This document shows positions 1-45,482 of a stretch of DNA of 45,482 nt, piece by piece. Made by a program: the position numbers and the translations under genes. The stretch is from Phycisphaeraceae bacterium. Its GTDB lineage: Bacteria > Planctomycetota > Phycisphaerae > Phycisphaerales > Phycisphaeraceae. Position 1 is the first letter of the stretch. Each line of letters opens with the position of its first letter. The stretch spans positions 1 through 45,482 of the forward strand of contig JANQKT010000107.1 in assembly GCA_028280965.1 (NCBI GenBank), given 5' to 3'. The notes beneath the pieces were generated by a model. It was given only the letters and a program-made list of their open reading frames with translations, was not told where the DNA came from and ran no database searches.

Positions 1-17
1 GAACCTCAAATCATCCG

Positions 18-31
18 CGCGGCAAGCCGCG
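18..31 (-). terminator. Short hairpin after the arsenate reductase gene
   Basis: A perfect 6-bp stem (18-23 with 26-31) with a 2-nt loop lies just past the stop codon of the minus-strand arsenate reductase gene. No T-run follows it on the minus strand, so termination is only a weak inference. Confidence 0.3.
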
Positions 32-36
32 GCGCT

Positions 37-477
37 TCATTGCAATTCTTCGCTTAAATAATCTTGCACCCAGTCCTTGATCTGATCGCGAACCCGGCGG
101 AAGCACTTGATCGGGTCCTCATCCGGGTCATTCGGGTGGTCCGGGTCTTCAAACGGGTGGTGTAGTACGCTCTTGGCGCCCGGGAAGACCGGGCAGGCCT
201 CTTTCGCCGAGTCGCAGACGGTCAGCACGCCGTCGAAGTTCTCGTTGATGTATTCGTCGATGTGGTTGGAGGTGCTCTGCGTCAGGTCGATGCCGACCTC
301 TTTCATCACTTCGACCGCCATCGGGTGCACGCCGCCCTTGGGCTTGCTGCCCGCAGAAAACGCATCGACCCGGTCGCCGCCGAGGTGCCGCAGCCAGCCC
401 TCGGCCATCTGGGATCGGCAGTAGTTGCCGGTGCAGACGACCAGATAACGCTTGTTTTCTGTTGTTTCAGAAGTCAT
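37..477 (-). CDS. arsC: Arsenate reductase, thioredoxin-coupled type (low-molecular-weight phosphatase fold)
   Basis: A 146-residue protein that should reduce arsenate to arsenite in the cytosol. The P-loop CX5R-S is at residues 15-22 (Cys15, Arg21, Ser22). The two resolving cysteines of thioredoxin-linked ArsC are Cys88 and Cys95, with the 7-residue spacing of the Staphylococcus-type enzyme. These extra cysteines favour arsenate reductase over a plain tyrosine phosphatase. An upstream in-frame extension is possible, but the ATG at 477 puts the family N-terminus at the right place. The gene overlaps the end of the helicase gene by 11 nt (467-477), so the two are probably co-transcribed and translationally coupled. 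No ArsR regulator or arsenite exporter is visible in the window. Confidence 0.88.
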
Positions 478-2626
478 AGCCGGGGTCCATGTCGTGTTCG
501 GTTGAGGGTATGCCAGTCGGTGCGGTGTCGGCGGCGACCGGCAACCGGGGCAGCGCCGTAAGGAAGCGTCGGCCGTAGGGCTTAGCAACGATCCGCCGGT
601 CGAGGACGAGGATGGTACCGCGGTCTTGTTTGGATCGGATGAGCCGGCCGAAGCCCTGCTTGAACTTGAGCACAGCCTCGGGCAGCGCATACTCGGCGAA
701 CGGGCTGCCGCCACGCGCTTTGATCCGCTCATTGCGTGCCTCGATGATCGGGCGATCGGGCACCGCGAAAGGCAGCCGCATGATCACGACCAGCCGCAAT
801 GCCTCGCCGCGCACATCGACGCCCTGCCAGAAACTGTCGGCGCCGAGCAGGACACTGCGGTGGTTGTGCCTGAAGCGCGCGAGCAGTTCGCTGCGCTGCA
901 CGCCGTCGCCCTGTACGAGCATTGGCATGCTGCGCGATTCAAGCGGTGCGCGCAGCCGCTCGGCCGTTTCACGGAGTTGGCGGTAGCTGGTGAACAGGAT
1001 GAACGCGCCGCCGTCGGACTGGTCGAGGTGGTGTAGCAAGGTCTGTGTGGCAAGATTGGTAAAAGCCGCGTCGTTCGGCTCGGGCAGCGACGGGCAGACG
1101 ATCAACTCAGCCTGATTGGCGTAGTCGAACGGCGAGCCGAGAAGCAGGGTTTGTGGCTCATCGCAGCCGATGCGACCACAGAAATGTGAAAAAGCTTCAT
1201 TAAAAGTGGGGTCGGTATCCCGCCTGCCATCCGCTGTTGCTTGAATCTCACCCAATTCGTCGGCACGCGGGGTGCTCGCCCCACCTGGACCCGAAGACTG
1301 CGTTGCAAGCGTCGCGCTGGTCAGCACGACCGGCAGCGGTTCCTGCCGGGATGTTGTTGCTTCGAAGAGCCTTTCGCGCAGCAGCCCGCCGACCTCGATC
1401 GGGCTGGAGCAGAGCTTGACGCGGTTGAACCGGCCCTTGCGCGTGGCCTCGACCCAGTAGACGCTGTCGGGCACGGCCTGCTCGACCAGCGCTTTGATCG
1501 TTTCGGCGAGCGTGCCCGCCCGGTCGGCGTACCCGCTGATCTCCATCTGGTCTTCTTCGTTTTCAAGCACGTCCTTGACCCGCTTGAGCATCAGCGAAAG
1601 ATCGTGCAGCGCCGGCGTCAGCGCGTTGTCGATCTCCAAGGGCCCACGCACCCGGCCATTGTTCGCGCCATATCGCTCGTGCCAGGCCACGACCTCGTCG
1701 AAGAACAGCTCGGCGACGTTGCGCGCGGTCTCCGCCAGGTGCAGCGCACGGTTTAGCATCTCCTGGTCGGCCTTGCCCTGGAGTGTAACGAGCAGCCCGC
1801 GCTGGCGACGCGCGGTGTACAGCCGGCTGATCAGGTAGGCCGCCTGGTACCGGCTGGCGGAGAGGCCGAAGTGCTCGCTGGCGACGTCCTCGATCGTGTG
1901 GGCCTCGTCGAGGATCACCGCGTCGTAGGGCGGCAGCAGACCGTAGCCCTGGGCCCGCAGCGCGAGGTCGGCGAAGTACAGCGCGTGGTTGACGACGAGG
2001 ATGTCCGCGTTCTGCATCCGCCGGCGGGCGGCCTGGTAGAAGCACTTGTTAAACGTCGGGCAGCGCTTGCCCAGGCAGTCCTCGCTGTCGGACTGCACCT
2101 CGTTCCAGACGCTCGGCGCTTCGAGCTGCGGCAGCGTCGCGAGCGAGCCGTCGTCCGTGCGTTTGGACCAGTCCAGCACCTGCTCGAGCGCGCTAAACTC
2201 CTTGGACTCGTTGAAAAGCGTCGCCTGCCGGTCCCACGCGCGCTTGGCCCGGCGGAGTGAGACGTAGTTGCCCCTGCCCTTGACCAGCACCGCGCTGAAC
2301 TCGACGGGCAAGACCGCCTGCAAAAGCGGCACGTCCTTGTTGATGATCTGTTCCTGCAACGCGATTGTGTGTGTTGAGATGACGACCCGGCGTTTCTGGT
2401 CCTTGTCTTCCTGGAACTTCGCGATGTGCTCGATCGTTGGCAGTAGATAGCCGAACGATTTGCCTACGCCCGTGCCGGCCTCGACGACCAGCTTCCCGCT
2501 CTTGTCCAGGGCATGACCGACGGCTTCGATCATGGCCTTTTGCTGCGGGCGCTCCTCGAAGTCACCGCCCAGTCGATCGGCGATCGGTCCGTCGGGGCCG
2601 AGGATGTGCGAGAGGTCGAGGGTCAC
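467..2626 (-). CDS. dinG: DinG/XPD-family ATP-dependent DNA helicase
   Basis: A 719-residue superfamily 2 helicase of the DinG/YoaA type, expected to unwind DNA 5' to 3' in repair or R-loop removal. Walker A is EAGTGVGKS at 49-57 and the DEAH box is at 240-243 within ILDEAH. Motif V/VI regions ([19 protein letters not shown]) lie near the C-terminus. Three iron-sulfur cysteines are present, Cys184, Cys189 and Cys195, with the 5/6 spacing of E. coli DinG. The expected first ligand in the KGRGNY segment is Ser123. The start is GTG at 2626, placed 6 nt after a TACAAT hexamer. The gene is divergent from the HIT gene and overlaps arsC downstream. The family call is firm; dinG rather than yoaA is by resemblance. 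Confidence 0.9.
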
Positions 2627-2632
2627 GGGGGG

Positions 2633-2638
2633 ATTGTA
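2633..2638 (-). promoter_or_regulatory. Leaderless-type -10 box for the helicase gene
   Basis: TACAAT on the minus strand lies 6 nt before the GTG start at 2626, with only a run of C between. This spacing would put the transcript start at or within a base of the start codon. There is no Shine-Dalgarno sequence and no clear -35 box. Confidence 0.7.
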
Positions 2639-2654
2639 GGTGTCTGGATGATTC

Positions 2655-2753
2655 AGGTGGGGTGGGCATCCTGCCCGCCGTCAGGACGGGTCCTGATCTG
2701 TTGCATTCATTCAAGGCTGTGCCTTGACGGCGGGCAGGATGCCCGCCCCACCT
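2655..2753. repeat. 99-bp inverted repeat between two divergent promoters
   Basis: Two 29-nt arms (2655-2683 and 2725-2753) are reverse complements with one mismatch, separated by 41 nt. Each arm contains the internally palindromic core GGGCATCCTGCCC. Translated in one frame the right arm reads GGQDARPT, a peptide I recall from over-predicted proteins in Planctomycetota, Verrucomicrobia and Lentisphaerae. It therefore looks like a copy of a dispersed intergenic repeat. The right arm ends exactly where the -10 box of the HIT gene begins. Confidence 0.8.
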
Positions 2754-2759
2754 TACAAT
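2754..2759 (+). promoter_or_regulatory. Leaderless-type -10 box for the HIT gene
   Basis: TACAAT lies 6 nt before the ATG at 2766. It abuts the right arm of the inverted repeat. A TTGACG at 2724-2729 resembles a -35 box, but the 24-nt spacer is too long for a normal sigma-70 promoter. Confidence 0.7.
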
Positions 2760-2765
2760 GAACCT

Positions 2766-3221
2766 ATGCCCGACTACCCCACCGACCCCGACTGTCTCTT
2801 CTGCAAGATCGTCGCCGGCGAGATCCCATGCCACAAGCTCTACGAGGACGACCGCGTCTTGTCCTTCCTCGACATCGGCCCGCTGAGCGCAGGTCACGCG
2901 CTGGTCATCCCCAAGGGGCACTACGAGACGATCGACCGGGTGCCCGCGGAAGACGCCGCGGCGATGTTCCGCATCGTGCCCGCCTTGAGCCGGGCGATCA
3001 TGCGGGCGGCGGGCGCATCGGCATGGAACCTGCTGCAGAACAACGGCGAGGCCGCGGGACAGGCCGTCGGGCACGTCCACCTGCACATCATCCCCCGCCC
3101 GGCCGGCAGCTCACGCGATGCGCCAATAGAGGGCAATGGACTGCCGTTCAACTGGCCCACGGGCGAGATCGATCACAAAAAAGCCGGAGGCCTCGCAGAG
3201 ACAATCAGGCAGTATGTTTGA
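2766..3221 (+). CDS. HIT-family nucleotide hydrolase/transferase
   Basis: A 151-residue cytosolic protein of the histidine triad family, which hydrolyses phosphoramidate or dinucleoside substrates such as AMP-lysine or Ap4A. The histidine triad HVHLH is at 103-107, followed by IIP. The N-terminal DCLFCKI (Cys10, Cys13) matches the zinc-binding cysteine pair of HinT-like members. The ATG at 2766 is preferred over an upstream in-frame start because that start lies inside the inverted repeat and because the -10 box is 6 nt before 2766. The stop codon overlaps the start of the next small gene. The exact substrate cannot be told from sequence. Confidence 0.92.
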   Translation: MPDYPTDPDCLFCKIVAGEIPCHKLYEDDRVLSFLDIGPLSAGHALVIPKGHYETIDRVPAEDAAAMFRIVPALSRAIMRAAGASAWNLLQNNGEAAGQAVGHVHLHIIPRPAGSSRDAPIEGNGLPFNWPTGEIDHKKAGGLAETIRQYV

Positions 3222-3438
3222 CTTGATCGGCTTCATCTACGAGTTCATCGTTGATCGCTTGTTCTGGTTGATACAAGTTTTTGTCCGCTTGACCTGTGTT
3301 ATGCTCGCGATTCCGTTTGTATTCTTCATGCCTAGAGGACATGCGTACCAACACCTCAGCTACGTACAGACGCTTGTCGTGCGGTTTAAGTTCTTGGGCA
3401 AGTCACTCACTGACGCGTTCAAAGGCAACGTGTCGTAA
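3214..3438 (+). CDS. Small membrane protein overlapping the HIT gene
   Basis: A 74-residue protein beginning MFDLIGFIYEF, with a hydrophobic stretch from about residue 5 to 40 (FIYEFIVDRLFWLIQVF, then LTCVMLAIPFVFFM) that could form one long or two membrane helices. A basic C-terminal tail follows. The ATG at 3214 lies inside the end of the HIT gene (8-nt overlap), which suggests translational coupling. The composition is more A+T-rich than in neighbouring genes. I do not recognise a family. An in-frame longer start at 3136 would read through HIT codons in another frame and is not favoured. Confidence 0.6.
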   Translation: MFDLIGFIYEFIVDRLFWLIQVFVRLTCVMLAIPFVFFMPRGHAYQHLSYVQTLVVRFKFLGKSLTDAFKGNVS

Positions 3439-3449
3439 GGAGCTGGGAG

Positions 3450-4049
3450 TTATAGCGTCCCCTTCGTGCTCGGCACATCATCACCCGTAACCTTCACCGC
3501 GTCGCGAAGCGATCGGCCGAAGGCCTTGAAGACCGCCTCGGCGATATGGTGGTTGTTCTCGCCCCAGGGGACCTCGATGTGCAGGTTCATCTTCGCGTGG
3601 TTGGCCACTGCGTTGAAGAACTCTTTGACCAGCTGCGTGTCGAACGTGCCGATCTTGCCGGCCGGGTCGTTGAAGCTGTTGGACTGGACACGAAACACCA
3701 GCGCCGGCCGGCCGGACAGGTCGAGCGCGACGCGGGCGAGGGACTCGTCCATCGGGACGGTCGCGCTGCCGTAGCGCTCGATGCCTCTCTTGTCGCCGGT
3801 CGCTTGTGTGATCGCTTCACCGAGCGCGATGCCGACATCCTCGACGGTGTGGTGGTCGTCCACGTGGGTGTCGCCGTCGCAGGTGATGTGCAGAGCGAGC
3901 CGTCCGTGGCGGGCGACGTGGTCGAGCATGTGGTCGAAGAAGCCGACGCCGGTGTTGTGTCTGTAGTCGCCGGTCTTGGCGGAGTCGAGGTTGAGATCGA
4001 GTTTGATCCTGGTCTCGTTCGTGTCGCGTTGGATGGTGGCGGTGCGCAT
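3450..4049 (-). CDS. hisB: Imidazoleglycerol-phosphate dehydratase
   Basis: A 199-residue HisB, the monofunctional dehydratase that makes imidazole-acetol phosphate in histidine synthesis. Metal-binding histidine motifs are clear: FFDHMLDHVARHG near 38-50, DDHHTVED near 64-71, and GENNHHIAEA near 163-172. The length is that of the monofunctional bacterial enzyme, with no phosphatase domain. It lies 34 nt downstream of hisC, so the two form an operon that supplies consecutive steps of the pathway. The intergenic gap carries a dispersed repeat. Confidence 0.96.
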   Translation of the reverse strand: MRTATIQRDTNETRIKLDLNLDSAKTGDYRHNTGVGFFDHMLDHVARHGRLALHITCDGDTHVDDHHTVEDVGIALGEAITQATGDKRGIERYGSATVPMDESLARVALDLSGRPALVFRVQSNSFNDPAGKIGTFDTQLVKEFFNAVANHAKMNLHIEVPWGENNHHIAEAVFKAFGRSLRDAVKVTGDDVPSTKGTL

Positions 4050-4058
4050 GGGTTTATT

Positions 4059-4087
4059 GCGTCTGGCGTGTAGGGCCTGGCGTCTAG
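4059..4087. repeat. Copy of a dispersed GCGTCTGGCGT-type repeat in the hisC-hisB gap
   Basis: These 29 nt match, at 24 positions, the reverse complement of the right arm of the inverted repeat at 11829-11866. They fill most of the gap between hisC and hisB and include the hisC stop codon (4084-4086). The match was aligned by eye. Confidence 0.6.
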
Positions 4088-5157
4088 ATGAGTTGACTGA
4101 TGGCGTTGAGCAGCTTGTCGATCTGCTCGGGCGTGCCGACCGTGATACGCAGCTTATCGTCTAGCCGCGGCGCGTCGAAGTAGCGGACGAGGATGTTGCG
4201 GGCCTTCAGTTGCTCATAAAGGTCAGCCGCGGGCACCTTATCGGGCGGGGTGCAGAGCACAAAGTTGGTCTGGCTGTCCAGCACCTCAAAGCCGCGTCGC
4301 CGCAGTTCACTCGTCAGCAGGTCCCGCTGCGCAATGACTCTCTCCCGAGTCTGCTGTGCATATGCCTGATCGCTGATCGCGGCGACGGCGGCGGCCTGGC
4401 TGATCGCATCGGTGTTGTAGCTGTCGCGTGCCTTGTCGAGGGTCGTGATAACGACCGGGTGCGCCAGGCCGTAGCCGAACCGCAGGCCGGCGAGGCCGTA
4501 GCCCTTGCTCAGCGATCTCAGCAGGATGACGTTGTCCAGGCCGTCGCGGACAAGCTCGATCGCGTCGGCGGGCGCGAAGTCGGTGTAGGCTTCGTCGATC
4601 AGTAGCAGCCCCCCGAAGTTATCAGAGAGCTTGCGCAATGTATCCGTCGTCTCGAACCGCCCCGTCGGCGCGTGCGGGTTGACGATCATGCCCACCCGGC
4701 AGCCCGCTTCGTTCCAGCACTCGATCGTGTCGGGCGAGAGCGAAAAATCATCCTTGCGATCAGTGCTGACGACAGGCGTGTCCTGGATCGCGGCAAGCAC
4801 GGGGTACAACGAATAGGTCGGGTCGGTCACGCCGATGCCGCCTTGCGCATTACCGCCGGCCGGTTCGCAGTAGCATGTCAGGATCAGGCGCAGCAGCTCG
4901 TCCCCGCCGTTGGTCGCGATGACGTTGTCGGGCGAGAGGCCGTGCAACTCGGCCGCGGCGGCGCGGAACGGCTGGGCCAGCGGCGGCGGGTAGACGCGCA
5001 GCCGCTCGGCGGGCAGCGACTGAACTGCTTCCATCACCGCCGGCGAGGGCGGGTACGGGTTCTCGTTCGTGTTCAGCTTGGTGACCGCCGACGTGTCCGG
5101 CTGCTCGCCTGGCGCGTAGGGGCTGAGCCGCTGGATGTTCGTTCGGGGCCGGGGCAT
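4084..5157 (-). CDS. hisC: Histidinol-phosphate aminotransferase
   Basis: A 357-residue class I/II PLP aminotransferase converting imidazole-acetol phosphate to histidinol phosphate. The N-terminal KLNTNENPYPPSP segment (27-39) is typical of HisC. The PLP lysine is Lys218 in RSLSKGYGLAGLR, and the Asp-Glu-Ala-Tyr cofactor motif is at 188-191. The ATG at 5157 is chosen because the family N-terminus begins there and a TACACT box lies 9 nt upstream. It is immediately upstream of hisB. The divergent neighbour begins at 5217, so both promoters share a 59-nt region. Confidence 0.94.
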   Translation of the reverse strand: MPRPRTNIQRLSPYAPGEQPDTSAVTKLNTNENPYPPSPAVMEAVQSLPAERLRVYPPPLAQPFRAAAAELHGLSPDNVIATNGGDELLRLILTCYCEPAGGNAQGGIGVTDPTYSLYPVLAAIQDTPVVSTDRKDDFSLSPDTIECWNEAGCRVGMIVNPHAPTGRFETTDTLRKLSDNFGGLLLIDEAYTDFAPADAIELVRDGLDNVILLRSLSKGYGLAGLRFGYGLAHPVVITTLDKARDSYNTDAISQAAAVAAISDQAYAQQTRERVIAQRDLLTSELRRRGFEVLDSQTNFVLCTPPDKVPAADLYEQLKARNILVRYFDAPRLDDKLRITVGTPEQIDKLLNAISQLI

Positions 5158-5166
5158 AAGCGGGAT

Positions 5167-5210
5167 AGTGTAGCGTTGGTTGCCTCTTGCAAACACCCAA
5201 AGGCTACACT
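5167..5210. promoter_or_regulatory. Divergent promoter pair built on an 8-bp inverted repeat
   Basis: AGTGTAGC at 5167-5174 and GCTACACT at 5203-5210 are perfect reverse complements. Each contains a TACACT hexamer: on the minus strand 9 nt before the hisC start, and on the plus strand (5205-5210) 6 nt before the ATG at 5217. Both genes therefore look leaderless or nearly so. The symmetry could simply be the two -10 boxes or could also serve as an operator. Confidence 0.6.
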
Positions 5211-5216
5211 GTAGCG

Positions 5217-6782
5217 ATGCTTCTCCCCCGCCCGATCCTGCTCGCCGGCATGGCCCTGCTGGCCCTGCTGGTCGCACCGCTTGCTCCTGCGCGGGCCGAT
5301 GAAGCGGGCTACAACGCCGCGGTGTATCTGCTCAGGCAGACGACCCAGCCCTACCGAGACGGACGACACAACACGATGCTGCGGGCGCTGCGCCAGCTCG
5401 GCGATGACGACCTCCAGCCGCTGTTCGCGGCGCTCGCCGGTTCGTCGCATGCGCCCCAACGGGTGCACGGGCTGCTGGGTCAGGCGGAGATCAGCCCGAA
5501 GCGGCGGATCGATCTCGCCGCGCTCGCCGAGCTCGAAGACGACCGCGAAACCGTCGAGGTGCTCGCGGCGGCGATGGACGACGACCTGATCGACAAGATC
5601 GGGCTCGCGGCCGTGCTCGGTTGGGAAGGGCTCTCCCCCGCGGTCAGGCAGGCCGTCGCGCTGCGGCTGTTAAGCGAAGGCGGGTCGGTGGACACCGCGC
5701 CGTTTGCCGTGTCGCTTGAGATCAAGCTGGACGAGGACCTGGAAGCGGGCAAGATGCTGCAGTATGCGATCGGGGCGCTGATCCTGGCCGAGGCGGGCGA
5801 CCCGGCAGGCGCGGAGGCTTTGTCGAAAGTAGCGGGCCTGCGTGGCAGCACGGCCGACGCGGTCCTCGCCCAGCTGCTGGACGGCGCAATGCGGCGGGAG
5901 CTCAAGACGGTCGGGCCGACCGCGCTGCGTATCGCTCAGGACGAACAGCGCGGCCCGAGCCTGCGCCTGCTCGCGGTGCAGGCGGCGCTGAGGCTGAAGG
6001 TGCGCGGGGCCGATGTCGTCTGGCAGGGGATGTACCAGAACCAAACCGAGGCGGCCCGAAAGGTGCGCCTGGCCCTGATCGCCCTCGACGCCGCGGCTGC
6101 TGTTGACCCCGCGCTGTTCGATTCGCTTGTGTCGAGCGACCAGGAACTGATCCGGCTGATCGCGCAGGCGGGCCGCGCGATTGCCAAGCGGCAGGCCGAC
6201 ACGGCCGAGGCCCTGGCCCCGCTAATCGCGTTCGGCCAGCCGTTGATCAATGCATGGGCCGTCACGTTTTGTCGGCGTGAAGAGCCCGCTTATGCGCCGG
6301 ACCTGCTCGAAGCGGTGATACGGGCTCACAACGCCGGCGAGGAGCGTAACCGTGGAAGGCTCACCGAGGCGGCGATCGCCGCGGTTCATGCGATGTGCGA
6401 ACTCAACCCCGAGCAGGCAACCCAACGGCTGCCAGCCCTGCTCAGAGCATCCACCAAGCCGGGCGACGGCACAGATAGTCTCGAACTACTGCGTCAGCGG
6501 CAGCTCCTGCTGCTCGGGATCGTGCGGGCTCATAGCGCGGACCTCAGCTCACTGGCCGACCAGATCGGGACCGACGAACATAAGGACTTCACGACCGAGG
6601 CCCTCCGCCTGCTCGCGCGGGCCCGCTACGGCGCAACACTGGCCAAGGACGAGTGGGCCCGGATCAGCGACCTGGTCCAGGGCGTCGGCCAGATGGAACT
6701 GGGTCTGCGCGTCCAACTCGCGTGGCTTCACCTCGAACGCACGGGCAAGGCCAGGCAGGCGATCGGCGAGGCGTTAAAGTAG
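5217..6782 (+). CDS. Exported HEAT-like repeat protein of unknown function
   Basis: A 521-residue protein with a clear signal peptide (hydrophobic core LLAGMALLALLVAPLAP, then ARADEAG near residue 27-33). The mature part is made of alpha-helical, alanine- and leucine-rich repeats with the look of HEAT/ARM units, such as LFAALAGSSHAPQRVHGLLG and IRLIAQAGRAIAKRQ. No catalytic motif is visible. It probably sits in the periplasm and binds other proteins. The ATG at 5217 follows a TACACT box by 6 nt. It is divergent from hisC and followed 64 nt later by the DegT-type gene, which has no obvious functional link. Confidence 0.75.
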   Translation: MLLPRPILLAGMALLALLVAPLAPARADEAGYNAAVYLLRQTTQPYRDGRHNTMLRALRQLGDDDLQPLFAALAGSSHAPQRVHGLLGQAEISPKRRIDLAALAELEDDRETVEVLAAAMDDDLIDKIGLAAVLGWEGLSPAVRQAVALRLLSEGGSVDTAPFAVSLEIKLDEDLEAGKMLQYAIGALILAEAGDPAGAEALSKVAGLRGSTADAVLAQLLDGAMRRELKTVGPTALRIAQDEQRGPSLRLLAVQAALRLKVRGADVVWQGMYQNQTEAARKVRLALIALDAAAAVDPALFDSLVSSDQELIRLIAQAGRAIAKRQADTAEALAPLIAFGQPLINAWAVTFCRREEPAYAPDLLEAVIRAHNAGEERNRGRLTEAAIAAVHAMCELNPEQATQRLPALLRASTKPGDGTDSLELLRQRQLLLLGIVRAHSADLSSLADQIGTDEHKDFTTEALRLLARARYGATLAKDEWARISDLVQGVGQMELGLRVQLAWLHLERTGKARQAIGEALK

Positions 6783-6846
6783 TTGCCTTGCATCGCTCCG
6801 CGCGGAATCCGGGAGCGACGCCAAGACCCGTACCCACACCCAAATC

Positions 6847-8034
6847 ATGTCCGACATCCCCCTCAGTTCTCCTGACATCAGCGACGCCGAGATAGACGCG
6901 GTTGCCGCCGTGCTCCGCTCGGGCCGGCTGAGCATCGGGCCGAAACAAGACCTCTTCGAACAGCAGGCCGCGGCGCGCTGCGAGCGTTCGACCGGTGTCG
7001 CTGTCTCGTCCGGCACCGCCGGGCTGCACCTGGTGCTGAGCGCGTTGGGTATCGGGCCGGGCGACGAGGTCATCACCACGCCCTTCAGCTTTATCGCATC
7101 CAGCAACTGCATCCTGATGGTCGGGGCAACGCCGGTGTTCGTCGATATCTGCCCGCAGTCGCTGAACCTCGACCCCCGGAAGCTCGAAGCCGCGATCAGT
7201 GAGAAGACCAAGGCGGTCATCGCAGTCGAGGTGTTCGGCAACCCGCGGCACCTGGACACGATCGAGTCCATCGCCCGGCGGCACGAGATCCCGCTGATCG
7301 AAGACGCCTGCGAGGGCCTGGGCGGCAGACTCAACGGCCGACCGATCGGCTCGTTCGGGCGGGCCAGCGTCTTCGGCTTCTACCCCAACAAGCAGATCAC
7401 AACCGGCGAGGGCGGGATGATCGTCACCGATGACGACCGCCTGGCGGAAATGTGCCGCTCGCTACGCAACCAAGGGCGGGCCACGAATACCGACGCCGGC
7501 GACCGGGTCAGCACGGCGAACACCGGCAGCTGGCTGGCGCACGACCGCCTGGGCTACAACTACCGCCTGTCGGAGATCAACGCGGCGCTGGGGTGTGTAC
7601 AGCTGGACCGGCTCGATGAGATGCTCACCCAGCGCCGCCGGGTCGCCCACGCCTATACGCAACGCCTGCTGGACCACCACGACCTGATCCTGCCGTGCCT
7701 GGGCGATGACGACCCGGACAGCTCGTGGTTTGTTTACGTCGTGCGGTTGGCCCCCGAGTACGACCGTGCGGCCAGGGACCGGGTGATCGCGGCGCTCCGC
7801 CGGCACGAGATCGGCTGCAGCAACTACTTCCCGCCGATCCACCTCCAACCGTTCTACCAGAAGCAGCTCGGCTTCAGCGCGGGCGACTTCCCGATCACCG
7901 AATCGATCAGCGACCGAACGATCGCCCTGCCGTTTTTTAATCAGCTCGATGAGACACAGATCGAGCTGGTCTGCCAGACATTGAGCGTGATGCTACAGCG
8001 CGAACGATTGTTGTTGGATGACGACGCGGCGTAA
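6847..8034 (+). CDS. DegT/DnrJ/EryC1/StrS-family sugar aminotransferase
   Basis: A 395-residue PLP enzyme of the family that aminates keto-sugars for surface polysaccharides or secondary metabolites. PLP is held by Lys182 in YPNKQITTGEGGM, with Asp153 in IEDACEGLG. The substrate pocket segment TPFSFIASSNCI (78-89) and the C-terminal HLQPFYQ segment are also family features. The start is the ATG at 6847; no strong ribosome site is visible. The next gene downstream is convergent and is separated by a strong bidirectional hairpin. No sugar-nucleotide genes are nearby, so the substrate is unknown. Confidence 0.9.
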   Translation: MSDIPLSSPDISDAEIDAVAAVLRSGRLSIGPKQDLFEQQAAARCERSTGVAVSSGTAGLHLVLSALGIGPGDEVITTPFSFIASSNCILMVGATPVFVDICPQSLNLDPRKLEAAISEKTKAVIAVEVFGNPRHLDTIESIARRHEIPLIEDACEGLGGRLNGRPIGSFGRASVFGFYPNKQITTGEGGMIVTDDDRLAEMCRSLRNQGRATNTDAGDRVSTANTGSWLAHDRLGYNYRLSEINAALGCVQLDRLDEMLTQRRRVAHAYTQRLLDHHDLILPCLGDDDPDSSWFVYVVRLAPEYDRAARDRVIAALRRHEIGCSNYFPPIHLQPFYQKQLGFSAGDFPITESISDRTIALPFFNQLDETQIELVCQTLSVMLQRERLLLDDDAA

Positions 8035-8035
8035 C

Positions 8036-8058
8036 GCCCGCCGATAGCATCGGCGGGC
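8036..8058. terminator. Bidirectional terminator hairpin
   Basis: A perfect 10-bp stem (8036-8045 with 8049-8058) with a 3-nt loop fills the 25-nt gap between the convergent DegT-type and dehydrogenase genes. It is flanked by short A+T stretches on both sides. Confidence 0.75.
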
Positions 8059-8059
8059 A

Positions 8060-8974
8060 TTACAATCCTTCGCACTTCTCGATCACACCACGCACCGCGC
8101 GGGCGGAAGCGCGGAACAGGTCAAACTCGGTCTGGCTCAGTGTCGGCCGCAGCACGCGGTGCACGCCGCGTTCGCCGACGACACAGGGCAGCGACAGGCA
8201 CACATCCTCGACACCGTACACCCCGTCGATCAGCGTCGAGACGGGCAGCGTGTGGCAGGCGTCCTGGCTGATCGACTGGACCAGCAGCGTCACGGCCTTG
8301 GCGACGCCGTAGTTCGTGTACCCGCGCGTGTGGAAGATCTTGTATGCCGACTCGACCGCCTCCTGAAAGAGGTTCCAGTCGGTGAACTCGCTCTCCGCGG
8401 GCTCGCCGCCGATCGAGGCGATGGAGTTGGCCAGGACCTGGCTGTCGCCGTGCTCGCCGATGATGTAGGCGCGGATATCCATCGGGTGCACGCCGGTCTC
8501 GCGGGCGATCAGCATCCGGTAGCGCGCCGAATCAACGAGCGTGCCCGTTCCGATCACGCGCGACGGGTCAAGCCCGGTCGCCTGGATCGTGCGGTAGGTC
8601 AGCACATCGACGGGGTTGGCAACGACGAGGTAGACCGCGTCCGGCGCGCGCCGAACGATGTCGGGTAGTATCTCGCCGTACAGCCGCCAGTTCTGGAGCG
8701 CCAACTCGTCACGCGTCCAGCCGGCGTGCGGCTGAGCGGGCACGGACGCACAGAGCACAACGATATCCGAGCCCGCGACATCTTCCACGCCGCCTGCATG
8801 GATATCCATGAGCGTGTCGCCGAACGCCGAGGCGTGCGACAGGTCCAACGCCTCCGCTTCCGCCGTGTCCCGCGTGCGGTTGATCAGCACCAGGCGCTTG
8901 CACATCTCCCGGATCGTGAGCGCGTGCCCGACCGCGGCCCCGACCTTGCCGATGCCGATGATGCTGATCTTCAT
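8060..8974 (-). CDS. L-lactate/malate dehydrogenase-family protein with atypical loops
   Basis: A 304-residue NAD(P)-dependent 2-hydroxyacid dehydrogenase. GIGKVG (7-12) is the dinucleotide motif. Catalytic residues are in place: His175 in IGEHGDS, Asp148 in GTLVDSARYR, Arg151 and Arg88. Two features are unusual. The end of beta-2, normally Asp for NAD, is Asn32-Arg33, which hints at NADP(H). The substrate loop SVPAQPHAGWTRDEL (77-91) is about two residues longer than in LDH or MDH and lacks both the Gln of LDH and the Arg of MDH. The ATG at 8974 follows TACACT by 6 nt. The name LDH is therefore only a family label. Confidence 0.8.
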   Translation of the reverse strand: MKISIIGIGKVGAAVGHALTIREMCKRLVLINRTRDTAEAEALDLSHASAFGDTLMDIHAGGVEDVAGSDIVVLCASVPAQPHAGWTRDELALQNWRLYGEILPDIVRRAPDAVYLVVANPVDVLTYRTIQATGLDPSRVIGTGTLVDSARYRMLIARETGVHPMDIRAYIIGEHGDSQVLANSIASIGGEPAESEFTDWNLFQEAVESAYKIFHTRGYTNYGVAKAVTLLVQSISQDACHTLPVSTLIDGVYGVEDVCLSLPCVVGERGVHRVLRPTLSQTEFDLFRASARAVRGVIEKCEGL

Positions 8975-8980
8975 GCGGTC

Positions 8981-8986
8981 AGTGTA
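8981..8986 (-). promoter_or_regulatory. Leaderless-type -10 box for the dehydrogenase gene
   Basis: TACACT on the minus strand lies 6 nt before the ATG at 8974. No ribosome-binding site lies between them. Confidence 0.65.
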
Positions 8987-9046
8987 ACGCGCGCTGCCGT
9001 AACCGCCGCGCCACCACCCGGCGGCCACCACGGCGCCCAACACCGA

Positions 9047-9412
9047 TCACTCAAACTCGACTTCCCGGACAATAAACCCACACGACCGGGCATGATCGAT
9101 AAAGACCGATTGATCTTCCAACAGCGCCTGCCCAAGCTCGGCAAACTCGGCGGTCTCCGTCACCTCCATCAGGTCCTGCTCGGACTCGAACCAGACCTCG
9201 GCGACGCCATCGAACGCGTCCTGCATCCCGCGGGACTGCTGGAGCCCCGCGTTCAGCGGGCTGTCGAGCGTGAGCGACTGGACGTACTTTTTGCACCGCA
9301 TGATCGCGGCGTTCTTCATGAAGAACGGGCCGTGGTTGTTCTGCCAGTAGTCCTGGAACGCCTCGCGGGTCATGCCTTCTTTGCGGTGCAGGCACATGAT
9401 GAGTTTGATCAT
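9047..9412 (-). CDS. EthD-like/dimeric alpha-beta barrel protein
   Basis: A 121-residue protein beginning MIKLIMCLHRKEGMTREAF, with YWQNNHGP at about 24-31. That motif and the length are typical of the EthD domain, a ferredoxin-like dimeric barrel found in ring-degradation and oxygenase-like proteins. The biochemical role is unclear. ATG at 9412 is chosen over a TTG at 9424 that has no better ribosome site. It lies 72 nt upstream of the dehydrogenase gene on the same strand, but that gene has its own -10 box. Confidence 0.75.
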   Translation of the reverse strand: MIKLIMCLHRKEGMTREAFQDYWQNNHGPFFMKNAAIMRCKKYVQSLTLDSPLNAGLQQSRGMQDAFDGVAEVWFESEQDLMEVTETAEFAELGQALLEDQSVFIDHARSCGFIVREVEFE

Positions 9413-9661
9413 GACAGAGCTCAATCCTTATTTTGGTGCCACACTGCATCTCGAAGGCGCATTGTGCGAAGGTTATTGTATGAATGTATCACAGTTCGCA
9501 CCCAGCGCCCTTCGGGTCGCAGTATGGCACCCGGCCACCCGCCCGTTTGCCCTCGTGTAGTCCTCGGCGTCCCTCAGGACTGTCGTGCTGAGGGGTGAGT
9601 AGACGGCGTGGGTTCGTAAGATAGAGATGCGGGGACTGATCTCATACCGACAAGGCACTTC

Positions 9662-10561
9662 ATGCCACAATCTTCCATGCTAAGTTCGGATGAACTGGAC
9701 GCGATGCTTTCATATCTAAGGATGTCATCAGCCCCTGCACATGCGATACGCCGGATGCATCACAAGGCCTCTGGTAGTCAAAGTCGCCGTGAATTACTCA
9801 TGGCTCGATACGGTCAGATCTTTCAAGGGTCTATTGTGGATCTACACCAAAGCGGAGATGCGCCGGCACCTGCAAAATCCTATGCACAGATCGACGCTTT
9901 AGCTTGTCTGCAAAAGATGCCACAGACGCTCACTTGGTACGCGCAGCAAGGCATACCCAGCGAGGTGGCGGCCGCAACTTTATCTGACCTGGAAATCTGG
10001 ATGCACGACTACTTCAGGCAATCCGGGCAGTGGGGGCTGACGGAAGCGGCGTGGGTCGCGATGGGGTTTGCATGCAAAGTCTTTCGCTTGGGGCGGCTCC
10101 AATTTGAGCCTGCAACTTTTGACACGTCGATGTTCGTAGAGACTGCCCCCTTTCCACTCACGCACGGCGATCTTGTCTTAAATGTACATATCCCCGCTTG
10201 TGGACCGATGTCGCCGAAAGCTTGCGACGACTCGTTCCGCCGGGCCACACAGTTCTTCAACCGCTATTTTGCGGGTCGTTCATTCAAGGCATTCGTTTGC
10301 TCTTCATGGCTGCTCGATCAGCAGCTCACCGAGTACCTCGCTGAGGACACCAACATCGTCCATTTCTTGCGGCGTTTTGAGCCGCTCGTGCTTAAAGACA
10401 ACTCGGATGCGCAAACCATTCAGCGTGTCTTTGGGCAATACCCCATCAACCTTGATCAAGCACCAAGGGATACGACTTTGCGGCGAATTGTTATAAAGCA
10501 TATTCAGAATGGCGGGCAGTGGCGGATGGGGTCCGGTTACATGTTGTGCCCGAACGACTGA
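9662..10561 (+). CDS. Putative GNAT-like acyltransferase, two-domain type
   Basis: A 299-residue cytosolic protein. The helical N-terminal half contains SYAQIDALACLQKM, and the second half has RLGRLQFEP (142-150), VHIPACGPMSPKACDDSF (175-192) and SSWLLDQQL (214-222). These resemble the acyltransferase family with an N-terminal helical domain and a GNAT-like C-terminal domain (Pfam PF18082 and PF18164), by memory rather than search. The gene and its flanks use visibly more A and T than neighbours, so it may have been acquired. The upstream gap 9413-9661 holds a 7-bp hairpin (9571-9577 with 9588-9594) and nothing else I can name. ATG 9662 has a modest AAGG site. Confidence 0.6.
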   Translation: MPQSSMLSSDELDAMLSYLRMSSAPAHAIRRMHHKASGSQSRRELLMARYGQIFQGSIVDLHQSGDAPAPAKSYAQIDALACLQKMPQTLTWYAQQGIPSEVAAATLSDLEIWMHDYFRQSGQWGLTEAAWVAMGFACKVFRLGRLQFEPATFDTSMFVETAPFPLTHGDLVLNVHIPACGPMSPKACDDSFRRATQFFNRYFAGRSFKAFVCSSWLLDQQLTEYLAEDTNIVHFLRRFEPLVLKDNSDAQTIQRVFGQYPINLDQAPRDTTLRRIVIKHIQNGGQWRMGSGYMLCPND

Positions 10562-10663
10562 CAAGAGACCGGCCGCGGCCTGACAAAGTCCCTGGCTGTT
10601 ATACAAAGCGTGTGATACGACGCATTAGCCCACTTAGAATTACTGTTTGTGTGCCCTGCACCT

Positions 10664-11755
10664 TCATGCCCCAGTCAGGAAGTGGCAGATATCCCCATCA
10701 CTCACAACATAGTCCTTCCCCTCGACGCGCAGCTTCCCCGCGTCGCGGATGGCTTTTTCGGTCTCGTGGGCTTCGAGGACATCGAGGGTGTAGACCTCGG
10801 CGCGGATGAACTTCTTCTCGAAGTCGGTGTGGATCACGCCCGCGGCCTGCGGGGCGGTGGCGCCGACCGGGACCGTCCAGGCGCGCACTTCCTTCTCCCC
10901 AGCGGTGAAGTAGCTCTGCAGGCCTAGCAAGGCATATGCAGCGCGGGCCAGGGTAGCCAGGGCCGGCTCGCTTAAACCGACGGCTTCGAGCATCTCGCGT
11001 CTGTCGTCGCCATCCAGCTCGGCGAGCTCGCTCTCGAGCTTGGCGCACACCGGGACGACCGCCCCACCTTCGGCCTCGGCACGCTCGCGGACCTTTGCGA
11101 CCAGGTCGCCCTCGCCGAGCACGTCGTCCTCATCGACATTCGCGACGTACAGCACCTTCTTGGCGGTGATGAAGCCGAAGCCCTTGAGCGCCTTGGCCTG
11201 CTCGGGGTCGAGCTCGATCTGGCGGAGTGGCTTGCCCTCGTCGAGCAGCGTCTTGGCCTTTTCGAGCAGCTCAACGCGCAATTTCGCTTCTTTGTCGCCG
11301 GATTTGGCCGAGCGCACGGCCTTGGGCAGCGCGGTCTCGATGGTTTGCAGGTCCGACAACATCAACTCGGTGTCGATGACATCGATATCGCGGATCGGGT
11401 CGACGACACCATCGACGTGGGTAATGTCGTCGTTCTCAAAGCAGCGGACGACGTGCAGGATCGCGTCGACATTGCGGATGTGGCTGAGGAACTTGTTGCC
11501 CAGGCCCTCGCCCTCGCTGGCGCCCTTGACGATCCCGGCGATATCGACCAGGCGCAGCGCCGCGGGGATGACCTTCTGAGGCGGGATATATTTGGTGATC
11601 TTGTCCAGCCGCGGGTCGGGCACGGCGACAACGCCGACGTTCGGCTCGATCGTGCAGAACGGGTAGTTGGCCGCCTCGGCGCCCTGGCTCTCGGTGAGCG
11701 CGTTGAAGAGGGTGGACTTGCCAACGTTCGGTAGACCTACGATGCCTGCTTCCAT
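10664..11755 (-). CDS. ychF: Redox-sensitive ribosome-binding ATPase YchF (Obg family)
   Basis: A 363-residue TRAFAC-class P-loop ATPase that binds the ribosome or proteasome-like partners and modulates translation under stress. G1 is GLPNVGKST at 7-15, G3 is DIAG in [12 protein letters not shown], and the G4 position reads NVDE, consistent with ATP rather than GTP preference in this subfamily. A coiled-coil middle region and a C-terminal TGS domain ([15 protein letters not shown]) complete the normal length. The ATG at 11755 follows TACAAT by 7 nt. It is divergent from the nitroreductase across an inverted repeat. Confidence 0.97.
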
Positions 11756-11762
11756 GGGCGGG

Positions 11763-11768
11763 ATTGTA
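11763..11768 (-). promoter_or_regulatory. Leaderless-type -10 box for ychF
   Basis: TACAAT on the minus strand lies 7 nt before the ATG at 11755. Its distal base is the first base of the adjacent inverted repeat arm. Confidence 0.6.
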
Positions 11769-11866
11769 GCGTCTAGCGTTTAGCGTACAGGGCGTGGCGT
11801 TGAACCGCCGACATGCGGTGCCTTGTTGGTTCAACGCTACGCGCCAGACCCTGAACGCCAGACGCT
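11768..11866. repeat. 99-bp imperfect inverted repeat with GCGTCTGGCGT units
   Basis: Arms 11768-11805 and 11829-11866 (38 nt each) are reverse complements at 30 positions. The inner ends GTTGAACC and GGTTCAAC pair perfectly, and the loop holds a further ACCGC/GCGGT hairpin. It lies between the divergent ychF and nitroreductase promoters. A related 29-nt copy sits between hisC and hisB. It looks like a dispersed REP-like element. Confidence 0.7.
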
Positions 11867-11877
11867 CCGCTACTGCC

Positions 11878-11883
11878 TATACT
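11878..11883 (+). promoter_or_regulatory. -10 box for the nitroreductase gene
   Basis: TATACT lies 40 nt upstream of the ATG at 11924 and just outside the inverted repeat. The expected leader of about 34 nt contains a weak GAAAG ribosome site, so this promoter is of the ordinary leadered type. Confidence 0.45.
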
Positions 11884-11923
11884 CTGCCACCCCCAGATCA
11901 CATCAAATTGAAAGATCACACAA

Positions 11924-12529
11924 ATGGACACGATTGAAGCCATCTACCAACGCCGGGCGGTCAAGCACTACGACCCGGAGCACGAGCTGACCGCGGAGGA
12001 GGAGCGGAAACTGCTCGAGGCCGCGATCCAATCGCCGACGTCGTTCAACATGCAGAACTGGCGGTTTGTCCTGGTCAAGGACAAGGGCCTGCGTCAGCAG
12101 ATCCGCGCCGCGGCGTGGGACCAGGCCCACATCACCGAGTCGTCACTGCTCATCGTGCTGTGCGCGGACCTCAAGGCCTACGGCAGGGAACCGGCCAGGT
12201 ACTGGGTCAACGCGCCGGAAGAGGTCGGCAAGATGCTGTCGGGGATGATGATCCCGTTTTATGAGGGCAAGCACGAGTTGCAACGCGACGAAGCGATGCG
12301 ATCGGTCGGCATCGCCGGGCAGACGATCATGCTCGTGGCGAAGACGATGGGCTACGATTCGTGCCCGATGATCGGGTTTGACCCCGGAGCGGTCGCGAAG
12401 ATCATCAACCTGCCTGGAGACCACACGATCGGTTTCATCATCACCGTCGGCAAGGCGACGCAGCCCGCCTGGCCCAAACCGGGGCAGCTGGCGCTTGACG
12501 AGGTCGTGGTGACGGATCGGTTCGCGTGA
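11924..12529 (+). CDS. Nitroreductase-family FMN-dependent oxidoreductase
   Basis: A 201-residue flavoprotein of the nitroreductase fold. The N-terminal YQRRAVKHYDP (8-18) provides FMN-phosphate contacts, and AAIQSPTSFNMQNWRFVLV (33-51) is the typical flavin-binding segment. The C-terminal GFIITVGK closes the domain. It probably reduces quinones, nitro compounds or another small substrate using NAD(P)H, but the substrate is not visible. It ends 10 nt from the convergent PEP-CTERM gene, with no strong hairpin in the gap. Confidence 0.88.
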   Translation: MDTIEAIYQRRAVKHYDPEHELTAEEERKLLEAAIQSPTSFNMQNWRFVLVKDKGLRQQIRAAAWDQAHITESSLLIVLCADLKAYGREPARYWVNAPEEVGKMLSGMMIPFYEGKHELQRDEAMRSVGIAGQTIMLVAKTMGYDSCPMIGFDPGAVAKIINLPGDHTIGFIITVGKATQPAWPKPGQLALDEVVVTDRFA

Positions 12530-12539
12530 AGTGTCGTGG

Positions 12540-13316
12540 TTATCGACGACGGCGCGTGCGTGTTGCGACGCACCATCCGCCGAGCGCGAGGAGCGCGAGA
12601 CTGCCCGGCTCCGGTACATAGGTCAGGCTGAACGAACGCATCTCGATGAATGTGGCGTCGGTAGTCGCGTCCTGGTCGCGCGAGAAGCCAATCCCGCCGA
12701 TGCCGGGGTTGCCCGGATTCGGGAAGGCGGCGGCCGGGCCCTGCGGGACACCGTTGATCAGCCACTCGGCGGTCCAGAACTCGCCGGTCGTGTCAAGCAC
12801 GATGTCGAAGTCGATGAACGTGTTGGTATCGAACAAGTTGCCGTTCCACGGCTGGGCGCCGCCCACGCCCGGGCCGAGGTAGGCCGCCTGGTCAGGGCCG
12901 TTGCGGTCGGCGGTGAGGATCCAAGCGTAGCCGGGCGCATTGTTGTGCGTGACGCTGAAGTTCTCCGCGGCCCAGTCCCCAGACGCCGGCGTCGCGGGCA
13001 GAAAGCCGAAAGCGAAGAAGTTGGCGTGCGGGTTGCGCACGCGGGCGCTTGCGGTGTAGACCCGGCCGGGCTGGGGTGTGTAGTCGAGGTGCGACGCCTG
13101 CCCGCCCGCAGTGGGCGAGAAATGTATGCCGTCATCACCCCACTCGTCGCCCGCTTCCCAAGCCTCGCCGTTGGTCGTGGCGTCCGGGGTCTTGCCGTTG
13201 AGCGGGTCGCCGGTGCCGAAGAAGTTCTCTTCGAAGACTACGGTTCCGCCGTGAGCGAGGCCCACGCTGCCCGTAGCGAGGGTACCGACCAAGATGGCTT
13301 TGTACAGCGGTTTCAT
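12540..13316 (-). CDS. PEP-CTERM sorting-signal exported protein
   Basis: A 258-residue exported protein. It starts with a signal peptide (MKPLYKAILVGTLATGSVGLAHGG) and ends with the PEP-CTERM tripartite signal: VPEPGSLALL, a hydrophobic helix, then RTRRRR. Such proteins are processed by exosortase and anchored or released at the cell surface, often with exopolysaccharide. The middle has the look of a jelly-roll, laminin-G-like beta domain (FEENFFGTGDPLNG, FIDFDIVLD, TAEWLINGVPQG). No exosortase gene is in the window. The ribosome site is strong (AAGGGGATTAGGG before the ATG). Confidence 0.9.
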   Translation of the reverse strand: MKPLYKAILVGTLATGSVGLAHGGTVVFEENFFGTGDPLNGKTPDATTNGEAWEAGDEWGDDGIHFSPTAGGQASHLDYTPQPGRVYTASARVRNPHANFFAFGFLPATPASGDWAAENFSVTHNNAPGYAWILTADRNGPDQAAYLGPGVGGAQPWNGNLFDTNTFIDFDIVLDTTGEFWTAEWLINGVPQGPAAAFPNPGNPGIGGIGFSRDQDATTDATFIEMRSFSLTYVPEPGSLALLALGGWCVATRTRRRR

Positions 13317-13329
13317 CCCTAATCCCCTT

Positions 13330-13345
13330 CCGCCACACTCGGCGG
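13330..13345 (-). promoter_or_regulatory. Hairpin just upstream of the PEP-CTERM ribosome site
   Basis: A 5-bp stem (13330-13334 with 13341-13345) with a 6-nt loop immediately precedes the ribosome-binding sequence of the PEP-CTERM gene. It may stabilise the 5' end or affect translation. A likely -10 (TATAAC on the minus strand) lies about 45 nt further upstream. Confidence 0.35.
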
Positions 13346-13543
13346 TACAACAGGTGCTCGGCCCCCGCGGAGCCTACCTATAAGGTGTTATATCACGGGC
13401 CGGCCAATCGATGTCAGGGAAATTGAACACCGCACGCAAATAGTGGCTGCCGGCAGCGTTCGGCGGGGCTTAATACCGGGCCTAGAGACCATTGCGGGAT
13501 GGTACGGGGGCCCTTAAAACCAGCGTAGCGGGCTGAAATCGGC

Positions 13544-13549
13544 TAAAAT
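13544..13549 (+). promoter_or_regulatory. Leaderless-type -10 box for gyrA
   Basis: TAAAAT lies 6 nt before the gyrA ATG at 13556. The intervening AGGCGG could be read as a ribosome site, but it is too close to the start codon to work as one. The rest of the gap 13317-13543 holds only the PEP-CTERM leader and promoter candidates. Confidence 0.6.
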
Positions 13550-13555
13550 AGGCGG

Positions 13556-16228
13556 ATGCCCGAAGACGCGAACCCGCCTGACAATCAGCCCGAAAACACC
13601 CCCCCGGAAGGTGCCTCGGAAGACGCCCCCACGCCCGCCGACCCGCCTGGCCAGGTGGTCGATCTGGCGATCGAGCGGGAGCTGGCGGACAGCTACCTGA
13701 CCTACGCGATGAGCACGATCGTCGATCGTGCCCTGCCGGACGTGCGCGACGGGCTCAAGCCCTCGCAGCGCCGCATCCTGGTAGCGATGAACGACCTCAA
13801 CCTCTCGCCCGGCCGGAAGCACAGCAAATGCGCCGGCATCGTCGGCGAGACGATGAAGAAATACCACCCCCACGGCGACGGGGCGATCTACCCGACGCTG
13901 GTCAACATGGCCCAGGAGTGGAAGACCCGCTGCCTGCTGATCGACAAGCAGGGCAACTTCGGCAGTATCGACCCGGACCCGCCGGCGGCGATGCGTTATA
14001 CCGAGGCGCGGCTGCACCGCCACGCGATCGAACTGCTCGAAGACCTCAAGCTCGACACCGTTGACTGGCAGCCCAACTTTGACGAGACCGTTGAGGAGCC
14101 GAAGTATCTGCCGGGCAAACTGCCGAACCTGCTGGTCAATGGCAGCACCGGTATCGCGGTCGGCATGGCGTCGTCGATGGCTCCGCACGCATTGGGCGAG
14201 GTCTGCGACGCGATCACCGCGACCATCGACAACCCCGACATCGAGCTGCGCGATCTGATGGAGATCATCCCCGGCCCGGACTTCCCGACCGGCGGGATCA
14301 TCCACGGCCGGGCGGGTATTGTCCAGGCCTACGCGACCGGGCGTGGCCGGGTCACCGTGCGCGCGAAGATCGAGCACGAGCAGCGCGGCGGGCGCGACAT
14401 GCTGGTTGTCAAAGAGCTGCCGTATCAGGTCAGCAAGAACGACTCGGTCATCGAGAAGATCAAGCAGCAGCGCAAGAACGACAAGCTGACGGATATCAGT
14501 GCGGTGACCGACGAGTCGAGCAACCGTGGTGGGATGCGGCTGGTCATCGAGCTAAAGCGCGGGGCCGACCCGGATGTGATCGAGAACCAGCTCTACCAGC
14601 TAACCCCGTTGCAATCGACCTTCTCGATCATCAATATCGCACTGGTCAAGGGCCAGCCACGGACGCTGTCGCTCAAGGAACTGATCGACCTGTACATCGA
14701 GCACCGCGTCGATGTGATCCGCCGACGCACGGCGTACCGCCTGCATCAGGCGCAGCAGGAAGCGCACCGGATCGAGGGCCTGATCTACGCGGTCTGCGAC
14801 ATCGATGAGGTCATCAAGCTGATCCGATCGAGCCGGACGCGCGACGAGGCGATCCAGAAGCTGATGCAGCGCGGCTTCCGCATCCCCGCCGATCACCCGC
14901 AGGCCCCGCACATCCCCGGCCGTTTCCTCGCACAGTCGGCGGACAACGCGGTCATCCTGTCACGCACGCAGGCCGAGGCGATCGGGCGCCTGCAACTCAT
15001 CCAACTCGTCGGGCTGGAGATCGAGACACTGGTCGCCAACTACGCCAAGGTGCTCGGGCAGATCGAGGAGTACGAAGCGATCCTCGCCAGCGACGAGAAG
15101 GTGCTCGGCCTGGTCAAAGACGACCTGGCGATGCTCAAGGACAGGTACGCTGATGAGCGCCGGACGCTGATCCAGCAGGGCGAGGTCGGTGAGCTGAACA
15201 TCGCGGACCTCACGCCCGTCGAGCAGGTCGTCGTCACGATCTCGCACAAGGGCTACGTCAAGCGCCTGCCGGCCGAGCAGTACAAGGTGCAGGGCCGGGG
15301 CGGCAAAGGGATCATCGGTGCGAAGAGCAATGATGATGACTTCATCGAACACCTGTTCGTCGCGTCCACGCACGATGACCTCTTGTGTTTCACCGACACC
15401 GGCCGGGTCTTCAAGATCAAGGTCTTCGAGATCCCCGAAGCGGCGCGCACGAGCAAGGGACGGGCGATCATCAACCTGATCAACCTGAAGGAAGGCGAGC
15501 GGATCTGCTCGTTCATGCCGATCGCCGACTTCGAGAAGAGTGAAGACTTCCTGCTGTTCTCGACGAGCAACGGCCTGGTGAAGCGGACAGCGTTGAAAGA
15601 CTACCGCAACGTCAACGCGTCCGGCATCATCGCGCTCAACCTCCGCGAGGGCGACACGCTTGTCGGCGTGACGTTTACAACCGGCAGCGACCACATCCTG
15701 CTGGGCACGGCCAGCGGGATGGCGATCCGGTTCGATGAGAACGACGCGCGGGTTATGGGCCGCAACGCGTCGGGCGTGAAGGGCATCGACCTGGCCGCTG
15801 GCGACGCGGTGGTTGGCATGGTCCGTGTGCCCGCGGACGAGCAGGAAGCCAATCTGCTGACCGCAACCGAGGGCGGCTACGGCAAGCGCACGCCTGTCGG
15901 CGAGTACCTGGTCCACGCCGAGGACGGCAGCACGCGCACCCAGAGCCGCGGCGGCAAGGGCCGGCGGGACATGAAGACAACCAAGGGCAAGGTCGTCACG
16001 ATCAAGCTGCTGGCGCCCGGCGATGACCTGATGCTGATCACCTACAACGGGATGATCGTCCGGATCTCCGCCGACACGATCCGCCAGACCGGACGCAACA
16101 CCCAGGGCGTACGCGTGGTCAACCTCAAGGGCAGTGACCGGCTGGTTGCGGTCGCCCGCGTCGCGGACGATGATGATGCGGCTGACACCCCAACCGACCA
16201 GACCCCTCCCCCGCAAGCACAGGAATAG
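13556..16228 (+). CDS. gyrA: DNA gyrase subunit A
   Basis: An 890-residue type IIA topoisomerase subunit that cuts and rejoins DNA and, with GyrB, introduces negative supercoils. A proline- and acid-rich N-terminal extension of about 33 residues precedes the breakage-reunion domain. The catalytic tyrosine is Tyr148 in AAMRYTEAR. The C-terminal beta-pinwheel carries a GyrA box QGRGGKG at 579-585 (canonical QRRGGKG), supporting gyrase over topoisomerase IV. In the quinolone region, [12 protein letters not shown] has Gly109 where E. coli has Ser83 and Pro113 where it has Asp87. The tail is acidic. The gene runs into the STAS gene 2 nt later; gyrB is not in the window. Confidence 0.93.
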
Positions 16229-16230
16229 CC

Positions 16231-16569
16231 ATGCCCACCGAACGCTGGTCCGATGAGATCTGGATCGTCCGCCTGCAGAACGAGCCGGCGTTCTCCGACG
16301 AGATCCACCCGCTGCTCCAGCGGTTGGGACGCGACGAGGCCCCGCCGGCGATCATCGTCGATCTGTCCGAGGTGACGCGCATCAACAGCTCGAACCTCTC
16401 GCAGCTCTTAAAGCTGCGCAAGACCGCGGCCGATCACAACGTCGAGGTCCGGGTGACCAGCCCGACCAACGCGGTCTGGTCGGTCTTCCTCATGACCGGG
16501 CTGGACAAGGTCTTCCCCTTCGCGCAGGACACGGCGACGGCGCTCGCGGAGCTGCAGCTCAACGAGTAG
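16231..16569 (+). CDS. STAS-domain protein, anti-anti-sigma factor-like
   Basis: A 112-residue single STAS domain. The segment VDLSEVTRINSSNLSQLLKLRK (43-64) matches the conserved strand-loop-helix around the phosphorylated serine of SpoIIAA/RsbV, with Ser53 or Ser54 as the candidate. Such proteins bind an anti-sigma kinase and release a sigma factor when unphosphorylated. No cognate kinase or sigma gene is in the window. It starts 2 nt after gyrA, with an AGGA site inside the end of gyrA, so it is co-transcribed with it. Confidence 0.8.
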   Translation: MPTERWSDEIWIVRLQNEPAFSDEIHPLLQRLGRDEAPPAIIVDLSEVTRINSSNLSQLLKLRKTAADHNVEVRVTSPTNAVWSVFLMTGLDKVFPFAQDTATALAELQLNE

Positions 16570-16609
16570 CAAAAGATTCGGCTCGTTGGCTTTATGCCTG
16601 ATTGTGCAT

Positions 16610-16686
16610 CAGCCGCGACGCTACGCGTCGCAGGCGAGCAACAATTCATGCATCATGCTTTGCTGTGACGCGTAGCGTCGCGGCTG
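16610..16686. repeat. 77-bp inverted repeat between convergent genes
   Basis: Perfect 20-nt arms (16610-16629 and 16667-16686), each itself nearly palindromic around CGACGCTACGCGTCG, flank a 37-nt loop. It lies between the STAS gene and the convergent lipoprotein gene. It could end transcription from both sides, but the internal symmetry and lack of T-runs look more like a dispersed repeat. Confidence 0.75.
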
Positions 16687-16698
16687 TCACGATCCGCC

Positions 16699-18147
16699 TT
16701 ACTCCGCTGCCGCGCCCGATCGGGCGGACTGAATCAATCCGCGATAAAGCTGGACCTGTTCGACCGCGGCCTGTCCCTCATCGGTGCTGACGTCGGCGGC
16801 GCCCTCGATGCTGTCGGCGGTGCCGTTGCTATCGACTTCTTCGGCGAGCTTTGTGGCGTCTTTTGCAGATTTTTCGGCCAGGGCCTGCATGTCCTTGATC
16901 CGGTCGGTCATCGCGGTGTGCAGGCCGGGGCCGAGCACGTCCGGGCCGCTGGCGGCGAGTGATTCGAGCAGGGCTGCGTACGACCGGGCCGACAGCGACT
17001 GCTGCTGCAGCGAGCGGGCACGCAGCAGGTAGATGGCCATGGACTGGTCCTGCCCGGCCCCGCCGCCGATCTTGGCGCCAGTAAGTGCCTGGCCGGCGGC
17101 TTCGAGTTTCTTCTGCGCCTTGGCCATGCGGTCAAAGCCGAGCACACGCATCTCTGTATCCAGGCTGCTGAACTCGGCAGTCAGTTGCGTCACCATCGTC
17201 TTTCGGTCGGTTTCGAGCTCGGCGAGCTTGCCCGCGATCAGACGTTTCTCCGCCTCGACCTGCTCGATCTTGCCTTCCAACACCTTGACCACCGCTTCGC
17301 TGCCGGCCTGCCGGACCTCCGCCAGCTCGGCCTGGCCTTCCTGGATATCGGCGTCGAGCCCGAGCGATTCGGCCTGTGCCTCGGCGGTCTGAGCCTCGTA
17401 AGCCGCGGTCGTCGCCTGGTCAAGCTTCTCAAAACGGGCGGCGCCCTCCGCACTGAGCGCCTGGTTGCTCAGGCTCAGCTCAAGCGACTCATACTCCGCG
17501 ACTTCGTCACGCAGCTTGTCGATCTGCTCGTTGAGCTTGGCGAGTTCGGCCCGCGCGGCCTGCGCATCCTTCTCGGCATCGGCGGCGACTTCGGTGAGCT
17601 GGCTGATGCCCTGGACCGAGGTGTTGTCATCGACCTTGCCAGTACGGTAGGTCTCGATCTCGGCGGACCGGTCGCCGGAGAGCTGCCGACTGATCGCGAT
17701 ATTGTTCTCGATCGAGGCGATCTCCTGACGCAGGCCGCCGACTTCGTTGGCGGTACTCTGGAAGCCCTGCTGGGACACGGTGATCAGGTAGGCCGCCTCG
17801 TCGGACAGGATCATCGCGATGATTCCGTTGGCGGCGGACTTCTGCGCATCGTTGCCCGTCGCAGCGACGTTCTGTGCCAGCGGCAGTAAGGCGAGCGACT
17901 GGTCGATGTAGGCCGCCTCAGACGAGTGCACAGGGGGGATTTCAACATCCTGCACGGTCGCTCCGCCGGAGTACAGCCGCTTGTTACCCTCCATCGGCGT
18001 GGCCGGGGCGCTGAGCTGGCGGTTCATCTGCGCGATGAGCGTCTCAAGCTCCTCGGCGGACTGCGAAGCAGGAGACTGGTTGCCGCAGCCGGTCAGGCCG
18101 ACAGACAACAGGCAGGCGGCGGTCGTTGCGATCAGGGGTTTACGCAC
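16699..18147 (-). CDS. Coiled-coil lipoprotein of unknown function
   Basis: A 482-residue protein with a lipoprotein signal, LLSVGLTGC, acylated Cys at residue 21. The mature chain is mainly charged, alanine-rich heptads from about 120 to 340 (AEKDAQAARAELAKLNEQIDKL, KIEQVEAEKRL), so it should form a long coiled coil in the periplasm. No known family was recognised. The start is GTG at 18147 with a GGGAAG ribosome site. The upstream gene on the same strand ends in a strong terminator, so this gene likely has its own promoter, for example TTATAG 11 nt before the start. Confidence 0.75.
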   Translation of the reverse strand: MRKPLIATTAACLLSVGLTGCGNQSPASQSAEELETLIAQMNRQLSAPATPMEGNKRLYSGGATVQDVEIPPVHSSEAAYIDQSLALLPLAQNVAATGNDAQKSAANGIIAMILSDEAAYLITVSQQGFQSTANEVGGLRQEIASIENNIAISRQLSGDRSAEIETYRTGKVDDNTSVQGISQLTEVAADAEKDAQAARAELAKLNEQIDKLRDEVAEYESLELSLSNQALSAEGAARFEKLDQATTAAYEAQTAEAQAESLGLDADIQEGQAELAEVRQAGSEAVVKVLEGKIEQVEAEKRLIAGKLAELETDRKTMVTQLTAEFSSLDTEMRVLGFDRMAKAQKKLEAAGQALTGAKIGGGAGQDQSMAIYLLRARSLQQQSLSARSYAALLESLAASGPDVLGPGLHTAMTDRIKDMQALAEKSAKDATKLAEEVDSNGTADSIEGAADVSTDEGQAAVEQVQLYRGLIQSARSGAAAE

Positions 18148-18170
18148 GTTGGTCTTCCCTATAAAGCCTT

Positions 18171-18193
18171 GAAAAACGGTGCGAGCCGCACCG
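18171..18193 (-). terminator. Rho-independent terminator
   Basis: On the minus strand a perfect 7-bp GC-rich stem (18177-18183 with 18187-18193) with a 3-nt loop is followed at once by TTTTTC. It lies 9 nt past the stop codon of the exported protein gene 18203-19033 and is the clearest intrinsic terminator in the window. Confidence 0.85.
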
Positions 18194-18202
18194 CGTGTCG
18201 GA

Positions 18203-19033
18203 TCACTCTGCGGGGGCCGGGCGCTCGCGCTCCTGCCCGGGGATGCGGTAATCGATGCCGTAGGCCGAGCCCTGGTTGGCGCGGATCAGCGACTTGATCC
18301 AGTCGACCAGCTCCTTAAACCGTTTGTCATCGCTGTTGCGGAAACGCGGCCGCCAGCCATTGACCTGCGGCGCGGCGAACTTCGCTTCTTCGCGCGGCAG
18401 CGCCCACTGGAGCAGCAGCGACTCCTCGGGGTTGTTCCGGTCGATCATGGGCTGGCCGTCGATCTGGACCTGGGTGAGGATGTAGAAATTGGTCATCTCG
18501 ATCTGCTCGGTCTCGCGCCCCTTGTCGAAGAGGTAGAGCCCGCGGACCGCGCCGTCGCCGAAGTGGTTCCGGAAGTAGCCCAGCACGTGCGAGCCGTGGA
18601 TCCGCCGCCAGGCCCGCAGCGACTCAACGCTGCCCTTGACGCGGACCTTCTTGTAGTACTCGCGGGCGCGGAGCTGGAACATGAGGTCGAGCTGCTCGTA
18701 GCCCTCGGCCTTGTTGACCCAGTCGTCCTGGGCCTTTTTGCCGCGCGGGATCCGGTCGTCTGCCTTGAATTCTTCGAGGAAATCCCTGAGCACATCCTTC
18801 TCGATGTCGATCCGGGGCTTGGTGTCCAGATCGACCTCGTAGACCTTGATCAACTCGATGTCGTCTTCGGTGATCATCGCCGGCCGGCGGTCGCGTTGCT
18901 GACGCGGCTCTGCGGCGATGTTGTCTACCGGGGCGGGCACCGCGACCGCGAGCGAGCCCACACTCATCACACACACGGCGGCCAGGCAGGCCCACAGCGG
19001 CCGGTTCAAAGTCCCTCGGTTTGACGATCTCAT
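18203..19033 (-). CDS. Exported protein of unknown function
   Basis: A 276-residue protein. A basic N-terminus and hydrophobic run (LWACLAAVCVMSVGSLAVAVPAP, about 13-35) make a signal peptide or anchor. The mature part is rich in charged residues with aromatic clusters (LDLMFQLRAREYYKKVRVKG, SHVLGYFRNHFGDGAVRGLYLF). I do not recognise a family and see no heme CXXCH or other catalytic motif. The ATG at 19033 has a GGAG site with 8-nt spacing, and a TATAAT promoter lies upstream. An intrinsic terminator follows, so it is transcribed alone. Confidence 0.7.
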   Translation of the reverse strand: MRSSNRGTLNRPLWACLAAVCVMSVGSLAVAVPAPVDNIAAEPRQQRDRRPAMITEDDIELIKVYEVDLDTKPRIDIEKDVLRDFLEEFKADDRIPRGKKAQDDWVNKAEGYEQLDLMFQLRAREYYKKVRVKGSVESLRAWRRIHGSHVLGYFRNHFGDGAVRGLYLFDKGRETEQIEMTNFYILTQVQIDGQPMIDRNNPEESLLLQWALPREEAKFAAPQVNGWRPRFRNSDDKRFKELVDWIKSLIRANQGSAYGIDYRIPGQERERPAPAE

Positions 19034-19108
19034 AGGCAATACTCCGGGTCGGGCCAGACCCGCCTTCGCTCGCAAACCCTTGTAGGCAGCGGGCTTCGGC
19101 GAGATGGC

Positions 19109-19137
19109 ATTATACGGCAACTCGGGCGGGCACGAAA
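19109..19137 (-). promoter_or_regulatory. Sigma-70-type promoter for the exported protein gene
   Basis: On the minus strand TATAAT (19109-19114) is preceded by a 17-nt spacer and TTTCGT (19132-19137). The leader to the ATG at 19033 would be about 70 nt and contains a GGGTC/GACCC hairpin. Confidence 0.6.
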
Positions 19138-19235
19138 CCCGCCACTCCTGAAAGACGGCGGCCACGACCGGGCCCGTACGTCTTAACCGGCAGATCACCG
19201 GGCCGGCTTGCGGGCTTCCCAGGGAACTTCCGGGG

Positions 19236-19643
19236 TCAGCCCGCCTGCGCCGGCGGGCCGACCAGTTCCTCGGCTAAGGCGATCAGTCGCTCGAGCCGCA
19301 CCGGCTTGAGCAGGTAGCCGTCCACGCCCAAGGCCTCGGCGTAGACCTGGTGCCGCTTGCCCTCGTTGGCCGTCACCATCACGACCCGCGGGCAGTTCTC
19401 GAAGTTCTTGATCTTTTCGAGCACCAGGAAGCCCGACCGCTTGGGGAGCATCATGTCCAGCAGGACCAGGTCCGGCGGGTCGGTCTCGATGATCCGGACC
19501 GCGGTGTTGCCGTCGCCGCAGGTCTGGGTCAGCGCCCCCTCGGCCTGGAGGGCGTGGTCGATCGCGCTGCGGATCTCCGGGTCATCATCAACGATCAGCA
19601 CCTTGGCGTCTTTGAGCCGCAGGTCTTCGGCCTGTTCGGTCAT
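19236..19643 (-). CDS. Stand-alone response regulator receiver domain
   Basis: A 135-residue CheY-like receiver with no output domain. The phosphoacceptor is Asp63 in LVLLDMMLP, with acidic pocket Asp19/Asp20, Thr91 in MVTAN and Lys113 in LLKPV. It should be phosphorylated by a histidine kinase and act by protein contact. No kinase is nearby. A GTG at 19652 would add three residues; ATG 19643 is preferred because GAGAG lies at a better distance. It has its own promoter between it and the acyltransferase gene upstream. Confidence 0.88.
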   Translation of the reverse strand: MTEQAEDLRLKDAKVLIVDDDPEIRSAIDHALQAEGALTQTCGDGNTAVRIIETDPPDLVLLDMMLPKRSGFLVLEKIKNFENCPRVVMVTANEGKRHQVYAEALGVDGYLLKPVRLERLIALAEELVGPPAQAG

Positions 19644-19665
19644 GGTTGTCACTCTCTGAGGAATC

Positions 19666-19683
19666 GGCCGCCGGCCGGCGGCC
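19666..19683 (-). promoter_or_regulatory. 18-nt perfect GC palindrome in the response regulator leader
   Basis: A perfect palindrome made only of G and C lies between the predicted transcript start (about 19694) and the ATG at 19643. It could form a stable hairpin in the 5' leader or serve as a binding site for a dimeric protein. Confidence 0.5.
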
Positions 19684-19700
19684 TCGGTTGCGGGCCCCGT

Positions 19701-19729
19701 ATTGTCACCCTACCCGCCCCGCAGGTCAA
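19701..19729 (-). promoter_or_regulatory. Sigma-70-type promoter for the response regulator gene
   Basis: On the minus strand a near-consensus TTGACC (19724-19729), a 17-nt spacer and GACAAT (19701-19706) form the best -35/-10 pair in the window. The leader to the ATG would be about 50 nt. Confidence 0.65.
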
Positions 19730-19742
19730 CTATACGAACGGA

Positions 19743-20756
19743 TTATCGCACGGCCTCTACCGGTTTCTCCAATTCGCGCATCAGCTCGTCGGTCATCCAC
19801 GGCAGGGCTTCCAGGTTCCGCCTAAGCACGCGGGATATCGGTTTGCCCTCGCGCTCGTGCCTGGGTCGGCTCTTCCACCGCCGGTGCATCCACCAGTACT
19901 GGTCCGGCTGCATCCGCACGGCCAGCTCGAGGGCACGGGTGTATCGCGCAGTGATGTAATACAAGGGATCGCGCTGGTCCGCCCAGTCCTCGGGGTAGAT
20001 CACGTCCGTCGTGCCGACCTCGTACTTGAACTGCTCGCCCCGCCGCATCGCGTAGCCGCAGACGACCGCGGCCTCGAACCGCTGGGCCAGGAGCGCGATC
20101 GACTTGTACGCGCTCGCCAGCCGGCCCATGAACGGGACGAACAGATGCTTCTCGCCCGCGTTCTGGTCGGCGATGAAAGCGAGCGCCCCGCCGGACTTCA
20201 TCACGGCGACCATCTCATCCGTCGCGTCCCACTTGGTGATCACGCGCATGCCCTTGCGCTCACGGATACCCAGCAGCCAGTCGTAGACAAGCGGGTTGTC
20301 CAGCGGGCGCGCCAGCGCATCGACGTGGTAGCCGAGCGTCGCCAGCGCGTAGCCGAGCAGCTCGAAGTTGCCTAGGTGGCCGGTGACGAGGATGACCGGC
20401 CGGCCGGAGTTGAGCACGCCGATCGCCTCGCCCAGGCGTCCGGTCTCCAGGCGCTCGGCCCAGTTGGTCTCGTGGATCAGCCGCGGGGTGTGCATCGTCT
20501 CGATGACGAAGCGGATGAGGTTCTGCATCGACGCCCTGGCCGCCGCATCCACCCGTGCCTCGGGCCAGTCGGGGAAGCTTCGGCGGATATTGGCGCGTGA
20601 GCGCTCGGCCCGCCGGCCGTCCAGCCGGTGGACCAGCGAGCCGATCATCGCCGCGGTCTGGAGGTTGGGGTCGACATCAAACGCGGTCAGCGCCGCCGCC
20701 GCCGACCGGGCCGCGAGGTACTGGGTCCACATCATCACCGGGCCGGGCTTGGCCAA
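19743..20756 (-). CDS. Lipid A biosynthesis lauroyl/myristoyl acyltransferase family (LpxL/HtrB-like)
   Basis: A 337-residue inner-membrane-associated acyltransferase. The HX4E catalytic pair is His127/Glu132 in TGHLGNFELLG. The DQNAG segment near 195 and the C-terminal QPDQYWWMHRRWKSRP are characteristic of the LpxL/HtrB family, which adds secondary acyl chains to lipid A or related lipids. The start is TTG at 20756, supported by AGGAG with 8-nt spacing; an ATG at 20735 is the alternative. A TACACT box at 20791-20796 (minus strand) would give a leader of about 28 nt. The acceptor lipid in this organism is not known. Confidence 0.9.
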   Translation of the reverse strand: MAKPGPVMMWTQYLAARSAAAALTAFDVDPNLQTAAMIGSLVHRLDGRRAERSRANIRRSFPDWPEARVDAAARASMQNLIRFVIETMHTPRLIHETNWAERLETGRLGEAIGVLNSGRPVILVTGHLGNFELLGYALATLGYHVDALARPLDNPLVYDWLLGIRERKGMRVITKWDATDEMVAVMKSGGALAFIADQNAGEKHLFVPFMGRLASAYKSIALLAQRFEAAVVCGYAMRRGEQFKYEVGTTDVIYPEDWADQRDPLYYITARYTRALELAVRMQPDQYWWMHRRWKSRPRHEREGKPISRVLRRNLEALPWMTDELMRELEKPVEAVR

Positions 20757-20827
20757 GGTCGGGGCTCCTGGTGAAATTCCAAGGCAGGACAGTGTAATCT
20801 GAAGCGGCCGAGGTGGCTTGTGCCAGG

Positions 20828-20856
20828 TTGCCCAATCAGCCGGGTTGGGCTAGACT
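20828..20856 (+). promoter_or_regulatory. Sigma-70-type promoter for rpoZ
   Basis: TTGCCC (20828-20833), a 17-nt spacer and TAGACT (20851-20856). The predicted transcript start near 20863 falls inside the hairpin at 20861-20877. Confidence 0.5.
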
Positions 20857-20860
20857 ACTT

Positions 20861-20877
20861 GGCTCGAAAATCGAGCC
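20861..20877 (+). promoter_or_regulatory. 5' end hairpin of the rpoZ transcript
   Basis: A perfect 7-bp stem (20861-20867 with 20871-20877) with an AAA loop at or near the predicted rpoZ transcript start, followed by a GGAG ribosome site. It may protect the RNA 5' end or tune transcription start. Confidence 0.45.
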
Positions 20878-20902
20878 CTACCCCGCACCCGGAGCCCCGC
20901 TC

Positions 20903-21118
20903 ATGATCGAAGCGCTCAAAGACGACCGTGTCATCAACGAACTCGGCGGCCGGTTCAAGTTCACCGCCCTGGTCCAGCACCGCGTCCGCCAACTCATGAA
21001 CGAGGACGCCCGCCCGCTGGTCGAGCGCAACGGCCGAAGCAACTTCGAGGTCGCCGTGCAGGAGATCGTCGAGGGCAAGATCACGCTGGAGATGGCGGAA
21101 GACGCGGACGCCGAGTAA
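20903..21118 (+). CDS. rpoZ: DNA-directed RNA polymerase omega subunit
   Basis: A 71-residue protein matching the omega subunit, which helps assemble and stabilise RNA polymerase. The family core is visible in KFTALVQHRVRQLMN (about 19-33) followed by NFEVAVQEIVEGKI. The length is within the short range of omega subunits. ATG 20903 with a GGAG site is chosen over a longer in-frame start at 20813 that would cross the promoter. It is followed by coaC, a neighbour often seen beside rpoZ in bacteria, which adds support. Confidence 0.87.
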   Translation: MIEALKDDRVINELGGRFKFTALVQHRVRQLMNEDARPLVERNGRSNFEVAVQEIVEGKITLEMAEDADAE

Positions 21119-21148
21119 CAACCCGCCTGACTGATATCAAAACAACAG

Positions 21149-21168
21149 CCCCCGCCGCGAGGTGGGGG
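21149..21168 (+). terminator. Hairpin with GNRA loop after rpoZ
   Basis: An 8-bp stem (21149-21156 with 21161-21168, one G-T pair) closed by a GCGA tetraloop and followed by TTATCATTT. It probably ends rpoZ transcripts. The -10 box of coaC begins 2 nt later. Confidence 0.55.
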
Positions 21169-21169
21169 T

Positions 21170-21175
21170 TATCAT
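21170..21175 (+). promoter_or_regulatory. Leaderless-type -10 box for coaC
   Basis: TATCAT lies exactly 6 nt before the ATG at 21182. It overlaps the A+T stretch that follows the rpoZ hairpin. Confidence 0.6.
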
Positions 21176-21181
21176 TTGGGT

Positions 21182-21757
21182 ATGGCTCACGACACCCAAC
21201 AACTCACTGGGAAAAAGATCCTCATCGCCCTCACCGGCGGGATCGCCTGCTACAAGACCGCGACGCTCGTCAGCCGGCTGGTCCAGCGCGGCGCCGAGGT
21301 TCGGGTCATCATGACCGATGCGGCGACGAAGTTCATCACCCCGCTCACGCTCCAGTCGCTCTCCGGCCACACGGTGCTCACCAGCATGTGGCAGCATGAC
21401 GACCGCCCGGACAGCCAGCACATCGGCCTGGCCCGCTGGTGCGATGTGCTGTGCATCGCGCCCTGCTCAGCCGACATGATCGCCAAGCTGGCCCACGGCC
21501 TGACGCCGGACATCGTATCACTCACCGCGTCCGCGCTGCCGAGCGAGACACCGCTTCTGTTAGCCCCGGCGATGAACGCGGATATGTGGGCCAACCCGGT
21601 CTGTCAACGCAACCTCTCGCTTCTGCGCGATCTTCTGCCGAACCTCAACGAAGTCGGCCCCGACGAGGGCTGGCAGGCCTGCCGGACCTCAGGCGGCGGA
21701 CGCATGAGCGAGCCGGAAATGATCCGCGACGAAACCATCAAGCTGCTGGGCGCTTAG
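21182..21757 (+). CDS. coaC: Phosphopantothenoylcysteine decarboxylase, stand-alone CoaC
   Basis: A 191-residue flavoprotein that decarboxylates 4'-phosphopantothenoylcysteine in CoA synthesis. TGGIACYKT (18-26) binds FMN phosphate, His80 in SQHIGLA is the catalytic base, PAMNADMW (129-136) is the family motif, and Cys167 in ACRTSGGGRM is the substrate-clamp cysteine. It lacks the CoaB ligase domain found in the usual CoaBC fusion. ATG 21182 is chosen over an in-frame TTG at 21176 because of the -10 spacing. It is convergent with the PQQ protein gene. Confidence 0.92.
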   Translation: MAHDTQQLTGKKILIALTGGIACYKTATLVSRLVQRGAEVRVIMTDAATKFITPLTLQSLSGHTVLTSMWQHDDRPDSQHIGLARWCDVLCIAPCSADMIAKLAHGLTPDIVSLTASALPSETPLLLAPAMNADMWANPVCQRNLSLLRDLLPNLNEVGPDEGWQACRTSGGGRMSEPEMIRDETIKLLGA

Positions 21758-21765
21758 TTAAGCGC
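21750..21765. terminator. Short bidirectional hairpin between coaC and the PQQ gene
   Basis: A 7-bp perfect inverted repeat (21750-21756 with 21759-21765) spans the coaC stop codon and lies 4 nt from the stop of the convergent gene. Its small loop and short A/T content make termination likely but weak. Confidence 0.45.
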
Positions 21766-21769
21766 TGCC

Positions 21770-23038
21770 TCAGTTCAGCCCGCCCGGCGCCGCCCAGCGG
21801 TAGACGCTCAAACCCTTCAACTCGCGGATGATGATCAGCTCGCCGTCCACCGCGATGTGCCCCCACGTCTCCTGATCGGCGATCTTCCGCTCCGATACGA
21901 TCTTGCAAGCCTCGTCCGGCGTCGCGTGGATCAGACGCAGCGTGCCATCAAAACCCAGCGCGAGGATGCGGTCGCCCTGGCGGACCGAGGACCAGTACTC
22001 GCCGTACTTCTTGTCGGTCGTCCACTCCGCCTCGCCAGTCTTCATGTCCATGCAGCGGACCTTCTCGTCCCGGCCATGCAGGTAGAGATAACCATCGATC
22101 AGCAAGGGCGAAGACATGTATCCTTCGATCGGATTGTTCCAGACGAGCTTGGAGGTGAAGGTGCCGTCGTCGTTGGCGGTGATCTTGAATAGGAACGAGC
22201 CGCCGCCGTAGCTGCTGGTGAAGACGTGGTCGCTGTCGAACACGGTGGGCGGGAGGATATTCATGCCGCGGAAGGACTTGATCGGCTCGCGCCAGAGCAC
22301 GCCGCCGGTGTCGAGGTCGATGCCCGCGAGCTCGCCGCGTGTCTGGACGAGCAGCTGCCGCTTGCCGGCGACGGTATCGATGACCGGCGAGGAGAAGTTG
22401 CCGCCGATCATATCGCGCGCGTCGTGCATGGACCGCCAGATCGTTTCGCCCGTCTTCTTGTTGAGCTTGCAAACCGACAGCCCGGCCTGGACGTAGACGG
22501 CGTCGCCATCGATCAGCGGGGAGCATGCCTGGCCGAACATCGGCTTGGCGGTGCCGTACCGCCCCTTGAAATCGACGTGCCAGACGACCTCGCCGGACTC
22601 GACATCGAGGCAGACCAGGTCGTCGAGCATGCCCATGACGTACAGGTGTTCGCCATCCGTCGCGGGCGTAGACTTGATCCAGCTCCCATTCCGCCGGGCG
22701 AAGAACGGGACCTTCATCGCGCCCGGCCAGCTCGTTTCCCAGAGCTGCTCGCCGGTCTTGAGATCGAACGCGCGGACGACCTCGTCCTTCTCATCGAGCG
22801 TTTCAACAGTAAACACGCGGCCGCCCGACACGACCGGTCCGGGATAGCCGGCGGCGAGATCGACCCGCCAGACGGACTTGAGCGCGTCTTCGCCTAGCGT
22901 CGATGGCCACTTCGGCCCGGCGACCACGCCGTCACGCGTCGGCCCGCGCCACTGCGGCCAATCGGCAAGCACCGCGGCGGCGGGGATGAAAAAGGCAATA
23001 CTTAAGACGAGCGATGTGATCAGCCGGGAAGTGTTCAT
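21770..23038 (-). CDS. Exported PQQ-like beta-propeller protein
   Basis: A 422-residue exported protein with a signal peptide (LITSLVLSIAFFIPAAAVLA) followed at once by DWPQWRGPTRDGV, a start typical of planctomycete PQQ-repeat proteins. Repeats of the form LYVMGMLDDLVCLDVESGEVVW and VYVQAGLSVCKLNKKTGETIW (about seven or eight blades) show the beta-propeller fold. The alcohol dehydrogenase active-site residues are not evident, so it is more likely a binding or scaffold protein than a quinoprotein dehydrogenase. An AAAGG site precedes the ATG. The next gene upstream ends 41 nt away on the same strand. Confidence 0.88.
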   Translation of the reverse strand: MNTSRLITSLVLSIAFFIPAAAVLADWPQWRGPTRDGVVAGPKWPSTLGEDALKSVWRVDLAAGYPGPVVSGGRVFTVETLDEKDEVVRAFDLKTGEQLWETSWPGAMKVPFFARRNGSWIKSTPATDGEHLYVMGMLDDLVCLDVESGEVVWHVDFKGRYGTAKPMFGQACSPLIDGDAVYVQAGLSVCKLNKKTGETIWRSMHDARDMIGGNFSSPVIDTVAGKRQLLVQTRGELAGIDLDTGGVLWREPIKSFRGMNILPPTVFDSDHVFTSSYGGGSFLFKITANDDGTFTSKLVWNNPIEGYMSSPLLIDGYLYLHGRDEKVRCMDMKTGEAEWTTDKKYGEYWSSVRQGDRILALGFDGTLRLIHATPDEACKIVSERKIADQETWGHIAVDGELIIIRELKGLSVYRWAAPGGLN

Positions 23039-23079
23039 GTTCGGCCTTTCGTGGTTGAGCCCCCAACGGATTCAGCCAA

Positions 23080-23535
23080 TCATAGGGTTTTCTCTATCTT
23101 CCAGCCGAACCCCCGCCGGTTGTCGATCCAGCGCAGCCAACTCGGTGTGAAGCGGTAAAAAAACTGCATCTTCATGGCTTGATCATAGGGTGGGCCGGTG
23201 ACGAACGGGTACTTGGATGCGTAGAGCTTGAACGCGTCTGCAACCTTACCGCCGTCGAGGACCTCCGCTCGGCCGCGCATCTGCAGGCCGTGGATCTGCT
23301 CGGGCTCGTCCTGGTGCGCGTAGATCGCAACAGCCACTTGCGGCTCAGCAAGTAGATTTCGCGAGTGCGCTGAGGCCTCAGCACTGACCCAGTACAGACG
23401 CCAGGCGTCGTCGGCGGCGAACTGGATGTTCGCAGCAAAGGGCGATCCGTCCGCGTCCACGGTCGCGAGCGATGCGGTCCGGCACACCGCGAGGAAGGTG
23501 GCGATCTGCTGGTCAATGCTGAGGTCGGTTGTCAT
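23080..23535 (-). CDS. Pyridoxamine 5'-phosphate oxidase-like flavin protein
   Basis: A 151-residue FMN-binding split-barrel protein of the kind annotated as general stress protein 26 or YhbP-like. The segment TFLAVCRTASLATVDADGSPFAANIQF (about 13-39) is the first part of the barrel, and GLQMRGRAEVLDGGKVADAF (about 87-106) the second. It is not the vitamin B6 enzyme PdxH itself, which is longer and has substrate residues absent here. Its ATG overlaps the stop of the small membrane gene upstream as ATGA, so translation is coupled. Confidence 0.78.
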   Translation of the reverse strand: MTTDLSIDQQIATFLAVCRTASLATVDADGSPFAANIQFAADDAWRLYWVSAEASAHSRNLLAEPQVAVAIYAHQDEPEQIHGLQMRGRAEVLDGGKVADAFKLYASKYPFVTGPPYDQAMKMQFFYRFTPSWLRWIDNRRGFGWKIEKTL

Positions 23536-23657
23536 TCCAAAAAGCCCCTGCTCATGAGATGCCAGACGCCAAGACCCGCGGGCAGGAGCACGCAGATCAC
23601 CATAAAGATGATGAAAAGCAGGCCGGGCATACGGCCCCACCCGCGCATCGGAGCCAT
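23532..23657 (-). CDS. 41-residue single-pass membrane protein
   Basis: A small gene starting ATG at 23657: MAPMRGWGRM, then a strongly hydrophobic stretch (PGLLFIIFMVICVLLPAGLGV, about residues 11-31), then HLMSRGFLE. The basic N-terminus and one clear membrane helix suggest an N-in orientation. Its TGA overlaps the ATG of the flavin protein gene in an ATGA, the usual sign of translational coupling. I do not recognise a family. No clear ribosome site lies upstream, so expression is inferred from the overlap and membrane-helix composition. Confidence 0.6.
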   Translation of the reverse strand: MAPMRGWGRMPGLLFIIFMVICVLLPAGLGVWHLMSRGFLE

Positions 23658-23750
23658 GTCATAGGAGTTCGATCTGAGTCGCATTCTCTAAGCGTACTGC
23701 AGGATCGCCTCTCGATGATCGGATTGGCGATTGTTGGTTTCCTACGCCCG

Positions 23751-24986
23751 CTACACCGCGACCTTCGCCGTGATCCGCTCGATCGCCTCGATCACTTTCT
23801 CCCGGCTGTTGAACGCGCTCAGCCGGAAATAGCCTTCCCCGGACTGACCAAAACCACTGCCGGGTGTGCCGACCACGTGCGCTTCGTTTAACAGCTTGTC
23901 GAAGAAGTCCCAGCTGCTCAGACCGTCCGGCGTCTTGATCCAGACGTACGGCGCGTTGACCCCGCCCGAGCACGACAGCCCACGCTCGGCCAGCCCCCCA
24001 CGGATCAGCTTCGCGTTCTCGAGGTAGAACGACACCAGGGCCTTGACCTGCTCCTGCCCGGCCTCGGTGTATACCGCTGCGGCACCGCGCTGGATGATGT
24101 AGGACGCGCCGTTGAACTTCGTTGACTGTCGGCGGTTCCACAGACTGTGCAGAGCCGCATCACCGCCGGAAGCGTCCTTGCCCATTAGCTCTTTCGGAAC
24201 AACCGTGAAGCCGCAGCGCGTGCCTGTAAAGCCCGCGTTCTTCGAGAAGCTGCGGAACTCGATCGCGCAGGTGCGGGCCCCCGGGATCTCATAGATGGAG
24301 TGCGGGATGTCTTGTTCGGTGATGAACGCCTCGTAGGCCGCGTCGAACAGGATGACGCTGCCGTTGGTATTGGCGTAGTCCACCCACTGCCTGAGGTAGG
24401 CCTTGCTCACCACCGCGCCCGTCGGGTTGTTGGGGTAGCAGAGGTAGATGAGATCGACCTTCTGCTCCGGGATCGCAGGGGTAAAATTGTTCGACTCGGT
24501 TGCGCGGAGGTAGACGAGCCCGCCGTATTCGCCCGACTCATTCGCCGGGCCGGCGTTGCCGCACATCACGTTGGTATCGACGTAGACCGGGTAAACAGGA
24601 TCGGTCACCGCAATCGTATTACCCGAGCCGAAGATGTCCAGGATATTGCCTGTGTCGCACTTGCTGCCGTCAGATACAAAGATCTCATCAGCGTCCACAT
24701 TGCAGCCATGTGACTTGTAGTCGTGCTCCGCGATCAGTTCGCGCAGCCAGGCGTACCCCTGCTCCGGGCCGTAGCCGTGGAACGATTCGCGGCTGCCCTG
24801 GTCGTCGATCGCTTTAAGCATCGCGACGCGGCAGGCCTCGGGCAGCGGCTCGGTGACGTCGCCGATGCCGAGCTTGATGATCGCTGCTTCCGGGTTCGCC
24901 TCGGCGAAAGCGTTGACACGTCGGCCGATCTCAGGGAAGAGGTAGCCGGCCTTGAGGTTGAGGTAGTTGCTGTTGATGGTGGGCAT
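23751..24986 (-). CDS. dapL: LL-diaminopimelate aminotransferase
   Basis: A 411-residue PLP aminotransferase that converts tetrahydrodipicolinate directly to LL-diaminopimelate for lysine and peptidoglycan. It has the family start [20 protein letters not shown], the CYPNNPTGA segment at 183-191 and PLP Lys249 in [14 protein letters not shown]. The full length matches DapL, which is found in plants, chlamydiae, spirochaetes and some planctomycetes. It is a single gene between the small membrane gene and the GH5-like gene; no other dap gene is seen. Confidence 0.96.
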
Positions 24987-25042
24987 CGGGGTAGGTTTCC
25001 GTTGCGGGGAATGTGCTGGGGGCGGGTAGATCGTAGGCGGGA

Positions 25043-26209
25043 TCAGCCGGGCCTGTGCCGCCGGGTCAGCTTGCGGATCAGGCGTGTCTCCTCCGGATCA
25101 AACGGCGATCCGTCGGGCCGGACGATGTCGTGGAACCAGACATCTGGTTCGGGCAACCTGCCCGGGTTCTTCCACGACTCCCAAGGGTAGATCGTATTGG
25201 ATCGGCCTGCGGCGAAGCCCCAATTGATCGCGCCGATATTGCGCTCGGCCATGATCGGCAGCGCGCCTTGAAACGTGCTCTGGGCATTGCGGGCCATGTA
25301 CTCGGTGCACACGATCGGCCGCCCATCGGCGACGGGTTCGAGCTTGTCGAGGTAGCTCTTAAGGTTGGCCGCGTCTTTGTAATGATGGAACGTGATGAAG
25401 TCGCTGTTGGCCAGAGAATACGCGGCGATCGGCTGATCGAAGTTCGGCGCGCCCCAAACACCAACGGTCAGCGGCTGGCCCGGATCGACTTCGCGGGCCC
25501 AGGCGAACACGGCCTTGACCAGGGCGAGGCTGCCCTCGGGTGTGCGCGGGCCGTTCGAGCCGTCGTCGAGCCGCGCGGTGTTGCCCGGCTCGTTGTACAG
25601 GTCCCAGCCCAGCACCCGGTCGTCGTCCTTGAACCGGGCGATGACCGCTTGCACATACGTCTTGAGACGGGCTTGCATCTCCGGATCGTCCGGGAACCGC
25701 TGGACGTTCATGTACCGCGGGCTCTGCAGCCAGATCGAGTTGTGCACGCCGGGCTTGGGCTCGAACTCGGTGTCGGCTTCGAGGTCGCCACGCCAGCAGT
25801 CGTCGAAGAACACGACCAGTGTTTTGATGCCGTGCTTGTCGGCGATCGCGAGGTAGCGGTCGACCCGGTCCAGGAACCCGTCGGGGTCCATCGCGTAGAC
25901 GGCGTCGTGCAGGTACACACGCATGACGTTCATGCCGATCCCCGTGGCATAGCCCAGCTCGCGGTCGATCGTCTCGGGGTCGAAGTCATCGGCCCTGAAC
26001 ATCTCGGCCTGGTTGCCGGCGGTCGAGGGCAAGAAGTTCGCGCCGACCAGCCAGGGGTGCGCGTCGTACCAGGCATTAATCGACGCGACGTCCCAGCGGG
26101 TATTGGGCTCGCGCGTGTCCCACGGGCTTTCGGTGCTCTGGCAGCCAACGCAAGCCAAGACGAGCAGCGCGATCAGCATGATTCGGCAAGCGGGGTGTCG
26201 ATGTGCCAT
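25043..26209 (-). CDS. Glycoside hydrolase family 5-like exported protein
   Basis: A 388-residue protein with a signal sequence ending [11 protein letters not shown]; Cys23 is a probable lipid site although position -3 is Cys rather than Leu. The mature part is a (beta/alpha)8 clan-A fold. The acid/base is Glu207 in WDLYNEPGN and the nucleophile Glu303 in IVCTEYMAR, with FHHY at 274-277 between them. GH5 enzymes cut beta-glucans, mannans or related sugars. The substrate is unknown. The ATG at 26209 is 4 nt after the alaS stop, so it is in one operon with alaS. Confidence 0.82.
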
Positions 26210-26213
26210 GGGA

Positions 26214-29093
<2,880 letters not shown>

Positions 29094-29124
29094 GGCGGGG
29101 TTCGGAAGCAGTATTGGACCGGGC

Positions 29125-29130
29125 AGTATA
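29125..29130 (-). promoter_or_regulatory. -10 box for alaS
   Basis: TATACT on the minus strand lies 31 nt before the ATG at 29093, giving a leader of about 25 nt. No clear Shine-Dalgarno is seen in it. Confidence 0.45.
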
Positions 29131-29153
29131 CCCATCCGGGTCACACCGTTGCG

Positions 29154-29174
29154 GGATCAGGCCTAGACTGATCC
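29154..29174 (+). promoter_or_regulatory. ndh promoter with overlapping palindrome
   Basis: TAGACT (29164-29169) lies 8 nt before the ATG at 29178. It is overlapped by a perfect 7-bp inverted repeat, GGATCAG (29154-29160) and CTGATCC (29168-29174), which is a good candidate operator. Confidence 0.5.
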
Positions 29175-29177
29175 GCC

Positions 29178-30554
29178 ATGGCTACGAAACAATCATCCAC
29201 ACCCGCGACGACCACCCCGCCGCAAATCGTCGTGGTCGGCTGCGGGTTCGGCGGGCTGGCGTTTGCGCGGTCGTTCCGCGGCGATGCGCAGATCACCATC
29301 GTCGACAAGCAGAACCACCACCTCTTCCAGCCGCTGCTGTACCAGGTCGCGATGGCGGGCCTGTCGGCGCCCGAGATCGCCGAGCCGATCCGATCGATCT
29401 TCCGCAGACGCCCGAACATCGCCACGGTGATGGACACGGTTGAGTCCGTTGACCTGGCGGGGAAGACGGTCGGTCTTGAACTCGGCGGGACGCTCCGGTA
29501 CGACTACCTCGTGCTCGCGGTCGGCGGGCGGACGAGCTATTTCGGCAACGACCACTGGGCCGAGCACGCCCCGGGGATCAAGACCCTCGAGGACGCGATG
29601 CGTGTCCGGCGGACGGTGCTCACCTCCTTCGAGCTGGCCGAGGCGATCGATGACCCTGATGAGCGTTGCAAGCTGACCACGATCGTGGTGGTCGGCGGCG
29701 GCGCGACTGGCGTCGAACTCGCGGGCGCGATGGCCGAGCTGTCACGCATCGTCTTCAAATGTGATTTTCGGCGGATCGACCCGACCGAGGCCCGCGTCGT
29801 GCTTGTCGATGGGGGCGACCGACTGCTCGAGGCCTTCCCCGAGAAGCTGTCCGACAGCGCGAAGCGCCAGCTCGAACAGCTCGGCGTCGAGGTCATGCTC
29901 AACACACGTGTGCAGGACATTAACGGCGAGGGCGTGACGCTCAACAACGGCCGGCACATCGCGACGCACAACGTGCTCTGGGGCGGCGGCATCCAGGCGC
30001 CTTCGCTCACGCGTCGGCTCGGCGTCGAGTTGGGCGGGGGCGGGCGTGTCGTGGTCGGCCCGGACCTGAGCATCCCCGGCCACCCCGAGGCGTTTGTTAT
30101 TGGTGATGTTGCTGACGTGACGCTGCCCGACGGCACGAAGGCGCCCGGCCTGGCGCCCGCCGCGATGCAGATGGGCAAGCGCGTCGCGAAGACGGTTAGC
30201 GCGGAGATCAGGTCCGGCAAAACGTCGCCCGTGAGGCGCCCTGCGTTTACGTACCGCGACAAGGGCACGATGGCGACGATCGGCCGGAGCCACGCGATCG
30301 CGGACATCGGCCCGCTGCACTTCGGCGGGCCGCTGGCCTGGCTGGCGTGGCTGGCGGTGCACCTGCTGCTGCTGATCGGCTTCCGCAACAAGATTGTCGT
30401 GCTGGTGCAGTGGTTCTATTCGTACGTCACGTTCAGGCGGGGCGCGCGGATCATCATCGGCGAGGCCGAGCACCGCGACGAGGTCGCCGAGGCGATCGAG
30501 GAGCGTGAGGAAGCCGCCGAAGGCAAAGCAGAACAGGCCGGCTCGAGCCTCTAA
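29178..30554 (+). CDS. ndh: Type II NADH dehydrogenase
   Basis: A 458-residue FAD-dependent NADH:quinone oxidoreductase (NDH-2) that passes electrons from NADH to membrane quinone without pumping protons. Two dinucleotide motifs are present: VVGCGFGG near 18-25 for FAD and VVVGGGATGVELAG near 170-183 for NADH. The GDVAD segment near 310 also binds FAD. A hydrophobic C-terminal stretch (PLAWLAWLAVHLLLLIGF) anchors it to the membrane. It is divergent from alaS. The 61-nt gap to the amylase gene suggests, but does not prove, co-transcription. Confidence 0.93.
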   Translation: MATKQSSTPATTTPPQIVVVGCGFGGLAFARSFRGDAQITIVDKQNHHLFQPLLYQVAMAGLSAPEIAEPIRSIFRRRPNIATVMDTVESVDLAGKTVGLELGGTLRYDYLVLAVGGRTSYFGNDHWAEHAPGIKTLEDAMRVRRTVLTSFELAEAIDDPDERCKLTTIVVVGGGATGVELAGAMAELSRIVFKCDFRRIDPTEARVVLVDGGDRLLEAFPEKLSDSAKRQLEQLGVEVMLNTRVQDINGEGVTLNNGRHIATHNVLWGGGIQAPSLTRRLGVELGGGGRVVVGPDLSIPGHPEAFVIGDVADVTLPDGTKAPGLAPAAMQMGKRVAKTVSAEIRSGKTSPVRRPAFTYRDKGTMATIGRSHAIADIGPLHFGGPLAWLAWLAVHLLLLIGFRNKIVVLVQWFYSYVTFRRGARIIIGEAEHRDEVAEAIEEREEAAEGKAEQAGSSL

Positions 30555-30615
30555 GCGTTTGTCATCCGGCCGCGGACCGGTCACAATGCCGCTGCCCACC
30601 GAGGAGCGCTGTGCG

Positions 30616-31803
30616 ATGCCGGATGTCTGTTTCTACTTTCAGGTCCACCAGCCTCGGCGGCTGCGTCGGTACAGCGTGTTCGAAACCGAGCCGACGTACT
30701 TCGATGACGATGCGAACAGCCGCATCCTCCGTCGGGTCGCGCAGAAGTGCTACATGCCGGCGACGGCGTTGCTGCTTCGGCAGATCGAGCGCCACGCCGG
30801 GCGGTTCGTCGTCGCCTTCTCGCTGACCGGCCAGGTCATCGAACAGCTCCAGCGGTGGTCGCCCGAGGTGCTCGGCCAGTTCCGCAAGCTCGCGCAGACC
30901 GGGTGCGTCGAGTTCCTGTCAGAAACATACGACCACTCGCTCGCCTCGCTCTACAGCCCGGACGACTTTGCCCACCAGATCGGCCGGCACGACGAGCTGA
31001 TCGACAACCTGTTCGGCCAGTCGCCGTCGATATTCCGGAACACGGAGTTGATCTACCACAACGACCTGGCGGACACGCTCGCGCGGCTCGGCCGGTTCCG
31101 TGGTGTGCTGGCCGAGGGCGTCGATGGATTGCTCGACGGGCGGAGCCCGAACCACATCTACCGCTCGCCGGGCGCGGTGGGCATGCCGGTCCTCTTAAAG
31201 AACCACCGGCTCAGCGACGACCTGGCGTTTCGTTTCTCGGATACCAGTTGGCCGCACCACCCGCTCAAGCCCCAGACCTACGCGAACTGGCTCAAGGAAG
31301 CGACCGGCGAGGTCGTCAACCTCTTCATCGACTTCGAGACCTTCGGCGAGCACCAGTGGGAGCAGACCGGCATCTTCGGCTTCCTCGAAGAGCTCCCCGA
31401 CGCCGTCCTGTCCGGCGGCAGCCGCTTCCTCACGCCCAGCCAGGCGATCGAGCGGTTCGACCCGGCCGACGTCTATGACGCACCGCAGGTCACCAGCTGG
31501 GCCGACACCGAGCGCGACATCAGCGCCTGGCAGGGCAACGCGATGCAGGCCGCGGCGCTGCAGGAGCTGTACGCGATCGAGGGCTCGGTCAAGCAGACAC
31601 ACAACGCCGGGCTGATCAAGGACTGGCACGCGCTATCGACCAGCGATCATTTCTACTACATGTGCACGAAGTACTACGCCGACGCCGCGGTGCACGCGTA
31701 CTTCAACCCGTACGAGTCGCCCTACGACGCGTACATCAACTACATGAACGTGCTGGACAACCTCAAGGGGCGGCTTGACGCGGCATCGGCGAACGCCTTG
31801 TAA
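30616..31803 (+). CDS. Glycoside hydrolase family 57 alpha-amylase-like protein
   Basis: A 395-residue cytosolic GH57 enzyme acting on alpha-glucans such as glycogen. HQPRRLR is at 11-17, FLSETYDHSL at 100-109, the probable nucleophile is Glu144 in FRNTELIYHN, and the acid/base is Asp239 in FIDFETFGEHQW. These order and spacing match the short archaeal-type GH57 amylases. The ATG at 30616 is chosen because GAGGAG (30601-30606) lies 9 nt upstream and the HQP motif is then at the usual position. An earlier in-frame ATG at 30586 is less likely. Confidence 0.9.
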   Translation: MPDVCFYFQVHQPRRLRRYSVFETEPTYFDDDANSRILRRVAQKCYMPATALLLRQIERHAGRFVVAFSLTGQVIEQLQRWSPEVLGQFRKLAQTGCVEFLSETYDHSLASLYSPDDFAHQIGRHDELIDNLFGQSPSIFRNTELIYHNDLADTLARLGRFRGVLAEGVDGLLDGRSPNHIYRSPGAVGMPVLLKNHRLSDDLAFRFSDTSWPHHPLKPQTYANWLKEATGEVVNLFIDFETFGEHQWEQTGIFGFLEELPDAVLSGGSRFLTPSQAIERFDPADVYDAPQVTSWADTERDISAWQGNAMQAAALQELYAIEGSVKQTHNAGLIKDWHALSTSDHFYYMCTKYYADAAVHAYFNPYESPYDAYINYMNVLDNLKGRLDAASANAL

Positions 31804-31856
31804 CTCTTCGCCTAGCATGTAGCCGCCTGAATCAACCCCAACTACGGAAACCGTCG

Positions 31857-33080
31857 ATGCCACGCTCGATTGCCTTCGTGTTCCCGGTTGTGCTGTTTGC
31901 CGCTGCCGGTTGCCGCACCGAACCTGAGATCTCGGAACAAGTATTCGCGCAGCGTGTCAGTGCATTTGATGAGAAGCTCGTTGCGGACTACAGCGCGATC
32001 CGCAAGATCACGATTGATGTGGCGGACGATAAGCTCGACGCGTGGCAGGCGGGCGACCGCGACAGCCCGCCGACGATCGATATCCTGATCCTGTCGTCCG
32101 GCGGGCCCGATGGTGCGTTCGGTGCGGGGGTACTCGAGGGCTGGGGCAAGGTAGCGGACCCTGAGCTGCGCCGGCCACAGTTCGACCGCGTCACCGGGAT
32201 CAGCACCGGGGCACTGATGGCCCCCTACGCGATGGTCGGCACGGACGAGGCGTATCACGAGCTCGCCGAGTTTTATGCCAACCCGGACCCGGATTGGATG
32301 GGCGGGTCGATCCTCTGGTCGGTCCTCTCAAACAAGCCCTCGCTGTTTGACAATGCCAAGCTGGAGGCGACGGTCCGGCGAGCGATCGACGCGGAGATGC
32401 TCCAGGCGATCGGCAGGCGCGTGGAAGAGAACGCGATCCTGCTGGTTGGCGCAACAAATATGGACCTCGGACGATTCCGTGTTTTTGATCTCACTCGGAT
32501 CGCGGCGGAGGGAAATGAGAAGCGGTTTGAAGATGTCATGCTCGCGTCGGCCGCGATCCCCGGCGTGTTCCCGCCCGTCATCATTGATCACTTCTCCTAC
32601 GGCGACGGAGGCGCGGTCGCGAACCTGTTTCTAGGCGTTGATCGCGATCTGATCTGGCGGGAGCAGGCCGGGCCGTGGTGGGGCGAGAACCGCGTCAAAG
32701 CAGGCGTGCCCAAGCTCCGCGTCCGGCACTGGATTATTGTCAACGGCAAGCTCAAGGCCGACCCTAGCCCGGCGCCCAAGACCTGGTCGGCGATGGGGCA
32801 GCGGGCGATCAGCCAGATGCTGCGGGCGGCGAATATCCGCTCGCTTCAACAACTCGATGTCATGCGCAGGCTCGCGACGCGTCGCCCGGATGTCGCGTTC
32901 GAGGTGTACTGGGTCGCCATCCCGCCTGAGTTTGAACTGCCCCAAGCAGCGGACGGGATGTTTGACGAGCAGTACATGCGGGCGCTGGTCGAGCTTGGCC
33001 GCGAGATCGGCGCGGACCCGAACAGCTGGCACACCGAGTCGCCTCTGCTGGAACTGGATTGGGAGCGGTCTGCCCCTTGA
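31857..33080 (+). CDS. Patatin-like phospholipase lipoprotein
   Basis: A 407-residue predicted lipoprotein: signal core FVFPVVLFAAAGC with lipid Cys19. The patatin domain has oxyanion loop SSGGPDGAFGAG (80-91), nucleophile Ser116 in GISTG, and catalytic Asp250 in YGDGGAV. It should cut acyl esters of lipids at the cell envelope. The amylase upstream is 53 nt away; a TAGCAT box at 31813-31818 could be a separate promoter. It is convergent with the zinc-ribbon gene over a hairpin. Confidence 0.88.
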   Translation: MPRSIAFVFPVVLFAAAGCRTEPEISEQVFAQRVSAFDEKLVADYSAIRKITIDVADDKLDAWQAGDRDSPPTIDILILSSGGPDGAFGAGVLEGWGKVADPELRRPQFDRVTGISTGALMAPYAMVGTDEAYHELAEFYANPDPDWMGGSILWSVLSNKPSLFDNAKLEATVRRAIDAEMLQAIGRRVEENAILLVGATNMDLGRFRVFDLTRIAAEGNEKRFEDVMLASAAIPGVFPPVIIDHFSYGDGGAVANLFLGVDRDLIWREQAGPWWGENRVKAGVPKLRVRHWIIVNGKLKADPSPAPKTWSAMGQRAISQMLRAANIRSLQQLDVMRRLATRRPDVAFEVYWVAIPPEFELPQAADGMFDEQYMRALVELGREIGADPNSWHTESPLLELDWERSAP

Positions 33081-33084
33081 GCGA

Positions 33085-33459
33085 TCAGAGCGCATCAAAC
33101 GCGCTCTGGATCAGCTTGTCATGCCCGCAGTACATGCACTTTTTGTGCCGTGCGTTCATCGGCCGATCGCACCTAGTGCACTGCGAAACGGTGCGGGTCG
33201 CCTTGCCGTCTTCCTGGCCGTCCATCAGGTCCAGCAGCTTGACGCGTTCGAGCAGTTCTTCCTCCGACACGCCGGTCTTGTCCCGCATCAGCGACCACAT
33301 GGCCATGCAGATCAGCGACAGCCGGTCCACGCGGTCCTCAAGGTAGCGGAGGTCGGCGTCGTGGCGGCCAGATGAAAACGCACCGGTCGGCGAGGTGTTG
33401 GTGATCGGCCGATTATTGCGGCCGCCGGAGTCGAAGCCGAAGAGATGAGAGTTGAGCAT
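33085..33459 (-). CDS. Zinc-ribbon protein of a planctomycete type
   Basis: A 124-residue protein. The N-terminal part is glycine/asparagine-rich and likely disordered. A helical region follows (LRYLEDRVDRLSLICMAMWSLMRDK), then a CX2C...CX2C zinc ribbon, CTRCDRPMNARHKKCMYCGH near 94-113. I recall similar small proteins in Planctomycetota but not a named function. The ATG at 33459 has the best ribosome site in the region (GGAGG with 6-7 nt spacing) and comes just after a terminator-like hairpin, so it may be separately transcribed. Confidence 0.75.
   Translation of the reverse strand: MLNSHLFGFDSGGRNNRPITNTSPTGAFSSGRHDADLRYLEDRVDRLSLICMAMWSLMRDKTGVSEEELLERVKLLDLMDGQEDGKATRTVSQCTRCDRPMNARHKKCMYCGHDKLIQSAFDAL
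33086..33108. terminator. Bidirectional hairpin between the patatin and zinc-ribbon genes
   Basis: A perfect 8-bp stem (33086-33093 with 33101-33108) with a 7-nt loop, extendable by GAT/ATC across a one-base bulge. It overlaps the last codons of the zinc-ribbon gene and lies 5 nt after the patatin stop codon. Confidence 0.5.
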
Positions 33460-33470
33460 GTGATACCTCC

Positions 33471-33493
33471 AGAAAAGTTGACCGGGAGGTCAA
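33471..33493 (-). terminator. Hairpin and T-run after the lipoprotein gene
   Basis: On the minus strand a 6-bp stem (33478-33483 with 33488-33493) is followed by CTTTTCT. A second GC-rich stem (33503-33508 with 33514-33519) lies just upstream of it. Together they likely end the transcript of the lipoprotein gene or attenuate reading into the zinc-ribbon gene. Confidence 0.6.
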
Positions 33494-33524
33494 AGGCTTC
33501 CGCCGGCCGTGTGGGCCGGGGCCG

Positions 33525-34151
33525 TCACTTGGCGAAGCGGAACTGATCGAGCAGCGGCACACCTTCTTTGAGCCTGCCCTCTTCTGTCGTGGTAATGCGC
33601 AGCTCGACGCCGTACAGAACACCATCGCGTCTGACCGCATGAACGTACATGCGCTGCCATTCCTCGGGGATGCCGCCATCCGCTTCGCTGTAGGTGCCCA
33701 TCACGCGCCAGGTCACACCCGCGGCCTGATACGTGCCGAGGTCGGTCACCTTGGTTGCAAAACCATAGTATGTCCCGTTGAGCGAGGCGTAGAGCCATTC
33801 GTTGCCAGCGCTAGCCGGGGCGTCGGCGTGCGCCAGCCAGCGGGCGTAGACACGCATGTCGTCCCCAAAACGGTCATTGAGCGGGGTCAACCTGACGCCG
33901 TACAGCGGGCCCGCGCCGCTGGGTTTGCCGTTTCGCCAAGGGTCGCCGGGATAGACAAAGCCGACGCCGCTGTGAGGGTGGACATAGCCCTTGTCGGGAT
34001 CGAGTGTGACGGGCTGGGGTGGCGCTGCGGCCTTGGGCGTCTTATCTGTGGCAGAGGGTTTGTCTTCACCGCCGCCGCAGGCTGTCAGGATTAAGATGGC
34101 AACAACGATAAGGCTTCGCCGGGTTGCCTGAGTCAGTGAGTCTATTTTCAT
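33525..34151 (-). CDS. Lipoprotein of unknown function
   Basis: A 208-residue lipoprotein with a good lipobox, VVAILILTACGGG, lipid Cys25. The segment after it is low-complexity (EDKPSATDKTPKAAAPPQP), a typical linker to the membrane. The mature domain has HPHSGVGFVYPGDPWRNG and later YYGFATKVTDLGTYQAAG, a beta-rich fold I do not recognise. It is 47 nt after pheA on the same strand, so likely in the same transcript. ATG 34151 is chosen because longer in-frame starts lie inside pheA and lack a signal peptide. Confidence 0.72.
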   Translation of the reverse strand: MKIDSLTQATRRSLIVVAILILTACGGGEDKPSATDKTPKAAAPPQPVTLDPDKGYVHPHSGVGFVYPGDPWRNGKPSGAGPLYGVRLTPLNDRFGDDMRVYARWLAHADAPASAGNEWLYASLNGTYYGFATKVTDLGTYQAAGVTWRVMGTYSEADGGIPEEWQRMYVHAVRRDGVLYGVELRITTTEEGRLKEGVPLLDQFRFAK

Positions 34152-34198
34152 AGCGACTTGAATCCAGTTGCTGTGGGTGAATGCCTGTGCCGAAAAAG

Positions 34199-35317
34199 CT
34201 ATATCACTTCGCCCGCGCGCGGGAACGAGCCAAGGATGATGAGCTGTAGACAGTGCTTTTTCGCCTCGGCGATAGCCTGCTGGAACGCGTCGTCGTCGCG
34301 GTGGGCGATCAGGTCCACGAAGAAGTCGTACTCCCAATTCACACGCTGGCTCGGGCGCTTGTCGATGTGCGTCAGGTTCAGGCCGAAGTCGCGGAAGACG
34401 TTGAGGACCTCGGTCAGCGCGCCGGACTTGTGCTCGGTGGTGAACATGAGCGCGGTCTTGTCGTCGCCGGTCGGCCTGGTGGTCTGCTGGCCGATGACGA
34501 AGAAGCGGGTGGTGTTGTCGGCGTTGTCCTCGATGTTCTCGAACTGGATACGGAGGTTGTGCAGTTTCGCGGCCAGCGACGAGGCGATCGCGGCGGTGTT
34601 CGGCTCGCCGGCAGCGATCTCCGCGGCGCGGGAGGTCGAGGCGGTGGCGACACGCTCGACGTTGGGGAACTGCGTGCTCAGCCAGCCGCGGCACTGCGCC
34701 AGCGCCTGCGGGTGCGAGTAGATTGTCTTGATGTTCGGCGGGTCGCAGTTGGCCAGGAGGTTGTGGTGGATCGCGATCAGCACCTCGGCGCAGACCTTCG
34801 CCTTCGTGTCCGACAGCGCGTCCAGCGACGCGGCGACGCTGCCCTCGGTCGAGTTCTCGATCGGCACCAGGCCGTAGTCGCAGTCGCCGCGATCAACGGC
34901 CGAGAAGATCAGCGGGATGTCGGCGAGGTTGTCGTACTCGACCGACTGACCGAACTTGCACGTCGCCGCGAGGTGCGAGAACGAGCCCGGCGGGCCGAGG
35001 TAGCCGATCCGCAGCGGGCGCTCGAGCGCGAAGCTGCCGGACATCAGCTCGCGGTAGACCGCGTCGATGCACTTGTTCGGCAGCGGGCCCTGGTTGTAGC
35101 CGCGGACCTGCTCGAGCACGCGCCGCTCGCGGTCGGGTACGTAGATCGGCGTGTTGCCCGCACGCTTGACCCGGCCGACTTCGACGACGACCTTGGCTCG
35201 CTCGTTGAGCAGCTTGATGAGCTGCTGATCCAGTTCGTCGATCCGGGCACGCAGCGGCGCGAGTGACTTTTCGTCGGCGGAGTTGGGGCCGGTTGACTGG
35301 TCGGGTGTTTCACTCAC
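34199..35317 (-). CDS. pheA: Bifunctional chorismate mutase/prephenate dehydratase
   Basis: A 372-residue P-protein for phenylalanine synthesis. The chorismate mutase domain is at about 18-100 (APLRARIDELDQQLIKLLNERA). The prephenate dehydratase domain runs from IGYLGPPGSFSHLAA (about 104) to NTTRFFVIG, with ENSTEGSV in between. A C-terminal ACT domain (GALTEVLNVFRDFG, HIDKRPS) should give feedback control by phenylalanine. The start is GTG at 35317, 6 nt after TACAAT. It is followed by the lipoprotein gene. Confidence 0.95.
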   Translation of the reverse strand: MSETPDQSTGPNSADEKSLAPLRARIDELDQQLIKLLNERAKVVVEVGRVKRAGNTPIYVPDRERRVLEQVRGYNQGPLPNKCIDAVYRELMSGSFALERPLRIGYLGPPGSFSHLAATCKFGQSVEYDNLADIPLIFSAVDRGDCDYGLVPIENSTEGSVAASLDALSDTKAKVCAEVLIAIHHNLLANCDPPNIKTIYSHPQALAQCRGWLSTQFPNVERVATASTSRAAEIAAGEPNTAAIASSLAAKLHNLRIQFENIEDNADNTTRFFVIGQQTTRPTGDDKTALMFTTEHKSGALTEVLNVFRDFGLNLTHIDKRPSQRVNWEYDFFVDLIAHRDDDAFQQAIAEAKKHCLQLIILGSFPRAGEVI

Positions 35318-35323
35318 GGCGGC

Positions 35324-35329
35324 ATTGTA
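35324..35329 (-). promoter_or_regulatory. Leaderless-type -10 box for pheA
   Basis: TACAAT on the minus strand lies 6 nt before the GTG at 35317. The six bases between are GCCGCC, with no ribosome site. Confidence 0.65.
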
Positions 35330-35420
35330 ACGGGCACACGGCCGCGTCGGCGATAATGGGTGTGGCCGGATATGCGTCGTTGCAGCGCAACCAGACCGAA
35401 AACTGATACAACGGAGACCC

Positions 35421-36314
35421 GTGGAACCTACCCAGGCCCTCGAGCAATGGTTTGAACAGGCCGATCAGTCGCTGCCGGTGCTGACCGTCACAGCGCGTTG
35501 GTGCGTGTTCGGCTTGGGCGTGGTGCTCTGGCTCGCCGGTGGGCGGCTGCTCAAGGCCGCCTGCATCCTCGGCGGGGCGATGCTGGGCATGATTGTCGGC
35601 GGGCTGTCGCTGGCGTTTGTCGAGTCCGTCGCCGTCGGTATCGGCTTCATGATCGGGCTGGGGATGCTCGGGGCGCTTGGGGCATGGCTGATGTTTCGCG
35701 CGTGGGTCGCGTTGGCGGCGGCGGTCGTGTTCGCCATTGCTTCGCCCGCTGCGGTGATGGTCTGGCAGGGCGCACCCTCGGATGAACTAGCTGAAGACAC
35801 GCAAGAGGCCGCGGCGCAGATCGAAGAGCGCTACAACGCCGCGGTCGATCAGCTCAGCGAAGAGGCGCAACTCGAAGTCCAGTCGCTGATCCAGCAAGGC
35901 GACGCTGATGCGCTCCAGGAAGCCGACGCGATCTTGCAGGAGCAAGGCGAGAAGGCGTACCAAGCGGCGCGCGAGATCGTCTTCCGCAACCTCGAAGATG
36001 TGGAGGCCTGGTGGCAGTCCAAGGACTCGGCCGGCGTCCGCACGATCGGCCTGGCGATGCTGATCGGCGGCGGGGTCGGCTTCCTGCTCGGCTTCCTGCT
36101 GCCGACCCACGCGGCGGCGATGCAGTCGGCGATCGTTGGCGCGGTATTGATCGTGATCCCCGGCCGGGAGCTCTTGGTGTCTTACGTGCCTGGTGTAGCG
36201 GATTTAACGCCCACCACCGCCCGCGGAACACTGATCACGATCGGTCTGATAACGATCATCGGCATGGTGCTTCAATGGACGCTGTATCTGCGTCGCGACG
36301 ATAAGCAGGCTTAG
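35421..36314 (+). CDS. Multi-pass membrane protein with helical insert, first of a tandem pair
   Basis: A 297-residue integral membrane protein. About four membrane helices (roughly 22-110) are followed by an 85-residue soluble, glutamine- and glutamate-rich helical segment (DELAEDTQEAAAQIEERY, VQSLIQQGDADALQEA), then about three more helices (214-290). The seven-helix plan and glycine-rich helices resemble the TMEM198/DUF4203 family, a tentative match. The start is GTG at 35421 with GGAGA just upstream. The next gene encodes a paralogue of the same plan, 54 nt later. Confidence 0.75.
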   Translation: MEPTQALEQWFEQADQSLPVLTVTARWCVFGLGVVLWLAGGRLLKAACILGGAMLGMIVGGLSLAFVESVAVGIGFMIGLGMLGALGAWLMFRAWVALAAAVVFAIASPAAVMVWQGAPSDELAEDTQEAAAQIEERYNAAVDQLSEEAQLEVQSLIQQGDADALQEADAILQEQGEKAYQAAREIVFRNLEDVEAWWQSKDSAGVRTIGLAMLIGGGVGFLLGFLLPTHAAAMQSAIVGAVLIVIPGRELLVSYVPGVADLTPTTARGTLITIGLITIIGMVLQWTLYLRRDDKQA

Positions 36315-36368
36315 CCGCCGAAACGCGTGTGCTGTTGCGCATGCATCGGCGGACACAGGAGCCTAGCC

Positions 36369-37238
36369 ATGCTGACCACGCTTGCGCAGACCGCTTCCGA
36401 CTCATCCCCGGCCGAGGCGTCCGAAGCCGCCGCGGCGGCCGCCGACGGACGCACCATCGACCTCTGGGCCGAGGCGCACCACGTCTTCTCGACGAGTGTC
36501 GAGATCTTCTCGCGTGGCGACACGCTTGCCAAGCCCGACGAGCTGATCCCCGAGCTCGCGCAGCTCGGCACGATCTGGGCGCTGGTCTTCGTCGTGATCG
36601 GTATGATCTGCCTGCTCAACGGCTACAAGTTCCACAAGGTGCTGACGGTGGCGCTGCTGGTTGTTGTCGGGGCACTGCTGGGCTATTGGATGGGGCTGGA
36701 GATCTCCGGCCCGCCGTTTGTGGTTGCCGGCTGCGTCGGGGCCCTGCTGGCGGTGCTGTCGTTCCCGCTGATGAAGTTCGCCGTCGCGGCGCTCGGCGGG
36801 CTGTCGGGCGCGTTTATTGGCGCCAACCTCTGGGCCGGGTTTGGCCGGGTGATGGACAAGGCCGCCGCCGACCGTGTTGCTGCGCAGGGTGAAGAAGCCG
36901 CTGCGGGAGAGCTGATCGTCAAGGCCGCCAACGCCATGCCCGCGGACGCGTTCTGGATCGGCGCGCTCGTCGGCCTGGTGGTCTGCGGGATCGCGGCGTT
37001 TGCACTCTCGAAGATCACGATCCACCTGTTCACATCCGTGAGTGGCTCGACCATCGCGGTCTTCGGCGCGATCGCCCTGCTGCTGTCGATCGACGGCACC
37101 CGCGAGACCGTCGCCAACGAGCTGAGCAGCAGCGCGTTGATCATCCCGCTGCTGGTCTTCGTCCCCGCGGCGATCGGCTTCCTGCTCCAGGAGATGTCGT
37201 CCGGCGGCCTCGGCGAGAACAAGGCCGCGGCGGCTTAG
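36369..37238 (+). CDS. Multi-pass membrane protein, second of a tandem pair
   Basis: A 289-residue integral membrane protein with the same plan as the gene before it: an N-terminal tail, about four glycine-rich helices (AQLGTIWALVFVVIGMICLL to GGLSGAFIGANLW), a short soluble loop (MDKAAADRVAAQGEEAAAGE), then about three helices. The two align by eye around WALVF/WCVFG, NGYKFHK/GGRLLKA and GALLAVL/LGALGAW. ATG 36369 has an AGGAG site 7 nt upstream. Its stop overlaps the stop of the convergent exported protein gene by 3 nt. Function unknown; transport or envelope structure is possible. Confidence 0.75.
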   Translation: MLTTLAQTASDSSPAEASEAAAAAADGRTIDLWAEAHHVFSTSVEIFSRGDTLAKPDELIPELAQLGTIWALVFVVIGMICLLNGYKFHKVLTVALLVVVGALLGYWMGLEISGPPFVVAGCVGALLAVLSFPLMKFAVAALGGLSGAFIGANLWAGFGRVMDKAAADRVAAQGEEAAAGELIVKAANAMPADAFWIGALVGLVVCGIAAFALSKITIHLFTSVSGSTIAVFGAIALLLSIDGTRETVANELSSSALIIPLLVFVPAAIGFLLQEMSSGGLGENKAAAA

Positions 37239-37807
37239 CGGCGGCTCGACTCTTTTGCTGCTTCCCAGGCCCGGCTAAAACCCGGGCCTGTTTCATAAAG
37301 CAGCATGAATCGAAACAACGCCCTGCCGTCTTCATCGCAGACGATCAACCCGCGTTGCGGGCCGTTGGCCGGCTTGTCGATCAGCCACAGGCTGTGCAGG
37401 TCGCTGTCGCGTAAATCAACGGCCAGGCCCGCGCTGCCGATATGCAGGGATTCGGGCGATGGCATCGTCAGGCCGATCCCTTCGGCTTCGTAGGTGACGC
37501 GGTGTTCGCCGTCCTGATAACGCAGCTGCACCTTTCCCCACGTGGACATGTCGGTGAGCAGCGGACGCCACTGGTCACGCGGCACTTCGCGGCACTTCGA
37601 TTCCGGCAGTGCGGCAAGCACCGCGGCATCCGAGACGCCCAGACGCCCTGCCAAAACGCCGATCGGTATCCTCGGGTTTTCTTCAATCAACGACCGGACC
37701 CGCTGGATGTCCTGGTCTGTTGGTTCGGTGACGGCACAGCCCGGGCCGAACACGAGCAGAAGCAGTGCCGTAATGCGGCAGATGTGAAGGAGCCTCGGTG
37801 CTGGCAT
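37235..37807 (-). CDS. Exported ChuX/HutX-like protein
   Basis: A 190-residue protein. The core LAGRLGVSDAAVLAALPESKC (about 51-71), DMSTWGKVQLRY (about 86-97), and DSDLHSLWLIDKPANG to ALFRFMLLYE closely follow the order and spacing of HutX/ChuX heme-utilisation carriers. Unlike those cytosolic proteins it has a signal sequence (ITALLLLVFGPGC), with a possible lipid Cys24 although GPGC is not a perfect lipobox. Whether it binds heme is not known; conserved heme ligands are not certain here. The ATG at 37807 follows TATGCT by 6 nt. Confidence 0.65.
   Translation of the reverse strand: MPAPRLLHICRITALLLLVFGPGCAVTEPTDQDIQRVRSLIEENPRIPIGVLAGRLGVSDAAVLAALPESKCREVPRDQWRPLLTDMSTWGKVQLRYQDGEHRVTYEAEGIGLTMPSPESLHIGSAGLAVDLRDSDLHSLWLIDKPANGPQRGLIVCDEDGRALFRFMLLYETGPGFSRAWEAAKESSRR
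37266..37293 (+). terminator. Terminator for the tandem membrane protein genes
   Basis: A perfect 9-bp GC-rich stem (37266-37274 with 37282-37290) with a 7-nt A-rich loop followed by TTTCAT lies 28 nt past the stop codon. It is inside the last codons of the convergent gene. Confidence 0.6.
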
Positions 37808-37813
37808 AGGCCC

Positions 37814-37819
37814 AGCATA
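37814..37819 (-). promoter_or_regulatory. Leaderless-type -10 box for the ChuX/HutX-like gene
   Basis: TATGCT on the minus strand lies 6 nt before the ATG at 37807, in the 55-nt gap after the C25 peptidase gene. Confidence 0.55.
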
Positions 37820-37862
37820 ACCCGTTGGATCGTGTTTCGCGATTGCTCGGTGGTCGCAGCCG

Positions 37863-39467
37863 TTACTGGTGGGGGAGGCGAACAGTCTTGCTCTCCGCGT
37901 TCAGCGAGGGGCCTGCGACGGTGACCGTGAGATCGCGATCGCCGACCGTGTCGAGCGAGATCGTGGCTTGGCCGTTTTCATCAAGTGCCTGGACGGTATA
38001 CCCGCCGCCCTGCTGCCAGACGCAGACGCGTGCGCCAGGGTGATTGCCGAGGTTGGTTTTGAGCTGCAGCTCGACGCGGGCCTTGTCAACCGTCACTCTG
38101 GTGACGCCCGTTAACCGAGCCTGCAACCCGGCATCCACAACCCGCTTCGCCCGCATGCCGAGCGTCGGATCGCCCAGCAGGTTCAGCTCGCACTGGCACC
38201 AGTGATACCCCGCGGTCTTCTCGGCGTGCATGGCCATCTCGGCCTTCATCGCGACAAACGCCTCGCCGACCGTGCGGTACGTGCCGTCCTCCTTCGGCGA
38301 CAGGCCGTTCATCCAGAACCGTGTCATCGACTCGGTCGTCCCGTCCAGCTTGCCCTCGGTCACCATCAGACGGAAGTCCTCCCGCGGGTTGTGGAAGATC
38401 GGCACGCCCTCGCGCGACGGGCAGACGATCGCGACCGCGCCTTTAATCGGCGCGCGCAGCATCGTCTCGACGATCGTCGGGTCCTCCTTCGCGTCGTACA
38501 TCCCGGTGAAGCACGACACGGTCGTCATCACCAGGTACGCGTCCTCGTTGGTCAGCTTCTCGACGATCCTGGCGTCGCAGCGCGTGTGCCCGCCGTCGTC
38601 TTCGAGGACCCAGTACCCGGGCATGCCGTGGCCGTGCATGTGCATCTTGCTCGCGGACTTCGCGTTGATGCGCTCGACCCAGTTGCTGGTCTTCAGCGAA
38701 TAGTCGCCGCGTTTCTCACCATCCCAGGGCGTCTCGGTGTGGAAGAAACGCAGGGCCTTGCCGCCCTCCCACGACTTGGACAGGTAGTCGTCCCAGCTCC
38801 GCCGAACCTTCGGTTCGGAGTGATCGACGGTGTTGGTGTAGAGGATCGTGTTGGCGAAATCACCTCCGGGGTACTTCGTCTCGTAAGCGATCACCTTGTC
38901 GGTGTAGGCCGCGACGTCATCCGCGGTGCGCAACGGGATACGCCCGAGCGATGCGCCGCTGGGGTGCGTGTACTTGATCGCATCCTTGTCGTTGTTCCAA
39001 TCGCCGAACACGCCGTCGTTGTTCGCGTCCCAGTCGAATTTGCCGGGGCTGAGGTAGTAAAGATCGGTGGGGATGTCCTTGTAACCGAAGCCGGGCATGG
39101 GAGAATGCGGGCTGTCGCGGTCCGGGACCAGGCCGCCGCCATCGGGCCAGGTCCCGGGGGCGCTGTCGCCGCCGAGGATGATGTAGTACGTTTCATGGTT
39201 CTCGACATGGTCGAGCACGCAGGCGCGGATCTTCGCCTGGATGTCTCCGCCCTCGTACTTGGCTTCGATCGTCTGGACGGTGGTGACCTTCGTCGGCAGG
39301 CCGATCTGGGTCTTGAACGCCGCGAACGGCTCCCAGGCCTCGGCCAGGGTTTCGTCGGTGATCAGCAGGACGGTAGGCGGCACGCCTTCGGGCAGTTTGT
39401 CGGCCCGCACCTCGGCGTTGTGGCTCACCAGCAGGAACAGCATGACCAGGGGGAGCAGTTCTCGCAT
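37863..39467 (-). CDS. Exported C25-family (gingipain-type) cysteine peptidase
   Basis: A 534-residue exported peptidase. The signal peptide is MRELLPLVMLFLLVSHNAEVRA. The catalytic His is in MHMHGHGMPGYW (His280 or His278) and the catalytic Cys is Cys319 in TVSCFTGMYD, the order and setting of MEROPS C25. Acidic calcium-like loops occur at DWDANNDGVFGD (145-156). The C-terminal 85 residues form an Ig-like beta domain. The long propeptide of gingipains is absent. The ATG at 39467 has a GAGGG site. It is divergent from the alpha/beta hydrolase-like gene; the gap 39468-39620 holds both promoters. Confidence 0.85.
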   Translation of the reverse strand: MRELLPLVMLFLLVSHNAEVRADKLPEGVPPTVLLITDETLAEAWEPFAAFKTQIGLPTKVTTVQTIEAKYEGGDIQAKIRACVLDHVENHETYYIILGGDSAPGTWPDGGGLVPDRDSPHSPMPGFGYKDIPTDLYYLSPGKFDWDANNDGVFGDWNNDKDAIKYTHPSGASLGRIPLRTADDVAAYTDKVIAYETKYPGGDFANTILYTNTVDHSEPKVRRSWDDYLSKSWEGGKALRFFHTETPWDGEKRGDYSLKTSNWVERINAKSASKMHMHGHGMPGYWVLEDDGGHTRCDARIVEKLTNEDAYLVMTTVSCFTGMYDAKEDPTIVETMLRAPIKGAVAIVCPSREGVPIFHNPREDFRLMVTEGKLDGTTESMTRFWMNGLSPKEDGTYRTVGEAFVAMKAEMAMHAEKTAGYHWCQCELNLLGDPTLGMRAKRVVDAGLQARLTGVTRVTVDKARVELQLKTNLGNHPGARVCVWQQGGGYTVQALDENGQATISLDTVGDRDLTVTVAGPSLNAESKTVRLPHQ

Positions 39468-39593
39468 CAAAAAACCCTCATGGATCGTTGAGCCGTGCAA
39501 GGCGGGTAAGTCAGTCACCGGCCTGGAGCCTGTCCTACGCCGTTTGGTGTACGCCGGTTCAGCGTTTGATCGATCCGGCCGAACCGCCGATAT

Positions 39594-39599
39594 GATAAT
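39594..39599 (+). promoter_or_regulatory. -10 box for the hydrolase-like gene
   Basis: GATAAT, overlapping an alternative TATGAT at 39591-39596, lies about 22 nt before the ATG at 39621. A GGAG site follows in the short leader, so this is a leadered promoter. Confidence 0.4.
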
Positions 39600-39620
39600 A
39601 CGCAGACCGCCCGGAGCCGA

Positions 39621-40856
39621 ATGATGCTGAGCCCGCTGTATTCAAGTTCTGATCGCCGCAGCTTGTCGACGCTGGCCTTGTCCTGCTTGCTGCTTCTTGC
39701 CGTGCCCGTGGCGGCGCAGGACGGTGGTGAGGCGACGGGTGAAGAAGAAAACGGCCAGCCGTCATCCCCGTTCGATTTCAAGGACGGCGACACGAGTCAG
39801 AACAACGAGATCCTCGAGAATATCCTCGAACGCTTCCCCGACTCGGACACGAACAAGGACGGGGTGCTCGACGCCGAGGAGGGCCGGGCGTTCATGGAGA
39901 AGCAGCGCGAGCGCTGGCGGGACCGCCGCGAACCGCCGCAGCGCCGCCGGCGGCTGGTCGCCACACACCGCGATATCGCCTACGGCCCCGAGGCCAAGCA
40001 CCACCTGGACCTGTACCTCGCTGAGTCGGATGAGCCCACCCCGCTGGTCGTCTTCTTCCACGGCGGGCAGTTCATCACCGGCGAAGAATCCGACCACGGC
40101 ACACTCGACATCCGCGGCCTGCTGGACGCGGGCATCTCCGTCGCTTCGGTCGATTACCGCACCGCCGGGCAGATGCCCTTCCCCGGGCCGTTTGACGATG
40201 CGGCCCGCGCCGTGCAGTTCCTCCGCCTCCAAGCCGAAAACTACAACCTCGACCCCGACCGCTTCGCGGGCCACGGCGAAGAGGCCGGCGGGAATCTGGC
40301 GCTCTACCTTGCACTGCACGACGACCTGGCCAAGCCGCTGCCACGGCCCAACAGCTCTGTTTCGCTTGAGGAGGATGAAGACCCGGAGTTCCCTGAAGAA
40401 GAACGCGAGCCCTGGGATGACCCGCTGCTCGAAACGATGTCGACCCGCCTGACCTGCGCGGTAGCGAGGCACCCGATCGCGTCGTTCGATCCACGCAGTT
40501 GGAAGAAGCACAAGCTGCCGATGAATGGCCACGAGCGCCTGATGCGGCGGTACCTCGATGTCAACTACATCGAGCCGCTGGATGATGACGAGGTGATTGC
40601 GCTGGTCGAGCAGGTCTCGCCGCTGGCGCTCGTGTCGGCAGACGATCCGGAGCTGCTGCTGATGAGCCAGTACCCCGACGATGATCTGGCGGAGAACACG
40701 GTCTGGACGATCATGGCCCACCACCCCAGGCAGTCCCAACTGATCGCCGAGGCGATGCGAGCCAAGGGCAACAAAGCGACCGTGCGCTACCGCGGGATGC
40801 GTAACGACCCCGGGACGACGTCGGTGGAGTTCTTCATACAGAAGTTGAAGGGCTGA
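39621..40856 (+). CDS. Exported alpha/beta hydrolase-like protein with EF-hand and altered nucleophile
   Basis: A 411-residue exported protein. Signal core LSTLALSCLLLLAVPVAAQ. A canonical EF-hand loop, DTNKDGVLDAEE, is at 76-87. The C-terminal domain follows the hormone-sensitive-lipase/carboxylesterase plan with oxyanion HGG at 147-149 in VVFFHGGQF. The nucleophile elbow, normally GESAGG, reads GEEAGG at 219-224, with Glu221 in place of Ser. It may therefore be a non-catalytic hydrolase fold, or use another chemistry. A GGAG site precedes the ATG. It is divergent from the C25 peptidase. Confidence 0.78.
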   Translation: MMLSPLYSSSDRRSLSTLALSCLLLLAVPVAAQDGGEATGEEENGQPSSPFDFKDGDTSQNNEILENILERFPDSDTNKDGVLDAEEGRAFMEKQRERWRDRREPPQRRRRLVATHRDIAYGPEAKHHLDLYLAESDEPTPLVVFFHGGQFITGEESDHGTLDIRGLLDAGISVASVDYRTAGQMPFPGPFDDAARAVQFLRLQAENYNLDPDRFAGHGEEAGGNLALYLALHDDLAKPLPRPNSSVSLEEDEDPEFPEEEREPWDDPLLETMSTRLTCAVARHPIASFDPRSWKKHKLPMNGHERLMRRYLDVNYIEPLDDDEVIALVEQVSPLALVSADDPELLLMSQYPDDDLAENTVWTIMAHHPRQSQLIAEAMRAKGNKATVRYRGMRNDPGTTSVEFFIQKLKG

Positions 40857-40891
40857 AGATTGCCGCGATTACGAGAGTCGTGGTCTGCCGA

Positions 40892-40906
40892 CGAAGCATA
40901 GCTTCG
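40892..40906. terminator. Short hairpin between convergent genes
   Basis: A 6-bp stem (40892-40897 with 40901-40906) with an ATA loop lies between the hydrolase-like gene and ubiD, 3 nt before the ubiD stop region. No T-run is present. Confidence 0.35.
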
Positions 40907-40909
40907 CTG

Positions 40910-42613
40910 CTATTGCCCCGTGATCTGCTTCACAACCGCATCCACCGACTCGGGCATGCCGTGATGCGTGCCAAGGTACTTCGGCCAGTCGCGCACCGGC
41001 TGGCCGTTAACCTCTTCGCCCGGCCATTTTCGCGTCGCGTCGACGCCGAGCTTCTGCCCGGATCCCAGACGCGGCGCAGCGTGGTCGAGGATGTCCAGCG
41101 GGCCATGCACGACTTCGAGGTCACGCCCCGGGTCCACATTGGCGCACAGGTGGAACAGCACTTCCTCATGGTTGTGGACGTCCACATCCTCATCCACGAC
41201 GACAATAAACTTCGTCCAGGCCATCTGCCCGGCGCCCCAGATCGCGTGCATGACCCGGCGGGCCTGCAGCGGGTACTCCTTCCTGATCTGTATGAACGCG
41301 CAGTTGTGGAACGCGCCGAACATCGGCAGGTCGTAGTCGAGGATGTCCGGCACGAGCGTCTTGAGCAGCGGCAGGAAGATCCGCTCGGTCGCCTTGCCGA
41401 GGTAGTAGTCCTCCTGAGGCGGCGGGCCGACGATGGTCGTCGGGTAAACGGGTTGTTCGCGCATCGTGACCGCGGTGGCGGTGAAGATCGGGTAGCGGTC
41501 GGGCAGCGAGTAGAACCCGGTGTGGTCACCGAACGGGCCCTCGAAGACCTCGTGCTGCGGGTCAAGTGGCGGGGCGTCTTTGGCGCGCGGGTCGTAGCCG
41601 ATGCCGCCTGCCTGCGTCGAGACGGTCCCCTCGATCACGATCTCCGCGTTCGCGGGCACGTGCAGGTCGATCGTTTTGCACTTGACGAGCTTGATCGATC
41701 CGCCGTTGAGGAAGCCCGCGAAGAGCAGCTCACTGATGCCGGGTGGCAGCGGCGCGGTTGCCGCGTAGGGTAAAACGCTCTCGCCGCCGAGCACGATCGC
41801 GCAGGGCATCCCTTGTAAGTGGTCACCCTGCTTCTCGTTGTGCGCCTTCCACGCGCGCCAGTGCCGTGCGCCATCATGGTGGATGTGCCAGTGCATCGCG
41901 GTGTGCTTGGCGTCGATGAGCTGCGCGCGGTACATGCCGATGTTGCGCGACGGACGCGGCTCGCCATCGGCTTTGCCCGCGTCGTCTGGGTGGATCGTGT
42001 ACATCCCTGCGAGCGTGATATACCGGCCCAGGCCCCCCGCCGTGCCCGACTGCTCGGGTGACAGCGGATACCCACACTCCCCGGGGTCCCCGTCGTCCGG
42101 CCAGCACTTGATGATCGGCAGTTGCGTCAGGTCGATGTCGCCGCCGGTCTGCACAACTTCCTGACACGCTCCGCTCTTCACAACCTTCGGCGGCAGCTGC
42201 GCGATCTTCGCCAGCTCCAGGCCCTTCTTGAGCTTGTCCATCAGGGTGGTCGGCGGCTCCGGCTTGACCAGCTCGCCGACGCGGTGGGCCAGGCCCTCCA
42301 AGCCGCCCTGTTCACACCCGAGCGCCATCTCGATCCGCCGATAGCTGCCGAACGCGTTGATCAGCAGCGGGATGTCGCTGCGTGCCCCGTCGGGCAGCAG
42401 CAAGTTTTCAAAGAGCAGCGCCTTGCCGCCGAGCGCGTGGTGAACCGGGTCGGTCGCGGGTGCGTGTTCGGACAAGCGCGGCGCGGGCGACTTGCTCACC
42501 CGGTCGGCGATCGCGGCGACCTCGAGCATGCACGATACCGGCTCGGCGACGCGGTGCAGTTCACCGGCCTTGTCCAGCGCTTCGATGAAATCGCCAAGGT
42601 TCGCGTATGTCAT
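40910..42613 (-). CDS. ubiD: UbiD-family decarboxylase (prenylated-FMN dependent)
   Basis: A 567-residue member of the UbiD family, which removes carboxyl groups from aromatic or unsaturated acids using prenylated FMN. Family segments include LPIIKCWPDDGDPG, NIGMYRAQL, VPANAEIVIEG with active-site Glu, and EGPFGDHTGFYS. It could serve quinone synthesis (4-hydroxybenzoate or futalosine-derived acid); ubiX is not in the window, so the substrate is open. An AGGA site precedes the ATG. It is 26 nt after doxX on the same strand, so the two are likely co-transcribed. Confidence 0.92.
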   Translation of the reverse strand: MTYANLGDFIEALDKAGELHRVAEPVSCMLEVAAIADRVSKSPAPRLSEHAPATDPVHHALGGKALLFENLLLPDGARSDIPLLINAFGSYRRIEMALGCEQGGLEGLAHRVGELVKPEPPTTLMDKLKKGLELAKIAQLPPKVVKSGACQEVVQTGGDIDLTQLPIIKCWPDDGDPGECGYPLSPEQSGTAGGLGRYITLAGMYTIHPDDAGKADGEPRPSRNIGMYRAQLIDAKHTAMHWHIHHDGARHWRAWKAHNEKQGDHLQGMPCAIVLGGESVLPYAATAPLPPGISELLFAGFLNGGSIKLVKCKTIDLHVPANAEIVIEGTVSTQAGGIGYDPRAKDAPPLDPQHEVFEGPFGDHTGFYSLPDRYPIFTATAVTMREQPVYPTTIVGPPPQEDYYLGKATERIFLPLLKTLVPDILDYDLPMFGAFHNCAFIQIRKEYPLQARRVMHAIWGAGQMAWTKFIVVVDEDVDVHNHEEVLFHLCANVDPGRDLEVVHGPLDILDHAAPRLGSGQKLGVDATRKWPGEEVNGQPVRDWPKYLGTHHGMPESVDAVVKQITGQ

Positions 42614-42639
42614 GCATGGTCCTGTGTGGATGCGCGATG

Positions 42640-43038
42640 CTACTTAAGCGGGCCATCGGGCTTGAGCGCCAGGGTGATCAGGATGAAGTTCTTCGAGAAC
42701 GCGGGCCCCGAGTCGGGCCACCACTCCGGGCCCATGGCGATCACAAAACTCAGCAACATCAACGCGATCAAAATCGCTGACACCCGGCTGAACAGGCCAA
42801 GCACCAACGCGGTACCCGCAAGTATTTCCACCGGCGGCAACGCATAGCCGTATGCCTTGCCCAAGGCCTCGGGCAGCGGGGCCTTGCTCGCGGTGAGGGA
42901 TGCGAAGCCATTCCAGTTTTCTGTCATGGCGTCGAGCGGTATCAGCTTGCGGACCCCCGCGAACACAAAGAGCATACCCAGGGTCAGCCGGTTCAGCAGG
43001 AGCGCGGCCGAGATCAGGTTGTTGTCAATTGGCTTCAT
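42640..43038 (-). CDS. DoxX-family membrane protein
   Basis: A 132-residue membrane protein with four predicted helices and the family start LISAALLLNRLTLGMLFVFAGVRKL (about 8-32). The last helices include VEILAGTALVLGLFSRVSAI. DoxX-like proteins occur in respiratory or redox membrane complexes, but most have no tested role. The ATG at 43038 follows TATAGT by 6 nt, so it may have its own promoter inside the 40-nt gap after proC. It is upstream of ubiD. Confidence 0.82.
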   Translation of the reverse strand: MKPIDNNLISAALLLNRLTLGMLFVFAGVRKLIPLDAMTENWNGFASLTASKAPLPEALGKAYGYALPPVEILAGTALVLGLFSRVSAILIALMLLSFVIAMGPEWWPDSGPAFSKNFILITLALKPDGPLK

Positions 43039-43044
43039 GCCCAG

Positions 43045-43050
43045 ACTATA
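43045..43050 (-). promoter_or_regulatory. Leaderless-type -10 box for doxX
   Basis: TATAGT on the minus strand lies 6 nt before the ATG at 43038. It sits in the short gap between proC and doxX. Confidence 0.55.
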
Positions 43051-43078
43051 GGCGGGGAAGGAGGATCGGGTGATAACC

Positions 43079-43876
43079 TCAGGCACCCAGTTGCTTGGCA
43101 CGCGCGACCGCGGCGTGCATCGCGTCGATGATCGCGGGCTGAACGCCTTGGCCATCCATATGCGTCGATGCCGCGAGCGTGGTCCCGCCGGGCGAGGTGA
43201 CTTTACGGCGTAATTCGCTTGGGCCTTCGCCTGATTCGAACAGGAGCTTGCTCGCGCCGTAGAGAGTCTGCGAAACAATCTGCCGGGCCTGACCGCCGAG
43301 CCCGAGTTCGTTGGCGGCCCGCTCCATTGCCTCGGCGAGGTAGAACAGGTAGGCCGGCCCGGAGCCGGAGACCGCACTGATCGCGTCGATCATGGACTCG
43401 TCGACCGAAACGACCTGCCCGACGGCGGCGAAGAGTTGATTCGTCAACCCATCGTCACCGGGGTTGGTGTCGGGTCCGAGCGCGACGCCCGCCAGGCCTT
43501 CGCCGACGAGCGCCGGCGTGTTGGGCATGACGCGCACGATACGGCACGGCCGCCCGACCAGCTCGGCGATCTTTGCCGACGACAGCCCGGCCATGATCGA
43601 GATGAGGATCTGCTCGCCGGTCAAGCCCGCCAGGTCCGGCGCGACGCTGGGGAAGACCTGCGGCTTGACCGCGAGCACGATCTGCTCGGCCTGCGTAGCA
43701 ACAGCGGTGTTGTCGGGGCTGGCGTTGCAGCCCCACCGCTCAAACACCGCGCGGTTGTTGGGCGAGGGGTCAGACACGATGACGTCTGTCGGGGCGATAA
43801 CGCCCTGCTTGATCGCGCCGGCGGCGATGGCCTGGGCCATGTTGCCGCAGCCGATGAATCCGAGTCGGTAGTTCAT
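43079..43876 (-). CDS. proC: Pyrroline-5-carboxylate reductase
   Basis: A 265-residue enzyme making proline from pyrroline-5-carboxylate with NAD(P)H. GFIGCGNMAQAI (6-17) is the dinucleotide motif, and the C-terminal SGSGPAYLFYLAEAM and VTSPGGTTLAA segments are the family signature around the active site. Length is typical. The ATG at 43876 follows TATCAT by 6 nt, inside a 21-nt gap after the secreted coiled-coil gene. Confidence 0.96.
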   Translation of the reverse strand: MNYRLGFIGCGNMAQAIAAGAIKQGVIAPTDVIVSDPSPNNRAVFERWGCNASPDNTAVATQAEQIVLAVKPQVFPSVAPDLAGLTGEQILISIMAGLSSAKIAELVGRPCRIVRVMPNTPALVGEGLAGVALGPDTNPGDDGLTNQLFAAVGQVVSVDESMIDAISAVSGSGPAYLFYLAEAMERAANELGLGGQARQIVSQTLYGASKLLFESGEGPSELRRKVTSPGGTTLAASTHMDGQGVQPAIIDAMHAAVARAKQLGA

Positions 43877-43882
43877 GGCGGC

Positions 43883-43888
43883 ATGATA
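43883..43888 (-). promoter_or_regulatory. Leaderless-type -10 box for proC
   Basis: TATCAT on the minus strand lies 6 nt before the ATG at 43876, separated from it by GCCGCC. Confidence 0.6.
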
Positions 43889-43897
43889 CCCGCGCGG

Positions 43898-45058
43898 TCA
43901 TGGGTGATTGGGCAGGACATACTGTTTGGTCAGGTTGTCGAAGACGAGGTCGTCGCGGTGCGTGTCGAACCAGTCCTTGATCTCTTGGTTCGACCCGCGG
44001 AAGCGGATGTACCGCAGGGCCCGCATGCGCGGGTGGGCGGCGTTCCAACGCATGCTCAAGATGTTCCTCTCCGTGTCCTGGATCGCGCCGATTAGCGCCG
44101 CGAGCGAATCGATGTGGCCCGACTCGGCGGCGAGCAGCACGGTCTGCTCATTCAATTCACCGATCCGGTTTACCCGATGGTGCAGGTCCATAAAATCGAT
44201 CTCGATCGGGTGCGGCTGCATGGGCTCGTCCCCCTTGGGCCGGAGGCACACGTTGAGCGTGTGGTTCAGGTCGTAGTCCGGCAGCGAGCGGAGCAGCAGG
44301 AGGTGGTGCTCCCACTGAGGCGACTGGACCGTGATCTCGTGCATCCGCTTATAGAGCGCCGGGTCGGCCAACTCGACCGCGGCCTGGAAGAACCACTTGG
44401 CGGTCTGCGGGTCCTCGGGCATCTCGCCTTCGAGGACCAGGTGCTTCAGGTGCTCCTTGATATCCTGGCACCAGCCGTGGGTGACAACCAGGTGGATGTT
44501 GTGGGGGTACCGGTCGAGCGTCTCGGTGATGCGCTTGCGCACTGCGGCGTGGTCCTCTTCGTCGATCACGTACCGGACATAGCTGCCCAGTCGGGTGTTC
44601 TCGGATCGCTCGTCGATCAGCAGGTCGAGGTGTTCTTTGGGGACCGCCTTGAGTTTCTCGACGCACAGATGGCTGCTGCTGATCCGTCGCCGGTTCTCGA
44701 CGGCCGAGCGCAGCTGGTCCAGGTAGGCCTCGCACTCCTGCCGTGTAGGCGATGGAGGGAGAAACGCCTTCTGAACCTCGACCAGCCCGGCCAGCGGCTG
44801 GTTCCTCCGCATCTCGCTTGCGATCGTGTCCAGCTCGGACCGCGCGGCGTCGCGCTTGTTCTGCAGCTCGCGGATCTCCTCGGACAGCTTCCGCAGGTCG
44901 TTGTTGATCTCGTCGATGCGGGCCTTTGAGTCCGTCTGCTCCGGGTCCTTTGCTTCCGCGCCCGCGACCGGCGGCAATGCCAGGACAAACAACGCGGGCA
45001 GCAGGCACGCCGGCAGGAAAAAACGGGACAGGCGTCGGTAGGCGTTCGGCTTTCGCAT
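43898..45058 (-). CDS. Exported coiled-coil protein, tandem paralogue
   Basis: A 386-residue exported protein. The signal peptide (LPACLLPALFVLALPPVAGAEA) is followed by a short coiled coil (ARIDEINNDLRKLSEEIRELQNKRD, about 46-70). The rest is helical, ending with an aromatic/basic domain (RALRYIRFRGSNQEIKDWFDTHRDDLVF). I do not recognise a family. The last 110 residues are clearly similar to the next gene upstream, which is cut off by the window end: both have LPDYDLNHT/LPDYDLAHT and FRGSNQE. An AAGGGG site precedes the ATG. Confidence 0.75.
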   Translation of the reverse strand: MRKPNAYRRLSRFFLPACLLPALFVLALPPVAGAEAKDPEQTDSKARIDEINNDLRKLSEEIRELQNKRDAARSELDTIASEMRRNQPLAGLVEVQKAFLPPSPTRQECEAYLDQLRSAVENRRRISSSHLCVEKLKAVPKEHLDLLIDERSENTRLGSYVRYVIDEEDHAAVRKRITETLDRYPHNIHLVVTHGWCQDIKEHLKHLVLEGEMPEDPQTAKWFFQAAVELADPALYKRMHEITVQSPQWEHHLLLLRSLPDYDLNHTLNVCLRPKGDEPMQPHPIEIDFMDLHHRVNRIGELNEQTVLLAAESGHIDSLAALIGAIQDTERNILSMRWNAAHPRMRALRYIRFRGSNQEIKDWFDTHRDDLVFDNLTKQYVLPNHP

Positions 45059-45108
45059 GTTGGCCCCTTCAGTTGTTGGTCGGGTCTGCCCGGATGTTTA
45101 TGACGCTC

Positions 45109-45482
45109 TTAATCGTCGTCAACCAGCAGCACGAACCGCTTGCTGAGGTGGTCGAATACGAGCTGGTCCTTGTGCTTGTTGAACCACTGCTGGGTCTCCT
45201 GGTTGGACCCGCGGAACTCGATGAAACGCAGGGCGTTGGTTCGGCGGCTGTTGTAGGCCGTCGGCGAGATCGTGAAGTTTGATGTGTTCTGGAGCTGACC
45301 AATCAGCAGGCCCAGGGCTTCGGCGTTGCCGATCTCCGCGGCCATTGTCGCAAACGAGGTCTGGCTGATACGGATCCGGCCGTCGCCGGCACGCTCCCAG
45401 CATGCGTTGATCGTGTGCGCCAGGTCGTAGTCCGGCAGGGCCCGCAGCATCTGGAGGAACTGGACGGCGTAGCGTGTGTTGC
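45109..45482 (-). CDS. Partial exported paralogue of the preceding gene (5' end outside the window)
   Basis: The C-terminal 124 codons of a gene that runs off the right edge of the window, so the start is not seen. The reading frame stays open to the last base. It shares RALPDYDLAHTINACW, FRGSNQETQQWFNKHKDQLVF and a final hydrophobic strand with the downstream protein 43898-45058, so the two are tandem duplicates. Function unknown. It is separated from the downstream gene by 50 nt. Confidence 0.75.
   Translation of the reverse strand, partial: NTRYAVQFLQMLRALPDYDLAHTINACWERAGDGRIRISQTSFATMAAEIGNAEALGLLIGQLQNTSNFTISPTAYNSRRTNALRFIEFRGSNQETQQWFNKHKDQLVFDHLSKRFVLLVDDD

Follow-up and report, generated by a model that had tools for sequence, protein, structure and literature searches.

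The question raised by this locus, which lies in a 45,482-nucleotide stretch of Phycisphaeraceae DNA that was analysed as a whole and is called the window here, is what a protein of the ChuX/HutX heme-carrier family might do if it is sent out of the cytosol. The initial annotation had described a protein that retains the family's core sequence pattern but starts with an export signal and a possible lipid cysteine. Our main reading, to which we give a probability of about one half, is that a HutX-fold protein has been re-targeted to the envelope in one genus, where it would most likely be a lipoprotein that acts as a membrane-anchored adaptor or binds a ligand, rather than a carrier of heme. 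The features on which the argument draws are these:

36327 to 37238, plus strand: convergent membrane protein without a Pfam match, a synteny anchor outside the proposed system.
37235 to 37807, minus strand: gene of the putatively exported HutX/ChuX-fold protein, 190 aa, recognised by its ORF, PF06228, fold and orthologues.
37736 to 37807, minus strand: codons 1-24, predicted signal peptide with the candidate lipobox cysteine C24, from the sequence and from a C-AVTEP motif invariant in three of three orthologues.
37583 to 37735, minus strand: codons 25-75, conserved linker AVTEPxDxDxxRVR and N-terminal helical module, from identities and model helices.
37238 to 37582, minus strand: codons 76-190, beta-sheet domain (the heme-pocket domain of HutX) with the signature lost, from the alignment and model strands.
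37863 to 39518, minus strand: peptidase family C25 gene, PorU-related (PF01364, 154.8 bits; NF033707, 46.9 bits against a cut-off of 420).

The ChuX/HutX-like identity first proposed is upheld by PF06228 (ChuX_HutX), which matches residues 53-181 with an E-value of 3.5e-11 and 43.6 bits against a cut-off of 25. The orthologues in genomes G001 and G002 (loci L002 and L003) score 30.3 bits, above this cut-off, and 18.4 bits, below it, the latter match covering the N-terminal part only. Against TIGR04108, the HutX equivalog, the window protein reaches 31.1 bits for a cut-off of 110, a shortfall that is only partly informative since the canonical HutX L008 also falls short (70.1) and L012 passes (179.7). 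Sequence comparison alone puts the window protein closest to the solved structures 2ph0, 2hqv and 5exv, all of the ChuX/HutX type. An AlphaFold model built from 20 sequences, canonical HutX rows included, reaches a middling pLDDT of 73.3, and its best match is HutX 5exv, both in Foldseek (E 1.7e-10) and in VIA-align (Z 15.5, 3.4 A over 149 residues); its predicted helices lie at residues 31-43, 49-56 and 60-66. Because that first alignment held canonical HutX, a second model was made from the three orthologues only, and at its low confidence (52.5) the first 21 Foldseek matches are HutX, ChuX and HemS-type proteins, with a best E-value of 4.3e-8. Judged by profile and predicted model, the protein is a true HutX/ChuX homologue with a HutX-type fold. 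A chance Pfam match by way of the helix-turn-helix was rejected for the window protein, because the match spans to position 131 of the 134 in the profile and the fold is recovered when canonical rows are left out.

The ORF runs exactly from 37235 to 37807 on the minus strand, as first drawn, and is complete, with 190 codons for amino acids and an ATG at 37807. Residues 1-23 read MPAPRLLHICRITALLLLVFGPG and are followed by C24, giving a short basic N-region and a hydrophobic core without an acidic residue that ends in G-C24. The only in-frame ATG, GTG or TTG codons before residue 60 are ATG1, GTG19, TTG40 and TTG52, and a start at GTG19 or later would remove the signal. Such a mis-set start was rejected because the divergent orthologues of two other species, in G001 and G002, retain full hydrophobic N-termini that end in C-AVTEP as in the window protein. 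The export signal and possible lipid cysteine are therefore borne out as a sequence feature in three of three orthologues, and the start that would have taken the signal away did not materialise. The lipobox itself reads GPGC in the window protein, with proline at -2, and TSGC and GSGC in the orthologues; proline at this position departs from the usual lipobox pattern (PROSITE rule). The suggestion that the protein acts in the periplasm or at a membrane is thus carried, as a predicted location, by the conserved signal and C24, but the lipobox proline is unusual. A cytosolic location, which belongs to HutX, is at odds with the hydrophobic N-terminus and C24 kept in the orthologues, and an extracytoplasmic, probably lipid-anchored HutX-fold protein, with predicted export and lipidation, is supported. 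Promoter and terminator scans around the lipoprotein gene gave nothing above chance.

The claim that the core sequence pattern is kept did not survive alignment A3, which sets the three lipoproteins beside 17 canonical planctomycete HutX. A3 and the 17-row counts do not include the two-domain HemS-like L013, L014, L017, L022, L024 and L025, the HemS-like duplicates L027 to L029, the fragmentary L026, L030 and L036 (the last being the same place as L062) and the later finds L062, L063 and L067; in L009, where an earlier start with a hydrophobic stretch exists, the start aligning with L006 was chosen. The canonical stretch F-S..G..F-N.Q....D-M-H is gone from the window protein, which keeps none of its nine signature columns between 114 and 131; G001 keeps one and G002 none, and each column is kept in 14 to 17 of the 17 canonical rows. 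The histidine column holds H in all 17 of these rows; D131 takes its place in the window protein and F in G002, and G001 has H. It aligns with H98 of ChuX chain 2ovi, which we take to be a heme-binding residue, and a pairwise phmmer alignment with 2ph0 also sets D131 against that histidine. E107, G110 and G112 are retained in the window protein, which anchors the alignment just ahead of the signature stretch; in the sheet columns beyond these anchors the alignment is less sure. H122 adjoins the old histidine position but is unconserved among the orthologues. Loss of the canonical pocket signature is what the alignment shows, and the TIGR04108 score (31.1 against 110) points the same way.

A heme function of the exported protein is, on this evidence, unsupported. 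It could be argued that the protein is an extracytoplasmic heme chaperone that is handed heme by an outer-membrane receptor, or protects it in cytochrome assembly, by means of relocated ligands: heme can be bound via residues other than the canonical histidine, the key column is still occupied by H in G001 (a point against our main reading), and the HutX fold is retained in the predicted models. Two TonB-dependent receptors and at least one FecCD permease (one strong match) are also encoded in the window genome, but on other contigs, and the canonical signature and histidine are lost and unconserved among the orthologues. Nearby heme-uptake genes did not turn up: none of the heme-uptake families was found among the 10 window ORFs scanned around the lipoprotein gene, and importer and receptor protein queries had no match in the window. 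For comparison, two of the eight canonical neighbourhoods tested carried heme-uptake genes, L076 and L079 each with a FecCD permease, an ABC ATPase and a binding protein, and L076 also with a HutW-like radical SAM protein (329.6 bits, cut-off 400). No second PF06228 gene was found in the window genome. As the motif and a histidine present in 17 of 17 canonical rows are lost and no heme-uptake gene is nearby, the heme chaperone, one of the two roles first put forward, is weakened and in our view unlikely, and the other, a new ligand, or no ligand, seems to fit the sequence better.

What has been conserved in the protein bears on this choice. The window protein is 28-29% identical overall to its orthologues in G001 and G002, and all three lipoproteins share C-AVTEPxDxDxxRVR directly after the hydrophobic N-terminus. 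Codons 24-75 are 44-83% identical among the three, against 22-43% in the sheet, and for the helical module taken by itself (residues 31-75) the three pairwise comparisons of orthologues give identities of 38, 38 and 80%, where the sheet gives 24, 22 and 43%. Over 136 pairs of canonical proteins, sheet identity averages 15 points above that of the module, with a range from 43 more to 10 less. Constraint thus appears to have moved to the linker and helices, the reverse of most canonical pairs, though with only three sequences in the lipoprotein group this contrast rests on few events. Between G001 and G002, codon positions 1, 2 and 3 differ at 7, 6 and 20 of 52 codons in codons 24-75 and at 47, 46 and 77 of 117 in the sheet, the third-position excess being smaller in the sheet; the adjoining membrane protein is 74% identical between the same genomes. 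In a tree into which L062 and L067 were also taken, the three lipoproteins form one clade (support 100/99) on a long stem of 5.82 changes per column, and its attachment is unreliable because long branches meet there.

The same pattern of conservation can be set against the idea of an envelope carrier for another small molecule, such as a tetrapyrrole, a lipid or some other hydrophobic ligand, held in a remodelled sheet cavity. The models do keep a HutX-type sheet while the pocket residues have changed, as such a carrier would have it. The sheet is, however, the least conserved part of the protein (22-43%) and no invariant polar pocket residue stands out in the three orthologues, which counts against a specific ligand, since this would be expected to conserve its site; we think a dedicated carrier improbable. 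The alternative within our main reading is that functions were swapped, the auxiliary helical module becoming the working, membrane-anchored adaptor part and the heme domain a free scaffold, and this we offer tentatively, as a suggestion that may well be wrong.

Within one Phycisphaerae genus, the exported form was found in three of the five genomes. Matches to profile A2 came from 7 of 397 class, 6 of 392 phylum and 6 of 51 family genomes (samples that overlap); the matches read outside the genus are canonical HutX, and no exported copy was found outside it among these family, class and phylum genomes. A single-protein scan of GTDB genome contigs gave no relatives, the profile A2 scan of these contigs gave only L038, which is the G002 contig (labelled Phycisphaerae bacterium isolate 4_bin.8), and that of viral contigs gave none. 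PF06228 matches were present in 7 of 121 relatives, 15 of 392 phylum and 9 of 397 class genomes, again in overlapping samples. Canonical HutX is itself patchy in the phylum, as the 15 of 392 genomes with PF06228 indicate, and G005 has two PF06228 copies, one of them (L012, TIGR04108 179.7 bits) above the HutX equivalog cut-off.

Within the genus, the lipoprotein gene lies in all three genomes in the order prephenate dehydratase, two membrane proteins, lipoprotein, C25 peptidase, alpha/beta hydrolase, UbiD and DoxX, with the C25 gene missing there in G002. In G003 the membrane proteins and the C25 gene are present and the lipoprotein is absent, the genes that flank it elsewhere being 98 bases apart, and profile A2 found no copy elsewhere in that genome (89% complete), nor any match in G004 (70% complete).

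The tandem membrane proteins at 35421-37238 have no Pfam or NCBIfam match and adjoin prephenate dehydratase in the genus; similar pairs occur in four other genera of the family, and they therefore represent a conserved unnamed pair. Just beyond the end of the convergent membrane-protein gene, and inside the last lipoprotein codons, a very stable hairpin with a seven-base loop can form at 37256-37305 on both strands (RNA fold -28.2 kcal/mol, z -5.0); on the plus strand its inner stem is followed by UUUC. It may be a terminator of the convergent membrane-protein gene, embedded in coding sequence.

The C25 peptidase, a stand-alone protein that resembles PorU of type IX secretion (46.9 bits against the cut-off of 420), is encoded on the strand of the lipoprotein gene, upstream of it with 55 bp between the two, and is a possible operon partner. 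That the lipoprotein exists as partner, chaperone or inhibitor of this peptidase in one operon would accord with this spacing and with the pair being kept in G000 and G001, but the linkage is found in these two genomes only and the genes do separate: G002 has the lipoprotein without any C25 match in its genome, and G003 has C25 without the lipoprotein, which makes this role very unlikely. Nor is there much to be said for a decaying, functionless HutX paralogue retained by chance, as fast sheet evolution and absence from G003 at an intact syntenic site might suggest, against the intact ORFs in three divergent species, the third-position excess in codons 24-75 (20 versus 7 and 6) and the invariant lipid linker.

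We therefore return to re-targeting to the envelope: having gained an export and lipid signal and lost the usual heme-pocket residues, the protein has probably taken on a new role in the envelope. We propose that, in one Phycisphaerae genus, a cytosolic-type HutX/ChuX was redirected to the cell envelope, that it would be exported by Sec and lipidated at C24, and that the AVTEPxDxD linker would tether it to the membrane. The N-terminal helical module would then be the constrained working surface, probably contacting another envelope protein, and the sheet could now serve as a scaffold or bind something other than heme. If re-targeting is true, a HutX fold occurs outside the cytosol without the heme signature, as a small natural experiment in which a cytosolic carrier became an envelope protein; it would also urge caution in transferring heme function by family match, as automatic Pfam-based annotation could label this exported protein a cytosolic heme carrier. 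The reach of the finding is limited, in that it concerns one genus only, as far as searched, known here from genome assemblies.

Considering known systems, our literature search, with subscription journals mostly outside its scope, found no exported HutX in print. The domain fold is common to HemS, ChuS and PhuS, with Z from 12.4 to 13.6 to the predicted model (4cdp, 2j0r, 2j0p, 7qxv, 4mf9, 4mgf and 1u9t) and 8.8 for 4imh of the same group; these are two-domain proteins, unlike the window protein. Members of that group are cytosolic and some are heme-degrading enzymes. Closer to home, the canonical planctomycete HutX (for example L008, L012 and the L079 neighbourhood) are homologous and occur in other genera of the same family; the 17 that were aligned are without a hydrophobic N-terminal signal (their starts were chosen by hand) and, unlike the window protein, retain the signature and histidine. 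The predicted model resembles HutX of Vibrio cholerae from end to end (5exv; Z 15.5 to 5exv_B) and also ChuX of E. coli (2ovi, 6u9j; VIA Z 14.0 to 2ovi_C), and the N-terminal helical module and Pfam family are common to all of these. HutX is described as a cytosolic heme carrier in passages of two reports (PMC12670364, PMC6775658), and ChuX, ChuS and HutX are termed cytosolic in a passage of a third (PMC10404700). In contrast to HutX and ChuX, the window protein has an export signal and a cysteine to follow it, and its pocket lacks the F-N and H positions.
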